Shown here piece by piece: positions 1-64,000 of a DNA stretch of 64,000 bases. The stretch is from the NCBI GenBank assembly GCA_012516125.1, contig JAAYXB010000094.1, forward strand, positions 1 to 64,000, written 5' to 3'. The stretch's first letter is position 1. Each line of letters starts with the position of its first letter. The position numbers were made by a program, and so were the translations under genes. The notes under the pieces were generated by a model that saw only the letters and a list, made by a program, of their open reading frames with translations, was not told the origin of the DNA and did no database searches. Origin of the DNA: Bacillota bacterium. Lineage in GTDB: Bacteria; Bacillota; SHA-98; UBA4971.

Positions 1-164
1 ATGGAAGGCCTAACCACTTCAAGGGCCAAAGTTTGGCGGGTGGCTGGTAGCACAGGAAAGATAAACTGGGTTGGAAACCGCCGTCTATGATGAGCCCGAA
101 CCCACCTGTCGCTGGGCCAACGGAGTTTCCGAAAACGTTCTTAATCAGGTGAGGAGGGAGTTTT

Positions 165-959
165 GTGATGTTGTCGTTCTGGGATAAGGTCCAGATGTAC
201 GACCTGACACAGCCGCTTGGCCATCTCACGCCGCCCTGGCCGACCTACGAGCCGCTTCAGATAAAGTTCTTCAAGCGACTGAGCCCCAACGGCGCAAACG
301 GGCAGCTCATCACGACGTCGAACCACGTGGGGACACATCTCGACGGGCCACTGCATTTCTGCACCCACGGCAAGGATATAGCGAGCCTGCCCCTTGACTA
401 CCTCGTGGGCCCGGGGGTCGTGGTGGATATCAGTGACATTGCCGAGGACTACGGGATCTATACGTCGCGGGACATCACCGAGCGCGTCGACGTGCGTGAG
501 GGGGATATCCTGGTCATCCACACAGGCTACCATCATTACGCATGGGACCAGCCCGAGGCCGATGAGGTGCGGTACATGGTCAAGCACCCTGGCCCTGGGC
601 GGGAGTTCGCCGACTGGTGCAGAAAAATGAAGCTGAAGTGGCTCGCCGTGGACTGCGGGTCCGCCGACCACCCGATGAACACGAAGATCCGCGAGTGGAT
701 GCCGGTCCAGGCGAAGGAGGCCGATGAGCATCTCAGGAAGAGATACGGCAAAGGCCTCGACGACTTCTTCCGCCCCGAGGACTACCAGGTCATGCACATC
801 GCGCTGTTCCCGCACGACATAATCCATGCGGAGAACCTCGGCGGTGACATCGACAAGGTCCTCAACAGGAGGCTCATCATAGGCTGCTTCCCATGGAGGT
901 TCGTGGGCGGGGAGTCGTCCATCTGCCGCATTGTAGCGTTCGACACGAAGGAGGCGTGA
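165..959 (+). CDS. Cyclase-family (kynurenine formamidase-like) metal hydrolase
   Basis: 264 aa, the usual length for the cyclase family (PF04199), which hydrolyses amide or lactam-like bonds with a bound divalent metal. The family signature is visible near residues 53-64 as SNHVGTHLDGPLHF, matching HxGTHxDxPxH. Further conserved positions include HTGYHH and DCGSADHP. The start is GTG 165 or ATG 168; both sit behind GAGGAGGGAG at 151-160. It heads a locus with a molybdenum hydroxylase and a nucleobase permease, so a ring-opening hydrolase step after heterocycle oxidation is plausible, but the substrate cannot be read from sequence. Bases 1-164 hold only a 29-codon open frame and no recognised riboswitch. 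Confidence 0.85.
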   Translation: MMLSFWDKVQMYDLTQPLGHLTPPWPTYEPLQIKFFKRLSPNGANGQLITTSNHVGTHLDGPLHFCTHGKDIASLPLDYLVGPGVVVDISDIAEDYGIYTSRDITERVDVREGDILVIHTGYHHYAWDQPEADEVRYMVKHPGPGREFADWCRKMKLKWLAVDCGSADHPMNTKIREWMPVQAKEADEHLRKRYGKGLDDFFRPEDYQVMHIALFPHDIIHAENLGGDIDKVLNRRLIIGCFPWRFVGGESSICRIVAFDTKEA

Positions 960-960
960 T

Positions 961-1013
961 GGTCGGAAGCCCATATAGTCGGAAGCCTATACAGACTATC
1001 ACAAGGTTGTGAT
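961..1013. promoter_or_regulatory. Direct repeat and perfect palindrome ahead of the xdh-like genes
   Basis: The spacer 960-1157 between the cyclase gene and the hydroxylase genes carries a near-direct repeat GTCGGAAGCCYATA (962-975 and 979-992). A perfect 7-2-7 palindrome ATCACAAGGTTGTGAT follows at 998-1013. This is the type of site bound by dimeric regulators of catabolic operons. A weak TTGCAT-17 nt-GCATAA promoter-like pair lies near 1094-1122. Operator function is inference, and no regulator gene lies adjacent. Confidence 0.4.
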
Positions 1014-1157
1014 GAGTATCTACTTCTGTGAGAAGTGTTTTGTTGATTATCACGAAGGATTCCTGCCAAAAAATAGCGAAATCTTCAGGTGCTTGCATAA
1101 GTAGGCACATAACGAGCATAAAGTCGCGCGACCAGTACGCAGAAAGGAGGGCGAACG

Positions 1158-2021
1158 ATGCTGCTACCTTTCGACTACGTCCGGGCGCGAAGCAGGGAAG
1201 AGGCAGTGGACCTGGCTCTGCGGGCCGGGGCCGGGGGCAGGTTCCTCGCGGGGGGTACTGACCTCCTGGTGCGCATTCATGACAGGCAGCTACGTCCCAA
1301 GATGGTCATAGACCTGAAGGGGATCGAAGGCATGCAGGCCATCAACTGCTGCGACGGCGAGGGCCTTGTGGTGGGAGCTGCCACCCCCCTGAACCGCTTG
1401 ATAAGGGACGAGGTGGTGCGCTCCAAATACGGCCTTCTTGCCGAGGCGGCGCACACCGTAGGCTCGATGCAGATCCGCAACCGTGCCTCTCTGGGCGGGA
1501 ACATCAGCAACGCATCGCCCGCTGCTGACACTGCTCCCGCCCTGTTGCTTTATGAAGCGGAGATCCTGACGTGGGGCCCGTGCGGGGTAAGGAAGATCCC
1601 TGTAGGTGAGTTCTTTAAGGGCCCCGGGGCCACGGCGCTTGGCGAGGGCGAGTTCGTGTTCAAGGTGAGGCTGCCAATCCTCAAGGAGCGGTCCTTCGGA
1701 GCGTACCTCAAACTTGGGAGGACCAGCGCGGTTGACCTTGCGATCGTGAGCGTGGCGGCGCTGGCGCTTGAAGGCGGCGAGGTCCGCCTTGCCTTGGGCG
1801 CGGTTGCGCCTACACCCATAAGGGTGAAAGAGGCGGAAGCCATCCTTCGTAACCGGAAGGACAAAGAGGCTATCAGGGAGGCTGCCGTGGCGACCAGGCG
1901 CCTCGCGGCGCCAATCAGCGACATCCGTGCGAGCAGGGAGTACCGGCTCGAGATGACCGAAGTGCTGACTGCGAGAGCCATCGAGCAGGCTCTTGCAGGC
2001 CTCGCCGCGCGCGCCAGGTAG
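1158..2021 (+). CDS. Molybdenum hydroxylase FAD-binding subunit (XdhB/CoxM type)
   Basis: 287 aa, normal length for the medium subunit of xanthine dehydrogenase/CO dehydrogenase-type enzymes. It carries electrons from the 2Fe-2S subunit to its acceptor through FAD. FAD-binding motifs are AGGTDLL near residue 31 and RNRASLGGNISNASPAAD near residues 107-124. The C-terminal CO_deh_flav_C region is present. The start ATG follows AGAAAGGAGGG. It is the first of three consecutive subunit genes, with the 2Fe-2S gene 24 nt downstream. Confidence 0.93.
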   Translation: MLLPFDYVRARSREEAVDLALRAGAGGRFLAGGTDLLVRIHDRQLRPKMVIDLKGIEGMQAINCCDGEGLVVGAATPLNRLIRDEVVRSKYGLLAEAAHTVGSMQIRNRASLGGNISNASPAADTAPALLLYEAEILTWGPCGVRKIPVGEFFKGPGATALGEGEFVFKVRLPILKERSFGAYLKLGRTSAVDLAIVSVAALALEGGEVRLALGAVAPTPIRVKEAEAILRNRKDKEAIREAAVATRRLAAPISDIRASREYRLEMTEVLTARAIEQALAGLAARAR

Positions 2022-2045
2022 GTCAGGAGGGGGGAAGGATAGGCC

Positions 2046-2543
2046 ATGATCCACAACATACGCGTCAAGGTCAACGGTGAATGGGTCGAAGCCTGCGTGC
2101 CCTCTCACAGGAGGCTACTGGATTTCCTTCGCGAGGACCTCGACCTCATAGGGGCGAAGGAAGGCTGCGGCGGCGGGGAGTGCGGCGCCTGCACGGTGCT
2201 GGTGAACGGAGAGCCCATCAACGCGTGCCTCATGCTTGCCGTAGAGGCTGACGGGGCGGATGTCCTTACGGTTGAAGGCCTTGGCTACGCTGACCATCTC
2301 GACCCGGTGCAGGAAGCCTTCGTCGAGAACTCCGCGCTGCAGTGCGGGTACTGCATACCGGGCATGATCATGTCGGCCAAGGCACTTCTGGTTCGCAACC
2401 CAAGCCCCACGCGTGAGGAGGTTGTGGAGGCTATAAGCGGCAATCTCTGTCGGTGCACAGGTTATGCCCGTATCGTGGACGCCATCATGCAGGCGGCTCA
2501 GGTGGCCCGGGCTGCCGAGTCCTCGAAGGTGGGAGGTGAGTGA
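2046..2543 (+). CDS. Molybdenum hydroxylase [2Fe-2S] subunit (XdhC/CoxS type)
   Basis: 165 aa small subunit with two [2Fe-2S] clusters. The N-terminal plant-ferredoxin-type set reads C-x4-C-x2-C-x11-C (CGGGECGAC onward, about residues 42-61). The C-terminal helical domain has CGYC and CRC. It relays electrons from the molybdopterin site to FAD. Its TGA stop overlaps the GTG start of the large subunit at 2540, indicating translational coupling. Confidence 0.95.
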   Translation: MIHNIRVKVNGEWVEACVPSHRRLLDFLREDLDLIGAKEGCGGGECGACTVLVNGEPINACLMLAVEADGADVLTVEGLGYADHLDPVQEAFVENSALQCGYCIPGMIMSAKALLVRNPSPTREEVVEAISGNLCRCTGYARIVDAIMQAAQVARAAESSKVGGE

Positions 2544-4876
2544 CAGTGGCAGCGAAGACAAGCTACATAGGAGCCGGAGTTGTGCGCAACGACGCGCGAG
2601 AGAAAGTGACAGGGACTGCGCGCTACGCGGGTGACCTCAAGTTCGACCGGATGCTATACGCGAAGCTTCTCCGAAGCAAGTATGCTCATGCCCGCCTCGT
2701 GCGCGTGGACGCATCGAAGGCCGAGAAGCTGCCGGGGGTAAAGGCGGTCGTGACAGGCAAGGACTTTCCTTATCGGATGGGCCTGTATCTTGTCGACCGG
2801 ACCCCATACGCCGTTGACAAGGTGCGATACTATGGCGAGCCGGTCGCCGGCGTGGCCGCCATCTCGCCCGAGATAGCAGAAGAGGCTCTGTCGCTGATAC
2901 AAGTCGAATACGAGGAGCTGCCGCCCGTCCTCGACGTTCTGGAGGCCATAAAGCCCGAGTCGCCTCTGGTTCATCCGAACCTTCATGAGTACGAACACGT
3001 CCCGGCGATATTCCCCGTGCCCCATACGAACATCAGCAACCACTTCAAGATCAGAAAGGGCGACGTGGCAAAGGGTTTTGCCGAGGCCGACGTCATCGTC
3101 GAGGATACGTACTACGTTCCGCAGATTCAGCACTCACCGCTCGAGCCCCATGCCGCGATCGCACTCTACGATCGAGAGGGCAAGCTGACCATCTGGGCAA
3201 GCTCCCAGTCGCCCTTTGCCATGAGGAAGATACTCAGCCAGAGCCTCAAATGGCCCATGCACAGGATACGCGTCATCGGCCCGTACGTGGGCGGCGGGTT
3301 CGGGGGCAAGGCAGGCCTCAACGTGGAGGCCACCCTGGTTCCTCTGGCGATGAAGGCCAGGGGCTACCCGGTGAAGCTGGTTTGCACGCGGGAGGAGGAG
3401 TTCAGGGACACGTTCGTCCGGCAGGGGATGTGGTGCCGCCTGAAAACCGGGGTGAAGCGGAACGGGCGGATCACCGCGCAAGAGTTCGAGATGTACTGGG
3501 ACGGCGGTGCCTACACTGAGTACGGCGTCAACGTGACGCGGGCCGCCGGTTACAGTTCCGCCGGGGTATACGACATCCCCAACATGAAGACCGACTCTTA
3601 CTGCGTCTATACGAACAAGCCTGTCGGCGGACCCTTGCGCGGTTTCGGCCACGGAGAGAACCACTGGGCCATCGAGCAGCACATGGACCAGATCGCCCAC
3701 AGGCTGGGCATGGACCCCGTGGAATTCCGGATGATCAACCTCCAGCGGGAGGGGTCCACCAATGCCACCGGCCAGGTCCTTCACAACGTGGGCATCGGCA
3801 AGTGTCTGGAGGAGGCGGCGAGGCTCATAGGCTGGACGAAGGTGGCAGGTCCGGCGAAGATAGAGCCCGGCACAAAAAAGGTGCGGGCGAAAGGGATCGC
3901 CTGTATGACCAAGGCCCCAGCCATGCCTAACGATGCCGCCTCCACGGCGATCGTGAAGCTCAACGACGACGGCACTGTCGTGCTCAATATATCTGCCCAG
4001 GAGCTGGGCCAGGGCGCCTTCACGGTGCTCGCGCAGATCTGCGCGGAGGAGCTTGGCGTCCGGTACGAGGACATCAGGATATACCCTGTAGACACCGATC
4101 ACGGAGCGTACGAGTGGCAAACGGTGGCAAGCCGCATCACATACTCCTGCGGCCGCGCCGTGATGGAGGCCGCGCGGGATGCTAAGAGGCAGCTTACAGA
4201 CCACGCGTCCAGATACTTCGGTGTCCCCGCTGAGGACGTAGATGTGGTCGATGGCGAGGTGTTCGTGAAGAGTAACCCGTCGAGGCGTGTCCCCGTGGGC
4301 ACGCTTGCTCTTGGTGCCACGCTTCCGGATTTCAGCGGCTATGGTGGCCCGGTCGTCGGTCGGGGCAAGTTCATACCAGAAGGAATTGTGGCAATGGATG
4401 CCGAAACAGGCCAGAGTCCTAAACCCGTGGCGAACTGGACCTACGGGGCCCAGGGGGTCGAGATCGAACTGGACCTCGAAACTGGGAGGATCGATGTCAA
4501 GAAAGTGGCGGCTGTGTACGACGCAGGGCGCGTCATCAACCCTGTGACGGCCACATCTCAGGTTGAAGGAGGTGTTGTGCAGGGGTTAAGCATCGGGTTG
4601 TTCGAGGAGATGAAGTTCGACGAGAGGGGCAGGCTGCTGAACCCGTCGTATGTTGATTACAAAATCGCGACAGCAGCTGAAATCCCGGAGATGCTGGTAG
4701 GCTTTGTCGAGGTCCCGCAGGAAGACGGACCATACGGAGCGAGGGGTATTGGGGAGCACGTCATGGTGCCGACTCCGCCTGCCATCGCCAACGCGCTGTT
4801 CCACGCGGTGGGTGTCCGGGTGAAGCGTCTTCCCATGACATCGGAGAACGTTTATTGGGCCCTTAGGCAAGAGTAG
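2540..4876 (+). CDS. Molybdenum hydroxylase large (molybdopterin) subunit, xanthine dehydrogenase-like
   Basis: 778 aa, typical for the Mo-binding subunit. Cofactor loop motifs are GGGFGGKAG (about residue 250), PLRGFGHGE (about 365) and GQGAFT (about 490). The catalytic glutamate lies in GARGIGE near residue 735. The active-site loop is RGFG as in xanthine dehydrogenases, not the CSFR loop of CO dehydrogenase. Start GTG 2540 overlaps the previous stop by four bases. With the NCS2-type permease downstream, a purine or other N-heterocycle is the likely substrate; exact specificity is not readable. Confidence 0.93.
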   Translation: MTVAAKTSYIGAGVVRNDAREKVTGTARYAGDLKFDRMLYAKLLRSKYAHARLVRVDASKAEKLPGVKAVVTGKDFPYRMGLYLVDRTPYAVDKVRYYGEPVAGVAAISPEIAEEALSLIQVEYEELPPVLDVLEAIKPESPLVHPNLHEYEHVPAIFPVPHTNISNHFKIRKGDVAKGFAEADVIVEDTYYVPQIQHSPLEPHAAIALYDREGKLTIWASSQSPFAMRKILSQSLKWPMHRIRVIGPYVGGGFGGKAGLNVEATLVPLAMKARGYPVKLVCTREEEFRDTFVRQGMWCRLKTGVKRNGRITAQEFEMYWDGGAYTEYGVNVTRAAGYSSAGVYDIPNMKTDSYCVYTNKPVGGPLRGFGHGENHWAIEQHMDQIAHRLGMDPVEFRMINLQREGSTNATGQVLHNVGIGKCLEEAARLIGWTKVAGPAKIEPGTKKVRAKGIACMTKAPAMPNDAASTAIVKLNDDGTVVLNISAQELGQGAFTVLAQICAEELGVRYEDIRIYPVDTDHGAYEWQTVASRITYSCGRAVMEAARDAKRQLTDHASRYFGVPAEDVDVVDGEVFVKSNPSRRVPVGTLALGATLPDFSGYGGPVVGRGKFIPEGIVAMDAETGQSPKPVANWTYGAQGVEIELDLETGRIDVKKVAAVYDAGRVINPVTATSQVEGGVVQGLSIGLFEEMKFDERGRLLNPSYVDYKIATAAEIPEMLVGFVEVPQEDGPYGARGIGEHVMVPTPPAIANALFHAVGVRVKRLPMTSENVYWALRQE

Positions 4877-4944
4877 GTGTTGACTCAACCACCTGAATGG
4901 AGATGACCTGCAGCGGACAGCAGATTTGAAGGGAGGAGAGATCC

Positions 4945-6198
4945 GTGGCAAGCACCCAGCCGACTGTGAAGGCGCAAGTCAGGGGGCCCATAAGGCCCGG
5001 AGACACGCTGCCTTTCTCTCAGCTTCTGGTTCTCGGTCTTCAGCACACGTTCACGATGTTCGGCGCGACGGTCCTGGTGCCACTGCTTACAGGGCTTGAC
5101 GTGAGCGTGGCGCTTTTCACGGCTGGTATCGGGACCCTGTGGTTCCATCTTGTGACGAAGCGAAGGGTCCCGATATTCCTTGGTTCCTCGTTTGCCTTCA
5201 TCGCCCCCGTCGCGCTTGTGATCAAGGAGATGGGGATCCCGGAAGCGCAGGGCGGGATCATCGTAGCAGGTTTGCTGTACTGTGTCCTCGCAGTGATCAT
5301 ATACTTCGTAGGGCCGAAGTTTATGGAATCCCTCTTGCCGCCGGTTGTGACCGGGCCCATCATAATGGTCATCGGTCTCAACCTTGCCCCCGTGGCCATC
5401 GGAAGCGCCAGCAAGAACTGGATAATCGCGCTCATTGTGCTTGCGACCGTCGCTTTCGTGAACCTTTATGTGAAAGGGTTCCTGCGGCTCCTTCCGGTCA
5501 TATCGGGGATAGTCGTGGGGTACATCGTCAGCCTGATATGGGGCATAGTGGACACCGCGCCCGTCGCTCAGGCAGCGTGGGTCGGGATGCCTCATTTCAC
5601 ATGGCCCGTGTTTAACGCGGCGGCCATTGGGCTCATAGCTCCGGTGGCGGTAGCCACCATGGTGGAGCACGTGGGAGACGTGCTCGCGGTGGGAGCCACG
5701 GTGGAGCAGGAGTTCGTCAAGGATCCCGGGCTGCACCGGACGCTCATCGGCGACGGCATCGGGACGTCCCTTGCCGGCCTGTTCGGAGGCCCGGCAAACA
5801 CAACCTATTCAGAGAACACTGGAGTGCTCGCCCTCACCCGGGTCTGGAAGCCCGAGGTCATGAGGGTTGCCGCGGTTATGGCAATTCTGCTTGCGTTCAT
5901 CGGTAAGCTTGGCGCGGCGATAAGGACCATACCCGAGCCTGTCATCGGCGGCATCTCCATCGTGCTGTTCGGAATGATCGCGGCCATCGGCGTGAGGACC
6001 GTCGTCGAGAACCAGGTCGACATGAAGCAGCCCAGGAATCTCCTCATCGCCAGCGTGATGCTCGTGGTAGGCATCGGCGGCGCGATGATCAAGATCTGGG
6101 GCAACCTGCAGTTCGGCGGCATCGGCCTTGCTGCCATCATCGGCATCATACTGAATCAACTCTTGCCGAGAGAGGTCGGGAAGGCTCAAGGCAGCTGA
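4945..6198 (+). CDS. Uracil/xanthine permease family (NCS2) transporter
   Basis: 417 aa polytopic membrane protein of the nucleobase-cation symporter-2 family. The N-terminal QHTFTMFGATVLVPLLTG and the later NTTYSENTGVLALTRV segment match the UraA/PbuX-type core including the NAT signature. It should import uracil, xanthine or a related base by cation symport. Start GTG 4945 follows GGGAGGAGAG. It is co-directional with the hydroxylase genes and 68 nt downstream, so probably the uptake arm of the same pathway. Its TGA stop coincides with the left edge of a degenerate intergenic repeat. Confidence 0.93.
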   Translation: MASTQPTVKAQVRGPIRPGDTLPFSQLLVLGLQHTFTMFGATVLVPLLTGLDVSVALFTAGIGTLWFHLVTKRRVPIFLGSSFAFIAPVALVIKEMGIPEAQGGIIVAGLLYCVLAVIIYFVGPKFMESLLPPVVTGPIIMVIGLNLAPVAIGSASKNWIIALIVLATVAFVNLYVKGFLRLLPVISGIVVGYIVSLIWGIVDTAPVAQAAWVGMPHFTWPVFNAAAIGLIAPVAVATMVEHVGDVLAVGATVEQEFVKDPGLHRTLIGDGIGTSLAGLFGGPANTTYSENTGVLALTRVWKPEVMRVAAVMAILLAFIGKLGAAIRTIPEPVIGGISIVLFGMIAAIGVRTVVENQVDMKQPRNLLIASVMLVVGIGGAMIKIWGNLQFGGIGLAAIIGIILNQLLPREVGKAQGS

Positions 6199-6380
6199 GT
6201 GTGAGTTCGCAGGTTTGCCCGGTCTGCCAGCGGGGTCGGGGTCGCCGGTGCTCGCACGACGGGACCCTTGAGATCTGGCAAGCCCGAACGCCGGATTTCA
6301 CGGAGGCGCGCCGCAAGCGCGCTGTCCCCGGTATGCAACACCACGAGCCCCTGGGGAAGTGGCGGTCATCCCCGACCTCG
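6195..6380 (+). repeat. Divergent full-length copy of the intergenic repeat family
   Basis: The segment begins CTGAGTGTGAG, with the uraA-type stop TGA inside it. It keeps weaker versions of family landmarks in the right order: GTCGCCGGTGCTCGCACGA, then GCCGGATTTCACGGAGGCGC, then CTGTCCCCGGTATGCAACACC. Compared with the copies at 7799 and 23773 it is heavily mutated, and its right edge is uncertain. Assignment rests on ordered partial matches. Confidence 0.45.
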
Positions 6381-6436
6381 GGCTTATGTGGGTTACCTGG
6401 CGCGAATCTGAGGAGCGAGAAACGTTCGGTTCTTGG

Positions 6437-6459
6437 GGGAGCCTGAAGGCTCCCTCTTT
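6437..6459 (+). terminator. Rho-independent terminator of the permease operon
   Basis: Seven-base-pair stem GGGAGCC/GGCTCCC with a TGAA loop, followed by TCTTTC. The T-rich side lies on the plus strand, so it serves the permease transcript. It ends only five bases from the convergent atpE stop. Confidence 0.75.
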
Positions 6460-6463
6460 CGTT

Positions 6464-7060
<597 letters not shown>

Positions 7061-7720
7061 TCAGTCCATCGCCCTCGCAATGAAAGTCATCGTGAGCATC
7101 ACGAAGATGAAGGTCTGGATGATCCCCGCGAAGATGTCGAAGTACATGTGCGGCACGACAGGCACGAGAACCGGCAGTACCGAGTAAAGAAGACCCATGA
7201 TGATGGCTCCCCCGAGCATGTTGCCGAAGAGGCGGAATGCCATCGAGAACGGCAGGGCGATCTCGCTTATGACGTTCAAGGGAGCGAGGAACGCCACGGG
7301 CTCGAAGAAGCCTTTGAGATATGCCACAATACCCTTTTTCTGGATCGAGTAGTACTGGATGTTCACGAACGTGATCGTTGCGAGGGCGAGAGTGGTGTTG
7401 AGATCGGCGGTGGGTGGGGTAACCCCGATGAGCCCCGTGAGGTTTGCGACCACAAGGAACAGGGCAAGCGTGCCGATGTACGGTATGAATCCCCTGTTCT
7501 CCCTGCCCATGGTCCCGTCCACGAGCCATTGGACGGCCTCGTACACAAGCTCAGGCACGAGCCGCTTTCCAGATGACGGCTGCTCAGGGGGGCGGGACAG
7601 CATCAAGCCCACTGCGATGCGCGACGCGACGACGAGCACGACCATGATCGCCCACGTCGTGACGAGGGTCTCGGGTATCTCGTAGCCCAGCACGCGATAT
7701 GCCCTCGCGAGAAATGGCAT
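7061..7720 (-). CDS. atpB: F-type ATP synthase subunit a
   Basis: 219 aa, five or six membrane helices. The essential arginine helix is visible as SEIALPFSMAFRLFGNMLGG, and the C-terminal helix ends IFAGIIQTFIFVMLTMTFIARA. It forms the ion half-channels against the c ring. The start ATG has AGAGGAGG about 14 nt upstream. Only six bases separate its stop from atpE. No b, delta or F1 subunit gene follows, so the rest of the enzyme must be encoded elsewhere. Confidence 0.95.
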   Translation of the reverse strand: MPFLARAYRVLGYEIPETLVTTWAIMVVLVVASRIAVGLMLSRPPEQPSSGKRLVPELVYEAVQWLVDGTMGRENRGFIPYIGTLALFLVVANLTGLIGVTPPTADLNTTLALATITFVNIQYYSIQKKGIVAYLKGFFEPVAFLAPLNVISEIALPFSMAFRLFGNMLGGAIIMGLLYSVLPVLVPVVPHMYFDIFAGIIQTFIFVMLTMTFIARAMD

Positions 7721-7798
7721 CCGCTGTCATTGCCTCCTCTACTGGCCCCGCTTCTCGGGGTGCGGGTGCCGGGCCTCCTGTGGGGCGTTCCCAATTCC

Positions 7799-8000
7799 CT
7801 AAGTGAGGGTGCAGAAGTGCTGACGACCTTCGGGAGGGGTTACCGGTGGTTGCACGAGGGGTGTCAGAATCCGGCCGCCGGCCCGATGGGCCGGATCTTG
7901 GCGAAGCGCGCCCCGCTTGGGGCGCCGTCCCCGAGTGCAACACCGGCAACCCGGCAACCGCTGGAAAAGGGACGAGAACTAACGCACCTTACCCTCATAG
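7799..8000 (+). repeat. Full-length (about 200 bp) copy of the intergenic repeat family
   Basis: Left end CTAAGTGAGGGTGCAGAA, right end CTAACGCACCTTACCCTCATAG. Inside, GGTTACCGGTGGTTGCAC pairs with GTGCAACACCGGCAACC. CAGAATCCGGCC pairs with GGCCGGATCTTG around the centre, and GCGCCCCGCTTGGGGCGC is a hairpin. It fills most of the 328-nt gap between atpI and atpB. The remainder, 7721-7798 and 8001-8048, shows nothing recognisable. No coding sequence of its own is credible. Confidence 0.85.
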
Positions 8001-8048
8001 TATCAGCCTTCACGGACTGAGCTGGACGGTGGACCCATGACCAGCCGC

Positions 8049-8411
8049 TCAGAGTGGTCCCAGGATGCCCGTCAGCAGAATGATGAACTTCACCATGATC
8101 ATGCCGGCTGCTGTTCCCAGGAATAGTCCGGTGTCGCTGCGCAGCGCGGCGTACAGGACCAGTGCCGTCAGGGCGTACCTTGCCAGATACTTGAGACCCG
8201 CCTGCGCCGGCGCCTGCACGGGCCCCGCCGTCACGGCGGCCGTGATGGCGGCGCCCAGGAGGTGGAAGCTGGCGAGGCCGAAGGCCGTCCCGGCGAGGCC
8301 GCCCAGGGCGACGCGATGAAGCCCGGCTGCTGCAAGGAGGGGCGCCGCCACGGTAAGGACGATTGCCGCCCGCCTCACGATTGTGCGCTCAAGGTCACGT
8401 GTGTCCTTCAT
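8049..8411 (-). CDS. ATP synthase subunit I-like membrane protein
   Basis: 120 aa with four hydrophobic helices, as in the ATP synthase I chain family (PF03899), which assists c-ring assembly or supplies Mg2+. The position upstream of atpB and atpE is the canonical one for atpI. The open frame extends upstream, but that part lies in an intergenic repeat. ATG 8411 after GTGGTGGGA gives a natural N terminus, MKDTRDLERTIVRRAA. Sequence similarity in this family is low, so the call leans on topology and context. Confidence 0.75.
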   Translation of the reverse strand: MKDTRDLERTIVRRAAIVLTVAAPLLAAAGLHRVALGGLAGTAFGLASFHLLGAAITAAVTAGPVQAPAQAGLKYLARYALTALVLYAALRSDTGLFLGTAAGMIMVKFIILLTGILGPL

Positions 8412-8503
8412 TCCCACCACGCAGCTTTCCGTGACACGTGTAGTTTCCTCTGTTTGCGCGGTTTTATGAGTGTCGCAGGCAAGCAGCGCGGCCCCGCGGT
8501 GCC

Positions 8504-8628
8504 CTAAACGAAGGTGCAGAAATGCTTCCGACTTTGGGAGGGGTTGCCGGTGACGCCAGGAGAGAGTGTAACACCGGCAACCCACCAGACATTGGTGCAC
8601 TGGGAGGAACTTGCGAACTCTCACTTGG
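8504..8628 (+). repeat. Short (about 125 bp) copy of the intergenic repeat family
   Basis: Begins CTAAACGAAGGTGCAGAA and ends near CTCTCACTTGG. The inner arms GGTTGCCGGTG and CACCGGCAACC are separated by only about 17 nt, so the long central palindromes of full copies are missing. It lies in the 314-nt divergent gap between atpI and the aminotransferase gene. The rest of the gap shows no clear promoter. Confidence 0.85.
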
Positions 8629-8725
8629 GGTCTGAATCTCATGCGTGAGCATGGAGGGATTTCTCAGGCCGTGGAGAAAGAAGGAGACGGTTAGGACGAA
8701 GCTACTGAGGGGGCGACTTGCTCAC

Positions 8726-9622
8726 ATGCCGGAAATCGCATACGTGGATGGGGAGTTCATGGAGCTTTCGGAGGCGCGCGTGTCCGTTGAAGACCGCGGG
8801 TTTCAGTTTGGTGATGGCGTATACGAGGTCGTGAGGTGTTACCGCGGCACGCCGTTCGCGCTCGAGGAGCACCTTGGCAGGCTGGAAAGAAGCGCGGCCG
8901 GCATCGAACTGCCGCTGCCTGAGGATGCGCGCCGGCTCGGGGAGCTTGCGGTCGAGGCCCTCCATAGAAGCGGAATCTCTGAATCGGTCCTCTACATGCA
9001 GGTCACCCGTGGATGGGCCCCTCGTAACCACGCGTTCCCGGAGACGGTGAAGCCCACCCTTGTCATCACGGTCCGGCCCGCAAAGCCGGCCCCGCCCGAC
9101 CGCACGGTGCTTGGGGTTCCGGTTATCACCGTCCCGGACGAGCGGTGGCTGCGGTGCGACATCAAGTCCACGGACCTTCTGCCCAATGTCATCGCGAAAG
9201 AGAAGGCAAGGCGGGCCGGTGCGCTGGAAGCCATTATGATAAGGGACGGGGCCTATGTTACGGAAGGGGCCAGCACGAACGTGTTCGCCGTGAAGGACGG
9301 CACGATACATACAGCTCCCGAGGGGCCGCGAATCCTTTCAGGCATAACGAGGTCCATTGTGTTGCGGCTTGCGCGAGAGAAAGGCATGTCGATAGTGGAG
9401 GATTTCTTTACGCCTGGGTTCCTGGCTGGAGCTGACGAGGTGTTTATAACCAGCACCACGCTGGAGGTCGTGCCGTGCGTGAAGGTGGATGGCCGGCCGG
9501 TGGGAGATGGGAAGCCGGGCCCGGTGGCGCGGGCGCTTGCATCCGCCTACTCCGCGGAGGTTGCGAGGCGCATAGGTCAACCACCCCAGGCTGAAGTCCG
9601 AGGCTTGATGCCTCACGGTTGA
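8726..9622 (+). CDS. Class IV aminotransferase, D-amino-acid transaminase type
   Basis: 298 aa from ATG 8726; a longer frame from GTG 8645 lacks a ribosome site and a family-like N terminus. The PLP fold-type IV motifs follow D-alanine transaminase closely: VEDRGFQFGDGVYEVV near residues 18-33, the PLP lysine K147 in DIKSTDLLPN, and VTEGASTNVF. FITSTTLEV matches the D-AAT cofactor-binding loop. It would interconvert D-alanine, D-glutamate and 2-oxoacids for peptidoglycan or catabolism. Branched-chain aminotransferase or aminodeoxychorismate lyase activity cannot be fully excluded. Confidence 0.87.
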   Translation: MPEIAYVDGEFMELSEARVSVEDRGFQFGDGVYEVVRCYRGTPFALEEHLGRLERSAAGIELPLPEDARRLGELAVEALHRSGISESVLYMQVTRGWAPRNHAFPETVKPTLVITVRPAKPAPPDRTVLGVPVITVPDERWLRCDIKSTDLLPNVIAKEKARRAGALEAIMIRDGAYVTEGASTNVFAVKDGTIHTAPEGPRILSGITRSIVLRLAREKGMSIVEDFFTPGFLAGADEVFITSTTLEVVPCVKVDGRPVGDGKPGPVARALASAYSAEVARRIGQPPQAEVRGLMPHG

Positions 9623-9813
9623 CCAGCCTCAGGACCTGACCCGCAGGTAGCGGGGTGAGACTCCGGCCCCGCTCGGCTTGCCCGACCAGGCGTCAGGATG
9701 CCTGAAAGCGGTGCCTCGGGTGCCACGAAGCTGCGAGACCGGCACGGGCGGCCCGCGTGGATGATGGTTCGACCTGGCCGACGGCGAGGTCCTCCCGACG
9801 GGCGGAGCTAAGC

Positions 9814-10092
9814 CTACAGCTCCCGGTAGAGCACCCACCTGCGCCTGCCGCCGCCGCGGTCCAGGTAGAATTCGAAGACCCTCCCGTCATCCGTCCGGAC
9901 GCGGTAGTAATTGCGGTGGCGGCGCAGGCGCCAGTTAGCATGCTTCGGGCTCACGGTGCCGATGCCATGGTCCTGCCACGCGGCCTCGACAGAGGCTATC
10001 CGGTGCTCTTGTCCGCGCCATACGAAGGCCGCCGGCGGGCCCGGGCGCGAATGGAATATGACATCTATCGGCTCAGAGTAGAAGCGGGGCAT
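9814..10092 (-). CDS. DUF6504-type small protein
   Basis: 92 aa. Start MPRFYSEPIDVIF, then FVWRGQEHRI and NYYRVRTDDGRVFEFYLDR match the small DUF6504 family, of unknown function and often found near DNA repair genes in actinobacteria. It is rich in aromatic and basic residues. The ribosome site AAGGAGGG lies ahead of ATG 10092. It follows the DUF6485 gene on the same strand by 51 nt, a likely two-gene unit. The 190-nt spacer to the aminotransferase holds a weak AGCGGGG/CCCCGCT hairpin (9649-9673). Confidence 0.75.
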   Translation of the reverse strand: MPRFYSEPIDVIFHSRPGPPAAFVWRGQEHRIASVEAAWQDHGIGTVSPKHANWRLRRHRNYYRVRTDDGRVFEFYLDRGGGRRRWVLYREL

Positions 10093-10143
10093 GCCTCGAC
10101 CCTCCTTGCCGCGTGGGCTGTCGCCTCTTACGTAGGACAGGCG

Positions 10144-10338
10144 CTAGCGTGAGTGACACGCGATGAACCGCCTTGAGCTTCTATCGTACGTCCGCTCGAC
10201 GGAAGGCGGGAAAAGGCATCCTGGCAACTCCCCGCTAGCTCTGTGGAACGCTATGCACTCACAGCACTTCCCCTTGCGGTGGCAGGGCTCGTAAGTGCAC
10301 GTGCAGGTCTCGATGTTCTTCTTGATGTTACACTCCAT
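10144..10338 (-). CDS. Cysteine-rich DUF6485 protein
   Basis: 64 aa from ATG 10338, which has AAAGGAG upstream; a longer reading frame lacks one. The sequence holds seven cysteines in MECNIKKNIETCTCTYEPC and GKCCECIAFH, followed by ELPGCLFP and VERTYDRSSRRF. This is the conserved pattern of the DUF6485 family, presumably metal-binding, function unknown. It is first in a minus-strand pair with the DUF6504 gene. The 261-nt divergent gap to the HAD gene holds no promoter I can support. Confidence 0.8.
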   Translation of the reverse strand: MECNIKKNIETCTCTYEPCHRKGKCCECIAFHRASGELPGCLFPPSVERTYDRSSRRFIACHSR

Positions 10339-10599
10339 GGCAGGTGCTCCTTTCGCCGCGCCAGGCCGCTGCCTGCAGGCCGTCTGCCGCGGGGCATGCT
10401 GCCAGGGCTGCTCCTGACGCGGACACGAATGGATGGACATGTGTTCTGTTATTGCTTCGACGGAGGCTCCTTGCGATCCTTCCGCGGTGCCAGGAGACGC
10501 AGGGAACGAAGGTGCCCTGGCGACCGGCTGGAAGGAGTGATGGCTATCCGGGCCGGTGTACCCGACTGGCAGTTTTGCGGAATCGTGTGAGGTGATAAC

Positions 10600-11316
10600 G
10601 TGATCCGGGCGATACTCTTCGATCTCGACGGCACTTTAGTTCACTACGACTTCGACACATTCGTCAGGGAGTACCTGGTAGCCCTCGGTGCGAAACTGGC
10701 GAACATGGTCGAGCCGGGGCGCCTTGTGAGGCAGGTCATGAAGTCTACCGATGCCATGGTGCGAAACCTGGACCCGCGCAAAACCAACCGGGAGGTGTTC
10801 GCTGAGGATTTCTTTCCTGCCATAGGGATACCCGAGGACGTGCTCATGCCGGTGTTCGACGATTTCTACCGGAGCGATTTCCCACAGATTAAGGATCGAC
10901 TGGGCATACGTGCACATCCTGCCGCCCGGCGGATGATCGAGCGCCTCATCTCCAGGGGTCTTGAGGTGGTCATAGCCACGAACCCCGTATTCCCCCTCAT
11001 CGCCATCGAAGAACGGATGAGGTGGGGAGGTCTGGAGGGGATTCCGTATCGGCTTGTGACGTCGTACGAGACCATGCACTTCTGCAAGCCCAACCGCGAG
11101 TACTATGAGGAAGTCCTTTCGCTCATCGGCCGCAAGCCGGAAGAGTGCTTCATGGTAGGCAACGACGTCGAAGAGGATCTCGTCGCCGGCACGCTCGGAA
11201 TGAAGACGTATCTCGTGGAGGACTTCCTCCTCGACCGTGGCAGGGCGAAGAACCATCCGGACTTCCGGGGGACTTTCGAAGAACTCGTGGACTTCATGGA
11301 ACGCGGCCCGTTCTAA
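10600..11316 (+). CDS. HAD-superfamily hydrolase
   Basis: 238 aa. Catalytic DLDGT with nucleophile D8 and D10 sits at the N terminus. Motif II lies in VIATNP, motif III in FCKPNREYY, and motif IV in MVGNDVEEDLVA. The alpha-helical cap between residues 15 and 100 indicates a phosphoglycolate phosphatase-like (C1 cap) subfamily; the substrate is unknown. Start GTG 10600 follows GAGGTGATAAC. The TAA stop (11314-11316) is part of the left terminus of an intergenic repeat. Confidence 0.88.
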   Translation: MIRAILFDLDGTLVHYDFDTFVREYLVALGAKLANMVEPGRLVRQVMKSTDAMVRNLDPRKTNREVFAEDFFPAIGIPEDVLMPVFDDFYRSDFPQIKDRLGIRAHPAARRMIERLISRGLEVVIATNPVFPLIAIEERMRWGGLEGIPYRLVTSYETMHFCKPNREYYEEVLSLIGRKPEECFMVGNDVEEDLVAGTLGMKTYLVEDFLLDRGRAKNHPDFRGTFEELVDFMERGPF

Positions 11317-11480
11317 GTGTGTGTTCCAACATCGGTGCCGCCTTTCCAGCGGCTCGCGCTGTCGCACTCCTGGGACGGCGCCCCAAGCGGGGCACCTCGA
11401 CGAATATCCTCTTGCCGCAAGATCCTGTCGAACCTTCCCGTGTGCCAGAAGGAATCGCGGGGCCACATTGCGAATGTATA
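11313..11480 (-). repeat. Divergent full-length repeat copy, inverted
   Basis: Begins CTAAGTGTGTG, overlapping the stop of the HAD gene. Family landmarks in inverted order are TTTCCAGCGG, GTCGCACTCCTGGGACGGC, GCCCCAAGCGGGGC, then GAATATCCTCTTGCC with a decayed partner arm GCAAGATCCTGTCGA. The right edge is not well defined. Bases 11481-11564 show nothing else. Confidence 0.6.
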
Positions 11481-11564
11481 AGCAAACAATGTGGCAAGAG
11501 CGCTCCGGAACCCTCGTCGCGACGAGGTATGAGGTACTAATAAAGAGAGAGGAGGTGGGGAAGG

Positions 11565-11678
11565 ATGTGCGAGTCCTGCGGGTGCGGCGCCCCCAAGAAG
11601 CCGGCGGCGCCCAAGCAAGAGGCTGAGAAGGACACCAAGAAGAAAGGCACTCGGTCCTGCGGTACGAAGAAGAAGTAG
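11565..11678 (+). CDS. 37-aa Cys/Lys-rich small protein
   Basis: The peptide opens MCESCGCGAPKKPAAP and ends GTRSCGTKKK. Four cysteines, of which three cluster as CxxCxC, and about eleven lysines suggest a metal- or nucleic-acid-binding micro-protein. It has a strong ribosome site (GAGAGGAGGTGGGG) and a stop 12 nt before the next gene. It lies just ahead of the PspC gene and probably shares its transcript. No family was recognised. Confidence 0.6.
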   Translation: MCESCGCGAPKKPAAPKQEAEKDTKKKGTRSCGTKKK

Positions 11679-11690
11679 CCGCTGTGAGGA

Positions 11691-12206
11691 GTGAATCCGG
11701 TGGCGAAACGGCTCTATCGTTCGAAACGTGAGTGCATAATCGGGGGCGTTGCCGGGGGGATCGCCGAGTACTTCGACATCGACCCCACGATCGTGCGAAT
11801 ACTGTGGGTGCTTCTTGCGCTCGCTGACGGCATCGGCGTGCTCGCGTACATCATTGCGTGGATAATCATCCCGGCAAACCCGTATGCGGAGTCGAGCGAG
11901 AGGTTCGAGAAAACCGAAGGTATCCGGCAGGAAGTCATAGACAGGGCGAAAGAGGTAGAGGCGAGACTGAAGGGAGAGGCGCCGGCTGCCGGTCCACCGC
12001 CGAGCGAGGGGACTCCGGCCTGGAATGGCCGCGTACGTCGAGACGACAGCGGTGCCAAGATCATAGGTATCGCCCTTGTGTGTGTGGGGGCGCTTTTCCT
12101 CGCCCGGAATTTCTGGCCCTGGCTGAATCTCGGCGCGCTGTGGCCCGTCGCCCTCGTCATCGCTGGCATCGTTTTGCTGGTAAGCGGCCTCGGCGGGCAG
12201 AAGTGA
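11691..12206 (+). CDS. PspC-domain membrane protein
   Basis: 171 aa. The N-terminal PspC domain reads LYRSKRECIIGGVAGGIAEYF, with a membrane helix at about residues 35-62 ending IIAWIIIPANPY. A charged linker follows. C-terminal hydrophobic segments (IIGIALVCVGALFLARNFWPWL and LVIAGIVLLVSGL regions) resemble the LiaF/DUF5668-type tail often joined to PspC in Firmicutes. A role in envelope stress sensing is a family-based guess. Start GTG 11691; GTG 11700 is an alternative. Confidence 0.85.
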   Translation: MNPVAKRLYRSKRECIIGGVAGGIAEYFDIDPTIVRILWVLLALADGIGVLAYIIAWIIIPANPYAESSERFEKTEGIRQEVIDRAKEVEARLKGEAPAAGPPPSEGTPAWNGRVRRDDSGAKIIGIALVCVGALFLARNFWPWLNLGALWPVALVIAGIVLLVSGLGGQK

Positions 12207-12261
12207 GCCTGCACCTTGCGCCGCCTGGTGGCGAACATGCAATTGCGGAGGCGGTTTCAGT

Positions 12262-14304
12262 ATGTCGGCGCTCAACCTGAGGCCTGACGAGTCCGGCGTG
12301 GAACGGGACCTGGACGCGCACTGGTTCGGGCCCACGCGACCGGAACCCCCGGGCGCTCGTGACCTTATCGCAGCTTCCTGGGAGCGCTGCCGCGCCCTCG
12401 GAGTCGACCCGGAAGGCGGCATAAGCACCGTCGTGCTGTCGCCCGAGGAGCTTGCGGAACGAAGGGCTGCAAGCTCGCGGCTCCTGAAGGTGGCCGAGCC
12501 GCTGATGTCCAGCCTGTATGAGATCGTCGCAGGGTCGGGCTACGTGATAGTGCTTGTGGATGCCGACGGGTATGTGCTTTCCGTCACCGGCGACCCAGGC
12601 GTGCTGGAGTCGGCGCGGAGCGTGAACTTCGTGCCCGGCGTGAGGTGGACGGAGAAGCTGGTCGGCACCACTGCCATCGGGATCGCGCTTGCCAGCGGAC
12701 GCCCTGCGCAGGTGGCCGGGGCAGAGCATTTCTGCCGAGCTCACAGGGCGTGGACCTGCTCTGCAGCGCCCATACGGGATCCGGCGGGTAGCGTCGTAGG
12801 CGCGCTCAACGTCTCAGGGCTGGGCGCGAAGCCGCACCGGCACACGCTCGGAATGGTGGTTGCCACGGCGAGAGCCATCGAAAACCAGCTCGGGGTGGAG
12901 AAGGCCCTTGCTGACCTCGCGCTTGCCTCCAAGTATCAGGCCGCGATAGTTGAGCACATCTCCGACGGGCTTCTCACCGTTGATGCTGAGGGGTACGTGA
13001 CTTACATGAACTCGGCGGGCGGCAGGATACTCGGGGTTGACCACAAGGCTGTCGTGGGCCAGCACGTGAGCGACATCGTGGACTTTCGTCCCATAGTGCT
13101 GAACGTGATCAAGACGGGTGAAGGCTATATCGATCGTGAGTTCGTGGTGAACAGCAAGCGCGGTGCCCTCCACTTCATAAAGTCCGCGGTTCCCATTCGC
13201 GATGAGCGCGGAGAGCTAACCGGGGTCGTGGACGTGTTCAGGGAGATCCGCAGGGTGCGTCGGCTCGTCCATTACATGGTCGGGGCCTTCGCAAACTTCA
13301 CGTTCGACGACATCATCGGGGATGCACCTACCATGCGTGAGGCCAGGCGGCTTGCGGAGATGGCCGCGAAGACCTCCTCGAACGTGCTCATCCAGGGGGA
13401 AAGCGGCACTGGCAAGGAAATGTTCGCCCAGGCCATCCACAATGCGAGCGCGGTGAAAGACGGCCCGTTTGTGGCCATCAACTGTGCGGCCATACCCCGC
13501 GAGCTTGTCGAGAGCGAGCTTTTCGGCTACGAGAAAGGGGCTTTCACCGGGGCGAGAGCGTCCGGGCATCCGGGCAAGTTCGAGCTTGCCTCAGGCGGGA
13601 CGCTTCTCCTGGACGAGATAGGCGAGATGTCCCTCGACGTGCAGGCCAAGCTCCTGCGCGTGCTTCAGGAGCGGCGCATCACCCGGGTGGGCGGGGATGT
13701 CGTGCTGCCGGTTGACGCCCGGGTCATAGCGGCGAGCAACAGGGATCTCGCCCGAGACGTGGCCGACGGCAACTTCAGGCAGGACCTGTACTATCGTCTC
13801 AACGTGTTCACCATCACCGTCCCCCCGCTCAGGGAGAGGAAGAGCGACATTCCCATCCTTGTCCGGCACTTCCTCAAGAAGGTCGGGCGGAAACTGGGCA
13901 AGGAGTCGGTGGAGGTAACCCCACAGGTCATGGATGTGTTCATCGGGCATGATTGGCCCGGGAACGTGCGCGAGCTCGAGAACGTCGTTGAGAGGGCCCT
14001 TGCGCTCGTCCCGGGCGATACCGTTGATGTCGAGCATCTCCCCGGTTACCTGAGACAGCAACATAGCGCACGTCAGGCTGTCCAGCCTCAGGCGGTTCCA
14101 AGCGCGGCTGCGGAGGTGTGGTCGCTGGCTGAGGCCGAACGGCGCGCCATCGCGGCGGCGCTCGGCGCCTGCGGCGGGAACGTGTCTCGTGCGGCGAAGG
14201 TCCTTGGCATCAGCAGGAATACCCTTTACTGCAAGATGCGGAAGTTCGGCATCGCGGGCGGCGCGACAGGGGTGAACGGACTCGAGACGGCGGTGGTGTC
14301 CTGA
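12262..14304 (+). CDS. acoR: Sigma-54-dependent transcriptional activator, AcoR-like
   Basis: 680 aa. Domains in order: an N-terminal AcoR/GAF-type sensor (about 25-215), a PAS domain (about 225-325, [18 protein letters not shown]), an AAA+ domain (about 345-575), and a Fis-type helix-turn-helix (about 630-665, [19 protein letters not shown]). Walker A GESGTGKE is at 379-386 and the sigma-54 contact loop GAFTGA at 426-431, both intact. It lies directly upstream of a -24/-12 promoter and E1 dehydrogenase genes, as AcoR does for acetoin operons. Its TGA stop lies inside the first GTCCTGA half-site. The exact inducer, acetoin or an oxoacid, is inferred only. Confidence 0.9.
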
Positions 14305-14379
14305 TTGCGGACACTGTGCAAAATCAGGACAGGTGCAGAGCCGGCGATCTCGTACAGAAGATGGCGCGCACTGTCCTGA
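14298..14379. promoter_or_regulatory. Candidate upstream activator sites (three GTCCTGA half-sites)
   Basis: GTCCTGATT at 14298-14306 and its exact inverse AATCAGGAC at 14322-14330 form a 9-15-9 palindrome. A third half-site lies in CTGTCCTGA at 14371-14379. The set is 106-187 nt upstream of the -24 element, the usual distance for sigma-54 enhancers. It sits immediately behind the gene for the probable activator. Binding is inference. Confidence 0.6.
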
Positions 14380-14484
14380 ATGTGAACAGAGCATGAAGGG
14401 GCGAGGTTCCACCTCGCTTCTTCTGTTATGGGGACATCCGAGATGCGGAGCGGTGTTTCCACCATCTTTCGGCGCGAGAGCGGC

Positions 14485-14500
14485 TGGCAAAGATCTTGCA
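14485..14500 (+). promoter_or_regulatory. Sigma-54 (-24/-12) promoter of the dehydrogenase operon
   Basis: TGGCAAAGATCTTGCA has the invariant GG and GC dinucleotides with the obligatory 10-nt separation. It differs from consensus TGGCAC-N5-TTGCA at one position. The predicted transcript starts near 14511, which rules out the upstream in-frame codon 14428 and supports ATG 14551 for E1 alpha. Confidence 0.82.
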
Positions 14501-14550
14501 CTGACTCTTGCATGAGCCGGCACGATCCCGCAAGTCCGGCGAGAGGAGAG

Positions 14551-15558
14551 ATGACGACAGGAGGGAGCGAGTTGCCAGACCGCAACACACTTGTCCATAT
14601 CTATACCACGATGGTGAGGATCAGGACGTTCGAGGAAAAGGTGGAGGAGCTTTTCCTCGCCGGAAAGATTCCGGGGTTCGTCCACCTGTACATCGGCGAG
14701 GAGGCGGTCGCTTCGGGCGTGTGTGCTTCGCTTGAACACTCTGATTACATTGTGAGCACGCACAGGGGCCACGGGCACTGCATCGCGAAGGGAGCAAGCC
14801 CGCGCCGGATGATGGCCGAGATACTGGGAAAGAGCAGCGGGTATTGCAAAGGCAAAGGCGGGAGCATGCACATCGCCGACTTCTCTGTAGGCATGCTCGG
14901 CGCAAACGGGGTGGTGGGAGGGGGGTTCAACATCGCCGTCGGTGCGGCGCTTTCCGCGAAGATGAGGCGCTCTGGCCAGGTGGCGGTGTGCTTCTTCGGC
15001 GATGGGGCCTCGAACCGTGGCACGTTCCACGAGGCCCTCAACATGGCGAGCGTGTTCGACCTTCCGTGCGTCTTCGTCTGCGAGCACAACCAGTACGCGT
15101 CGACGACTCCCGCAACATACTCCGTGTCCGTGAGGGACGTGGCCGACCGTGCCGTGGGCTACGGCATCCCCGGCGTGACCGTTGACGGGAACGACGTCCT
15201 CGCGGTGTACGAGGCTGCCCGCGAGGCGATAGATCGGGCTCGGCGGGGAGGCGGGCCTACCCTTCTGGAGGCGAAAACCTACCGTATCAAGGGACACTTC
15301 GTCGGAGACCCCGAAAAGTACCGCGATCGCTCTGAGGTCGAGAGGTGGAAAGCGAAATGTCCGATCCTGCGCTTCGAGGAACGGCTGCTGGCCGAAGGGG
15401 TTCTCGCTGACGCTGAGATGGAGGCGATCAAAGCCGCGGCGCGCCGGGAGATTCTTGAGGCAGTAAGCTTCGCAGAGGAAAGCCCATACCCCGACCCTGA
15501 CGACGCCTTTTCGGACCTGTACGTGTCAGACGCACAAGGGGAGGGATGCGGGAGATGA
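14551..15558 (+). CDS. acoA: Acetoin/2-oxoacid dehydrogenase E1 component, alpha subunit
   Basis: 335 aa, thiamine-diphosphate-dependent. The TPP/Mg motif runs from GDGASNRG (about residue 150) to EHNQYA (about 176). Typical E1 alpha segments are FLAGKIPGFVHLYIGEEA, HRGHGHCIAKG and KGKGGSMHIAD. The start ATG 14551 follows GAGAGGAGAG and lies downstream of the predicted sigma-54 start site. It decarboxylates a 2-oxoacid or cleaves acetoin with E1 beta and passes the acyl group to E2. AcoR and the sigma-54 promoter favour acetoin; pyruvate cannot be excluded. Confidence 0.9.
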   Translation: MTTGGSELPDRNTLVHIYTTMVRIRTFEEKVEELFLAGKIPGFVHLYIGEEAVASGVCASLEHSDYIVSTHRGHGHCIAKGASPRRMMAEILGKSSGYCKGKGGSMHIADFSVGMLGANGVVGGGFNIAVGAALSAKMRRSGQVAVCFFGDGASNRGTFHEALNMASVFDLPCVFVCEHNQYASTTPATYSVSVRDVADRAVGYGIPGVTVDGNDVLAVYEAAREAIDRARRGGGPTLLEAKTYRIKGHFVGDPEKYRDRSEVERWKAKCPILRFEERLLAEGVLADAEMEAIKAAARREILEAVSFAEESPYPDPDDAFSDLYVSDAQGEGCGR

Positions 15559-16526
15559 GGGAGATAACGTTCTCCCAGGCGACGCTCGAGGCCATGGCCG
15601 AGGAGATGAGGCGCGACCCGACCGTGTTCGTCCTCGGCGAGGACATAGCCCGGCAGGGAGGCATATTCGGCCAGTTCAAGGGGCTTCCCGATGAGTTCGG
15701 ATATGAGAGGGTGCTGGACACGCCGATATCCGAGACTGCGATAGTGGGCGCGGCCGTTGGGGCTGCGCTCACCGGGATGAGGCCCGTAGCGGACATGCAT
15801 TTTGCAGATTTTGTCACATGCGCGATGGATGAGATCGCGAACCAGGCGGCGAAGATCCAGTATATGTTCGGTGGACAGGCCCGGTTGCCCCTCGTGGTGA
15901 GGGCGCCAGACGGCGTCATCAAGTCCGCTGCCGCCCAGCACTCGCAGAGCCTGGAGGCGTGGTTCGTGCATGTGCCGGGTCTCAAAATCGTGATCCCGTC
16001 CACGCCGTACGATGCAAAAGGGCTTCTGAAGGCTGCGATAAGGGACGACAACCCGGTGCTTTATTTTGAACACAAGGCCCTGTTCGCCATGAAAGGCCCC
16101 GTGCCCGAGGAAGAATACCTCGTCCCCATAGGCAAAGCCGACGTCAAGAGACCAGGGAGGGACGTGACGTGCGTCACGTACTCGATCATGGTCCACAGGG
16201 CGCTGGAGGCCGCTGAGGATCTCGCCAGGGACGGGATCGAGGTCGAGGTGGTCGACCTGCGTACTCTCGTCCCGATGGACATCGATACGGTCCTTCAGTC
16301 GGTGAGGAAAACGAAGAAGGTGGTGGTGGCCCACGAGGCCTGCCGTCGCGGTGGGGCCGGAGCGGAGATTGCTGCAACGATCGCAGAAGAAGCGTTCGAC
16401 TACCTTGATGCGCCGGTTGTTCGGGTCGGAACCCTTGACGTCCCGATCCCGTTCAGCCCACCCCTGGAGGCGCGTGTAGTGCCTCGGAAGAAAGAGATAG
16501 TGGAAGCGGTGCGGAAGATCGTCTAG
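15555..16526 (+). CDS. acoB: Acetoin/2-oxoacid dehydrogenase E1 component, beta subunit
   Basis: 323 aa. ATG 15555 overlaps the alpha stop as ATGA and has AAGGGGAGGG at correct spacing; ATG 15546 would abut that site. Conserved E1 beta features are VFVLGEDIARQGG, RVLDTPISETAIVGAAVGAA, GMRPVADMHFADF and the C-terminal EACRRGGAGAEIAA. It forms the alpha2-beta2 heterotetramer with the upstream product. It is the last dehydrogenase gene before a TRAP transporter interrupts the usual E1-E2 order. Confidence 0.93.
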   Translation: MREITFSQATLEAMAEEMRRDPTVFVLGEDIARQGGIFGQFKGLPDEFGYERVLDTPISETAIVGAAVGAALTGMRPVADMHFADFVTCAMDEIANQAAKIQYMFGGQARLPLVVRAPDGVIKSAAAQHSQSLEAWFVHVPGLKIVIPSTPYDAKGLLKAAIRDDNPVLYFEHKALFAMKGPVPEEEYLVPIGKADVKRPGRDVTCVTYSIMVHRALEAAEDLARDGIEVEVVDLRTLVPMDIDTVLQSVRKTKKVVVAHEACRRGGAGAEIAATIAEEAFDYLDAPVVRVGTLDVPIPFSPPLEARVVPRKKEIVEAVRKIV

Positions 16527-16590
16527 CATTGAAAATGGCGGACACGGCTGAAATCACCTACCGGGGATCGCTTCGAAAACCGTCTGAGAC

Positions 16591-16629
16591 GAGGAGGTGA
16601 TGCGCCCGGGAATACCGGGTGCGCGTCGA
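16591..16629 (+). promoter_or_regulatory. Structured ribosome-binding region of dctP
   Basis: A strong Shine-Dalgarno GAGGAGGTGA ends at 16600, 28 nt before ATG 16629, which is too far unfolded. Between them, 16602-16609 and 16615-16622 form an eight-pair hairpin (GCGCCCGG with CCGGGTGC, one G-U). Folding it leaves seven spacer bases, an optimal distance. The hairpin is seen directly; its use in initiation is inferred. Confidence 0.5.
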
Positions 16630-17642
16630 TGAGAAGAGCTATGGTTCTTGCAGCGGTGATGCTGACCCTGTTCGCGCTCATCACATCGGGGGCGAGCGGA
16701 GCCGCGAAGCTGAAAGCCGAGTACAAGCTTACGACCAATGTGGCCAACGAGACCGCGTGGGGCAGGGGAGCGGTGAAGTTCGCAGACCTTGCAAAGGAGT
16801 ATACCGGCGGAAAGGTCAACATCAAGGTGTACCCCAACGCGGTTCTGGTGGGCGGCGATCAGATGCGGCAGGCGGAGATGGTGCAGAGCGGCGCCATCGA
16901 TTTCATGCTCAACTCGACCATCAACATCTCGCCGATGATCGGCGAGTTCAATGTGTTCGCTCTCCCGTTCCTCTTTCCGAGCTACGAGGCGGTGGACGCG
17001 GCGGTGAACTCGCCCGCCGGCGAGAAGCTCTTCAAGGTCCTCGAGAAATACAACATGGTCGGCCTGGGGTGGGGTGAGAACGGTTTCCGCGAACTCACCA
17101 ATAACGTGCGGCCCATCACCTCGCCGGATGACATGAGGGGCCTCAAGATCAGGGTGACTGTCCCGATATACGTCGACATCATGCGCGCGCTCGGTGCGAA
17201 CCCCGTCGCCATGAACTGGGGCGAGGTATTCACCTCGTTGCAGCAGCGGGTTATCGACGGTCAGGAGAACCCCGTGGTCGGGATCATAATCCCCACAAAG
17301 GTCTACGAGGTGCAGAAATATCTCACGAACTGGCACTACTCATATGACGCGCTCGTGCTCGCCGTGAACAAGGATGTGTGGCAGAGCTTCCCTGCGGACA
17401 TCCAGGAGCAGCTTCGACGGGCGGCGGCCGACGCTATGAAGTGGCAGGTCGGTATAAGCAGGCAGGGCCTCAAGGAAGGCAACGACTTCCTGAGGTCGAA
17501 GGGCATGGTCGTGACTGACCTCACCCCCGAGCAGCTTGCCGCCTTCCGCGAGAAGACGAAGCCCGTTTATGACAAGTGGGCAGAGAAGGTTGGCCTTGAC
17601 ATCGTGAAAGCGTTCGAGGAAGCAGTCGCGAGCGTGAAGTGA
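16629..17642 (+). CDS. dctP: TRAP transporter solute-binding protein (DctP family)
   Basis: 337 aa. The signal peptide covers about residues 1-25 (MVLAAVMLTLFALITSGASG core) without a lipobox cysteine. Family hallmarks include YPNAVLVGGDQMRQAEMVQSGAIDF, DMRGLKIRV near residue 171 with the substrate carboxylate-binding arginine, and WGEVFTSLQQRVIDGQENP. It captures an organic acid and delivers it to the DctQM membrane pair. Being in the sigma-54 dehydrogenase unit suggests an oxoacid, hydroxyacid or related ligand. A strong hairpin follows the gene. Confidence 0.93.
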   Translation: MRRAMVLAAVMLTLFALITSGASGAAKLKAEYKLTTNVANETAWGRGAVKFADLAKEYTGGKVNIKVYPNAVLVGGDQMRQAEMVQSGAIDFMLNSTINISPMIGEFNVFALPFLFPSYEAVDAAVNSPAGEKLFKVLEKYNMVGLGWGENGFRELTNNVRPITSPDDMRGLKIRVTVPIYVDIMRALGANPVAMNWGEVFTSLQQRVIDGQENPVVGIIIPTKVYEVQKYLTNWHYSYDALVLAVNKDVWQSFPADIQEQLRRAAADAMKWQVGISRQGLKEGNDFLRSKGMVVTDLTPEQLAAFREKTKPVYDKWAEKVGLDIVKAFEEAVASVK

Positions 17643-17661
17643 CGCGCACCCCATGCGCCGT

Positions 17662-17692
17662 GCGCGGGCGCCCGCACGAAGGGCGCCCGCGC
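17662..17692 (+). other. Intercistronic 12-bp hairpin after dctP
   Basis: GCGCGGGCGCCC (17662-17673) and GGGCGCCCGCGC (17681-17692) pair perfectly around a seven-base loop. No T-run follows, so it is unlikely to terminate transcription. Such hairpins commonly protect binding-protein mRNA ends and reduce expression of the membrane genes downstream. That role is inferred. Confidence 0.7.
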
Positions 17693-17716
17693 GACATGGA
17701 GAGGGGAGGGAGGACG

Positions 17717-18223
17717 TTGCTCAAGTTTCTTGACAAATTCGAAGAGTACACGTGCGCAGCCATGCTCCTTTTCATGGCGCTCCTTGCCTTTGCAAACGTC
17801 ATCGTGAGATACCTCACGACGATGTCGTTCGCGTTCTCCGAGGAGCTGCTGGTCAACCTCTTCGTGTGGATTACCATGCTTGGCGCGGCCATAGGCATGC
17901 GCAAGGGCGCACACCTCAGCATGACCATGGCTGCGAACGCCCTGCCGAGGAGATACCAGAAAGTCATCGCTGTCATCTCCATGGTATGTGGCGGCGGGCT
18001 TTTCGCGCTGCTCTTCGCGCACGGGGTGAACCTCGTGGTTTCTGAGTACCGATCCCAGATGACGACCTACTCGATGGGCCTTCCCATGTGGTGGTTCGGG
18101 CTCGCGGTGCCGGTTGGCAGCGCCGTGCTGATCATCAGGGTGGTCCAGGCCGGGCTCAGCGAGATACGGGAACTCGGCCGCAAGGGAGGCGACGGGCGGA
18201 GGAAGGCTGCCGGGAAGGCGTGA
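17717..18223 (+). CDS. dctQ: TRAP transporter small membrane subunit (DctQ family)
   Basis: 168 aa, four membrane helices. The first runs from FEEYTCAAMLLFMALLAFANVIVRY; the family motif EELLVNLFVWITMLGAAIGMRKGAHLSM follows. TTG 17717 is chosen because GGGGAGGG lies about six bases upstream and the product then starts MLKFLDKFEEY as in the family. ATG 17696 lies at the foot of the upstream hairpin without a ribosome site. Confidence 0.88.
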   Translation: MLKFLDKFEEYTCAAMLLFMALLAFANVIVRYLTTMSFAFSEELLVNLFVWITMLGAAIGMRKGAHLSMTMAANALPRRYQKVIAVISMVCGGGLFALLFAHGVNLVVSEYRSQMTTYSMGLPMWWFGLAVPVGSAVLIIRVVQAGLSEIRELGRKGGDGRRKAAGKA

Positions 18224-18316
18224 GCGGGTTGTCGCCCGGGGTGGGCTGCGCCGCCCGGGACGGCGGACGCGGTGCAGCTACGCCCGACGAGTTGAAGGAA
18301 TAGCGGGGGTGATGTC

Positions 18317-19606
18317 GTGGCAGCGATAGATCCAGGAATCGTCCTTCTGGGCCTCTTTCTCATCCTTCTGGTGGCCAGGGTGCCCGTAGCGGTGGCACTC
18401 GGGATCGCGGGCATGGCCGTGGTCTACCTCAGTGGGCTCGGCTCCGCAATGTTCGCGCCGGTGTTCTTCGCGAACATCTCGAAATTCTCCCTCCTCGCCA
18501 TCCCGTTTTTCATCCTGGCCGGGGTCATAATGGGAAGGGCCAAGATATCCGACAAGATAATCCGCCTGATCTCACTGATCGTGGGTCCCATCAGGGGCGG
18601 GCTTGCTGTGGTCACGGTCATAACCGCCCTTTTCTGGGGCGCTGTGTCCGGGTCAGGACCTGCGACCGTGGCGGCGCTCGGCACGATCCTTGTCCCCGGG
18701 ATGGTGAAAGAGGGATACGATAAGGGTTTCGCGGCTGCGCTCATGTCGGCTTCCGCGGGGCTTGCGATAATCATCCCGCCGAGCATTGCCTTCATCGTGT
18801 ACGGTGTCATCACCGGAGCGTCCATAGGCAAACTGTTCATCGCAGGGATAGTGCCCGGGATCGTGGTGGGCGTATTCCTGATAGTCGCGGCGTTTCTCAT
18901 CTCGGTCGCCCGCGATTACCGGGGCGGTTCCTTCGGGAAGCTGGCCGAGGTCTGGCGTGCGTTCAAAGAAGCGTTCTGGGGGCTTATCGCGCCCCTCATA
19001 ATCCTGGGCGGGATATACGGTGGCATCTTCACGCCGACGGAGGCAGCGGCGGTCGCAGTCGTGTACGGACTCTTCGTGGGGTTCCTCATATACCGCACGC
19101 TCACCTTGAAAGACCTCTACGAATTGCTCGTCGAGTCTTGTGTGTCCTCTGCCGTGGTCATGCTGGTCGTCTCGCTCGCGGGGATCTTCGGATGGGCCAT
19201 GACGACGCTCGGGGTGGTGGAGAAGGTATCGCAGGCGGCGATTGCCATAAGCTCCAATCAGTATCTCGTGCTCCTCATCATCAACGTCGTTCTCCTTATC
19301 GCCGGGATGCTGCTCGATGCCATCTCCATCTACTATATACTCACGCCGCTCCTCATGCCCATCATGGCGCACTTCGGGTGGGACCCGATCTGGTTCGGTG
19401 TTCTCATGTGTGTGAACCTGGCGGTCGGACAGGTCACGCCGCCGGTCGCTGTGAACCTGTACGTGGGTGCCAACATCGCGGGGATCTCCATGGACGAGAT
19501 CTCGCGGGCAGTGGTGCCGTTCGTGATCGCGGCGATCGTGGCGCTCCTTATTATCACGTACATTCCTGTGCTATCGACGTGGCTTCCGGGCCTTCTGATG
19601 TACTAA
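18317..19606 (+). CDS. dctM: TRAP transporter large membrane subunit (DctM family)
   Basis: 429 aa, about twelve membrane helices, the transport channel of the TRAP system. Family segments are FFILAGVIMGRAKISDKIIRL, WGAVSGSGPATVAALG, IIIPPSIAFIVYGVITGASIGKLFIAGI and FTPTEAAAVAVVYGL. Start GTG 18317. The TAA stop (19604-19606) falls within the left terminus of an intergenic repeat, so the repeat abuts the reading frame exactly. A 93-nt spacer separates it from dctQ. Confidence 0.95.
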   Translation: MAAIDPGIVLLGLFLILLVARVPVAVALGIAGMAVVYLSGLGSAMFAPVFFANISKFSLLAIPFFILAGVIMGRAKISDKIIRLISLIVGPIRGGLAVVTVITALFWGAVSGSGPATVAALGTILVPGMVKEGYDKGFAAALMSASAGLAIIIPPSIAFIVYGVITGASIGKLFIAGIVPGIVVGVFLIVAAFLISVARDYRGGSFGKLAEVWRAFKEAFWGLIAPLIILGGIYGGIFTPTEAAAVAVVYGLFVGFLIYRTLTLKDLYELLVESCVSSAVVMLVVSLAGIFGWAMTTLGVVEKVSQAAIAISSNQYLVLLIINVVLLIAGMLLDAISIYYILTPLLMPIMAHFGWDPIWFGVLMCVNLAVGQVTPPVAVNLYVGANIAGISMDEISRAVVPFVIAAIVALLIITYIPVLSTWLPGLLMY

Positions 19607-19811
19607 GTGCGCACTCAGAATCCACACCACTTTTCCAGGGGGGCAGCTTGCCGGGGCTTGCGCGACGGGGTGTCAGAATTTCGGTATTTGCCTGTGGTCG
19701 GAATTCTGTCAAGACGCCCCGTCTGGGGTGCCGTCCGCGGAGGCGAGCACCGGCAACCGCGAGTACGCGAGGCTTTGGCAACGCGGGAGCGATTTCTGAC
19801 ACTCCACTTAG
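19603..19811 (+). repeat. Full-length divergent repeat copy between dctM and E2
   Basis: Begins CTAAGTGCGCACTCAGAA and ends CCACTTAG at 19811. Inside, GTGTCAGAATTTCGG is inverted as TCGGAATTCTGTC, followed by GACGCCCCGTCTGGGGTGCCG and GCACCGGCAACC. It separates the TRAP genes from the E2 gene and occupies most of that 262-nt gap. Whether transcription continues through it to E2 is unknown. Confidence 0.75.
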
Positions 19812-19868
19812 GCCGAAGCATGGCCGGGGCATCAGGGTACCGCTGGACGAGATAGGAGGATATCGCTC

Positions 19869-21230
19869 ATGCTGCAGGATATCGTCATGCCGAAACTGGG
19901 CCTCACAATGACCGAGGGGACCCTAGCGAGGTGGATCGTATCAAAGGGCGAGCCTTACAAGAAAGGAGACCCGCTCTTCGAGGCCGTCACCGACAAGATC
20001 ACCTTTACCGTTGAAGCCCAGACGGATGGGAGGATTGCGGAGATCCTCGTAAACGAGGGGGAGACCGTCCCCGTTGGGGCGGGGGTGGCGCGTGCCGAGG
20101 TGGCGGCCGAGGCTGGTGCACCAGAGGAGGCAGGCGTGGGCGAAGGCCCCCGCCAAGAGCCTGAACACGGACAAGAGGAGAATCAGGGGCCGGCACAGCC
20201 CCAGGGGGCGGCAGGGTCGGACAGGGCGTCGGCGTCCGCGATCGGAGGTCCTCACGGCGAAGGAGTGACGCCGCCCGGCGGGCGGCCCGAGGCACCGGGG
20301 GCCGCAGGTGACGTCGTCCGCGCTTCGCCGGCAGCAAAGAAGCTTGCCCGGGAACATAACGTGGACCTCGCGAAGGTCCCAGGAACGGGCCCGGGCGGAC
20401 GCGTGGTGGAGGGGGACGTGCGCGCCTTCCTCGATAGGATGCTCGGGGCGGCGGCGGATATCATCGCCAGGGCCACAGGGGAGCGTGGCGCGGGAGAGCC
20501 TCACGTTGGTTCCCTGGGGACCGCCCCTTCTGGAACGACCGTCCCGTATACAGCTATCGGAAGGACTTCTGCCGAGAGAACCAGCATGAGCTTTCGGACG
20601 GCACCACATTTCTACATATCCATGGACGTGGACGCGACGGCGCTCCTTGCGTTCAGGGAGAGGCTCCTTGAGGATGTTCCCCGCGGCGAAACAGGTGAGA
20701 CCGTCCGGCCCTCCATCAACGACATCCTCGTCAAGGCGGTGGCGAGGGCTCTCGCCGAGCATCGCTACGCCAACGCGTCGGCGGCTGACGATGGCGTCGT
20801 CATCTACCAGGAGATCAATATCGGCGTGGCTGTCGCCACAGACCAGGGCCTCGTGGTGCCCGTCGTCCATGACGCAGACAGGAAGACGCTTCTCGAGATC
20901 GCCCGGGAAACAAAGGAGCTTGCGGGCCGCGCCAGGGAGGGCCGCCTCGAGCCGGAGAATATTGCGGGTGGCACGTTCACCATATCCAACCTCGGCATGT
21001 TCGGCGTGGACGAGCTGTGCGCGATAATCAACCCGCCACAGGCTGCGATCCTCGGGGTCGGCGCCGTCCGGGAGCGGCCCGTTGCGAAGGGAGGCGCCGT
21101 GGTCCCGGGCATGGTGATGAGGCTGACGCTCTCCGCCGACCATCGCGTGCTTGACGGGGCAAGCGCCGCGAAGTTCCTGGGACAGGTGAAGGAGATCGTC
21201 GAGTCGCTTGATCCTGACACTGGCATCTAA
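19869..21230 (+). CDS. acoC: Dihydrolipoyl acyltransferase E2 of the 2-oxoacid/acetoin dehydrogenase
   Basis: 453 aa. One lipoyl domain occupies residues 1-79, with the lipoyl-lysine in EAVTDKITFTVEA near residue 43. A 70-residue Pro/Gly/Glu-rich linker follows. The peripheral subunit-binding domain is at about 155-195 (VRASPAAKKLAREHNVDLAKV). The C-terminal catalytic domain holds ADHRVLDGASAAKF with catalytic His and Asp. ATG 19869 follows AGGAGGATA. It transfers the acyl group from lipoate to CoA. It is separated from E1 by the TRAP genes and a repeat. No E3 gene is in the window. Confidence 0.92.
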   Translation: MLQDIVMPKLGLTMTEGTLARWIVSKGEPYKKGDPLFEAVTDKITFTVEAQTDGRIAEILVNEGETVPVGAGVARAEVAAEAGAPEEAGVGEGPRQEPEHGQEENQGPAQPQGAAGSDRASASAIGGPHGEGVTPPGGRPEAPGAAGDVVRASPAAKKLAREHNVDLAKVPGTGPGGRVVEGDVRAFLDRMLGAAADIIARATGERGAGEPHVGSLGTAPSGTTVPYTAIGRTSAERTSMSFRTAPHFYISMDVDATALLAFRERLLEDVPRGETGETVRPSINDILVKAVARALAEHRYANASAADDGVVIYQEINIGVAVATDQGLVVPVVHDADRKTLLEIARETKELAGRAREGRLEPENIAGGTFTISNLGMFGVDELCAIINPPQAAILGVGAVRERPVAKGGAVVPGMVMRLTLSADHRVLDGASAAKFLGQVKEIVESLDPDTGI

Positions 21231-21293
21231 CTCTCTCTTTGAGTCACCGGCAACCCTCTCCAAAGTGGGAAGCATTTCTCCACCCCCACGTAG
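21228..21293 (-). repeat. Half copy of the intergenic repeat
   Basis: TTTGAGTCACCGGCAACC, then CAAAGTGGGAAGCATTTCTCC and CCCACGTAG, correspond to one terminal half of the family in inverted orientation. The opposite half is missing. It begins at the stop of the E2 gene, whose TAA reads CTAACTC. Confidence 0.7.
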
Positions 21294-21351
21294 AAGGTAT
21301 TTGAGGCGGCGGGGTTTTCGGCTCATGAAGCAGCGGGCGAGGCACCTTAAG

Positions 21352-21393
21352 AAAGGGCGGACCGGCGGAGCGGATGCCCGGGCCGCCTTTTTT
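21352..21393 (+). terminator. Terminator of the E2 transcript
   Basis: AAAGGGCGG (21352-21360) can pair with CCGCCTTT across an imperfect GC-rich stem-loop, followed by six T residues at 21388-21393. The remaining spacer 21394-21565 before the lipid kinase holds no feature I can support. Confidence 0.6.
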
Positions 21394-21565
21394 GCGCTTG
21401 TGGTAGGAATATGTTGCTTCGTGTAGAATTAGTAGACCCGCAACTTTCGTAGCAGGGAGTACTGCGCGGTACGGAGCCGGCACTCAGTGGGGGGGCCGAA
21501 GGGCCCGGCGCAGGTAAGGACCCGGCGCGGCGGGTTCAGTCGGGAGAACGCAGGGGGTTGGCGGG

Positions 21566-22444
21566 TTGCGGGTCAAGGTTATCGTGAATCCTATGGCAGG
21601 GCGAGGCCGTGCGGCGAGGGCCATTCCGGTCATCTGCCGCGCGCTGGAGAAGGGCAAGGCGGACTACGACATCTACGTGACCAGGGGGCCTGGTGACGCC
21701 ATAACGGCGGCAAGCAGGGCGGTAGACGAAGGGTACGAGGTGATCGCGGCGGCGGGAGGTGACGGCACCACAAACGAGGTCGCCAACGGCATAGCCGGGC
21801 GCGAGGTGGCACTCGGAGTCATTCCGTGCGGCAGCGGGAACGATATGGCTATCAGCCTGGGGATACCCAAGGATGTCGAGAAGGCGTGCCGCGTCCTTCT
21901 AAGCGGCAAGATGCGCGAGCGAGACCTCGGGCGCGTCATCGACAGGTACTTCGTCAACGCCGTCGGAGTTGGGTTCGACGCCACCGTCGCCAGGGTGGCC
22001 AGCGATGACTTGAGGTGGCTTCCGGTGCGCGGGGCGCCTCTCTACGTGATCGCCGTCCTGAAGACGCTCGCGGACTACAAGGCGTGCGAGATGCTTTTGA
22101 CAGTGGACGAGAAGGTGATGACGGTGCGGCCGCTTCTTGTGGCGGTCGGCATCGGCAGGACATATGCCGGGGGCATGAAGATCGTGCCTGATGCGGAGCC
22201 TGACGACGGGCTGTACGACATATGCGTTGTCGAGTCCATGGGGAGCCTGGAGACGCTATACAACCTTCCGAAGGTCTTCACGGGATCTCACACTAAGATG
22301 GAAAAGGCCACCATGCTGCGCGGGCGGTACGTGTCCATCCGCTCGTCTGCCCGTGTGCCGCTCCATATGGACGGAGAGGTATTCGTGGCGGAATCGATGG
22401 AGTTCACTCTTATTCCCGGGGGGCTTCGGGCAATATATCCGTGA
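21566..22444 (+). CDS. Diacylglycerol/sphingosine kinase-family protein (YegS/DagK type)
   Basis: 292 aa. Nucleotide-binding motifs are AAGGDGTTNEVANGI near residue 75 and IPCGSGNDMA near residue 90. The C-terminal beta-sandwich is present (VAVGIGRTYAGGMKIVPDAEPDDG). The enzyme phosphorylates a lipid such as diacylglycerol for phospholipid recycling. Start TTG 21566; a GGGGGTTGGCGGG stretch precedes it. Its TGA overlaps the GTG start of rimO. Confidence 0.9.
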   Translation: MRVKVIVNPMAGRGRAARAIPVICRALEKGKADYDIYVTRGPGDAITAASRAVDEGYEVIAAAGGDGTTNEVANGIAGREVALGVIPCGSGNDMAISLGIPKDVEKACRVLLSGKMRERDLGRVIDRYFVNAVGVGFDATVARVASDDLRWLPVRGAPLYVIAVLKTLADYKACEMLLTVDEKVMTVRPLLVAVGIGRTYAGGMKIVPDAEPDDGLYDICVVESMGSLETLYNLPKVFTGSHTKMEKATMLRGRYVSIRSSARVPLHMDGEVFVAESMEFTLIPGGLRAIYP

Positions 22445-23886
22445 GTGCTATGAGCGAAGCTGTTGCCCTGGTATCCCTGGGATGCGCAAAAAACCTGGTG
22501 GACTCCGAGGTAATGGCGGGCCTCCTCACTGCGGCGGGCTACCGGATGACGTCGTTCCCGGGGGACGCCGACGTCATTGTCGTGAACACCTGCGCTTTCA
22601 TCGGCGAGGCGCAACAGGAGGCGGTAGACACCATACTTGACCTCGCGAAACACAAGGAAGCGGGGCGGTGCCGCGCGCTAGTGGTTACGGGGTGTCTCGC
22701 CCAGAGGTTCGCGTCCGAGCTCCTCGCGGAGATACCTGAGATCGACGCCGTGGTCGGCACGGGCGACTTTCCCCAGATCGCCGATGTGGTCAGGAGGGCC
22801 CTCTCGGGCGAGCGGGTCAGGCTTGTCGGGACCCCCTGCTACCTATATGACGAAAACGCCCCACGCATCCTCTCAACCCCGCCTTACATGGCCTACGTCA
22901 AGATCGCAGAAGGCTGCAGCAACCGATGTTCGTACTGTGTGATCCCGGACCTTCGTGGGCCCTATCGATCGAGACCCATGGAGTCCATCATCGCCGAGGT
23001 CCGGAAGCTTGCCCGCGGCGGGGCGAAGGAACTCGTCCTGATTGCCCAGGACACCACGAGGTACGGAGAGGACATCTATGGGCGCCCGTCCCTCGCAAGG
23101 CTGCTCCGCGAAATCTGCAAGGTCGACGGCCCGAGGTGGGTGCGGGTCCTTTACATGTACCCGACGAGGGTGAGTGGCGAGCTTATCGAGGTCATGGCCT
23201 CCGAGCCTAAGATCTGCAAGTATGTCGACCTGCCTCTTCAGCACGCCGATGACGACATCCTCCGGGCTATGAACCGCAGGGGGACTTCGGACGACGCGCG
23301 CAACGTCATCGCCAGGTTCCGGCAAGCGATGCCCGGCGTCACCATAAGGAGCACGTTCATCGTGGGGTTTCCGGGGGAAACCGATGAGAAGTTCGGACGG
23401 CTTCTCGACTTTCTGAAGGAGGTCCGCCTCGACAGGGTCGGGGTGTTCGCCTACTCCCCGCAGCCGGGCACGCCGGCGGCGAGGCTGCATGGCCGGGTGC
23501 CCGCACGGGTGAAGGAGAGGCGGCGGCGCGAGGCCATGGAGGTGCAGAAGGCCATCTCCCGCGAGAAGAACGAGGCCAGGGTGGGTAAGGTGTTCGATGT
23601 GCTCATCGAGGGGCGTTCGGAGGAGAGCGATCTCGTCACAGTGGGTCGCTCCCAGGCGGAGGCGCCGGAGATAGACGGTCTCATCTACATCGGCAACGAG
23701 CACCCGGCACCGGGGGAGTTCCGGCGTGTGAGAATAGTTGACGCGGGCGACTACGATCTTGTGGGCGAGACTCTAACCGAGGGTGCGTTAGTTCTCGCCC
23801 CTCTTCCAGTAGTTGCCGGGTTGCCGGTGTTGCACTCGGGGACGGCGCCCCGAGCGGGGCGCCTTGACAAAATCCGGCCCGTCTAG
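22441..23886 (+). CDS. rimO: Ribosomal protein S12 methylthiotransferase RimO with repeat-derived C-terminal tail
   Basis: 481 aa. The N-terminal MTTase domain has cysteines in SLGCAKNLVDSE, VVNTCAF and VTGCLAQ. The radical SAM cluster is CSNRCSYCVIP, and a TRAM domain follows at about residues 375-440. It methylthiolates the S12 aspartate. Homologues normally end near YDLVGE (about residue 443). Here an inserted repeat removes the natural stop and adds about 35 residues (onset TLTEGALVLAPL), ending at 23886 inside the repeat. Start GTG 22441 overlaps the kinase stop; ATG 22450 is possible. Confidence 0.93.
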   Translation: MSAMSEAVALVSLGCAKNLVDSEVMAGLLTAAGYRMTSFPGDADVIVVNTCAFIGEAQQEAVDTILDLAKHKEAGRCRALVVTGCLAQRFASELLAEIPEIDAVVGTGDFPQIADVVRRALSGERVRLVGTPCYLYDENAPRILSTPPYMAYVKIAEGCSNRCSYCVIPDLRGPYRSRPMESIIAEVRKLARGGAKELVLIAQDTTRYGEDIYGRPSLARLLREICKVDGPRWVRVLYMYPTRVSGELIEVMASEPKICKYVDLPLQHADDDILRAMNRRGTSDDARNVIARFRQAMPGVTIRSTFIVGFPGETDEKFGRLLDFLKEVRLDRVGVFAYSPQPGTPAARLHGRVPARVKERRRREAMEVQKAISREKNEARVGKVFDVLIEGRSEESDLVTVGRSQAEAPEIDGLIYIGNEHPAPGEFRRVRIVDAGDYDLVGETLTEGALVLAPLPVVAGLPVLHSGTAPRAGRLDKIRPV

Positions 23887-23969
23887 CCAGTGGCCGGATT
23901 TTGGCACCCCTCGTGCAATCACCGGCAACCCCTCCCAAAAGTCGGGAGCATTTCTGCACCCTCACTTAG
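23773..23969 (-). repeat. Best-preserved full-length repeat copy, inverted, overlapping rimO
   Basis: Ends are CTAACCGAGGGTGCGTTAG at left and TTCTGCACCCTCACTTAG at right. Inner arms GGTTGCCGGTGTTGCAC and GTGCAATCACCGGCAACC flank two further palindromes. CAAAATCCGGCC pairs with GGCCGGATTTTG (12 bp), and GGCGCCCCGAGCGGGGCGCC is self-complementary. The left 114 nt are translated as the tail of RimO. The copy is useful as the reference for the family. Confidence 0.9.
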
Positions 23970-24137
23970 CGCCTGGTGCTGGTGAAGCAGGAGATGCCCG
24001 GGTCCCGTAGAAGTAAACTATGCGGTTTGCGTTTCAGGTGGTCCAGGAATGCTGTAAGAAATCCTGACACGGCTGCGACGACAGACGGATGAACGGCCGG
24101 TCCCGGGCAGCGAGGCTGGCCGGGTTTGTGCAAAAAA

Positions 24138-24174
24138 GTGCAATCTTTCTCTGCGACCATGCAGAGGGTTGCAC
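24138..24174. promoter_or_regulatory. Candidate enhancer palindrome upstream of gdhA
   Basis: GTGCAA (24138-24143) and TTGCAC (24169-24174) enclose CTCTGC (24149-24154) and GCAGAG (24161-24166). This gives a double-nested inverted repeat centred near 24157. A further TTGTGCAA lies just upstream at 24126. The site is about 115-150 nt from the -24 element of the gdhA promoter. The activator is not identified. The rest of 23970-24288 shows nothing else. Confidence 0.55.
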
Positions 24175-24288
24175 ACATCACCACTGTCCGACCGTGAAGT
24201 CCTCGGGGGAGAAGGGGGATATGGGCATAGAGCTGCGGCGCACGCGGACGCCGTGCCCATGCCGCATTAATGGCTGGTGAGGCGATGT

Positions 24289-24303
24289 TGGCACGCAGTT
24301 TGC
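24289..24303 (+). promoter_or_regulatory. Sigma-54 promoter of gdhA
   Basis: TGGCACGCAGTTTGC matches the -24/-12 consensus nearly completely, with correct GG-to-GC spacing. Predicted transcription start is about 24315, 52 nt before ATG 24367. Sigma-54 (SigL) control of glutamate dehydrogenase is known for rocG in Bacillus, which makes this assignment sensible. Confidence 0.85.
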
Positions 24304-24366
24304 GATGCAGGGTCTTGTCAGGATCTCTCACGTCATCCAGCACGCAAGAGAGGAGAGGAAGTCAAA

Positions 24367-25626
24367 ATGAGCGGGGAGACGAGGCGGAAGAGCGCCTACG
24401 AGATCGCCCTACAGCAGTATGACGCCGTCGCGGAAAAACTGGATATCGACCCAGGAATACGTGAACTATTACGCCATCCCAAGACAGCTCTTGAGGTGGC
24501 GTTTCCTGTCAAGATGGACGACGGCACGGTGAAGGTCATAACGGGCTACCGGGTCATCCACAACACCGCGAGGGGCCCGGGCAAAGGCGGCATCAGGTAC
24601 CATCCTGACGTCACTTTCGACGAGGTCAAGGCGCTTGCCATGTGGATGACCTGGAAGTGCGCGGTGGTGGGCATTCCGTTCGGCGGCGCAAAGGGCGGCG
24701 TGGTGTGCAACCCCAAAGAGATGTCCCAGGGCGAGATCGAGAGGCTCACCAGGCGCTTTACGACCGAGATCAGCAGCGTCATAGGGCCGTATACAGATAT
24801 CCCGGCGCCGGACGTCTACACTAACGCCCAGGTCATGGCGTGGATCATGGACACCTACAGCATCCACAAGGGCGAGTTCGTGCCTGGCGTGGTGACCGGC
24901 AAGCCCATCCAGCTTGGCGGGTCGCTCGGGCGCAATGAAGCCACTGCAAGGGGCTGCGTGTTCACCATAAGGCAGGCTGCAAAGCATCTCGGAATCCCCA
25001 TGGACCGTCTGCGCGTTGCCATCCAGGGCTACGGCAACGCGGGTTCCATAGCCGCATCTCTCCTCCATGCAGACGGCTGCAAGATCATTGCCGTATCCGA
25101 CTCCAAGGGCGGTGCGTACTGCGCCAAAGGTCTTGACCCGGCGAAGGTTCTCGCTCACAAGAAGCTCACGGGTTCCGTGGTGGAGACCGAGGGAGCGGAG
25201 TTCATCTCCAACGCGGACCTGCTTGAGCTCGACTGCGACGTGCTTGTGCCGGCCGCGCTCGAGAACCAGATAACGGCCGACAATGCGCCGCGTGTGCGGG
25301 CCAGGGTTGTGGCCGAGGCGGCGAACGGGCCGACGACTCCCGAGGCGGATGACATCCTTTTCGATAAGGGCGTCATGGTCATCCCCGACATCCTGGCGAA
25401 CGCAGGCGGCGTGACCGTTTCCTACTTCGAGTGGGTGCAGAACCTCATGGTCTACTATTGGACGGAAGAGGAAGTCAACAGAAAGCTGGAACAGATTATG
25501 AATCACAGCTTCGAAGCGGTGCTCGAAATGGCCAAGAAGAAGAAGGTCCACATGAGGAACGCCGCCTATATGCTTGCGATCTCAAGGGTGGCGGAGGCCG
25601 TGAAGCTGAGAGGCATCTATCCGTGA
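24367..25626 (+). CDS. gdhA: Glutamate dehydrogenase (Glu/Leu/Phe/Val family)
   Basis: 419 aa, the standard hexameric size. The catalytic lysine lies in PFGGAKGGV and substrate residues in [13 protein letters not shown]. The Rossmann NAD(P) motif is [11 protein letters not shown] near residue 220, and [12 protein letters not shown] is near the end. It oxidatively deaminates glutamate to 2-oxoglutarate. ATG 24367 follows GAGAGGAGAGGAAG; upstream in-frame codons precede the predicted sigma-54 start site. The catabolic direction is suggested by the promoter type. A repeat and a strong terminator follow. Confidence 0.95.
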
Positions 25627-25642
25627 GGCGGGCAAGAGTAGC

Positions 25643-25766
25643 GTAAGTGAGAGTGCAGAAGTGCTCCCGGCTCTTGGGATGGGTTGCCGGTGTTGCACTG
25701 TGTCTTTGAGTCACCGGCAACCCACAGGTGTTGGCAAGCCATGGGGAACTTACGAACCCTCACCAG
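25643..25766 (+). repeat. Short repeat copy after gdhA
   Basis: Begins GTAAGTGAGAGTGCAGAAG and ends near CCCTCACCAG. Arms GGTTGCCGGTG and CACCGGCAACC flank a small loop containing GTCTTTGAG, shared with the half copy at 21228. It lies 16 nt beyond the gdhA stop. Confidence 0.85.
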
Positions 25767-25815
25767 CCATATGGGGACAGTGCCGGAAGACCAGGCCGGG
25801 ACCGGCTGCAGGCCC

Positions 25816-25854
25816 GACCCGCCTCACCTGGCGGCAGGTTGAGGCGGGTCTTTC
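25816..25854 (+). terminator. Strong terminator of gdhA
   Basis: An 11-bp perfect outer stem GACCCGCCTCA/TGAGGCGGGTC extends inward by CCTG/CAGG around GCGG, followed by TTTCC. The remaining leader 25855-26079 before the BMP protein holds no recognised riboswitch or convincing promoter. Confidence 0.85.
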
Positions 25855-26079
25855 CGTACCCGGACGCGCTATGGCGACAATTTTTGACGCAGGGAAGGAG
25901 GAACGGGGTTAAGCGTAGAATCCGTATTTTCTGGGAACGTGGCTGGCATAACCGGCGCAGCCCGGAGACGTTTTCCCGTCGTCCCCTTATCCCGGCTTGA
26001 AGGGAGGGATGCGGTGGGCGGTTCCCTCTTCGGCTAGCGTTCGCGTAGCTTCTTGAATGCGAAAGGAGGCGCTTTCAGT

Positions 26080-27123
26080 ATGTCCAAGAGGACCACCTGG
26101 ATCGTGGTGGTTGCGGTGATCGTGGTGCTTGCTGCGGTCTACCTGGCAGTTCGCGGGCTTCCCACTGCGAAGAAGGCCGAGGAGGCCCAGCAGGCGTTCA
26201 AGGCCGGCATGGTGACCGACATCGGGGGCCTTGGAGACCAGTCATTCAACGACGCGGCTTATCGTGGTCTGGAGAAAGCCAAGAGTGAACTTGGCGCCGA
26301 AATCAACGTGGTCGAATCCAAGAAAATGGACGACTACGAACCCAACCTCCGCAGCCTGGCAGACCAGAAGTACGACATCACCTGGGCGATCGGCTTCCTG
26401 ATGACCGACGCCCTGAACAACGTGGCGCCGCAGTATCCTGACTTAAAGTTCGGCATAATCGACAGCGTGGTGGAGCAGCCGAACGTCGCTTCCGTCACCT
26501 TCAAGGAACAAGAGGGCTCCTTTCTCCTTGGGATAATCGCAGCAAGCATGACGAAGACGGGGACCGTCGGGTTTGTGGGCGGTATGGATGTGCCCGTCAT
26601 TGAGAGGTTTGAGGTAGGTTATGTGGCCGGGGTGCGCACTGTGAACCCTGACCTAAAGGTGCTCATCGGCTATACCGGGAAGTTCGACGACCCGGCCAAG
26701 GGCAAGGAGGTGGCCCTCGCACAGTTCAGCCAAGGTGCGGACATCGTGTACCACGCGTCTGGCGCGTGCGGTATAGGCGTCATCGAAGCCGCGAAGGAGA
26801 AGGGCCAGGGGTTCTGGGCCATGGGTGTGGACTCCTGTCAGCACCACCTCGCGCCCGACAACGTCATGTCGTGCATGATGAAGCGCGTCGACGTGGCGGT
26901 TTACGATGTCACGTCGAAGGTGAAGGACGGTACCTTCGAGGCAATCCATTACGTGTACGGCCTCAAGGAAGACGGTGTCGGCCCATGTGACGAGACCTCG
27001 AAGCACGTACCGCAAGAGGTCCTGGACAAGGTCAACGCCTACAAGGAGAAGATCGTTGCCGGGGAGCTCGTCATCCCCGCCACCAGGGCCGAACTTGAGA
27101 CATTCACGCCGCCTGCTCCGTAA
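26080..27123 (+). CDS. BMP-family nucleoside-binding protein, membrane-anchored
   Basis: 347 aa from ATG 26080, preceded by AAAGGAGG. The BMP/PnrA domain begins FKAGMVTDIGGLGDQSFNDAAYRGL and includes GFLMTDALNNVAPQYPD and FVGGMDVPVIERFEVGY. The family binds purine nucleosides for an ABC importer. Unlike most Gram-positive homologues there is no lipobox cysteine. Instead residues 8-25 form an uncleaved-looking hydrophobic anchor (IVVVAVIVVLAAVYLAV). It is the first gene of a binding protein-ATPase-permease-permease operon. Confidence 0.92.
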   Translation: MSKRTTWIVVVAVIVVLAAVYLAVRGLPTAKKAEEAQQAFKAGMVTDIGGLGDQSFNDAAYRGLEKAKSELGAEINVVESKKMDDYEPNLRSLADQKYDITWAIGFLMTDALNNVAPQYPDLKFGIIDSVVEQPNVASVTFKEQEGSFLLGIIAASMTKTGTVGFVGGMDVPVIERFEVGYVAGVRTVNPDLKVLIGYTGKFDDPAKGKEVALAQFSQGADIVYHASGACGIGVIEAAKEKGQGFWAMGVDSCQHHLAPDNVMSCMMKRVDVAVYDVTSKVKDGTFEAIHYVYGLKEDGVGPCDETSKHVPQEVLDKVNAYKEKIVAGELVIPATRAELETFTPPAP

Positions 27124-27186
27124 GCCGCGGGGCGGCGAAGATACGAGAGTGTGACGTGGTCCCCGATGAGCGGGGCCCGGCAGGAA

Positions 27187-27228
27187 GGTGCCAGGTGCCG
27201 GCTCGCGCAAGCGGCGGCCCCTGGCACC
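27187..27228 (+). other. Intercistronic hairpin after the BMP gene
   Basis: GGTGCCAGG (27187-27195) pairs with CCTGGCACC (27220-27228), with extra inner pairing GCCG/CGGC and CGC/GCG around GCAA. Only three T residues follow. It probably limits read-through or protects the binding-protein mRNA, as at dctP. Confidence 0.65.
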
Positions 27229-28891
27229 TTTGGAAAAGGGGGTATGTTCGCTGTCAGCGCGTGACAAAGCTCCCGTGGTTGAGATGCGCAATATCACCGT
27301 GACGTTCCCGGGGGTTGTCGCAAACGACAATGTCAGCATCGACGTGTACCCGGGGGAGATCCTGGCGCTCCTGGGCGAGAACGGCGCCGGGAAGACAACT
27401 CTCATGAACGTCCTTTACGGGCTTTACAGGCCTGACCGCGGCGAGATCCGGCTCCGGGGCGAGCCCGTGAGCATCCGGGACCCCAACGACGCCATCAGGC
27501 TCGGCCTCGGCATGGTACACCAGCACTTCATGCTGGTACCGCCCTTTACCGTGGCTGAGAACATAGTGCTCGGCACGGAGCCCGTGGGCGCGGGCGGGGT
27601 CCTCGACATGGCCCGCGCTGTGCGGGACGTGAAGGATCTTTCGGCGAAGTATGGGCTTGCAGTCGACCCAGGTGCTAGAGTTGAAAACATATCCGTTGGG
27701 ATGCAGCAACGAGTGGAGATCCTGAAGGCCCTGTACCGCGGCGCGGAGGTCCTCATCCTTGACGAACCCACCGCGGTTCTCACGCCGCAAGAGGTGGACG
27801 AACTCGCAGGGATCATGCGCAACCTCGCAAGCCAGGGAAAGTCCATAATATTCATCACCCACAAGCTCAAAGAGGTCATGGCCATAAGCGACCGAGTGAC
27901 GGTCCTTCGAAGGGGCAGGGTCGTGGGCACGGTTCCCACACGCGAGACGACGCCCGAGGACCTCGCGCGGATGATGGTGGGCCGCGACGTGGTCCTTTCG
28001 GTGGGAAAGGGGCCAGCCAAGATCGGGGACGTGGTCCTCCGGGTTGAGGACATCCACGTGAAGAGCGCGCGGGGCTTGCCTGCCCTGAGGGGCGTCTCCT
28101 TCGAGGTGAGGGCGGGTGAGATCGTAGGCATCGCGGGCATAGAGGGGAACGGCCAGAGCGAGCTGGTGGAGGTGCTGACAGGCCTTCGCAAGGTGAGCTC
28201 GGGCCGCATCACTGTGGGCGGCATCGACATTACGAACAGGCCACCCCGCGATGTGATTACGATAGGCGTGGGGCATATCCCCGAGGACCGGCAGCGGCGT
28301 GGCCTCATCCTCAGCTTCTCCATTGCCGAGAACCTCATCCTTGAGCGATACCACAGACCCCCGTTTGCGCGCGGGATCAACCTGGATTTCCGGGCGGTGC
28401 GGGCTTACGCGCGCAAGCTCATTTCGGAGTTCGACGTTCGTACCCCCAGCGAGAACGTGCGGGTTGGGGCCCTCTCCGGCGGGAACCAGCAGAAGGTGAT
28501 AGTGGCGAGGGAGCTTTCTCTGGAGCCCCGACTTCTCATTGCGTCCCAGCCCACCAGGGGTCTCGATGTCGGGGCAATAGAGTTTGTGCACAAAAGGCTG
28601 GTGTCCCAGCGCGACGAAGGCAAGGCCATACTCCTTGTGTCGCTGGAGCTTGACGAGATCATGTCGCTTTCGGATAGGATCCTCGTGCTCTACGAGGGGC
28701 GGATAGTGGGCAGCATGAAAGCTGAGGAGGCCACGGAAGAGGAGATAGGGCTCCTGATGGCTGGTGGCCGCCGTGGGCCTGCTGCCGAAATGGAAACGCA
28801 GGCGGGGACGAGAGCGGGAGGTGAGCGCGATGCCAAAGTCGGGACAGGGCATGAAGGGGCCCACGGAACGGCGCACCTTGTTGCAACGTGA
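27188..28891 (+). CDS. Nucleoside ABC transporter, double ATP-binding protein
   Basis: Up to 567 aa with two ABC modules, as in NupA/YufO and RbsA-like proteins. The first module has GENGAGKTT, VGMQQRVEI and LILDEPTAVLTP. The second has a degenerate Walker A (GIEGNGQSE), LSGGNQQKVIVARELS, and a Walker B with a degenerate end (LLIASQPTRGLD). The longest frame begins at GTG 27188, but that codon lies in the intercistronic hairpin. The true start may be CTG 27251, behind AAAAGGGGG, or GTG 27275. The gene overlaps the permease by 62 nt. Confidence 0.92.
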   Translation: MPGAGSRKRRPLAPLEKGVCSLSARDKAPVVEMRNITVTFPGVVANDNVSIDVYPGEILALLGENGAGKTTLMNVLYGLYRPDRGEIRLRGEPVSIRDPNDAIRLGLGMVHQHFMLVPPFTVAENIVLGTEPVGAGGVLDMARAVRDVKDLSAKYGLAVDPGARVENISVGMQQRVEILKALYRGAEVLILDEPTAVLTPQEVDELAGIMRNLASQGKSIIFITHKLKEVMAISDRVTVLRRGRVVGTVPTRETTPEDLARMMVGRDVVLSVGKGPAKIGDVVLRVEDIHVKSARGLPALRGVSFEVRAGEIVGIAGIEGNGQSELVEVLTGLRKVSSGRITVGGIDITNRPPRDVITIGVGHIPEDRQRRGLILSFSIAENLILERYHRPPFARGINLDFRAVRAYARKLISEFDVRTPSENVRVGALSGGNQQKVIVARELSLEPRLLIASQPTRGLDVGAIEFVHKRLVSQRDEGKAILLVSLELDEIMSLSDRILVLYEGRIVGSMKAEEATEEEIGLLMAGGRRGPAAEMETQAGTRAGGERDAKVGTGHEGAHGTAHLVAT

Positions 28892-29984
28892 AGAGACGAG
28901 GGAGCTTTTCATCCCGGTCGTGGCGGTGGCGCTCGCCCTCGTGCTCGGGGCCGTCCTGGTGAAGCTGGGCGGCAAGAGCCCTGTGGCTGCGTACAGCGCT
29001 CTCGTACGCGGGGCCTTCGGCGGTGTCGGGAACATGGCGGAGACCCTCATCAATGTTACCCCTCTCATCTTCACCGGGCTTGCAGTTGCGTTTTCGTTCA
29101 GGTGTGGGCTCTTTAACATCGGTGCCGAGGGCCAGCTCATCATGGGGCAGGTGGCGTCCGCCTGGGTGGGTTTCGCCCTCACAGGCCTCCCCGCGTTCGT
29201 GCACATGCCCCTCGCCCTCGTGGCTGGCGTGGCGGCGGGCGCGGCGTGGGGTGCCGTGCCCGGTTATCTCAAGGCGAGGCTCGGGGTGCACGAGGTCATC
29301 AACACGATAATGATGAACTATATCGCGCTGTACCTCAGCCATTACCTGGTGATCGGGCCGCTCAAGGCACCAGGCGCTCTTCCCGTGACGCCCACGATTG
29401 CGCCGGCCGCAAGGCTCTGGAGGTTCCTCCCGCCCACCAGGCTGCACCTGGGGGTCGTCCTGGCCGTGGCCGCTGTGTGGCTGGTGTATTACGTCCTGTT
29501 CCGGACCACGCTTGGGTACGAGATCCGGGCCGTGGGCCAGAACCCGGAGGCGGCGCGCTACGGCGGCATCAGCGTCCGCAGGAACATCGTGCTGGCCATG
29601 GTCATAAGCGGGGGGCTGGCGGGGGCCGCGGGCGCCGTCCAGGTGCTGGGGCTTCAGTACAAGTTCCTCGACATATTCACCTTTACCGGGTACGGGTTCG
29701 ACGGCATAGCCGTGGCACTGCTCGGCAGGAACCACCCGCTCGGCGTCCTTGCCGCGGCCTGCCTCTTCGGAACTCTGGCGAGGGGAGCCATCCTCATGCA
29801 GAGCATAGCGAGGATACCTAAAGAGATCATCGGCATCGTGCAGGCGACCATCGTCCTGGTCGTGGCGGCGGACGAGATCATAAGGCGGTTCATCGCGCCC
29901 AGGCGGAAGGCGGCGGCAGCGGCAGCCGCAGCCGAGCAGGCGGCTCTGAACGGCGTGGAGGGAGGGGCCGACCATGGCGCATAG
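28830..29984 (+). CDS. Nucleoside ABC transporter permease 1
   Basis: 384 aa from ATG 28830 ([10 protein letters not shown]) after GGGAGGTGAGCG; earlier in-frame codons lie deep in the ATPase gene. It is a BPD_transp_2 family permease with eight to ten helices. Typical segments are [31 protein letters not shown] and [15 protein letters not shown]. It forms the translocation pore with the next gene product. Confidence 0.93.
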
Positions 29985-30918
29985 GCTTACGGATGTCACC
30001 GTCTACATAGCCCTTGTGGTGTCAACGCTCCGGATGGCGACGCCCCTCATTCTGGCCTCGCTGGGCGGGGTGTTCTCGGAGCGGTCGGGCGTCGTGAACA
30101 TCGCCCTCGAGGGCATCATGCTCGTTGCAGCCTTCATGGCAATGCTCATCTCGCACTTCACCGGAATGCCGTGGCTCGGGGTGCTTGGCGCAGTGGTGGC
30201 CGGAGTCGGGGTTGCGGCGATACACGCCGTGGTGTCCATAAAGTACAGAGCTGACCAGGTCGTAAGCGGAGTCGCCATAAACATTTTCGCGCTTGGGTTC
30301 ACAGGGTTCATGCTTCGAAGCGTGTTCCAGCACGCGGGCCAGTCGCCGCCTGTGCCCAAGGTGGCTGACTGGACCATTCCCCTTCTGGAGAAGGTCCCGG
30401 TCCTGGGGGCGATGATAGGGAAGCACACGCCGTTCGTGTACATCGCGCTTCTTGCCGTGGCAGTGTCCCACTTCGTGCTCTTCAGGACGGCGCTCGGACT
30501 TCGCATCAGGGGGGTCGGGGAGCATCCCCGCGCGGCCGAGACCGTGGGAATAAACGTTTTCAAGATCCGGTACATGTGCGTTCTTGCAAGTGGGGTCCTG
30601 GCAGGCCTCGGGGGCGCGTCGCTGTCGGTTGGCTTCTTAAGCCAGTTCCAGGAGAACATGACGGGTGGCAGGGGGTTCATCGCCCTCGCCGCCATGATCT
30701 TCGGCAAATGGACGCCCTTCGGGTCGCTGGCTGCCTGCCTCCTCTTCGGGTTCGCCGACGCGCTGCAGATCCTTTCGCAGACCCTCGGGATCATGGTGAT
30801 CCCAAGGGAGTTCCTGCTTATGGCGCCGTACATCCTGACCATGGCTGCGCTTGCGGGGGTGATCGGGAGGGCCGTCCCGCCTGCCGCGGACGGTGTCCCC
30901 TACGAAAGGCAGGGATAG
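29974..30918 (+). CDS. Nucleoside ABC transporter permease 2
   Basis: 314 aa, starting 11 nt inside the preceding permease gene. BPD_transp_2 family with [34 protein letters not shown] and [16 protein letters not shown], the pattern of NupQ/YufQ-type nucleoside permeases. It completes the importer. Together with the xanthine dehydrogenase-like locus it suggests purine scavenging. Confidence 0.94.
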
Positions 30919-30951
30919 CGGGACCTCGGCGGTATGAGACGTCAGTAAGGC

Positions 30952-30995
30952 GGCCGGGGAGGATGCGCCGCGGCGACGCGGCGCGCTCCCCGGCC
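30952..30995 (+). terminator. Large hairpin ending the nucleoside ABC operon
   Basis: GGCCGGGGAG/CTCCCCGGCC forms the outer 10-bp stem, with GCGCCGC/GCGGCGC nested within it. The downstream CCGTCTTGCG is poor in T, so termination may be weak or Rho-assisted. It lies 33 nt after the last permease gene. Confidence 0.5.
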
Positions 30996-31139
30996 CCGTC
31001 TTGCGATGCCATGAAATGGCAGAAGCCTTCTATGTGGAAAAACCTCAAGGTTCCTGGAATACGGGAAGGAAGTATGGAACCTGGTGTCGAAAAACCCTCC
31101 AATGAGCATGCGACCCATAGCTGATTGGAGGAGCACGAC

Positions 31140-31793
31140 ATGGTTGACGTTCTCATCAAAGGCGGACCGGTGATGATCCCCCTTCTTCTCTGCTCAGTTC
31201 TGGCACTTGCCGTGGCATTCGAACGCATCCTGTACATGCTCAGGACCTCGCAGGATCCCGAGCGGGCTCTGCGGCTCATCTCGGTGGCCATCGAGCGCGA
31301 CCGCATGGCTGAGGCCATCGCTGCCGTGCAGCAGTTGCGGGGGCAGATTGGTGCGCTCGCTACGGCGGCGCTGACCAACTCGAAACGACCCAGGGCTGAG
31401 CTTGAAGCGGAGGTGAAGGCTGTTGGGGAGCGGGAGGCGTTCCTCCTTGAGAGCCATCTTTCCATCCTCGACATGGTGGTGACGGTCGCGCCGCTCCTCG
31501 GGCTGCTCGGCACGGTGCTGGGGCTCATCAAGAACTTCCAGATCCTTGCCCAGACTCCTCAGGTGCTTGAGGCGGGGGCGCTTTCCGCCGGCATAGCCGA
31601 GGCTCTCATCACAACGGCCGCGGGGCTTATCATCGCCGCCCCGGCGTTTATCCTCCACGTGTACATCACGGGGCTGATAGATAAGAGGCTCCTCGAGATG
31701 AGCGAGTTCGGGTCGAGCCTCGTGAACCTGCTGTCGGAAAGGGTGAGCGAGGGTGAACTTTCGCAGAAACAACCGCAAAAGGCCTCGAGTTGA
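31140..31793 (+). CDS. exbB: ExbB/TolQ/MotA-family proton channel protein
   Basis: 217 aa from ATG 31140, preceded by GGAGGAGC. Three membrane segments lie near residues 10-28, 115-135 and 155-180. The conserved TolQ/ExbB core is VVTVAPLLGLLGTVLGLIKNF and GIAEALITTAAGLIIAAPAF. With ExbD it forms the proton-driven motor that energises TonB. An ExbB-ExbD-TonB operon implies an outer membrane. Confidence 0.92.
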   Translation: MVDVLIKGGPVMIPLLLCSVLALAVAFERILYMLRTSQDPERALRLISVAIERDRMAEAIAAVQQLRGQIGALATAALTNSKRPRAELEAEVKAVGEREAFLLESHLSILDMVVTVAPLLGLLGTVLGLIKNFQILAQTPQVLEAGALSAGIAEALITTAAGLIIAAPAFILHVYITGLIDKRLLEMSEFGSSLVNLLSERVSEGELSQKQPQKASS

Positions 31794-32166
31794 GATCATT
31801 CCGATGGTGGACGTGATGACGTTCCTCATCGCGTTCTTCATGCTGTTCACCACGTTTCGCACGAATCCCGCAGGCCTTACCATCAAGCTGCCCAGGGCTG
31901 TGACGGCGACCCCGCAGGAGTCCGCGGGGATCGTCGTGGTGATAGACAGGGTAGGCGATGTGTACCTGAACAATCGCAGGATTACTCTGCAAGGGCTGAG
32001 ATACGACATCGCGAAAAGCGTGCAGGAGAATCCGAACGAGGTCGTGATAATCAGGGCTGACAGCGCCACGAGATATTCCAGGCTCGTTGAGGTCATGGAT
32101 GCTGCAAGGCTTGCGGGAGCGACGCGACTTGCGCTTGCCGCGGAAAAAGAGCCGACGAAAAGATAG
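31753..32166 (+). CDS. exbD: ExbD/TolR biopolymer transport protein
   Basis: 137 aa. A short cytoplasmic N terminus leads to one membrane helix with the proton-carrying aspartate in IIPMVDVMTFLIAFFMLF. The periplasmic domain has NPAGLTIKLPRA and VVIRADSATRYSRLVEVMDAARLAG, as in ExbD. GTG 31753 lies 40 nt inside exbB, so translation is coupled. It works with ExbB as the motor subunit. Confidence 0.92.
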   Translation: MNFRRNNRKRPRVEIIPMVDVMTFLIAFFMLFTTFRTNPAGLTIKLPRAVTATPQESAGIVVVIDRVGDVYLNNRRITLQGLRYDIAKSVQENPNEVVIIRADSATRYSRLVEVMDAARLAGATRLALAAEKEPTKR

Positions 32167-32218
32167 CGACGGGAACGGGTAAGCAAAAACGGCCTGGAGG
32201 GAAAGGACGGTGGCGTAG

Positions 32219-33310
32219 ATGGAGCATGACAGCGGAAGGTCGAGGATGGGGCTCGCGGTCCTGGCTTCGCTCCTGGTTCACGCTGCCGTGATACTGCTTG
32301 TACCGGTGGCGAATCCAGGCAGAATCGTGATTTACCCTGTGGAGTTCGGCGAGATCGAGCAGACGTTCGAGTCCCCCAGGGCAGGGAGTCAAGATGGCGA
32401 CGTGGTTGCCGCACTCCAGCCGGAAATGAAGCAGGCTTCGCCGGCCGTCCGGGGCGACGGGCCGGAGACACAGGTGACAGTCAAGCCGGCGCTTGAACCT
32501 GCACAGAAGCCGGCACCCGAGCCGAAGCCGGCACCAAGCCCGTCGCCCAAGCCTGCCCCGAAGCCGAAACAGCAGGCGCCTGCACCTGAGAAGGTGCAGG
32601 CAACCGATTCGAAGGAGAAGCAGCAACCTCCCAAGCCGGGGGCCGCTTCAGGCGAACAGGCGACGGACGCTCGAGCTGGGAATAGGCCCGCCGGCAAGCC
32701 TGTCTCCGCGGAATCCGAAACCGCCGGTGAGGTTACGAGGGAAGGGACAGGCACCGCGACAGCTGACACGACGAACGAGAACGTGCTCACCGGCAAGTCC
32801 GAAGAGACCGTCCCGGCCCCGCCTGTAGGGGCGGGGGGAGGAGGGGGGCCTGCCGCGCCAGGGACCGCCTCGGCGAGCGGTGCGGCCTCGGGCGCAGGCG
32901 AGGAGGCAGGCCGGACGACGGCCGGGCCTGCCGAGCCCTCAGAACCTGCTGGGCCGGATAAGGCCACTACTCCTGCCGCGCCGCCGAAGCCCAAGGGGGA
33001 GGAGTTCGGCACAGGGCGCGCCCTGGTCCTGTCGGGCGTTCCACCGGTCTACCCCAAGAACGCCGAGAACGAAGGGGTCGAGGGCGTCGTCACGCTTTCT
33101 GTGACTGTTGACCCGTTTGGCGCTGCGACGAAGGTCGCCGTGACGGCGGGGTCCGGAGACCCCCGCCTTGACGAGGCGGCTATGCGCACGATATCCCGGG
33201 GCTGGCATTTCCAGGCCATCGGATGGCCATACGAACTCGCGGTCCGAGTGACGTTCAAAAAGGGGTCGGTGGAACTCGCCTTTGGGGGCGTTAAGGTCCT
33301 CGGGGACTGA
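32219..33310 (+). CDS. tonB: TonB family energy-transducing protein
   Basis: 363 aa. An N-terminal membrane anchor (about residues 11-28, LAVLASLLVHAAVILLVPV) includes the characteristic His in the helix. A long Pro/Lys- and Gly/Ala-rich periplasmic spacer covers about 60-260. The C-terminal TonB domain is at about 275-360 (PPVYPKNAENEGVEGVVTLS, RLDEAAMRTISRGWHF). It should transmit force from ExbBD to outer-membrane receptors, none of which is in the window. The stop and next bases, CTGAGTGTGAG, resemble the edge of the intergenic repeat, but no body follows. Confidence 0.9.
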   Translation: MEHDSGRSRMGLAVLASLLVHAAVILLVPVANPGRIVIYPVEFGEIEQTFESPRAGSQDGDVVAALQPEMKQASPAVRGDGPETQVTVKPALEPAQKPAPEPKPAPSPSPKPAPKPKQQAPAPEKVQATDSKEKQQPPKPGAASGEQATDARAGNRPAGKPVSAESETAGEVTREGTGTATADTTNENVLTGKSEETVPAPPVGAGGGGGPAAPGTASASGAASGAGEEAGRTTAGPAEPSEPAGPDKATTPAAPPKPKGEEFGTGRALVLSGVPPVYPKNAENEGVEGVVTLSVTVDPFGAATKVAVTAGSGDPRLDEAAMRTISRGWHFQAIGWPYELAVRVTFKKGSVELAFGGVKVLGD

Positions 33311-33420
33311 GTGTGAGCTTACGGCTTGATTCGTCCGGTGTCCCCGGTGGCGCGGGGGATCGGGTTCGAGACGTGAGTGCGTTTCTGAGTGCGTTTCCGA
33401 GTTAATGGGAGGGCTAGGAA

Positions 33421-35466
33421 GTGACCTGTTGGAAGACCACGCGAACCAGGCGGCGCGCGCTTCTCCTCGCGCTTACCTTAGCGGCTATTGCCTGCGCGTG
33501 GGGCCTCCCCGCGCTGGGCCCGGCCGCGCTGCAGGCCGAGGGGACGGATCCCAACCTGAACCCCAACCTTGAGATACGCAACCAGTACATAAAGGTGTTC
33601 GTGAATGCGACCGACGACGGTACCGCGAGATTCGCCGTGGATTCCACGGGGGGCGACCCGCGTACCCCGGCCGACGACGACAAGCCCCTCGTATACGGCC
33701 GTCCGTGTCCATGGACATCGTACACCACCGTGAGAGTGGACGGTATGGATTACGTTTTCGGCGGGAGGACCCAGCGCCGCGCAGGCAAGGATGGGAGCTA
33801 CGGCGTAAGGGTGCTCGGGCCGACGCTCTCCGGCGGCAACATCGTTGCGACGTGGAGGTTCGGCGATATCGAGGTTTCCCAGGTGCTCTCCATCGTGAGG
33901 AGCACCACCACGGGGCTCTTCGACACGGCGAAGATCACGTACATAGCCACGAATCATGGGTTGAATCCGCACAGTGTGGGGCTTCGCATAATGCTGGATA
34001 CGATGCTCGGGGCAAACGATGGGGCGCCGTTTCGCGCGAAGGACAAGGCGATCGTTTCTGACTCTGTGTTCGGGTCCCGCGAGATGCCCCACTTCTGGCA
34101 GGCGTTTGACTCCCTCTCCAGCCCATCGGTGACGAGCCAGGGGACGCTTGCCGGGCCTGAGGTCACTGCGCCGGACCGGGTGCTCTTCACGAACTGGGGG
34201 AGCCTCGCCGATGGGGTCTGGGACGCCGACTTCTCGCCCGGCCGTGACTTCACCAGAGCGGGCGAGTACGAGCTTGACAGCGCGATCGCGCTCTACTGGG
34301 ACCCGGCGCCTCTGGCCCCGGGGGACTCGAGGGAATACACCACGCTTTATGGGATGGGCGGCATCAGCATTGCGCCCGGCGTGCTGTCGATAGGGGTGAC
34401 GTCTCCCGCCGAGGTCACGTGCGGCAAGGACAGGCCGGCGACCTTCCCGGTGGTGGCATACGTGGAGAACTCCGGCCCCACGGTGGCGCTCGGTGTCCGT
34501 GTGACTCTCGAGTTGCCGCCGGGGCTTGCGCTCGTTCCCGGGGAACAGGCCGCCCACACTCTGGGCGACCTGGAGCCTGGCGAGACTGCGCAGGTGGCGT
34601 GGGAGCTTGCGCCCGAGGTACGCGACCAGGCGGAGCTGGAGTACTCGGTGGCGGTGGAGGCCGAGAACGCCGAGCGCAACCGGGTGAGGCGGGCGGTCAG
34701 GGTGCTGGCGCCCCCGAGGCTGCTGGTGCGAGTGGAGGCCCCGTCAGGGTTCGGGGTGAAAGACGACAGATTCGATCCCCATCCGCTCGGGGTGAAAGCG
34801 CTTGTTGAGAATGTCGGCGGCGCGCCCGCGTACGGCGTGAAGGCAATGCTCGCCCTCGGCCAAGGGGTCCGGCTTGCCGAGCGCGAGAAGGCATCAAGGT
34901 TTCCCGGCACGGTGGCGCCTGGTGAGACGTGCGAGGTCTTGTGGCAGATAGTGCCTTCCGGCGAAGCCGGGGATTTCGATTACGTGGTGAGGGTGGAGTC
35001 ACGCAGCACGGATGACAGGTTCGCGACCGGACGCGTGCGCGTTCCGGAGCTTTCCTCGAGGGTGATTGTGGGTGCGCCTGTCGCGCCGCGGCGGGTGGGT
35101 GAGTTCTTCACAGTCGATATCGTCGGGAGAAACCTCTCGGGTCTCGCGGAGGCGCGGTTCGATGTGCGTTTCGATCCTTCTGTGGTTGAAGCCGTCTTTG
35201 TGTCCAGAGGGACGGCTTTCGTGGAGGAGACCCGGATGGCTTACTGGCGGGAGGGGGTGGTCGATAACTCGCAGGGCGTTGTGAAGGGCGTTCTGGGTCG
35301 ACTCGGAAAGGCGCGGGACGTGACAGGCGTCCTCGCGACCATCAGTTTTCGCGCGAAAGCCCCGGGGGTCTGCCGCATCTCGCTGGAGAACGTGTCCCTT
35401 GCCGGCGACGGCGGGGCGGCCGTTCCAGGCTCGGTGGAGGGCGCCTCCGTGACGGTGAGAGAGTAG
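33421..35466 (+). CDS. Secreted multidomain protein with CARDB-like and cohesin-like domains
   Basis: 681 aa from GTG 33421 after GGGAGGGC. The signal peptide is about residues 8-40 (LLLALTLAAIACAWGLPALG core). An N-terminal beta-rich domain of unknown function covers about 45-320. Two CARDB-like or COG1361-type repeats follow at about 325-430 and 435-550 (VTLELPPGLALVPGE, DLEPGETAQVAWEL). A C-terminal domain at about 555-680 resembles a cohesin fold (FFTVDIVGRNLSGLAEARFDVRF, then TGVLATISFRAK). It lies between tonB and an SLH protein gene, suggesting a periplasmic or surface role. Cohesin-type binding to a dockerin is unproven; no dockerin is visible here. Confidence 0.75.
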   Translation: MTCWKTTRTRRRALLLALTLAAIACAWGLPALGPAALQAEGTDPNLNPNLEIRNQYIKVFVNATDDGTARFAVDSTGGDPRTPADDDKPLVYGRPCPWTSYTTVRVDGMDYVFGGRTQRRAGKDGSYGVRVLGPTLSGGNIVATWRFGDIEVSQVLSIVRSTTTGLFDTAKITYIATNHGLNPHSVGLRIMLDTMLGANDGAPFRAKDKAIVSDSVFGSREMPHFWQAFDSLSSPSVTSQGTLAGPEVTAPDRVLFTNWGSLADGVWDADFSPGRDFTRAGEYELDSAIALYWDPAPLAPGDSREYTTLYGMGGISIAPGVLSIGVTSPAEVTCGKDRPATFPVVAYVENSGPTVALGVRVTLELPPGLALVPGEQAAHTLGDLEPGETAQVAWELAPEVRDQAELEYSVAVEAENAERNRVRRAVRVLAPPRLLVRVEAPSGFGVKDDRFDPHPLGVKALVENVGGAPAYGVKAMLALGQGVRLAEREKASRFPGTVAPGETCEVLWQIVPSGEAGDFDYVVRVESRSTDDRFATGRVRVPELSSRVIVGAPVAPRRVGEFFTVDIVGRNLSGLAEARFDVRFDPSVVEAVFVSRGTAFVEETRMAYWREGVVDNSQGVVKGVLGRLGKARDVTGVLATISFRAKAPGVCRISLENVSLAGDGGAAVPGSVEGASVTVRE

Positions 35467-35522
35467 AAACGACAACAAGAAAGTAGAACGCAGCGGGCCC
35501 TGCCCGTGCTGGGGGGAGTGAA

Positions 35523-36719
35523 ATGAGTACAAGAACACTCTTCGGACTACCTGCAAAGACTCTATGCGTCGTCCTGTTGTCCGTGGCGCTTGTGGCCGTG
35601 CCCTCGGCCGGAATGGCTGCGGAAATCAAGGACGTTCCCAAGGACCACTGGGCGTACCAGGCTGTGAAGACCCTCGTGGACAAGGGTTATCTTGCGGTGT
35701 ACGGCGACGGCACCTTCCAGGGCGGAAAGCCGGTGGACAGATACACGCTTGCTGTGGTGATAGCCAAAATCCTGAGGGAGATCGAGACTGGAAAGGTGGG
35801 CGCGACCCCCGAGGACGTGGAGCTTCTGCGCAAGCTCTCGGGGGAGTTCCGGGAGGAGCTTGTGCAGATCGCGAACGAGCTCGGCATTTTCAAGAAATCC
35901 CTGGACGAGCAGTCTCGTGCCCAGGCTGTCATTAGAGAGGACCTCGCGCGTCTCAGTTTTACACAGCAGCAGATGAGGTCCGAGGTGGAGAAGATGATCG
36001 CGGACATCACCGCATCCACCGAGAAGAGCGTCGCCGCGGCTGACCAGAGGGCCCGGCAGGCCGAGGACAGGCTCTCCGCGAGGATCGACGAAAACGAGCA
36101 GCACATAGGTCGCCTGGCGGACGACGTCGCCAGGGGGTTCGATAACACTCAAGCGTCTCTCAAAGATCTCGCTGACCGCATGGATGCGTCTGACAAGGGC
36201 CTTGCCGGTCGGCTCGACGCCCACGATACCAAACTCGCGCAGCTTGACGAAGATCTCTCCGCAGCCATCCTCCGCCTGAGCACTCTCGAACCTCAGGTTG
36301 CGCTGGTCACAGAGGGCCTTGTCGCCGCGAAGAGGGACCTCGGGAAGAGCATCGATGCGCTCAGGCTGGACCTCGGGGCAGCCAGGGGCGACATCCTCGC
36401 CCTGCGGAAGGACCTCGGGGCGCTCGCGAGCACGCTTGACGCGCGCGTGGCAGAGCTGGGCGCACGCGACGCGAAGCTGGAGAATGACCTCGGCACACTC
36501 GCTGGGAAAACGCTGAGTCTTGAGGAGACCCTCGCGGCGGAGCGCGCGGCGAGGATATCCACGGACACCTCGCTCCAAATGGCGCTCACAGACCTTGCTT
36601 CGGACCTTGCCGCCCACAAAGCGCAAACCGCAAAGGATGTAGACTCTTTGCGAAAGGAGAACGGCCTCCTCAAGGTGCTCCTGGCGGCCGTGGCCATACT
36701 TGGCCTCGTGGTCAAGTAA
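35523..36719 (+). CDS. SLH-domain coiled-coil envelope protein (Omp-alpha/OmpM-like tether)
   Basis: 398 aa. Signal peptide residues 1-35. One SLH domain is at about 36-85 (IKDVPKDHWAYQAVKTLVDKG, GKPVDRYTLAVVIAKIL). A long heptad-rich coiled coil spans about 95-375. A final hydrophobic helix of about 15 residues (LLKVLLAAVAILGLVV) is followed by K. This order matches tethers of diderm bacteria such as Thermotoga Omp-alpha, in which SLH binds the cell wall and the C terminus anchors in the outer membrane. No beta-barrel domain is present, unlike OmpM. ATG 35523 follows GGGGGGAG. Its last 8 nt overlap the convergent phosphatase gene. Confidence 0.82.
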   Translation: MSTRTLFGLPAKTLCVVLLSVALVAVPSAGMAAEIKDVPKDHWAYQAVKTLVDKGYLAVYGDGTFQGGKPVDRYTLAVVIAKILREIETGKVGATPEDVELLRKLSGEFREELVQIANELGIFKKSLDEQSRAQAVIREDLARLSFTQQQMRSEVEKMIADITASTEKSVAAADQRARQAEDRLSARIDENEQHIGRLADDVARGFDNTQASLKDLADRMDASDKGLAGRLDAHDTKLAQLDEDLSAAILRLSTLEPQVALVTEGLVAAKRDLGKSIDALRLDLGAARGDILALRKDLGALASTLDARVAELGARDAKLENDLGTLAGKTLSLEETLAAERAARISTDTSLQMALTDLASDLAAHKAQTAKDVDSLRKENGLLKVLLAAVAILGLVVK

Positions 36720-37338
36720 GAAGGTGAAGGTGGCAGGTATCGTTCATGAAAAGCACTCTCGGGGCTCTCCCCGGGGAGTACTCGACGGCGCAGAGGGATG
36801 CGTTCGCCAGGTCTATCCTGTGACGGGACTCAAGGGCGATCCCGAGCGCGTCACAAAGAACCATCTTCACGGGGCCTGCATGGCTCACGACGCAGAATGA
36901 GGCGTCGGGATGAGCCCGGACAAGCTCCATCACCTTCGGAACAACCCTGTCCCTCAGGCTGGCGTACGACTCGCCGCCGGGGATGGGGTTGTTTACTGTG
37001 TCCTCGAGCCATCTTGCGACGTCAGCGGGCCTCGCCCTCTGAAGCTCGTCGAGGCTCATTCCCTCCCACTCGCCCACGTCTATCTCCCGCAGCTCTCTCA
37101 ACTGCACTACAGGGATGCCATGGGGCCTTGCGATGGCCCGGGCCGTCGCGACTGCCCGCGAGAGGTCGCTCGTATACACGGCGGCGAGGTTCTCCCGCAC
37201 AAGTCGCAGGGCGAGCCTTTCCGCCTGGCGCACTCCGGCGGGTGAGAGGGGGACGTCGTGATGGCCCTGATACCTCCGGGCCGCGTTCCACTCGGTCTCC
37301 CCATGCCGCACGAGAAACACGCGCGTCGCCATGGGCAT
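36712..37338 (-). CDS. Histidine phosphatase (phosphoglycerate mutase/CobC-like)
   Basis: 208 aa. Catalytic LVRHGETEWNAARRYQG lies at residues 9-25, the second arginine in TSDLSRAVATARAI, a Glu in REIDVGEWEG, and the second catalytic His in VVSHAGPVKM. The family includes alpha-ribazole phosphatases and broad phosphatases; no cobalamin genes are near, so the substrate is open. ATG 37338 or 37332 can start it, with AGGAAGGG upstream. Its stop overlaps the SLH gene end by 8 nt in convergent orientation. Confidence 0.9.
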   Translation of the reverse strand: MPMATRVFLVRHGETEWNAARRYQGHHDVPLSPAGVRQAERLALRLVRENLAAVYTSDLSRAVATARAIARPHGIPVVQLRELREIDVGEWEGMSLDELQRARPADVARWLEDTVNNPIPGGESYASLRDRVVPKVMELVRAHPDASFCVVSHAGPVKMVLCDALGIALESRHRIDLANASLCAVEYSPGRAPRVLFMNDTCHLHLLT

Positions 37339-37403
37339 CCCTTCCTGTTCTCCTGAACGTGATGAGCTTTCCTGCGTTTCGACGCCACCTGTTCGATCTC
37401 CTG

Positions 37404-37529
37404 CTTAGTGAGGGTGCAGAAATGCTTCCGACTCTTGGGATGGGTTCCCGGAGCCTCAAAGAAAGAGTGCAGCGCCGGCTACCCGGCGACTACCGGAAGG
37501 CGGACAAGGACTAACGCCCCCTCCTCTTG
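37404..37529 (+). repeat. Short repeat copy before corA
   Basis: Begins CTTAGTGAGGGTGCAGAA and ends around GACTAACGCCCCCTCCTC. The inner arms are degraded (GGTTCCCGG, GCCGGCTACC). It lies in the 324-nt divergent gap between the phosphatase and corA. The remaining 37530-37662 has a ribosome site but no promoter I can assign. Confidence 0.8.
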
Positions 37530-37662
37530 CCAGCGTGCGTGTGCCCATGAGGGTCGGAGAGTGCGTTCCGGAGGGCAGCATACAGCAGGTTACCAGAGGG
37601 AGATACTTTTGGCAGGAGGTCGGGCGTTTGCAACGAATCTTGGGGAGGTGAGGTGAGGCAGA

Positions 37663-38643
37663 ATGGTGCGGGCGTTTCTCTTCGGGGGCCCGGGCAAGGC
37701 GCCGCAGCCTCTAGAGGGCGAATCCGAGATAGAAGAGGCGACGCGTCGCGGGGAGGGCGTCCTCTGGGTTGACCTCCAGGCGCCGGATGGGGACGAGTTC
37801 GAGATGCTCTCGCGCGTCTTCCGCTTCCATCCGCTATCCATCGAGGACTGCCGTACCTATAGCGAGCTTCCCAAGGTAGACGAGTTCTCCGAGTATCTGT
37901 TCGTAGTGACTCACTATGTAGCCTGCACCCCCGACGACGCGGCTTGTGGCAGGCTTTCCCTCGGAGAGCTGGACATATTCATCGGGCACACATTCGTGGT
38001 GACGGTCCACATGCAGCGTGCGGGCATCGTGGATCAGTGCGTCAAGAGGTTCCGGGAACACCCGGACATGCCCGCGATGGGGCCGGACTTCCTCGTCTAC
38101 GCCCTCCTGGACGCGCTAGTCGACTCGTTCTTTCCGCTCGTTGACCGATGGGACGATCGGCTCGACGAGATCGAGGAAGGGCTTCTCCTGGGGCGCACGA
38201 GGAACGTTCTCAAGGGGCTGACTACCATAAGGAGAAACATCCTCCGGGCTCGCAAGAGCGTCGCGCCCACGAGAGATGTGGTCGGAAGCCTGGCCAGGCG
38301 CGACGTGGCGTTCATCTCGGAACAGGCGGCGTGGTACTTTAGAGATGTCTCTGACCACCTCGTCAGGGTGCACGGCATGCTCGACTCGGCGAGGGATGCA
38401 GTGGCGAGCCTGTTCGAGCTGTACCTCTCGATATCGTCCCACAGGGCGAATCTTGTGATGCAGAGGCTTACCATAGTTGCGACGATCTTCCTGCCTCTTA
38501 CGTTCATCGCGGGAGTGTACGGCATGAACTTCAGGTATATGCCGGAACTTGAGTGGAGATACGGTTATCTAATGGTGTGGATCGTCATGCTGCTCGTGGG
38601 GGGAGGTTTCCTTGTCTATTTCAAGCGAAAAGGCTGGTTCTAG
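37663..38643 (+). CDS. corA: CorA-family divalent metal ion transporter
   Basis: 326 aa. The N-terminal cytoplasmic domain is followed by two C-terminal membrane helices, separated by the selectivity signature GMN in FIAGVYGMNFRYMPEL (about residues 286-288). It mediates Mg2+, Co2+ or related uptake as a pentamer. ATG 37663 is preceded by GGGGAGGTGAGG. It overlaps rlmN by 32 nt. Confidence 0.95.
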   Translation: MVRAFLFGGPGKAPQPLEGESEIEEATRRGEGVLWVDLQAPDGDEFEMLSRVFRFHPLSIEDCRTYSELPKVDEFSEYLFVVTHYVACTPDDAACGRLSLGELDIFIGHTFVVTVHMQRAGIVDQCVKRFREHPDMPAMGPDFLVYALLDALVDSFFPLVDRWDDRLDEIEEGLLLGRTRNVLKGLTTIRRNILRARKSVAPTRDVVGSLARRDVAFISEQAAWYFRDVSDHLVRVHGMLDSARDAVASLFELYLSISSHRANLVMQRLTIVATIFLPLTFIAGVYGMNFRYMPELEWRYGYLMVWIVMLLVGGGFLVYFKRKGWF

Positions 38644-39703
38644 GCCTGACCCCAACCCGGACCTCAAGGGCTTCCTACCGGATGAGATGTCCGAATTTCT
38701 TGTAAGCATGGGGGAGCCTTCGTACAGAGGGTCACAGGTCTTCTCGTGGATACACCAGAAAGGCGCTGCGTCCTTTGATGAGATGACCAACCTCCCGCTT
38801 GCCCTTCGCAGGAAGCTGGCCGAGGTCGCGCGCTTGACGAACCTCGAGCTCCTCTCGTGCAGGTCCGGCACGGAAGGTACAGTCAAGTATCTCCTCGGCC
38901 TCGGCGATGGCGACTCGGTGGAGGCCGTCAGGATGACGTATAGCTACGGCGTGTCAGCGTGCGTTTCCACGCAGGTAGGCTGCAAGATGGCATGCGCGTT
39001 TTGCGCGTCGGGGGCGGGGGGATTTGTGCGAAACCTCAGCCCCGGTGAGATCGTGGACCAGGTGCTCAAGATGAACCTGGAGCTCTCCCGAGCGTCCCGG
39101 GAGGGGTCCCGCGTCGCCCGCGTCGGGTGGGTTGTGCTCATGGGGACGGGTGAGCCGCTCGACAACTACGGCGCGTCCGTGAAGGCGCTCCGCATACTGA
39201 ACGCCAGGCAAGGCCTCAACTTGAGTTTCCGCCGCATGACGGTATCCACGTGCGGCCTCGTGCCTGGCATCCGCCGGCTCGCCGAGGAAGGGATCCCTGT
39301 TACCCTTTCAATCTCCCTGCACGCTCCCACAGACGACCTGCGTGACGAGATCATGCCGATCAACAGGCGTTACCCCATCCCCGAGGTAATGGAAGCGGCG
39401 TCGTTCTATGCCGGCCGCACCGGGCGCCGGGTCACCTTCGAGTACGCACTCATCCGCGACGTCAACGATGACCCGGCCCATGCCCGTAAGCTTTCCGAGC
39501 TGCTCAGAGGCATGCTAGCCCACGTGAACCTCATCCCGCTGAACCCTGTAGCGGAAAAGGATTACCAGCGTCCATCTCGGGAGAGGGTAATGCGCTTTTT
39601 CGCTATTCTGAAACAGGCGCGGATTCCCGTAACTATGAGAAGGGAACTTGGGCTCGACATCGACGCGGCGTGCGGACAGCTCCGCCGCAGATATTGCAGG
39701 TGA
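38612..39703 (+). CDS. rlmN: 23S rRNA/tRNA (adenine-C2) methyltransferase RlmN
   Basis: 363 aa radical SAM enzyme. The [4Fe-4S] motif CKMACAFCASG lies near residue 120. The two methyl-transfer cysteines are near positions 114 (SACVSTQVGC region) and 355 (DIDAACGQL). It methylates A2503 of 23S rRNA and A37 of some tRNAs. TTG 38612 sits inside the end of corA behind GGGGGGAGG. It starts the rlmN-fha-prpC-ftsW-pbpA-pknB-rsgA-rpe order common in Firmicutes. Confidence 0.94.
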   Translation: MSISSEKAGSRPDPNPDLKGFLPDEMSEFLVSMGEPSYRGSQVFSWIHQKGAASFDEMTNLPLALRRKLAEVARLTNLELLSCRSGTEGTVKYLLGLGDGDSVEAVRMTYSYGVSACVSTQVGCKMACAFCASGAGGFVRNLSPGEIVDQVLKMNLELSRASREGSRVARVGWVVLMGTGEPLDNYGASVKALRILNARQGLNLSFRRMTVSTCGLVPGIRRLAEEGIPVTLSISLHAPTDDLRDEIMPINRRYPIPEVMEAASFYAGRTGRRVTFEYALIRDVNDDPAHARKLSELLRGMLAHVNLIPLNPVAEKDYQRPSRERVMRFFAILKQARIPVTMRRELGLDIDAACGQLRRRYCR

Positions 39704-39722
39704 GCAACGGTAGCGGTATACT
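39694..39722 (+). promoter_or_regulatory. Possible sigma-A promoter for the FHA/PP2C cluster
   Basis: TTGCAG (39694-39699), exactly 17 bases, then TATACT (39717-39722), straddling the end of rlmN. The -10 is good (5 of 6), the -35 moderate (3 of 6). It lies about 85 nt ahead of the first FHA gene. Confidence 0.5.
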
Positions 39723-39807
39723 GCGACTGGGAGCAACCGGGCGGCCATGTCACAGGTGCGAAACGGCGTAGGCGTGCGCATGGCGCAGGGTTTCGGGGGT
39801 CCTTTTC

Positions 39808-40641
39808 ATGAGCTTCCTCGCACGGATCGAACGGGCAATCGAGGATATCGTTGAGGGCATCTTCCGCAAGGCGCGCGAGGCGACCCATCCTGTCGAGATA
39901 GGTCGGTACCTCCTGCGGGAGATGGAGGACGAGAAGAGGATCTCCGTGTCCCGTACGTACGTCCCCAATCGTTACAGGGTGAAGCTCCACGCGCGGGATG
40001 TGGAGTACCTCGGGCCGCTCGCCCGCACCGTGTCGCGCGAGCTTGCTAGCCATGTGGTTGCGCGTGCCCGCAGGCAGGGCTATTCCTTCGTCGGTCGGGT
40101 CGATGTGGAGTTCGTCGCCGACGAAGACGCAAGGCCGGGAGACATCAAGGTCGATGGGTTTTTCGTCGAGGATGAGGAGGGGGAGGAGCCGGATGACGCA
40201 GGCTCCACCCGCCGGTCTTGCGCGGTCGGGGAAGGGCACGGCTACGAGCTCCCTGAAGCCGGGGCGCCGGCGGAAAGCTCTCCGCAGGAGGGCTCGCGGA
40301 CACTCATCTCCGATCGCGGCTCTGCCGGTCTTCCTGACCGAGGCCGGCCCAGGCAACCGTACCTTGTGCTCCGGTGCGGCGCAGGCCGGGAACGATTGTT
40401 CCCGCTCGGGGACGGGAAGACAATCGTGGGTCGGTCCAGTTCGTGCGATATCGTCATCGAGGATGCTGGGGTGTCCCGACGCCATGCCGAGATCGGGCGG
40501 GAGGCGGGGCGGTTCTACGTCGCTGACCTCGGGAGCACCAACGGCACGTACGTCAACGGAAGGAGGGTGTCGCGACAGCTCCTTGCCGACGGGGATCTCG
40601 TGAGCTTCGGCAAGGTCGCGGCCCGCTTCAAGGAGGCGTGA
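39808..40641 (+). CDS. fhaA: DUF3662/FHA domain protein (FhaA-like)
   Basis: 277 aa. The N-terminal DUF3662 domain (about residues 1-118) starts MSFLARIERAIEDIVEGIF and includes YVPNRYRVKLHARDVEYLG. A low-complexity linker follows. The C-terminal FHA domain (about 195-275) has the phosphothreonine-binding pattern VGRSSSCDIVIEDAGVSRRH and LGSTNGTYVNG. FhaA-type proteins are recruited by PknB-family kinases to regulate peptidoglycan synthesis. Confidence 0.93.
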   Translation: MSFLARIERAIEDIVEGIFRKAREATHPVEIGRYLLREMEDEKRISVSRTYVPNRYRVKLHARDVEYLGPLARTVSRELASHVVARARRQGYSFVGRVDVEFVADEDARPGDIKVDGFFVEDEEGEEPDDAGSTRRSCAVGEGHGYELPEAGAPAESSPQEGSRTLISDRGSAGLPDRGRPRQPYLVLRCGAGRERLFPLGDGKTIVGRSSSCDIVIEDAGVSRRHAEIGREAGRFYVADLGSTNGTYVNGRRVSRQLLADGDLVSFGKVAARFKEA

Positions 40642-40644
40642 CGG

Positions 40645-41061
40645 GTGGCGTTCATGTGGCTCCTCGCGCGTGTGGCCCTTGCCGGCCTGATGTGCTTGTT
40701 TCTCTACCGGGCGGCCCGGGCGGCGGGGCTCGTTGCGGAGCGGGGTCGGCTGCCGCGCGGGCGCGGTCGGGGCGAACTCGAAGTGGAAGCCGGGCCTGGA
40801 GTCCCGTCGCGCGGGGAGCGGTTTTCCCTGGGTCCGGTAACCGTCCTCGGGCGATCGCCCGAGAGCGATATCGTCATCCTCGACCCGTATGTGTCCGCGA
40901 AGCACGCCGAGATCGTCCTTGCGGACTCCAGGTTTTTCGTGCGCGACCTTGGCAGCGCCAATGGCACTTACGTAAACGGCAGGAGGCTTAGCCGGGAGCG
41001 GAGCCTCCGGAAGGGAGACCGGTTGGAGCTTGGCGACACCGTATTTCGGTTTCGGGGGTGA
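40645..41061 (+). CDS. fhaB: Membrane-anchored FHA domain protein (FhaB-like)
   Basis: 138 aa. One N-terminal membrane helix (residues 3-20), then an FHA domain at about 58-137 with LGRSPESDIVILDPYVSAKHAEI and LGSANGTYVNG. The arrangement matches FhaB/FipA, a cell-division partner of the PASTA kinase. GTG 40645 lies three bases after the fhaA stop. Its end overlaps the phosphatase start. Confidence 0.92.
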   Translation: MAFMWLLARVALAGLMCLFLYRAARAAGLVAERGRLPRGRGRGELEVEAGPGVPSRGERFSLGPVTVLGRSPESDIVILDPYVSAKHAEIVLADSRFFVRDLGSANGTYVNGRRLSRERSLRKGDRLELGDTVFRFRG

Positions 41062-41774
41062 GCGTTATGCAGGCCTCTGCCCGGACGGATGTGGGTCTCG
41101 TGAGATCCATGAACGAGGACGACTACCTGGTTGGCGACGGCATCTTCGCCGTGGCCGACGGTCTCGGTGGCCACGAGGCGGGCGAGATCGCAAGCCAGAT
41201 GGCCATCCGCATACTGAAGGAGTTCAAACCTCCTGAAGACGGGGACCCGGGGGTCGCCCTGGCGCAAGCCCTGGAGGGGATCAACCGAGCCATCTACAGG
41301 CGGTCAGTGGATGATCCTTCCTGCGAGGGGATGGGCACCACCCTCACGGTGCTGCTCATTGCGGGTGACAGGGCGTACATAGGCCACGTCGGCGACAGCC
41401 GGGCGTATCTTGTGAGAGAAAACAAGATATACAGGCTGACCGAGGACCACTCCATCGTCGGCGAGCTCATCCGCATGGGCATGCTCTCGGAGCCTGAGGC
41501 GAAGGCTCACCCACAGCGGAACCTCCTCACCCGCGCCATCGGCACGCAACCCGACGTGGAAATCGAGGTGGGCTACTGCAAACTGGCGGGGCACGACCGG
41601 TTTCTTCTCTGCACCGACGGCCTCTCCGGCGCGGTGGACGACGGCGAGATACTGAAGGTGATGATCTCCGCGTCCGACCCGAAGTCTGCGGTGGACCGGC
41701 TCGTGGAGCTTGCGATGCGCGGAGGCGGCCACGACAACATCACCGCTGTGGCGGTGTTCCTGGACCTGCCATGA
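41058..41774 (+). CDS. prpC: PP2C-family Ser/Thr protein phosphatase (PrpC/PstP)
   Basis: 238 aa. Metal-binding motifs are RSMNEDDYLV, AVADGLGGHEAGE, GHVGDSRAYLV, LCTDGLSG and GGHDNITAV, all in order. It dephosphorylates PknB and its targets. GTG 41058 overlaps the previous stop as GTGA; ATG 41067 is an alternative. Its TGA overlaps the ATG of ftsW (ATGA). Confidence 0.95.
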   Translation: MSVMQASARTDVGLVRSMNEDDYLVGDGIFAVADGLGGHEAGEIASQMAIRILKEFKPPEDGDPGVALAQALEGINRAIYRRSVDDPSCEGMGTTLTVLLIAGDRAYIGHVGDSRAYLVRENKIYRLTEDHSIVGELIRMGMLSEPEAKAHPQRNLLTRAIGTQPDVEIEVGYCKLAGHDRFLLCTDGLSGAVDDGEILKVMISASDPKSAVDRLVELAMRGGGHDNITAVAVFLDLP

Positions 41775-43105
41775 CACGCGACACACGCGACGCGGCCTGG
41801 AGCCGGCGAGTGCCGTCCTCCGATGATACTCTACTCGCCACAGCCCTTCTCCCGGGCATGCTCGGCATGCTCATGGCAACGCTTGCCTCCGGGAAACTGG
41901 AGCGTTCGCCGGGGTGGCTTGTGCTCGCGGGTTTCTCCGGGGTGTTTCTCGCATGCCACGTATTGTTCGGCAGGGGGCGCCGCGTCGGTGACCCGGTGAT
42001 CTTTTCATTGGTGGCTTTTCTCTCGGGAGTCGGCCTGGCCGAGGTCCTCAGGCTGGACCCGGGGCTTGCCACAAGACAGGTCGGGCATCTTGCCATGGGG
42101 GTCGCGCTGACTTCGGCGCTGGTGGCGTTCACTCCGGACCTGCGGGTGCTCGAGAGGTACAGGTTCATGGCCGCGGCGACGTCCTGCGTGCTCCTGGCAA
42201 GCACGATAATCTTCGGCGTCGAGGCAGGAGGCGCGAAGTCGTGGCTTGACCTTGGGCCTGTGGCCGTGCAACCATCGGAGGCCGCTAAAGTCCTCATGGT
42301 GGTGTTTTACGCAGGCTACCTCAAGGACACGAGGGTGCTCCTGAGGAGATCATCAAGGAGGCTTCTTGGAGTTCTTCTGCCGGATCTCTCGTACGCAGGA
42401 CCACTTACCCTGATGTGGGGCCTCGCCCTTGTCCTCCTCGTGTTTCAAAGGGACCTTGGGGCGGCTGTGCTCTTTTTCGGCGCCTTCCTGCTGATGCTAT
42501 ACGTGGCGTCAGGTAGGGCGTCATACGTGCTGGGAGGGGCGGCCCTCTTGGCGGCAGGCGGCGCGGCGTGCTCCTGGCTCTTCCCGCACGTGAGGGCCAG
42601 ATTCATCGTATGGCTCAACCCCTGGCGGTTCATGGATTCCGCCGGCTATCAGACCGTGCAGTCCATGTTTGCCGTGGCGGCGGGGGGACTCATCGGGCTT
42701 GGGCCGGGCCGTGGAATGCCCCATGTCATCCCGGCGGCGCCGACCGACTTCGTTTTCGCTGCCATATGCGAGGAGATGGGCCTCCTGGGAGGATTTGCGG
42801 TGATCGGTGCGTACGCGCTGCTGGTGCACAGGGGGCTTTTCTGGGCCTCGCGGGCGCGCGACGACTTTCGGGCGCTCCTTGCCGCGGGCATGACGTCCCT
42901 CATTGGGCTGCAAGCGCTCACCATAGTCGGCGGGGTGCTGGGGCTTGTTCCGCTCACCGGGGTTACGCTGCCGTTTGTGAGCTACGGCGGTAGTTCGATG
43001 ATCGCGAGCTTCGCCGCGATCGGGCTTGTGCTCCGGGCCGCCCGCGAGGAGCAGGAGGAGCAGGAGCAGGAGCAGGAGGGGGGAAGGGTGGGGGTTGAAG
43101 GATAG
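41771..43105 (+). CDS. ftsW: FtsW/RodA/SpoVE-family peptidoglycan glycosyltransferase (SEDS)
   Basis: 444 aa, about ten membrane helices. Conserved SEDS segments are GGAKSWLDLGPVAVQPSEAAKV, LIGLGPGRGMPHVIPAAPTDFVFA, and the end motif LVPLTGVTLPFVSYGGSS. It polymerises lipid II in partnership with the PBP encoded next. The C terminus is Glu/Gln-rich (EEQEEQEQEQEGG). ATG 41771 overlaps prpC by four bases. Division versus elongation role cannot be separated by sequence alone. Confidence 0.93.
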   Translation: MTRDTRDAAWSRRVPSSDDTLLATALLPGMLGMLMATLASGKLERSPGWLVLAGFSGVFLACHVLFGRGRRVGDPVIFSLVAFLSGVGLAEVLRLDPGLATRQVGHLAMGVALTSALVAFTPDLRVLERYRFMAAATSCVLLASTIIFGVEAGGAKSWLDLGPVAVQPSEAAKVLMVVFYAGYLKDTRVLLRRSSRRLLGVLLPDLSYAGPLTLMWGLALVLLVFQRDLGAAVLFFGAFLLMLYVASGRASYVLGGAALLAAGGAACSWLFPHVRARFIVWLNPWRFMDSAGYQTVQSMFAVAAGGLIGLGPGRGMPHVIPAAPTDFVFAAICEEMGLLGGFAVIGAYALLVHRGLFWASRARDDFRALLAAGMTSLIGLQALTIVGGVLGLVPLTGVTLPFVSYGGSSMIASFAAIGLVLRAAREEQEEQEQEQEGGRVGVEG

Positions 43106-44513
43106 CGTCCGCCGGATCTCCATCGCGTTTCTCGTTGCGTTCGCCGTGCTGTCGGCGAGGCTCCTCCTTGTGGGTGTCCTGCGTGCGCCGTACCTTTCGG
43201 CTCATCCGCGTAACCCCAGGGTGGCCGCGCTGAGGCGGGACATCGTCCGTGGAGGGATATACCTCTCCCGTGGAGAACCCGTTGCAAAGGACAGCGCGCC
43301 CGGCGGCCCGAGGCTGTACATGGGTCCGCCTGGCCTCGTGCACCTCACTGGCTATGAAGACGAAAGGTACGGCACGGCCGGGCTTGAGGCGAGCTATAAT
43401 TCTGAGCTCCTCGGGCTCGGCAGGGAAAGTTCCGTGGGCAGCTTCGCGAGGAACATCTTCGCGGGCGGTCCCGCGCGTGGCAACGACATCATCCTCACCG
43501 TTGACATAGGCGTCCAACGAGCGGCGGAGCGGGCGATGGGAGGGCGTCGCGGCGCAGCCGTCGCGCTCGACCCGAGGACCGGCGCCGTCCTCGCGATGGT
43601 GAGCAACCCGGGCTTTTCGGCCGGGCAGATCTCGTCCGAGTGGGAGCGCCTTGTAAAGGACGACGAAAGCCCGCTTTTCAACAGGGCAACCCTCGGGCTC
43701 TACCCGCCTGGCTCCGTGGTAAAGCCGATCGTTGCCGCGATAGCCTTGTCTTCAGGGATGGTAAGCCCAGAGGACAGGTTCCGGTGCGAAGGGGCCATAA
43801 GGGTTGGCACCCGCGCTGATGACGAGCGTGCGGTGTCGTGTCCAGACGGTATGGCGCATGGGGACGTGGATCTCGCGGCAGCCATAGCTCGCTCGTGCAA
43901 CGTCGCGTTTGCCCAGATTGGGTGGCGCGTCGGCCGGGAAAAGCTGTATAATGGTCTTCGGAGCTTTCATTTCGGAGTGGCACTGCCCTTTGACGTTCCG
44001 ACCGCGGCGGGCGCCATCACCGCGGGAGGCGTCAACCTCGACAGAGCGGCTGTGGCGCAGATATCCATCGGCCAGGGCACGCTCGTCGCAAGCCCCCTTG
44101 AGATGGCGTGCGCAATCGGAGCGATCGGGAACGGTGGGGTCATGCGCCGCCCCTATGTGGTCCGCGAGGTGCGCTCCCCCGATGGGACAGAGCTTCGCAG
44201 GACATCTAGCGCGGTCCTGCGCGTGCCCGTCCCAGCGACGGTCGCCCGACGCGTGAAAGACATGATGGTGGAGGCGGTCACGAGCGGGACCGCGCGGGCG
44301 GCGGGGTTGCCGGGCGTGAGGGTCGCAGGCAAGACAGGTACCGCTCAGAACCCCCACGGCGCACCCCACGCGTGGTTTGTGGGCTTTGCCCCGGCGGAGG
44401 ACCCGCGCTGCGCGGTGGCGGTCGTGGTGGAAAACGGCGGATCTGGCGGGCAGGTTGCCGCGCCCGTGGCGCGTGAGATCCTGCGTGCAGCGCTTCGGAA
44501 CACCTTGCGGTGA
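43095..44513 (+). CDS. pbpA: Class B penicillin-binding protein (PbpA-like)
   Basis: 472 aa. TTG 43095 gives MKDSVRRISIAFLVAF with a membrane anchor and has GGAAGGGTGGGGG upstream; longer frames run inside ftsW. Transpeptidase motifs are SVVK in YPPGSVVKPI (about residue 215), SCN in AIARSCNVAFAQ, and KTGT in VAGKTGTAQ. The N-terminal module is short, as in actinobacterial PbpA. It cross-links peptidoglycan together with the SEDS partner just upstream (11-nt overlap). Confidence 0.93.
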   Translation: MKDSVRRISIAFLVAFAVLSARLLLVGVLRAPYLSAHPRNPRVAALRRDIVRGGIYLSRGEPVAKDSAPGGPRLYMGPPGLVHLTGYEDERYGTAGLEASYNSELLGLGRESSVGSFARNIFAGGPARGNDIILTVDIGVQRAAERAMGGRRGAAVALDPRTGAVLAMVSNPGFSAGQISSEWERLVKDDESPLFNRATLGLYPPGSVVKPIVAAIALSSGMVSPEDRFRCEGAIRVGTRADDERAVSCPDGMAHGDVDLAAAIARSCNVAFAQIGWRVGREKLYNGLRSFHFGVALPFDVPTAAGAITAGGVNLDRAAVAQISIGQGTLVASPLEMACAIGAIGNGGVMRRPYVVREVRSPDGTELRRTSSAVLRVPVPATVARRVKDMMVEAVTSGTARAAGLPGVRVAGKTGTAQNPHGAPHAWFVGFAPAEDPRCAVAVVVENGGSGGQVAAPVAREILRAALRNTLR

Positions 44514-44531
44514 TGCAGGCGAGGTGAGACC

Positions 44532-46484
44532 ATGACAGAGGAGGTCCTGGGGAGAAGATACAGGATTCTGTCGAGGGTGGGCGAGGGTGGCATGGCCGAG
44601 GTTTACAGGGCCCGCGACTCTGTGCTCAACCGGATCGTTGCCATAAAGGTCCTCCGGCCCCAGTTTGCGTCCGACGAGGAGTTCGTGGAGAGGTTCCGCA
44701 GGGAGGCGCAGGCGGCGGCGAGCCTCTCCCACCCGAATATCGTCAGCATCTACGACGTGGGTCAGGACGGCGATCGCTACTACATCGTCATGGAGTACGT
44801 GAGCGGCCGAAGCTTGAAGGACCTCATCCGCGAGCAGGGGCCGCTTTCTCCCGACAAAGCGGCGTGGATAGCCTCCCAGATTCTGGCGGCACTGGACCAC
44901 GCCCATAAGAACAACATCGTCCACAGGGACATAAAGCCCCACAACATCCTCGTGACTCCCGAGGGCAGGGTCAAGGTGACCGACTTCGGCATAGCCCGCG
45001 CGACCAGCACTTCGGCGCTCACCGAGACGGGCACCATCATAGGGACCGTAAACTACTTCTCACCGGAGCAGGCCAGGGGCGAGGCCGCGGGCGTCGGGTC
45101 CGACATTTACTCCCTGGGCGTTGTGCTCTACGAGATGCTCACGGGCAGGGTGCCGTTCAGGGGCGACACCCCCATCGCCATCGCCCTTCAGCACTTGCAG
45201 AATACGGCGATCCCTCCTTCGGAGCTCAACCCCAAGGTGCCGCGGGATCTCGACCGGGTGGTCATGAAAGCCCTCGAAAAAGACCCCTCCCGCCGCTACC
45301 AACATGCCCGGGACATGATGCGTGCTCTGGAGAGATATGCGTCTATTCCGACCGGTATGGAGGTTGGTGCGGACGCCGGGGTCGGGGCCGCCGGCAAGGA
45401 GGGCAGGACGGCAGAGGCGCCCACCGAGGTTTTCCGGGTGCCTGCAGCGCCCCGCATTTCAGGTCCAAAAGGAGTGGATGACACCCTGGCAAGACCCGAG
45501 AAGGCTTCGCACGGTTTCGGAAGGGCTGTCGTGACGATCGTGGCTGTCGCCGTGGCTCTCTTGGCCCTCGCAGCCGTGGCCATCATCAAGCTGCCCGAAT
45601 GGCTGTATGTGGAGGAGGTCCGGGTCCCCGACTTCACAGGGAAGACGTTGGATGAGGCGAGGCTCATGGCGGACGAGGCCGGTCTTCGTCTGGACGAGCC
45701 TGACAGGCGTTACGATGACTCGGCGCCGCCCAACTCCGTAATCTCCCAGCGGCCTGCGCCATACGAGAAGGTCAAGCTCAACAGCAGGGTCACCCTGGTG
45801 GTGAGCATGGGCAAGGAGATGGTGGAGGTCCCGGATCTCAGAGGCATGGACCTCCGACAGGCTCTCCTGGAGCTGGAGCGCGCGGAGCTTAAGACGGGGG
45901 TGCAGTCCGAGGAGTATAGCTCCGAAATCGAGCGCGGGCGGGTGCTATCGCAGTCACCTGAAGCCGGGAGGCGCGTGGAGAAAGGTGTCCCCGTTGATAT
46001 CGTGCTTTCGGCAGGGCCTGAGCCGAACGTCGTGGTCGTGCCGGACCTTGTGGGCGCCACGATCTCCGAGGCCGAGTCTAAGCTGGCGCTGGCCGGCCTC
46101 GTAAAAGGCAACGTGACCGAGGAGTCACGCGAGGGTGAAAGCCCCGGGGTCGTCCTCGGGCAGGTCCCGCCGCCCGGGCAGGAGGTGCAACGCGGCACAC
46201 CCGTGGACCTGGTGGTGTCCGCCGGAGCGGGCGACTCATCCTCGATTCTCGATGCCATAACTCCCATTTCGACGCTGGTTACGATCATCGTGCCTCCGGG
46301 TGCGGACCAGCAGGAGGTCAGGATCAAGATCAACGATTACTATGGCGAAAGGGACTACTACGTGGGGATGCACTCGCCCGGCGAGCGCATCGAGAAACAG
46401 GTGAACGCGTGGGGCAGGAAGGTCAGGATCAGAGTGTACATTGCCGGGATCCTATATAAGGACGAATGGGTGCCTAAGGGGTAA
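44532..46484 (+). CDS. pknB: PASTA-domain Ser/Thr protein kinase (PknB/PrkC)
   Basis: 650 aa. The kinase domain is residues 10-270, with glycine loop VGEGGMAEV, catalytic HRDIKPHN and DFGIA. One membrane helix lies at about 333-355 (VVTIVAVAVALLALAAVAII). Three extracellular PASTA repeats begin VRVPDFTGKTLDEA, VEVPDLRGMDLRQA and VVVPDLVGATISEA. A C-terminal beta-rich tail of about 90 residues follows, as in clostridial homologues. It senses muropeptides or lipid II and controls growth, division and spore germination. Confidence 0.96.
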   Translation: MTEEVLGRRYRILSRVGEGGMAEVYRARDSVLNRIVAIKVLRPQFASDEEFVERFRREAQAAASLSHPNIVSIYDVGQDGDRYYIVMEYVSGRSLKDLIREQGPLSPDKAAWIASQILAALDHAHKNNIVHRDIKPHNILVTPEGRVKVTDFGIARATSTSALTETGTIIGTVNYFSPEQARGEAAGVGSDIYSLGVVLYEMLTGRVPFRGDTPIAIALQHLQNTAIPPSELNPKVPRDLDRVVMKALEKDPSRRYQHARDMMRALERYASIPTGMEVGADAGVGAAGKEGRTAEAPTEVFRVPAAPRISGPKGVDDTLARPEKASHGFGRAVVTIVAVAVALLALAAVAIIKLPEWLYVEEVRVPDFTGKTLDEARLMADEAGLRLDEPDRRYDDSAPPNSVISQRPAPYEKVKLNSRVTLVVSMGKEMVEVPDLRGMDLRQALLELERAELKTGVQSEEYSSEIERGRVLSQSPEAGRRVEKGVPVDIVLSAGPEPNVVVVPDLVGATISEAESKLALAGLVKGNVTEESREGESPGVVLGQVPPPGQEVQRGTPVDLVVSAGAGDSSSILDAITPISTLVTIIVPPGADQQEVRIKINDYYGERDYYVGMHSPGERIEKQVNAWGRKVRIRVYIAGILYKDEWVPKG

Positions 46485-46498
46485 CGGGAGGGCAGCAA

Positions 46499-47389
46499 GT
46501 GCCGGAAGGGCGGGTTACCAAGGCTTACGCCGGGCATTATTATGTGGATTCGCAAGGGACGACGCTCGACTGCGTGGCCCGGGGCAGGCTTCGAAAAGAA
46601 GGCAAGGAAGTTCTGGTGGGGGACATGGTCTCCTTCAGCGTGACCGGGCCCGGAAGCGGCGTGATCGAGGACGTGCTCCCGAGGAAATCGCGCCTCGTAA
46701 GGCCTCCAGTGGCGAACGTGGACCAGGCGGTGATCGTGCTGGCCTGCGCAGATCCCGAGCCGGACCTCGAGCTTCTCGACCGCATGCTCGTGGCGGTAGC
46801 GTCCGCGGGGCTTGAGGCCGTGATATGCTTCAACAAGATGGACCTCGTGAGCGACTACTCCTCGAGGAAGCTTGCGAGGCCCTACAGGCGCGCAGGCTAC
46901 GTCGTGGTCCGAACGAGCGCGAGGGCAGGCTGGGGCCTTTCGCTGCTCCGGAGGGCGCTCATTGGGAAGATCTCCGTTTTCTCCGGGCCGTCCGGCGTCG
47001 GCAAGTCTGCGCTTCTCAACGCTCTCGAGCCAGGCCTGCGTCTGCGATGCGGCGAGATAAGCGCGAGGACCGGGCGCGGCAGGCACACGACGCGCTACTC
47101 AGTGCTCCTCGAGGTGCGACCGGGCGGGTATGTCGCAGACACGCCCGGCTTCTCCAGGCTTGACCTGGACCTTACCGGCCTGCGGCGCGAAGACCTTGAT
47201 GGTTTCTTTCCCGAGTTCGTCGCAAGGCGTGACGGCTGCAGGTTTACTGGATGCCTGCACCACAAAGAGCCAGGGTGCGCCGTGAAGGCCGCGGTGGAAG
47301 CGGGCGAAGTATCATCTTCGCGCTACGAGCATTATGTGAAGTTCCTTGAGGAGATCATCGAAGCGGAAAGGAAAGGGAAGCTGTGGTAA
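46499..47389 (+). CDS. rsgA: Ribosome small subunit GTPase RsgA
   Basis: 296 aa. An N-terminal OB-fold precedes a circularly permuted GTPase: NKMD (G4) comes before GPSGVGKSALLNAL (G1) and DTPGFSRL (G3). The C-terminal zinc knuckle is CRFTGCLHHKEPGC. It assists late 30S maturation. GTG 46499 follows GGGAGGGCAGC. The stop overlaps the rpe start. Confidence 0.96.
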   Translation: MPEGRVTKAYAGHYYVDSQGTTLDCVARGRLRKEGKEVLVGDMVSFSVTGPGSGVIEDVLPRKSRLVRPPVANVDQAVIVLACADPEPDLELLDRMLVAVASAGLEAVICFNKMDLVSDYSSRKLARPYRRAGYVVVRTSARAGWGLSLLRRALIGKISVFSGPSGVGKSALLNALEPGLRLRCGEISARTGRGRHTTRYSVLLEVRPGGYVADTPGFSRLDLDLTGLRREDLDGFFPEFVARRDGCRFTGCLHHKEPGCAVKAAVEAGEVSSSRYEHYVKFLEEIIEAERKGKLW

Positions 47390-48051
47390 GGATAGCGCCA
47401 TCCATACTTTCTGCGGACTTTGCGCGCCTTGCTGACGAGGTGGCCCGCGTGGAGCCGTGCGCTGACCTCTTGCACGTGGACGTGATGGACGGACACTTCG
47501 TGCCGAATATCACCGTGGGCCCACCGGTGGTGGCCTCGTTGCGAGCGGCGACGGGTCTTCCCCTCGATGTCCACCTCATGATCGCCAATCCCGATGCCTA
47601 CATCGGCCGTTTTGCTGAGGCAGGAGCCTCGATAATCACGGTCCACGCCGAGGCGACGCCCCACGTGCACAGGACACTCCAGGCCGTGAAGGCCGCGGGC
47701 GTGAGGGCAGGCGTTGCCATTTGTCCTGCCACCCCGGCACATTTCCTCGAGCACATCCTTGATCTCGTGGACCTCATTCTTGTAATGACCGTGAACCCAG
47801 GGTTCGGCGGGCAGGAGTTCATCAGCGGGATGATCCCCAAGATTAGGCAGGTCAGGACGATGACCGAGGACGCCGACAGCCGCATCGACATCGAGGTGGA
47901 CGGCGGCATATCCGATGCGACGGCGCCCCTCGTGGTGAGGGCCGGTGCGAACGTCCTCGTCGCGGGGAACTTCGTGTTCGGCGGGGGGGACCCGTGCGCG
48001 AACATCGAACGGCTGAGGAGGAGCGCATCCTCGGCGTTGCCCTCCTGCTGA
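47383..48051 (+). CDS. rpe: Ribulose-phosphate 3-epimerase
   Basis: 222 aa TIM barrel. Conserved APSILSADFARLADEV, LHVDVMDGHFVPN, and MTVNPGFGGQEFI with the catalytic aspartates and phosphate site (DGGI near residue 175). It interconverts ribulose 5-phosphate and xylulose 5-phosphate. GTG 47383 overlaps the rsgA stop. The rsgA-rpe pair is conserved in many Firmicutes. Confidence 0.96.
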   Translation: MVRIAPSILSADFARLADEVARVEPCADLLHVDVMDGHFVPNITVGPPVVASLRAATGLPLDVHLMIANPDAYIGRFAEAGASIITVHAEATPHVHRTLQAVKAAGVRAGVAICPATPAHFLEHILDLVDLILVMTVNPGFGGQEFISGMIPKIRQVRTMTEDADSRIDIEVDGGISDATAPLVVRAGANVLVAGNFVFGGGDPCANIERLRRSASSALPSC

Positions 48052-48161
48052 CGAGGCGCGTGCCCCTGTTGCCGGGCGTGGAGGAGGCGGCCCGGGCAGG
48101 CCAGGCCGAGCGGATTGCCATGTTTGCCTGATGTTTGCCCTCGCGCAAGGCGGGGGCCTTG

Positions 48162-48170
48162 TGTTATAAT
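48162..48170 (+). promoter_or_regulatory. Extended -10 promoter
   Basis: TGTTATAAT at 48162-48170 is a perfect TGnTATAAT extended -10 element, in the 147-nt spacer after rpe. No good -35 is visible, as is usual for extended -10 promoters. It would drive the hypothetical gene at 48199. Confidence 0.6.
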
Positions 48171-48198
48171 TGCTGCTAGCCCGTGGGAGGGAGAGCAG

Positions 48199-48774
48199 GT
48201 GAAGCTGTTCGGGCTCGATGTTACGAAAATCATACTTGCGTTCCTTGTGACATTTGGCATCCTCACTGGAGGACGGATCGCCGCCTATCACGTACAGGTG
48301 GAAAGGCCCCTTGAATCGTTTCTCCGGGAGCACCCGGATGTCGTGGACTGGCGGCTCGTGCGGGGTGGATCCGCGGGTCTCGAGGTCCGTGTGAGGCTCC
48401 GCGAGGTCGGCGACATTCAGGCCACTTACATGGACCTTTGCGACGGCCTTGCGCGGGCGGCCGGGAGGATGCCGGTTCTCGTTATCCAAGACGGCCGGAC
48501 CCGCGAGCTTTCCGCCACATATAGGCGAATGCGCTTCGCCGTGGAAGAGGCGATAGCGCGAGGGACCTTCCAGGAGATGGCGAAGGCCATAGACTCCGAG
48601 GCTAAGGAGGCGGGCCTCGACAGATGGGGCGTGTACGTCGATTCCGGAAACGTGTACCTGCAGTTGCATAAGGGCGGGCACTACCTCTACGAAGTGATCC
48701 CGAGGCACGAGCCCTCGACATCCCCCGACGATGCGGCGGGGCTGGGTTCCCGTGTGAGAGCCACCCTGTGGTAG
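48199..48774 (+). CDS. Hypothetical membrane-anchored protein
   Basis: 191 aa from GTG 48199, after GGGAGGGAGAGC; an in-frame extension to 48115 would precede the promoter. An N-terminal hydrophobic segment (about residues 8-26, IILAFLVTFGILTGGRIAAY) leads to a soluble alpha/beta domain (VQVERPLESFLREHPDVVDW to VYVDSGNVYLQLHKGGHYLYEVIP). I do not recognise the family. It has its own promoter and lies ahead of an FtsH-like protease gene. Confidence 0.75.
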   Translation: MKLFGLDVTKIILAFLVTFGILTGGRIAAYHVQVERPLESFLREHPDVVDWRLVRGGSAGLEVRVRLREVGDIQATYMDLCDGLARAAGRMPVLVIQDGRTRELSATYRRMRFAVEEAIARGTFQEMAKAIDSEAKEAGLDRWGVYVDSGNVYLQLHKGGHYLYEVIPRHEPSTSPDDAAGLGSRVRATLW

Positions 48775-49088
48775 ACGCGCCTGTACTCTCGGTCCAGGGT
48801 TTTCGGCGTATACTCACGGCTTCACGCCGGGTGGGAGCGTGCACCAACCAGGCGGTGAAGAAAGCCCAAGAACATATCCGAGATGACTACACGGTCGTGG
48901 TGGGCATGGACACGGAGGCTTACCGCCTGATGCTACTCAATCAAGACTGCCAGCCCCTGGAAGAGTGGCAGTGTTCCGTGGGGCTGTGCTTGCGTTGCGA
49001 AAGGGTGATGGGGTTTCACGATGTTGAAGGAAGTCGGCGTGGGGGCGTCGTTCGCTGTGGCTACGTTCCTTGCCGTATCCGGCTATGA
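48768..49088 (+). CDS. Doubtful small ORF
   Basis: 106 codons overlapping the previous stop by 7 nt and the protease gene by 68 nt. It contains six cysteines (CSVGLCLRCERV and others) but has no clear ribosome site, and its end runs through the coding start of the FtsH-like gene in another frame. It may be chance. The 246-nt spacer 48775-49020 otherwise shows nothing. Confidence 0.2.
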   Translation: MVDAPVLSVQGFRRILTASRRVGACTNQAVKKAQEHIRDDYTVVVGMDTEAYRLMLLNQDCQPLEEWQCSVGLCLRCERVMGFHDVEGSRRGGVVRCGYVPCRIRL

Positions 49089-50544
49089 CATAACGCCCGT
49101 ACTGCTGCTTTTCGGCATCGCGATCGCTCTATGGTATCTGCAAGCCGGCCCGGGTGTGGGGGTCGGGAAGCGTTTCCATGTGCTGGGCGGGAACCGGCAG
49201 GGGCCGGGGGTTCCGGGGGTCTCTTTCAGCGATATCGGAGGACAGGAAGTCGCAAAGCGAGAGCTCCTGGAGGCGCTGGAGTTTGTGGTCAACGCCGACA
49301 AGGTGAAGGCCTTGGGCATTCGCCCCTTGCGGGGGATCCTGCTTACGGGCCCCCCCGGCACAGGCAAGACGCTGCTCGCGAAGGCTGCTGCCAGCTACGC
49401 CGGTAGCGTGTTCCTGGCCGCGAGCGGGTCTGAGTTCGTCGAGATGTACGCCGGTGTGGGCGCCCAGCGAGTGCGCCAGCTTTTCAATATGGCGAGGACG
49501 CGCGCCGCCCGTGAGAGGCGTGGCAGCGCGATGATATTCATAGACGAGATCGAGGTGCTCGGCGGCAAGCGCGGCAAGCACACGAGCCATCTTGAGTACG
49601 ACCAGACGCTCAACCAGTTGCTCGTGGAGATGGACGGAATCAACCCGTACGACGATATCAGGCTCCTGGTGATAGGCGCCACGAATCGGGCGGATCTCCT
49701 CGATCCCGCGCTCCTGCGGCCTGGGAGGTTCGACCGGGTGGTGCAGGTCAACCTGCCCGACCGGGAGGGGCGGCTGCATATCCTTCGCATCCACACGAAG
49801 GGCAAGCCGCTCGCGGAGGACGTCGATCTGGAGGAGATCGCCAGGGGTACGTTCGGGTTCTCCGGGGCCCACCTCGAGAACCTTGTCAACGAGGCAGCCA
49901 TCCTGGCAATGCGTCAGGGCAAGAGCGCCATAGGAGCGAAGGAGTTCAGAGACGCCATAGACAAGGTCATCATGGGTGAGAAGCTTGACCGCCGCCCGAG
50001 CCGGGCGGACCTCGAGAGGATCGCGTTCCATGAGGTCGGTCACGCGCTCGCAAGCGAGGTGCTCCGTCCCGGGTCGGTCTCGACGATCACCGTGACGTCG
50101 CGAGGGAAGGCGCTGGGATACACCAGGCAAACCCAGGAGGAAGACCTGTGCCTCTACACCCGCGACTGGCTCGAGGACCAGCTTGCCGTGCTCCTGGGTG
50201 GCGCGGTAGCCGAAGAGATCCGCTTCGGAACGCGGTCCACCGGTGCCGCAAACGATTTCGAGCAGGCGCTGGAAATCGCAAGGCGCCTCGTGGGCTCGGG
50301 GATGTCGCAGCTCGGTGTCGTGAACGTGGACGAGCTTCCGAGGCAGCTCTATCACGAGACTATGAGTTCGATCATGAAGGGTCAGGAGCGGAGGGTCCGG
50401 CAGATCCTTGAATCCAGGAAAGATACTCTCGTGGAGGCCAGCGCGGCGCTGCTCGAGAACGAGAAGATCGATGGCGACGAGTTCAGAGAGATGCTGAGAG
50501 CGGCTGGAAGGCGGGCTTCGCCCGGGGGGCAGGCTTTGACCTAA
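49021..50544 (+). CDS. Short FtsH-like AAA+ zinc metalloprotease
   Basis: 507 aa, compared with about 600-650 for standard FtsH. Two closely spaced N-terminal hydrophobic segments (about residues 8-22 and 25-40) replace the usual periplasmic domain. The AAA+ module has GPPGTGKT (110-117), Walker B FIDEIE (174-178) and the arginine-finger region LRPGRFDR. The M41 peptidase site HEVGH is at 337-341, with the third ligand in GAANDFEQA. All catalytic residues are intact, so it should be an active membrane protease, probably a paralogue rather than the main FtsH. It is followed by cinA after 25 nt. Confidence 0.88.
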   Translation: MLKEVGVGASFAVATFLAVSGYDITPVLLLFGIAIALWYLQAGPGVGVGKRFHVLGGNRQGPGVPGVSFSDIGGQEVAKRELLEALEFVVNADKVKALGIRPLRGILLTGPPGTGKTLLAKAAASYAGSVFLAASGSEFVEMYAGVGAQRVRQLFNMARTRAARERRGSAMIFIDEIEVLGGKRGKHTSHLEYDQTLNQLLVEMDGINPYDDIRLLVIGATNRADLLDPALLRPGRFDRVVQVNLPDREGRLHILRIHTKGKPLAEDVDLEEIARGTFGFSGAHLENLVNEAAILAMRQGKSAIGAKEFRDAIDKVIMGEKLDRRPSRADLERIAFHEVGHALASEVLRPGSVSTITVTSRGKALGYTRQTQEEDLCLYTRDWLEDQLAVLLGGAVAEEIRFGTRSTGAANDFEQALEIARRLVGSGMSQLGVVNVDELPRQLYHETMSSIMKGQERRVRQILESRKDTLVEASAALLENEKIDGDEFREMLRAAGRRASPGGQALT

Positions 50545-50569
50545 GTTGCTGTGTCGCGAGGTGACCGTC

Positions 50570-51820
50570 GTGAGGGCTGAGGTGATCTCCATCGGAACCG
50601 AATTGCTCCTGGGGCAGATCGTGGACACGAACGCTGCCTACATCTGTCGCAGGCTGGCCGAGATCGGCGTCGACGTCTTTCACAGGGTTACGGTAGGGGA
50701 CAACCTGGATAGAGCCGTCGCCGCAATTGCGGACGCTCTCAGCAGAGCGGACGTCGTGATCACCACGGGCGGCCTCGGGCCTACTGAGGACGATCCCACC
50801 AGGGAAGCCGTTGCGAGAGCCATGGGGCTGCCGCTGGTGGTGTCCGAGGAGGCCCGGCGCCACGCGGAGTCTCTGCTCGCGAGGACCGGGCACGAGGCTG
50901 CGCGCGAGAGCGCGCTGCGCCAGGCGAGGATACCCGATGGTGCCGCGATCATCGACAACGATCGGGGCACGGCATGCGGGTTCATAGCGGAGAAGGGCGG
51001 GAAAACCGTTATCTCGATGCCGGGCGTTCCTGGAGAAATGCGGGGGATGATGGAGTCTACCGTCCTTCCTTATCTGCGCAGGAGGATGGGGAACGCCGCC
51101 GGCGTCATCCTGTGGAAAGTTCTCAAGATCTGCGGTCGGGGCGAGGCGTCGGTCGAAGACGAGGTGCGTGACCTTCTCCACGGCAGGACCAATCCCACTG
51201 TGGCACCCCTCGTGTCGCTGGGGGAAGTGATGCTCCGGATAACAGCGAAGGCGGGGTCCCCGGAAGAGGCAGAGGCCATGATCGCCCCTGTCGAGACGGA
51301 GATCCGCGAGAGGCTTGACGACGATGTTTACGGAACCGATGACGACGAACTCCAGGATGCCGTGGTGCGGCTGCTTGCGGAGAGGGGGCTTACCTGCGCG
51401 GTTGCGGAGTCGGTTACCGGAGGCCTCATCGCCCACAAGCTCACGCAAGTGCCCGGTTGCTCCGCTGTGCTGGGGCTCGCGGTAACGAGCTACAGCGATG
51501 AGGCCAAGCGCGAGGTCCTCGGGGTCCCGGCGGAGGTCCTGGAAAGGCACGGCGCGGTGAGCCGCGAGGTGGCGATCGCCATGGCGAAAGGGGTTCTTGC
51601 CCGGGGGCGCGCTGATGTGGCCATCTCGACCACGGGGATCGCCGGGCCATCGGGAGGAAGCGCGAAAAAACCAGTGGGGCTCATTTTCGTGGGCCTTGCA
51701 TGGCGGCGCGGGGTCGCGTGCGCCAGGCTGGGCCTGTTCGGTACGCGGACCGAGATCAAGGAGAGGGCCGCCAGAAGAGCGCTGGACCTTCTGCGCAGGC
51801 ATGTCCTGCGAAGATGGTAG
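50570..51820 (+). CDS. cinA: CinA-family protein (COG1058 domain and NMN deamidase domain)
   Basis: 416 aa from GTG 50570 (MRAEVISIGTELLLG), behind GAGGTGA. The N-terminal MoaB-like COG1058 domain has TGGLGPTEDDPTREAVA. The C-terminal CinA domain, with NMN amidohydrolase activity, has AESVTGGLIAHKLTQVPG and STTGIAGPSGG. Its position shortly before recA is conserved in Firmicutes. It recycles NMN or ADP-ribose metabolites. Confidence 0.94.
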   Translation: MRAEVISIGTELLLGQIVDTNAAYICRRLAEIGVDVFHRVTVGDNLDRAVAAIADALSRADVVITTGGLGPTEDDPTREAVARAMGLPLVVSEEARRHAESLLARTGHEAARESALRQARIPDGAAIIDNDRGTACGFIAEKGGKTVISMPGVPGEMRGMMESTVLPYLRRRMGNAAGVILWKVLKICGRGEASVEDEVRDLLHGRTNPTVAPLVSLGEVMLRITAKAGSPEEAEAMIAPVETEIRERLDDDVYGTDDDELQDAVVRLLAERGLTCAVAESVTGGLIAHKLTQVPGCSAVLGLAVTSYSDEAKREVLGVPAEVLERHGAVSREVAIAMAKGVLARGRADVAISTTGIAGPSGGSAKKPVGLIFVGLAWRRGVACARLGLFGTRTEIKERAARRALDLLRRHVLRRW

Positions 51821-51897
51821 GCATAACGGGCCGCCCACCGGCCGTGCGTGGTGTATCCTGCGCGACGCACCGAGGTGATAGCCCTGCCGGCCTCGCC

Positions 51898-53391
51898 ATG
51901 GGGGCCCGCAGCCGCAGCGCCGCGAGTGCGCCTGGATGGTGGGTCCTCGTGACGCTCGCCTGCGTCTATGCAGCCATCAACCTCTTTGGATCCATATCCT
52001 ATCATGTGGCCGGTCTCGATATGCGCATATCGGCGCGGGTGGGGATACCGGGCTACAGCGGGCTCGCCATTCCCCCCATCGGCCGGGTCGAGGCGAGGAC
52101 ACACTTCACGCCCCTTCAGCTTGAGGCTACCCTTGAGAACATCGACCCGGGAGTGCTCCAGGACGCAATCTCGCGGGGCGAAGCCCCCTCCAGTATCAGC
52201 CGGCAGTTTAAGAGGGACTCGGGGCGGCTTGTGGCGGCTTTTGCGCTGCGTATAGCCCTGCTCGCCATCGGAGGAGGAGCCTTTGGGGCCGCAGCCGCGT
52301 CAGGCTGGAGGCTGAGGCGGGTGCTCGCAGGCGCCATGGTGGGCCTTGCGGCAAGCTCGGCCCTCCTCGCGCTTACGTATGTCACGTTCGACGAACGCAG
52401 GCTCGCGGACCCCCGCTATGAGGGAGTGATCGAAGCAGCCCCATGGATGCTGGGTCTATTGGACGGCAGCCTCCTCAAAGCAGGCGAGGTCGCAGGAAGC
52501 ATGCAGACCATCGCCGCCAACATCCGCACGTTCTTCGACAGGGCCGAAGCGTTCCGCCAGCTCGAAAGCGGGAGGCCGTTTGTGAGGGTGCTCCATGTGT
52601 CGGACATCCACAATAATCCTCAGGCCTTCGACTTCCTGGCCCAGGTGGTCAAGAGCTTCATGCCGGACTTCATCATTGATACGGGGGACATCACCGACTT
52701 CGGCACCGCCCCGGAGGCGAGGATGGCGGCACGCAGGGTGCGCGCGCTCGGTGTTCCTTATCTCTTCGTCCCGGGCAACCACGACTCGCCCGAGGTGGCA
52801 AGGGTGATGTCGTCGGAGGGGGGTGCGACCCTCCTGGCCGACGGCGTCGTTGATTTCCGGGGCATTCGCATCGCTGCCGTGGGGGACCCCGGGGCGCTTC
52901 GGGCCGACATGGCCCCGGCGAGCCCGGAGGAGCTGGCCCGAGCGAGAGCTCGGGTAGCGGTCCTCCTTGCGTCCCCGGGCGACCGCGGAGGCAGGGTGCC
53001 CGACGTCCTGGCGGTGCATGATCTGCGGGCCGCCGAAGGTGCCCTGGGCAAAGTGGCCGTGGTGCTTAGCGGCCACGACCACCGCCTCTCTGTCGCCGTG
53101 CGCGAAGGGACGGTAATCGTGGATGCCGGGACAGCGGGAGGCGCGGGCATGCGGGGGCTTCAGGTGGAGGGAGGAGTCCCCATGAGCGTGGCCCTTCTTC
53201 ACTTCGCCGTGGACGGCTCCGGCGGACGGGATGGCCGCGGCTCCGTCGAGCTTGTGGCTGTTGACACCATTCGCATCTTCGGCGAAAGACAGGGCTTCGA
53301 CCTCGAGCGGAGGGTGGTGGGACCGCCTTACACAGGCCGCGCCCAGACGAAGGAAATTCCTTCAGGACAGCATGGCAAAAGCAGGAAATAG
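51898..53391 (+). CDS. Membrane-anchored metallophosphoesterase
   Basis: About 497 aa from ATG 51898; the start is uncertain because GAGGTGAT lies 18 nt away and GTG 51844 is also possible. Hydrophobic segments at about 15-32, 107-130 and 140-160 form an N-terminal membrane module. The C-terminal calcineurin-like domain (about 230-420) has VSDIHNN, TGDITDFG, PGNHDS and SGHDHRL, the complete dinuclear metal site. The substrate is unknown. It sits between cinA and thpR. Confidence 0.85.
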   Translation: MGARSRSAASAPGWWVLVTLACVYAAINLFGSISYHVAGLDMRISARVGIPGYSGLAIPPIGRVEARTHFTPLQLEATLENIDPGVLQDAISRGEAPSSISRQFKRDSGRLVAAFALRIALLAIGGGAFGAAAASGWRLRRVLAGAMVGLAASSALLALTYVTFDERRLADPRYEGVIEAAPWMLGLLDGSLLKAGEVAGSMQTIAANIRTFFDRAEAFRQLESGRPFVRVLHVSDIHNNPQAFDFLAQVVKSFMPDFIIDTGDITDFGTAPEARMAARRVRALGVPYLFVPGNHDSPEVARVMSSEGGATLLADGVVDFRGIRIAAVGDPGALRADMAPASPEELARARARVAVLLASPGDRGGRVPDVLAVHDLRAAEGALGKVAVVLSGHDHRLSVAVREGTVIVDAGTAGGAGMRGLQVEGGVPMSVALLHFAVDGSGGRDGRGSVELVAVDTIRIFGERQGFDLERRVVGPPYTGRAQTKEIPSGQHGKSRK

Positions 53392-53439
53392 CCCTACGGT
53401 GTAGAAGTAATTATCAACCGGTCTTTGGGAGGTTTCGAT

Positions 53440-54003
53440 TTGAGGTCCGTTCGATGTTTCATCGCCGTTTTTCTGGACCCGGCCCTTCGCCCGCAGGTGG
53501 TAGCCCTTCAGAGGCACCTTGCCCAGAGCGGAGCGGATGTCAAGTGGGTCGAGCCCGAGAACCTTCACTTCACTCTCAAGTTCCTTGGTGACGTCGAGGA
53601 ATCGAGGCTGGAGGCCTTGACCAGGAGGCTCCAGGCTTGCGTGGGAGGTGTGGACGCGTTCGAGCTGGGTCTGGGGGCTGCCGGAGCCTTCCCGCGGATC
53701 CAGGACCCGCGGGTGATATGGATCGGGGTGAGCGTCGGTAGACAGCCCTTCTTGACGCTCGCCTCCGTAGTGGAGGAGACGATGAAGGCAGAGGGCTTCA
53801 GGGGTGAAGGCAAAGGCATCTCGCCCCACCTCACTATAGGCCGGGTGAGGTCGGGCCGCAACCTGCACGCGCTCGCGGACCGGCTTTCGTCCAGTGCGCC
53901 CCTGGAGGGCACGATGAGGGTTGACACGGTCCAGCTGGTAGCGAGCGAGCTTGCGAGCCGCGGGCCGATGTACAGCCCGGTTGCGATCGTTTCGCTTTCC
54001 TAA
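53440..54003 (+). CDS. thpR: RNA 2',3'-cyclic phosphodiesterase ThpR
   Basis: 187 aa from TTG 53440, preceded by GGGAGGTTTC. The 2H phosphoesterase motifs are HFTLKFLG (about residue 43) and HLTIGRVR (about 132). It hydrolyses 2',3'-cyclic phosphate ends; it was formerly called LigT. Location between cinA and recA is typical. The TAA stop (54001-54003) lies inside the left terminus of an intergenic repeat. Confidence 0.92.
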   Translation: MRSVRCFIAVFLDPALRPQVVALQRHLAQSGADVKWVEPENLHFTLKFLGDVEESRLEALTRRLQACVGGVDAFELGLGAAGAFPRIQDPRVIWIGVSVGRQPFLTLASVVEETMKAEGFRGEGKGISPHLTIGRVRSGRNLHALADRLSSSAPLEGTMRVDTVQLVASELASRGPMYSPVAIVSLS

Positions 54004-54125
54004 GTGTGGGTGTAGAAATGCTCCCGACTTTCGGGAGGGGTTGCTGGTGACTCAAGGAGAGAACGCAACACCGGCAACCAGGCAACTACTGGCAAAGGGA
54101 CAAGAACCAACGCTCTCTCACTTAG
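54000..54125 (+). repeat. Short repeat copy between thpR and recA
   Basis: Begins CTAAGTGTGGGTGTAGAA and ends CTCTCTCACTTAG. Contains the hairpin CTCCCGACTTTCGGGAG and arms GGTTGCTGGTG/CACCGGCAACC around a 20-nt loop. It is the clearest short copy: both termini are intact and inverted to each other. Confidence 0.9.
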
Positions 54126-54170
54126 GACAGAGAGAACTGGCGCGGCGATGTGTACGAGAGAGGCGTAAAG

Positions 54171-54184
54171 CGAACAGACGTTCT
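54171..54184. promoter_or_regulatory. SOS (LexA) box upstream of recA
   Basis: CGAACAGACGTTCT agrees with the Gram-positive LexA site CGAAC-N4-GTTCG apart from the last base. It lies 57 nt upstream of the best recA -35 element, further than usual. A degenerate relative GGACAGACGGCGTTCT occurs at about 54218-54233. Confidence 0.6.
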
Positions 54185-54240
54185 TTCTCCGTCTGAGGGG
54201 CAGGGGGCCGTTTCCGCGGACAGACGGCGTTCTGCGCCTA

Positions 54241-54269
54241 TTGTGGGAGTTGAGAGAGTAAGGTACAAT
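54241..54269 (+). promoter_or_regulatory. recA promoter (sigma-A type)
   Basis: TTGTGG (54241-54246), 17-nt spacer, TACAAT (54264-54269). The 205-nt leader to recA has no other recognised element. The -10 context AAGGTACAAT is identical to that of the rny promoter. Confidence 0.7.
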
Positions 54270-54473
54270 TAAGACGTGCGGCATGTTTCCGCCAGCGCTC
54301 GCTGCGATGGCCGGGCGTCGCAGGCTGCCCCGGGGATGGGGGAAGCGCATTTGCGCCCCGATGGTTTCGGCCGACCCGTGTGCGGGAAAACGGCACATGA
54401 CATGCTGGGTGCTCGAGAACACGGTTTCGGCACGCCTCTGGCAGAAGACACATTCCTGAGAAGGAGGAGCACG

Positions 54474-55505
54474 ATGGAGAAGGAAAAGGCTCTCGAGATG
54501 GCCTTGTCACAGATAGAAAAGCAGTTCGGAAAAGGTTCCATCATGAGGCTGGGTGAGGCCGACGCCCGCCTCGCCGTCGAGGCGATTCCCACCGGCGCTC
54601 TTTCGCTGGATATCGCGCTCGGGATAGGGGGGATGCCCCGGGGGAGAGTGATAGAGATATTCGGCCCGGAGTCTTCCGGCAAGACCACGGTGGCCTTGCA
54701 CGTCATTGCCGAAGCACAGAAAGCCGGGGGGATCGCTGCATTCATCGACGCGGAGCACGCCCTTGACCCGGTCTATGCGAAGAGGCTTGGGGTGGATATT
54801 GACAACCTTCTTATCTCCCAGCCCGACACAGGAGAGCAGGCGCTGGAGATAGCGGAGGCGCTGGTGCGCAGCGGCGCGGTGGATGTGGTGGTCATCGACT
54901 CTGTGGCGGCCCTTACCCCTCGGGCGGAGATCGAGGGTGAGATGGGCGATGCCCACGTGGGGCTGCAGGCGAGGCTGATGTCGCAGGCGCTTCGCAAGCT
55001 TACGGCCGCCATCGGCAAGTCACGCACATGCGCCATATTCATCAACCAGATTCGTGAGAAGGTCGGGGTGATGTTCGGAAACCCGGAGGTTACTCCTGGG
55101 GGGCGGGCGCTCAAGTTCTATGCGACCATACGGCTTGAGGTGAAGCGGGTCGAGGTGCTGAAGCAGGGGCAGCAGATGATCGGCAGTCGCACGAGAGCCA
55201 GAGTCGTCAAGAACAAGATCGCGCCTCCCTTCCGCGAGGCTGAGTTCGACATCATTTACGGCCAGGGTATCTCTCGCGAGGGCAGCATACTTGATTTGGG
55301 CGAGGCCAACGACGTGATAACAAGAAGCGGCACCTGGTACTCGTACGGTGACATAAAGCTGGGGCAGGGCAGAGAAAACGCCCGCGAGTTCCTGAGGGAT
55401 AATCCCGAGCTTGCGGCTGAGATCGAGAGCAAGATCCGGCACCTCGCAGGCCTCAAGCTACCCTCGCCCAGCCCGTCAAGCTCGGCTGAGGGCGAGACAA
55501 GTTGA
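54474..55505 (+). CDS. recA: Recombinase RecA
   Basis: 343 aa from ATG 54474 behind AAGGAGGAGC. Signature segments are [15 protein letters not shown], Walker [32 protein letters not shown] and [16 protein letters not shown]. It forms the ATP-dependent strand-exchange filament and triggers LexA cleavage. A strong terminator follows. Confidence 0.98.
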
Positions 55506-55542
55506 CGGTGTGTTTCCGCAAGCATATTCATAGCCTATGAAA

Positions 55543-55573
55543 GGGGGAAGGGCCATTGCCTTCCCTCGTTTTT
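55543..55573 (+). terminator. recA terminator
   Basis: Nine-pair stem GGGGGAAGG/CCTTCCCTC (one G-U) with a seven-base loop, then GTTTTTG. It separates recA from recX. The remaining 55574-55818 shows no promoter I can support. Confidence 0.85.
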
Positions 55574-55818
55574 GTATCTGTCGATTGCGCGTCGGGTGCG
55601 TCGCAGGGTGACGCCTGACGGACGAGCGTCAGAAGGAGTTTTCGACAAAGACGAGAACGTTTAGTTGGGAGGCGGATGCCGCAGCCGTGCCCCGGCCGCG
55701 GGCGGGTGCCCGGGGGCATGTCATGGATGGGCAAAGCCAATAATGTGTCCGGAAGCGGTGGCAGGCGATGCCTGCGTGCTTTGCGGGCGAGACCGGGCGA
55801 CTTGCGGGTCGAAGTAAA

Positions 55819-56370
55819 ATGCCAAGAGAATGGAGAGTAAACATTTATGAGGAGAGGGTGATCAGAGTACGAGAGGGTGACGCGAGAGGTGGCGGTCCGG
55901 CAAACCTGGGCCAGAAGGCAAGGAGCTATGCTCTCAGGCTCCTCGCGATGGGTGATCGGACCGTAAAGGAGCTTGAATCAAAGCTGCGGAGGAAGGGCTT
56001 TCCAGAGGATATCGTCGGCGAGGTCCTGGCGGAGATGATGTCTTCAGGGTATCTTGACGATGAGAAGCTGGCGGCAAGATTTGCAGAGAACAGCGCAGAG
56101 AGCTGGGGCATTGGCCCTTATCGCATACGGGCTGAGCTTTCGCGACGGGGCGTGCCGGGGTCTGTCATAGAGCAGGCGCTACGCCGGGCGTTCGAGGGTG
56201 AGAGGGAAGGCGAGGTAGCGCTTGCCCTGGCGCGCACATGGCTGGAGCGGCACGGCATGTCGCTCGGCCGAGATGAGGGCGTTGCGAGACGAAGGCTCTA
56301 CGGCTTTCTCGCCCGGCGCGGGTTCTCGTCCGAGGTCATCGAGAGGGCACTCCGCGAGGTACTGGGCTAG
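55819..56370 (+). CDS. recX: Regulatory protein RecX
   Basis: 183 aa from ATG 55819; GTG 55858 behind GAGGAG is an alternative. Three-helix RecX repeats are visible: RSYALRLLAMGDRTVKELESKL, SSGYLDDEKLAARFAEN with IGPYRIRAELSRRGV, and VARRRLYGFLARRGFSSEVIERAL. It inhibits RecA filament growth. It lies after recA but beyond a terminator, so it probably has separate transcription. Confidence 0.9.
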   Translation: MPREWRVNIYEERVIRVREGDARGGGPANLGQKARSYALRLLAMGDRTVKELESKLRRKGFPEDIVGEVLAEMMSSGYLDDEKLAARFAENSAESWGIGPYRIRAELSRRGVPGSVIEQALRRAFEGEREGEVALALARTWLERHGMSLGRDEGVARRRLYGFLARRGFSSEVIERALREVLG

Positions 56371-56444
56371 CTCGGCACCTTGGCGGCGTCTGCGGGTGCG
56401 TTGCCTTGTCCGCGCTCGCGTGCTTGCGTGGTTTCGCGATTGCC

Positions 56445-56473
56445 TTGACACCTAAAAGCGGAAAAGGTACAAT
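56445..56473 (+). promoter_or_regulatory. rny promoter (sigma-A consensus)
   Basis: TTGACA (perfect), 17-nt spacer, TACAAT (5 of 6). It is the strongest vegetative promoter in the window. Predicted start is near 56480, giving a leader of about 120 nt. Confidence 0.88.
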
Positions 56474-56602
56474 AAGCGTGAATTCCGGTTCCGGCCGGAG
56501 ACAGCGCTCCGGCACTAGACTCTATGATGACATACAATGTGTCTTCCATCTAGTGGCCGAGTTCATGCTCGGCTTTGTTCATGAGAGGGAGGTGAATCCG
56601 AT

Positions 56603-58138
56603 ATTATTGCAGTCATAGTGGCAGTCGTCATTTCTGTCCTGGTAGGAGCTGCCCTCGGGTACCTCGCCAGGAAGACCCTGGCAGAGGCCAAGATCGAGTC
56701 GGCGGAGCTTGCCGCGAAGAGGATTGTTGAAGAGGCTGAGAAAGAGGCCGAGGCTGCCAAAAGGGAGATCCTGCTGGAAGCCAAGGAGGAGGCTCACCGG
56801 CTTCGCAACGAGATCGAGCAGGAAGAGCGGACCCGCCGGGCTGAGCTCCAGAGAACCGAAAGGCGGCTTCTTCAGAAGGAAGAAAGCCTCGACAGGAAAC
56901 TGGAAGCGCTCGAACGCAAAGAGGAGTCCATAACCAGAAAAGAGCGGGAGCTTGAGGCGGCGAAGGAGGAACTCGCAAGGCTGCACGCGGAGCAAAGGGC
57001 CGAGCTCCAGCGGATATCCGGGCTGTCGTCGGAGGAAGCGAAGGCGCTTCTCCTGAAGGATATCGAGAACGAGATCCGCCATGAGGCCGCGGTCATGATA
57101 AGAGACATCGAAGCACAGGCGAAGGAGGAGGCGGACAGGCGTGCCCGGGAGATTGTGGCAGCCGCCATCCAGCGGTGCGCGGCGGATCACGTGGCCGAGA
57201 CCAGCGTGTCGGTGGTCTCTCTTCCCAATGACGAGATGAAGGGCAGAATCATCGGGCGTGAGGGCAGGAATATCCGGGCCCTTGAGACGCTTACCGGAAT
57301 CGACCTGATAATCGACGATACTCCTGAGGCTGTTATCCTATCCGGTTTCGACCCGGTGCGGCGGGAGATCGCCAAGGTGGCTCTGGAGAAACTGATCTCC
57401 GATGGGCGGATCCACCCGGCGCGCATCGAGGAGATGGTGGAGAAGGCCCAGAAGGAAGTGGAAGCCATCATCAAGGAAGAGGGAGAGAGCGCCGCCATCG
57501 AGGCGGGGGTACACGGTCTCCATCCCGAGCTCATACGTCTTCTGGGGAGGCTGAAGTTCAGGTCCAGCTTCGGCCAGAATGTGCTGAAGCACTCTCTTGA
57601 GGTTGCGCATCTCGCGGCGGGCATGGCCGCTGAGCTTGGGGCCAACATCGCGGTGGCGAAGCGAGCGGGCCTCCTTCATGACATTGGTAAGGCCGTCGAC
57701 CATGAGGTCGAAGGTCCTCATGTCCAAATAGGAGTAGACCTGGCACGTAAGTACCGAGAGTCGCCGGAGGTGATTCACGCCATCGCGACGCATCACGGGG
57801 ACGAGGAGCCGAAGACGATCGAAGCTGTCCTGGTCCAGGCGGCGGACGCGATCTCAGCGGCGCGGCCGGGCGCGAGACGCGAGACGCTGGAGGCCTATAT
57901 CAAGCGCCTGACGAAACTGGAGGAGGTTGCCGACTCCTTCGACGGTGTGGAGAAGGCCTACGCGATTCAGGCCGGCCGCGAGATCAGGATAATGGTGAAG
58001 CCCGAAAAGATCGATGACCTGGCGGCGGTCCGGCTTGCGCGGGATATCGTGAAGAAGATCGAGGAAGAGCTTGAGTACCCGGGCCAGATCAAGGTCACCG
58101 TCATCCGCGAGACGCGCGTGGTTGACTACGCGAAGTGA
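56603..58138 (+). CDS. rny: Ribonuclease Y
   Basis: About 506-511 aa. N-terminal membrane helix ([19 protein letters not shown] region), coiled coil to about residue 185, KH domain ([21 protein letters not shown]), HD domain with [10 protein letters not shown] and [12 protein letters not shown], and a C-terminal RNase Y domain. It initiates bulk mRNA decay. GTG 56618 has no ribosome site within 20 nt. GGGAGGTGA is correctly placed for ATT 56603 or 56606, which also restores the family-typical IIAVIVAVV start, so a rare AUU initiation is proposed. Confidence 0.95.
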
Positions 58139-58266
58139 TGCGAAGACCGAAAGGTGAGGCAGGGCGGGAACGTCCCACCCTGCCATATCCTTCTGAAACA
58201 GCCTCAAGCAGGAGTTGGGGCGCGAGTAGAGAATCCTGTCGTAGGTGTTGAGGGAGGGTGGTCAAA

Positions 58267-58836
58267 GTGGCAGGGCGTGTTGGTGAGTCTCGCGCAGTTG
58301 ACGACGGCACGGCGAACAGCGTGAGCCTTCTCATCTCCATACTCGTACGATACCCCGAGATAGCTACCGTGAACTTCGTCCCTCAGGGGAAGGTGCTCAA
58401 GTTCACGTTCATGGTGTCGAGGCCGATCTCGGAAGATGTATGGAAGGCGTTCCGCGATGGCTTGCGCGAAAGCGTCGAGGGGTATGCGGCGCTGGTCCAC
58501 GGCATGTCCCCCATGCTGCGCGTCGAGCGGCGTGACTACGACGGGGTGTCCCTGATCGAGATCTCCAGAGACGCCGCCACTCTGACCCAGGAGGAGATAT
58601 CGCTCATAATCGAGTTTGCCAGGGGGCAACTGGGGTCCTCGCTTGTGACCGAGGGCGTGACGGATGAAGCGGCTTTCGACGAAGATCTCGTGTTCCAGGA
58701 CGAAATGATCGAGAATATGCTGGAAGATCTCAAGGAGACCATACAGCACAGAAAGCTCATCGGTTTCCGTGACGACGGGCGGGTGCTCGTCTTCAACAAG
58801 CAGAGCGAGAAGCGGAGCGAGCGGACCAGGTCATGA
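58267..58836 (+). CDS. Hypothetical protein between rny and the ymdB-type gene
   Basis: 189 aa from GTG 58267 behind GAGGGAGGG. Predicted alpha/beta soluble protein. Segments SLLISILVRYPEIATVNFVP, LKFTFMVSRPISEDVWKAF and LTQEEISLIIEFARGQLG are followed by an acidic stretch (DEAAFDEDLVFQDEMIENMLEDL). I do not recognise the family. Its stop overlaps the next start as ATGA, so it is translationally coupled to the phosphoesterase. Confidence 0.82.
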   Translation: MAGRVGESRAVDDGTANSVSLLISILVRYPEIATVNFVPQGKVLKFTFMVSRPISEDVWKAFRDGLRESVEGYAALVHGMSPMLRVERRDYDGVSLIEISRDAATLTQEEISLIIEFARGQLGSSLVTEGVTDEAAFDEDLVFQDEMIENMLEDLKETIQHRKLIGFRDDGRVLVFNKQSEKRSERTRS

Positions 58837-59624
58837 TTCTAAAGATTCTCTTCGTCGGCGATATCGTAGGAAAGCCAGGGCGCAGGGCCTGCCGGGTTCT
58901 GCTCCCTGGTCTTGTACAGGAGTTGCGACCCGACGCGGTGATCGCCAATGGGGAGAACGCAGCAGGCGGCTTTGGCCTCACTGCCGACACGGCGGACGAG
59001 ATCCTGAGCTACGGCGTGAATGTCATCACCACCGGCAACCACGTGTGGAACAAGAAAGAGTTCTACCAGATACTGGCCACAAGTGAGCGGGTGCTACGAC
59101 CGGCGAACTATCCTCCGGGGGCGCCGGGGAGAGGCGCGACGGTGGTCCAGCTTGCAAGCGGGGTGCGTCTCTGTGTGGTCAACCTTGCGGGCCGGGTCTT
59201 CATGGCGCCCATCGACTGCCCGTTTCGCACTGCCGACAGGATCCTGGAAGAACTATCCTCGAGGTGCGACGTGTTCGTTGTGGATTTCCACGCCGAAGCA
59301 ACCTCCGAAAAGGTCGCTTTGGGCTGGTACCTTGACGGTCGGGTCGCGTGTGTGGTCGGCACCCACACGCATGTTCAGACGGCCGATGAGAAAGTCCTGC
59401 CCGGCGGGACGGCGTATATTACCGACCTCGGAATGACAGGTCCGGTCGAGTCGGTGATCGGGGTGCGGAAAGACATCATCATCGGGCGGTTTCTTACCGG
59501 ACTACCTGCGAAGTTCGAGACCGCATCGGGCCGTGCGCAGATCTCCGGGGCTGTGGTGACGGTTGACGGGGCGACGGGGAAGGCTAAGAGCATCGAGAGA
59601 GTGCTCGCAGCGGAAAGCGCATGA
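58833..59624 (+). CDS. ymdB: TIGR00282-family metallophosphoesterase (YmdB-like)
   Basis: 263 aa. Metal and active-site motifs are ILFVGDIVGKPGRRA, VIANGENAAGGFGL, TTGNHVWNKKEF, VDFHAEATSEK and VGTHTHVQTADE. In Bacillus the homologue is a cyclic-nucleotide phosphodiesterase affecting biofilm and motility decisions. The rny-ymdB-spoVS neighbourhood is conserved. ATG 58833 overlaps the preceding stop. A strong terminator follows. Confidence 0.95.
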   Translation: MILKILFVGDIVGKPGRRACRVLLPGLVQELRPDAVIANGENAAGGFGLTADTADEILSYGVNVITTGNHVWNKKEFYQILATSERVLRPANYPPGAPGRGATVVQLASGVRLCVVNLAGRVFMAPIDCPFRTADRILEELSSRCDVFVVDFHAEATSEKVALGWYLDGRVACVVGTHTHVQTADEKVLPGGTAYITDLGMTGPVESVIGVRKDIIIGRFLTGLPAKFETASGRAQISGAVVTVDGATGKAKSIERVLAAESA

Positions 59625-59639
59625 CCTTAAAGAGCGTCC

Positions 59640-59669
59640 GGCCGCGCGAATGCGCGGCCCAGCTTTTTT
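59640..59669 (+). terminator. Terminator after the ymdB-like gene
   Basis: Perfect eight-pair stem GGCCGCGC/GCGCGGCC with loop GAAT, CAGC spacer and six T residues. It ends the rny-ymdB transcript before spoVS. Confidence 0.9.
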
Positions 59670-59687
59670 CACAATGTGAACATGCGA

Positions 59688-59717
59688 TTAGCAGGAATTT
59701 GGCTATCAGCATATAAT
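59688..59717 (+). promoter_or_regulatory. spoVS promoter, sigma-A or sigma-H type
   Basis: TTAGCA (59688-59693), 18 nt, TATAAT (59712-59717) reads as sigma-A. Overlapping it, GCAGGAATT fits the sigma-H -35 RNAGGAWWW. It is followed 11 nt later by ATATAAT, one mismatch from RNNGAAT. Sigma-H control of spoVS is known in Bacillus. Confidence 0.55.
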
Positions 59718-59765
59718 TATGAACACGGCGGCAGGTAGTCCCAACCATGTTAGGAGGAATTATAC

Positions 59766-60026
59766 ATGGAAGTTCTCAAGGTGTCCTCAAAGTCGAACCC
59801 GAACTCGGTCGCGGGTGCCCTGGCCGGCGTACTGAGGGAGCGGGGTTTCGCTGAGGTGCAGGCCATAGGCGCTGCAGCGCTGAACCAGGCCGTGAAAGCC
59901 GTTGCGATCGCGCGGGGCTTCGTGGCGCCGAGCGGCATGGACCTGGTTATGATACCCGCTTTCGCTGACGTCGAGATCGACGGCGAGGAACGCACCGCTA
60001 TTAAGCTCATAGTGCAGCCCAGGTAA
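59766..60026 (+). CDS. spoVS: Stage V sporulation protein S
   Basis: 86 aa, full length for the SpoVS/Alba-like family. Conserved MEVLKVSSKSNPNSVAGALA, VQAIGAAALNQAVKAVAIARG and AIKLIVQPR. It affects spore coat assembly and septation, probably through nucleic-acid binding. ATG 59766 follows AGGAGGAATT. It supports an endospore-forming lineage, although spoVS also occurs outside spore formers. Confidence 0.96.
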   Translation: MEVLKVSSKSNPNSVAGALAGVLRERGFAEVQAIGAAALNQAVKAVAIARGFVAPSGMDLVMIPAFADVEIDGEERTAIKLIVQPR

Positions 60027-60186
60027 GGGGCTACCCGAGCGCCGAGATACCGCCCGAATCGCGGGCGCGTCCATGGCCGTAGCTGCTAGAAGCGGATATA
60101 ATTACATGAAGGTATTGCCCTCGCACGGTCGAACTTTTTCTACGACAGGTGGGGAGGTGAAGAACAGGAATAGAGGTGTCGCGCAA

Positions 60187-60729
60187 GTGATCGAAGGAGC
60201 AAAAGTGGTACTTCGCCCGCTGGGCGAGAAAGACCTGGAAACTATCTGTGGATGGGATTCGGACTACTACGTTGCAGCAGTGCCCGGACCAAGCGATGAC
60301 CGGCACCTCGATAACCGAAAGGGCTACGAAAGGATCCTGCGTTCCCGGACGGCGAAGATGTTCGCCATCGAAGCTCGCGACGGCTCGCTCATCGGAGACA
60401 TCGGCCTCGTGGAGATAAGCTGGCGCAAACGCGAGGCCGAGCTTGTCGTGAGAATCGGCGACGAGCGGTACAGAGGCAGGGGCTACGGGCAGGATGCCGT
60501 AAGCTGTCTGCTTGAGTACGTTTTCAGCAACACCAAGCTGGCCCGGATTTACCTGCGCGTGTTCGAGGAGAACGTCCCTGCTATCAGGTGCTTTCAGAAG
60601 TGCGGCTTCCGTAAGGAGTGGATGATTACCCGAAAGCTCGAGGCGGGAGAGCTCCCGAGGAGAGTCATCTTGATGACGCTCGAACGAGAGGACTTCTTTA
60701 AGAGCGCTCGATGCCGGGTGGCGTCGTAA
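60187..60729 (+). CDS. GNAT-family N-acetyltransferase
   Basis: 180 aa from GTG 60187 (MIEGAKVVLRPLGEKDLE), behind GAGGTG; GTG 60157 is an alternative. A TATAAT at 60097-60102 makes earlier in-frame codons unlikely. Acetyl-CoA motif A is VRIGDERYRGRGYGQDAV, followed by RIYLRVFEENVPAIRCFQKCGF, as in RimJ/L-like acetyltransferases (Acetyltransf_3). The substrate could be a protein N terminus, an antibiotic or a small amine; it is not readable here. Confidence 0.88.
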   Translation: MIEGAKVVLRPLGEKDLETICGWDSDYYVAAVPGPSDDRHLDNRKGYERILRSRTAKMFAIEARDGSLIGDIGLVEISWRKREAELVVRIGDERYRGRGYGQDAVSCLLEYVFSNTKLARIYLRVFEENVPAIRCFQKCGFRKEWMITRKLEAGELPRRVILMTLEREDFFKSARCRVAS

Positions 60730-60801
60730 GTTGTTGCATATCTCAAAGGAAGGAGGAGGGCGACCACCCCGGCGCGGGGTGGGCATGGTTTCAGGTTCCG
60801 G

Positions 60802-60832
60802 CGGCCCTGGCAGTACATGCCGGGGCCGTTTT
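60802..60832 (+). terminator. Terminator of the GNAT gene
   Basis: Eleven-pair stem CGGCCCTGGCA/TGCCGGGGCCG (one G-U) with a five-base loop and TTTT. It isolates the division cluster from upstream transcription. Confidence 0.85.
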
Positions 60833-60880
60833 CACTCTCCGCGTGTTCCAGCCCGTGCGCCACGGCGAGGCCACCCAATC

Positions 60881-60900
60881 CTGTCCCATTCTGTCCCATC
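60881..60900 (-). promoter_or_regulatory. Paired TGGG decamers, distal MraZ-type site
   Basis: CTGTCCCATT and CTGTCCCATC stand in tandem. On the minus strand this is TGGGACAG repeated with 10-nt period, the same period as the array next to mraZ but inverted. It may be a second MraZ operator. Confidence 0.4.
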
Positions 60901-61030
60901 CCATGCTTCCCGGACTCATCCTGGCCCTCTTCGCCCCGCTCTGTGGCCGCAAACCCCGCGGACTCGAGAAAAAAGTTGCTTCGAGGAGAAGGAATTCCGG
61001 CCGCGATATAGAAAAGAAATGTTACCAGTG

Positions 61031-61060
61031 TGGGGAAAAGTGGGGAGAAGTGGTGGAAGC
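61031..61060 (+). promoter_or_regulatory. MraZ binding repeats
   Basis: TGGGGAAAAG, TGGGGAGAAG and TGGTGGAAGC form three tandem decamers 11 nt before the mraZ start. MraZ proteins bind 10-nt-spaced TGGG or GTGG repeats upstream of their own gene, so autoregulation of the dcw cluster is likely. No clear -35/-10 pair was found between 60833 and 61030. Confidence 0.65.
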
Positions 61061-61070
61061 GGCGCCCCCA

Positions 61071-61505
61071 GTGTTTATCGGGACCTACGACCACTCTGTG
61101 GATGATAAAGGCCGACTTGCGATCCCGGCGAAGTTCCGGGAAAGCCTCGGCCAGCGATTCTATGCCACCAAGGGGCTCGACAGGTGCCTGTTCCTGTTTC
61201 CCGAGTCAGAGTGGCAAAAGCAGCAGGCCCAGCTTGGGTCGCTCCCTCTCACGATGCGCGATGCCAGGGCTTACAGCAGGCTGTTTTTCGCAGGAGCATG
61301 CGAGTGTGAGCTTGACAAACAGGGGCGCATTAACATTCCGTCCTACCTGCGCGAGTATGCCGGGATCTCGAAAGATGTCGTCGTCATCGGCGTTATGAGC
61401 CGGGTGGAGGTCTGGAGCCGGGAGGTGTGGCTCGAGTACTCCAGCAAGGCGGAGGAATCCTATGAAGAGATAGCCGAGAAGCTCATTTCCGGTGGTGGCG
61501 CTTGA
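61071..61505 (+). CDS. mraZ: Transcriptional regulator MraZ
   Basis: 144 aa from GTG 61071, giving MFIGTYDHSVDDKGRLAIP, the canonical family start; longer frames run into the leader. Two SpoVT-AbrB-like halves carry DKGRLAIPAKFRE and DKQGRINIPSYLREYA. It forms a ring-shaped regulator of the division cluster. No strong ribosome site is visible. The rsmH gene follows immediately. Confidence 0.95.
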   Translation: MFIGTYDHSVDDKGRLAIPAKFRESLGQRFYATKGLDRCLFLFPESEWQKQQAQLGSLPLTMRDARAYSRLFFAGACECELDKQGRINIPSYLREYAGISKDVVVIGVMSRVEVWSREVWLEYSSKAEESYEEIAEKLISGGGA

Positions 61506-61507
61506 GA

Positions 61508-62425
61508 ATGACGCCAGAGAGCCCGGGGGAAGCGGGCGGGTGCCACGCCTACCACGTCCCGGTCATGAGGGATGAAGTCCTGTGGATGCTCCGGCCCAGG
61601 CCCGGAGGGATATACCTTGACTGCACAGTGGGCGGCGGAGGTCATGCTGCAGCTGTGCTCGAGCACGCCGGGCCAGGCGCGTCCCTTGTGGGGATAGACA
61701 GGGACCCGGAGGCAATCGAGTTTGCAGGGCGAAGGCTTGCGCCGTTCGCCGGGGCGTTCAGGCTGGTGCAGGGCAATTTCGCCGACCTTGCCGGTATCCT
61801 GGGGGACCTCGGCATAGAACAGGTTGACGGGGTCCTTTTCGACCTCGGAGTATCCGGCCACCAGTTCGACGACGCAGGGCGCGGCTTTTCATACATGAGC
61901 GACGGTCCCCTTGACATGCGGATGGACATGGGTGCGGGGCCCTCGGCCCGCGATCTTGTCAACACCCTGCCAGGCGAGGAGCTTGCCAGGATCTTGCGGG
62001 AGTACGGCGAGGAGCGGTGGGCCTCGCGAATCGCCAGCTTCATAGTGGAGAGAAGGAAGCGCGGCCCCATTACGACCACGGCGGAGCTCGTGGACGTAGT
62101 TAAACAGGCGATCCCGGCCGCGGCCAGGAGGTCGGGGCCTCACCCTGCAAGGCGGACTTTCCAGGCGCTACGCATCGCGGTGAACGATGAGCTTGGAAGC
62201 CTCGCCCGGGGCCTCGACCAGGCAGTGGAGGCCGTCCGGCCAGGGGGAAGGGTCGTGGCGATATCGTTCCACTCTCTGGAAGACCGCATGGTGAAAAGGA
62301 AGTTTGCTGAAGGTGGAGACCGTCTCCGGACGATCACGACGCGACCCCTCGTCCCATGCGACGAGGAGGTACGGGCGAACCCGAGGTCACGCAGCGCCAG
62401 GCTGCGCGCGGCGGAGAGGTTCTAA
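61508..62425 (+). CDS. rsmH: 16S rRNA (cytosine-1402-N4) methyltransferase RsmH
   Basis: 305 aa. SAM motif YLDCTVGGGGHAAAVLE at about residues 37-53, DRDPEAI, VDGVLFDLGVSGHQFD, and C-terminal ISFHSLEDRMVKRKF. It N4-methylates C1402 with RsmI. TTG 61502 overlapping the mraZ stop, or ATG 61508, can initiate; GGTGGTGG lies upstream. Second gene of the dcw cluster. Confidence 0.95.
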   Translation: MTPESPGEAGGCHAYHVPVMRDEVLWMLRPRPGGIYLDCTVGGGGHAAAVLEHAGPGASLVGIDRDPEAIEFAGRRLAPFAGAFRLVQGNFADLAGILGDLGIEQVDGVLFDLGVSGHQFDDAGRGFSYMSDGPLDMRMDMGAGPSARDLVNTLPGEELARILREYGEERWASRIASFIVERRKRGPITTTAELVDVVKQAIPAAARRSGPHPARRTFQALRIAVNDELGSLARGLDQAVEAVRPGGRVVAISFHSLEDRMVKRKFAEGGDRLRTITTRPLVPCDEEVRANPRSRSARLRAAERF

Positions 62426-62447
62426 GGGAACTGGAGGGAGAATAGAG

Positions 62448-63044
62448 ATGGTACCGGCTGAAGCCAGGCCCATGGTGCGGCGCGAAAGAGGCGGCCTCAG
62501 GCGGCCGATCGCCAGGCGGCGGTCCGCCGCCCGGATGGGACGGGCGGATAGGGTGGACAGGGTTCCTTTGGCGAGGGCCACCTCCCGAAAGAAGGCGAAC
62601 CTCGGCAGGATTGCGTTCGTGGCCATCGTCGCAACGGGGCTTCTCCTCGGAAACCTCGCCCTGCGCGCCAGGGTCATAAACTGTGGATATAGACTCAGCA
62701 GGCTTGAGGAGACACTGGCGGCAACGCAGACGGAGTATGACAGGTTGAGCCTTGCCATAGCGAACCTCAAGTCGCTGGAGAGGATCGAGGAAGTCGCCAG
62801 GGTGCGCCTGGGCATGGTGGACCCCACCTCCGCAGAGTTCGTGGTGCTTGCGCCGGGCGGACTCGGCCAGGTCGCCAGCTCAGGTGCGGCGAGCGAGCGC
62901 ATGCCCGCACCGTCTCAGCTTGAGAAAGGCTTTGCCGCCCGGGCCGGCAACGTCCTGATAGGTCTGGTATCCCCGTTTGTCGCGCGGTGGTTCTACGACG
63001 TGCCCGACCAGGATCACCCAAGGGTGCGCGTGGCGGCCAGGTAG
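62448..63044 (+). CDS. ftsL: FtsL/DivIC-type cell-division protein
   Basis: 198 aa from ATG 62448 after GGAGGGAG. A long Arg-rich cytoplasmic N terminus (about 52 residues) leads to one membrane helix (IAFVAIVATGLLLGNLALRA). A short coiled coil then contains the LERIEEVARVRLGMVDPT motif of FtsL/DivIC. Position after rsmH is canonical. It is longer than most FtsL proteins (about 100-120 aa) because of the basic N terminus and a C-terminal extension. Confidence 0.88.
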   Translation: MVPAEARPMVRRERGGLRRPIARRRSAARMGRADRVDRVPLARATSRKKANLGRIAFVAIVATGLLLGNLALRARVINCGYRLSRLEETLAATQTEYDRLSLAIANLKSLERIEEVARVRLGMVDPTSAEFVVLAPGGLGQVASSGAASERMPAPSQLEKGFAARAGNVLIGLVSPFVARWFYDVPDQDHPRVRVAAR

Positions 63045-63159
63045 GGGACGGGAACGCGCTTCGCGCCGTTGGGTGCGCTGTACCGCTCTGCAGCGTGGCG
63101 AAGCGGCGAGGCCAGGAAAGGGAAGACAAAGCAGGGCAACGCAAGGCGAGGTAGGACCT

Positions 63160-64000
63160 GTGTCGGTGTACTCGGGCGTCACCATCAAGAAGAGGGTAGC
63201 CTGGCTTTTTATTATGTGGGGGGTTGTTAGCCTTCTCCTCATGCTGCGCCTCTCCTGGCTCCAGATCGTCCAGGGTGACCGTTTCCGCAAGCTTGCGCTG
63301 GATCAGAGGCTGTACCCTGTGCCTGTGGACGCGAGGAGGGGAACCATACGCGACCGGAACGGGCGCGAGCTGGCAGTGAGTGTCAGCGCCGACTCCATCT
63401 ACGCTGTGCCGGTGGAGGTCAAAGACCCGGCCGGGACCGCCGAAACCCTCGCGCGCATCCTGGAACAGGACCCGATGTCCATTCGCAACAAGCTCACCCA
63501 GAAGGCCGCGACAGTTTGGATCGACCGCAAGGTGGACCCGGAGAAGGCGGCGGCCATAAGAAAGCTCAACCTCCCCGGCATAGGCTTCACCGAGCGAGGC
63601 CAGAGATTCTACCCCAAAGACAGGCTGGCCGCACATATCCTGGGGATAGCCGGCATTGACAACCAGGGCCTCGAAGGCATCGAGGTCCAGTACGATTCAT
63701 ACCTGCGCGGCACGCGCGGCCAGATCGTTTCGGAACGCGACGCCACGGGCAAGGAGATCCCCGGGGGTGTGAGCAGGTTTATCCCGCCTATCGACGGCAA
63801 CGACCTGTACCTTACCATCGATGAGGTCATCCAGTACATAGTCGAGCGTGAGCTCGACCGTGGGATGGTGGAGACCCGGGCAAAACGCGGCATGATCCTG
63901 GCAATGGACCCGAAGACCGGCGCCGTGCTGGCGATGGCGGCCCGGCCAACATACAATCCCAATCGCTACTATGAGTACCCCGAGGCTGCGAGGCGCAACA
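63160..64000 (+). CDS. Class B PBP (FtsI/SpoVD/PbpB type), truncated by window end
   Basis: 280 codons visible from GTG 63160 (MSVYSGVTIKKRVAW), behind GAGGTAGG. A membrane anchor lies at about residues 12-35. The PBP dimerisation domain follows (RRGTIRDRNGRELAVSV, FYPKDRLAAHILGIAG, LEGIEVQYDSYLRG). The transpeptidase domain begins ILAMDPKTGAVLAMA near the end; the SxxK serine is not reached. Position after ftsL implies septal (FtsI) or sporulation (SpoVD) function. Confidence 0.93.
   Translation, partial: MSVYSGVTIKKRVAWLFIMWGVVSLLLMLRLSWLQIVQGDRFRKLALDQRLYPVPVDARRGTIRDRNGRELAVSVSADSIYAVPVEVKDPAGTAETLARILEQDPMSIRNKLTQKAATVWIDRKVDPEKAAAIRKLNLPGIGFTERGQRFYPKDRLAAHILGIAGIDNQGLEGIEVQYDSYLRGTRGQIVSERDATGKEIPGGVSRFIPPIDGNDLYLTIDEVIQYIVERELDRGMVETRAKRGMILAMDPKTGAVLAMAARPTYNPNRYYEYPEAARRN

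Follow-up and report, generated by a model that had tools for sequence, protein, structure and literature searches.

MITE-like repeats with an apparent CTAG preference may turn TAG stop codons into TAA in an uncultured genus of Bacillota

The closest described counterparts of the repeats analyzed here belong to the IS630 group of insertion sequences or end genes in a similar way. Two papers (PMC2170065, PMC6811581) cite Tenzen and Ohtsubo 1991 for the preference of IS630 for the TA within CTAG, and TA duplication has been published for ISY100, an IS630 relative. In Streptococcus pneumoniae, RUP occurs in about 100 copies, inserts at TA, and has been proposed to be mobilized in trans by IS630-Spn1 (PMC2229807). 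BOX, another repeat of this species, encodes the stop codon of 36 annotated genes, without strong evidence that proteins are truncated (PMC3049150). BOX is already a known case of a bacterial repeat supplying the stop of a gene.

The window is a 64-kb stretch of contig C84 from a 3.24 Mb assembly in 98 contigs (G000), which we compared with five relatives of the same genus (G001–G005), giving a set of six genomes in which the sister genomes are metagenome-assembled Bacillota. In addition, we used a sample of 766 kb composed of stretches of five large contigs of G000, in which genes were called with a simple, home-made codon-usage scorer. The repeats are non-autonomous and MITE-like, have lengths of 126, ~190, or ~209 bp, begin with CTAAGTG and end with CACTTAG, possess terminal inverted repeats of 14 bp, and have no obvious coding content. 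Type A is 126 bp long with the ends CTAAGTGAGGGTGC...GCACCCTCACTTAG, long type A carries a central insert, and type B is the longest, the end sequences being common to all three. REP elements, which are associated with the RAYT (TnpA_REP) transposase, consist of a short single palindrome with GTAG, an anatomy that we take to be unlike that of the elements described here. Profile searches of the sample gave 80 matches, fragments included, from which we estimate a genome-wide copy number of roughly 340. Thus, the repeats are short, noncoding, multicopy, and bounded by terminal inverted repeats, as bacterial MITEs are, and their mobility is evident from precise filled and empty orthologous sites in both directions between G000 and the sister species G004. 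They are new families of a known kind, and with high confidence we regard them as non-autonomous MITEs, probably mobilized in trans by an IS630/Tc1-type transposase, with CTAG as target and with conversion of TAG to TAA where the target is a C-TAG stop.

Two further observations concern the repertoire of repeats. At the end of one contig (G000:C64:40618-41046; L036/L037) two type B copies lie inverted and nearly back to back with a short palindrome between them, which is possibly an assembly artifact. A further repeat type starts with CTAAGTA followed by (T/G)(G/A)TCGCCA and GCGCTACTTTTC; it was seen in G002:C18 (L276) and at the HAD stop of G001:C64, and in these relatives it sits at the same kind of stop.

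The elements in the window are listed in table 1. The original prediction had named four genes, encoding a permease, a HAD protein, dctM, and thpR, whose stop codons coincide with a repeat terminus, and all four stops were found where it had placed them, each overlapping the terminus. The dctM, thpR, and HAD genes are sound examples. The permease gene is a degraded and weakly supported one because its element is strongly decayed and has the terminus CTGAGTG; its TGA presumably is an earlier TAA that has mutated. The insertion at thpR is also present in G004, and CTAAGT at the HAD stop is also found in G004 and G001. Support for dctM comes from unoccupied relatives, and that for thpR and HAD from element anatomy.

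Table 1. Repeat elements and the dctM stop codon in the 64-kb window
Feature	Position	Strand	Remarks
Type B, strongly decayed	6195..6380	+	39 bits, E 1.5e-10; terminus CTGAGTG holds permease stop TGA 6196-6198
Long type A, ~190 bp	7799..7988	+	Central insert; intergenic
Type A, decayed ends	8504..8629	+	CTAAACG...CACTTGGG; intergenic
Type B, decayed	11313..11409	+	nhmmer 35 bits; terminal TAA 11314-11316 is the HAD stop (gene 10600-11316)
Type B, ~209 bp, MITE-like	19603..19811	+	CTAAGTGCGC...CTCCACTTAG; first TAA is the dctM stop; well preserved
dctM stop TAA	19604..19606	+	Gene 18317-19606; formed at element junction
Type A, truncated	21222..21293	-	At stop TAA 21228-21230 of gene 19869-21230
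Long type A	23773..23969	-	Near 3' end of gene 22450-23886, CTA frame
Type A, decayed	25643..25763	+	Intergenic, 3' of gene 24367-25626; absent from G004
Type A, decayed	37403..37523	+	CTTAGTG end; intergenic
Type A, 126 bp	54000..54125	+	CTAAGTGTGGGTG...CTCTCACTTAG; first TAA is the thpR stop 54001-54003; well preserved

The coincidence of stops and termini extends to the 766-kb sample. Among genes running into an element, the stop begins at offset +1 (the terminal C being 0) in 16 cases, and every other offset from -200 to +130 is represented at most twice, so that the predicted excess at zero distance was borne out. Because CTAAGTG contains TAA, some genes are bound to end there by chance, and in the window this heptamer is only mildly over-represented (7 occurrences vs. 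2.7 expected). However, chance does not account for a peak of this sharpness, nor for the bases that follow gene stops irrespective of any repeat annotation: GTG follows 17 of 35 CTAA stops but only 1 of the 73 stops that read ATAA, GTAA, or TTAA. We consider the role of chance here to be practically nil.

Comparison of filled and empty sites identifies the target. G004 is colinear with G000 at ~94% identity, and there are several elements that only one of the two species carries. For example, the empty site gatgCTAGtag in G004 corresponds to gatgCTAAGTGG...CCACTTAGtag in G000 (C79:35914), and the G004 sequences gcagCTAGagg and caggCTAGgac correspond to filled sites at G000 C79:121814 and C8:146730, respectively. 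In the opposite direction, G000 has ctcCTAGgcc and gggCTAGcag where G004 carries elements (C1:194423 and C84:30567, respectively). These five sites, counted with both flanks aligned, read CTAG, which provides the reconstruction of the target from insertion-free orthologs that had been suggested. Two further empty sites read TTAG and CCAG, each one substitution from CTAG, and two in G000 read CTGA (C79 near 40043-40057, and a site in C8; opposite G004 C1:148096 and C1:341744), which could be substitutions or excision footprints. At the element ends themselves, TAAGT[G/A] is preceded by C in 41 of 45 cases, and positions further out are unbiased.

Given an empty CTAG, the filled site is to be read as C-TA-AGTG...CACT-TA-G. 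This arrangement matches a duplication of TA; however, a blunt CT|AG insertion of AAGTG...CACTT would yield identical letters, so that the two routes are indistinguishable from sequence. The target could also bring to mind the IS5-type group, which duplicates four bases (CTAG or YTAR), as an IS5-like MITE of Pseudomonas syringae has CTAG/YTAA targets with a 4-nt duplication (PMC3189936). In the filled sites examined here, though, the left end reads CTAA and the right end TTAG rather than two copies of CTAG, making assignment to IS5 instead of IS630 highly improbable.

The same target can be followed at the ends of orthologous genes, where relatives without the repeat mostly carry TAG. The gene at C79:12128-14518 ends in C-TAG in G001, G003, and G005 and in C-TAA plus element in G000; in G002 it ends in C-TAA followed by GTATGTCGCC, which is element-like and resembles a further repeat type. 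The dctM gene ends in C-TAG without an element in G003, in GTAG in G001, and in C-TAA with no clear element in G002, and its ancestral stop was probably TAG. In G004 the dctM stop is occupied by a type A element (CTGAGTGAG) unlike the type B element of G000, which suggests two separate hits in which one CTAG was reused. The gene 19869-21230 has C-TAG and no element in G001, the gene at G000 C79:121814 has TAG in G004, and the gene at C92:90542-91444 ends in TTAG in G001 and G003. Because CTAG contains TAG, insertion keeps the TA and replaces the G with the first A of the element, turning TAG into TAA and leaving the protein unchanged. The proposal that the terminus can act as a harmless stop came close to the truth, except that the stop is not wholly derived from the element: its T and A belong to the target, and the insertion alters nothing but the third base, from G to A.

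Insertion aimed at stop codons or gene ends had also been proposed, and transposition machinery that recognizes stops, gene ends, or terminators as such would produce abutments of this kind: in 15 of the 50 well-defined elements (30%) a terminus coincides with the stop of a gene, and the dctM stop carries different element types in two sister species. The relevant background is the distribution of CTAG itself. Outside elements the sample contains 354 CTAGs, with 211 located within genes, 109 between genes, and 34 forming TAG stops, and among the remaining non-interior CTAGs the share on stops is 34/143 (24%), which does not differ from that of the elements (Fisher p=0.45). Moreover, elements never adjoin ATAA or TTAA stops in the sample and adjoin GTAA stops in only 1 of 50 cases; most are intergenic, and one in the window (23773-23969) lies in a coding frame. 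Targeting of stops is thus not needed when CTAG is targeted wherever present, and we consider recognition of stops as such very unlikely.

Under the mechanism that we propose instead, the MITEs, whose target is CTAG, would be mobilized in trans by an IS630/Tc1-type transposase, and TA would be duplicated through staggered cut-and-paste, the staggered cut and the IS630-like enzyme both being inferred. The target CTAG may fall in any of three reading frames. If TAG of CTAG is the stop of a gene, only its third base would change and the protein would stay as it was; in the CT-AGN frame the gene would end one codon inside the element, at AAG-TGA; and in the CTA frame it would read on into the element. 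Elements are nearly absent from within genes, where insertions were presumably purged by selection, so that survivors lie either in intergenic DNA or precisely on a C-TAG stop, and the sharp peak at zero distance can thus be ascribed to target sequence and selection together, with no recognition of stops or gene ends required. The other two frames are also represented. A stop at +5, as expected for CT-AAG-TGA, occurs in three cases in the full match list, two of which are TGA and one TAG in a decayed end. The single window example of the CTA frame is gene 22450-23886, the last codons of which lie inside the element so that its C-terminus is replaced by element-encoded residues; the element is absent from G004, where the site reads TTAG, and the gene ends differently in the relatives.

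Retention of copies at stops might alternatively reflect function as a structured RNA, such as a terminator or a 3'-end stabilizer. Although a consensus-like type A copy folds strongly (z about -8), none of the 28 consensus pairs shows a compensatory change among 22 type A copies, which gives no sign of selection on the RNA. Elements have the same orientation as the gene in 11 cases and the opposite one in 4, a bias that is not significant at such numbers. In addition, many copies are decayed, no T-tract was seen, and Rfam has no match within the window. An RNA function as the reason for these copies is therefore very unlikely.

The preference for CTAG, as seen in empty sites, end bases, and ortholog stops, agrees with IS630, and target and anatomy together match IS630/Tc1-type transposition as far as sequence can indicate. 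Searches with PF13358 in the six genomes of the genus, and with NF033545 in five of them (G000–G004), gave fragments, which lack matching ends, or weak partial matches but no intact transposase of the IS630 family carrying these ends. Across the stretches analyzed, inward-facing pairs of ends 350–3500 bp apart delimit a few spans, and no pair of terminal inverted repeats was recognized around a transposase. With no partner found in the genus, the autonomous element is probably extinct or unassembled. Separately, an IS630-like transposase fragment lies in 1260 bp that are 100% identical between G000:C16 (L031:941-2200, reaching the contig end) and G002:C51 (L177); these genomes are otherwise ~80% identical, and the segment reflects either recent transfer or cross-contamination of assemblies.

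The filled and empty sites demonstrate that a four-base target preference alone can mimic the targeting of stop codons. With 16 C-TAA stops at elements and 34 remaining C-TAG stops in the sample, insertion may have converted about one-third of the C-TAG stops originally present. Comparisons of stop-codon usage should mask such repeats. One could further view C-TAG stops as a safe harbor: CTAG is rare within genes and comparatively common as a C-TAG stop, so that a preference for it would let a MITE family spread harmlessly to about one-third of these stops, shifting them from TAG, which RF1 alone reads, to TAA, which both RF1 and RF2 read. We offer this last idea tentatively and regard it as rather doubtful. 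The repeats can also be used to trace the history of insertions within this uncultured genus of Bacillota.

In the literature searched, there is no earlier description of MITEs that combine CTAG with stop codons. The stop-encoding BOX repeats differ from the present elements in sequence and origin, and the part of the source available describes no conversion of TAG to TAA at a defined target (PMC3049150). The Correia/NEMIS elements of Neisseria are likewise MITEs with TA at their ends, some copies of which are fused to reading frames (PMC2229807), but they differ from the elements described here in sequence and host. RUP of S. pneumoniae, an IS630-Spn1 MITE of 107 bp, is similarly short and non-autonomous with inverted ends (PMC2229807); its sites contain TA and IS630-Spn1 is resident, whereas here the site is CTAG and the partner was not found. 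Finally, IS630 of Shigella and an IS630-associated composite transposon are alike in having CTAG as the target with the central TA as the insertion point (Tenzen and Ohtsubo 1991, cited in PMC2170065 and PMC6811581). Unlike the present elements, IS630 encodes a transposase, and it is by the target site that we liken the two.
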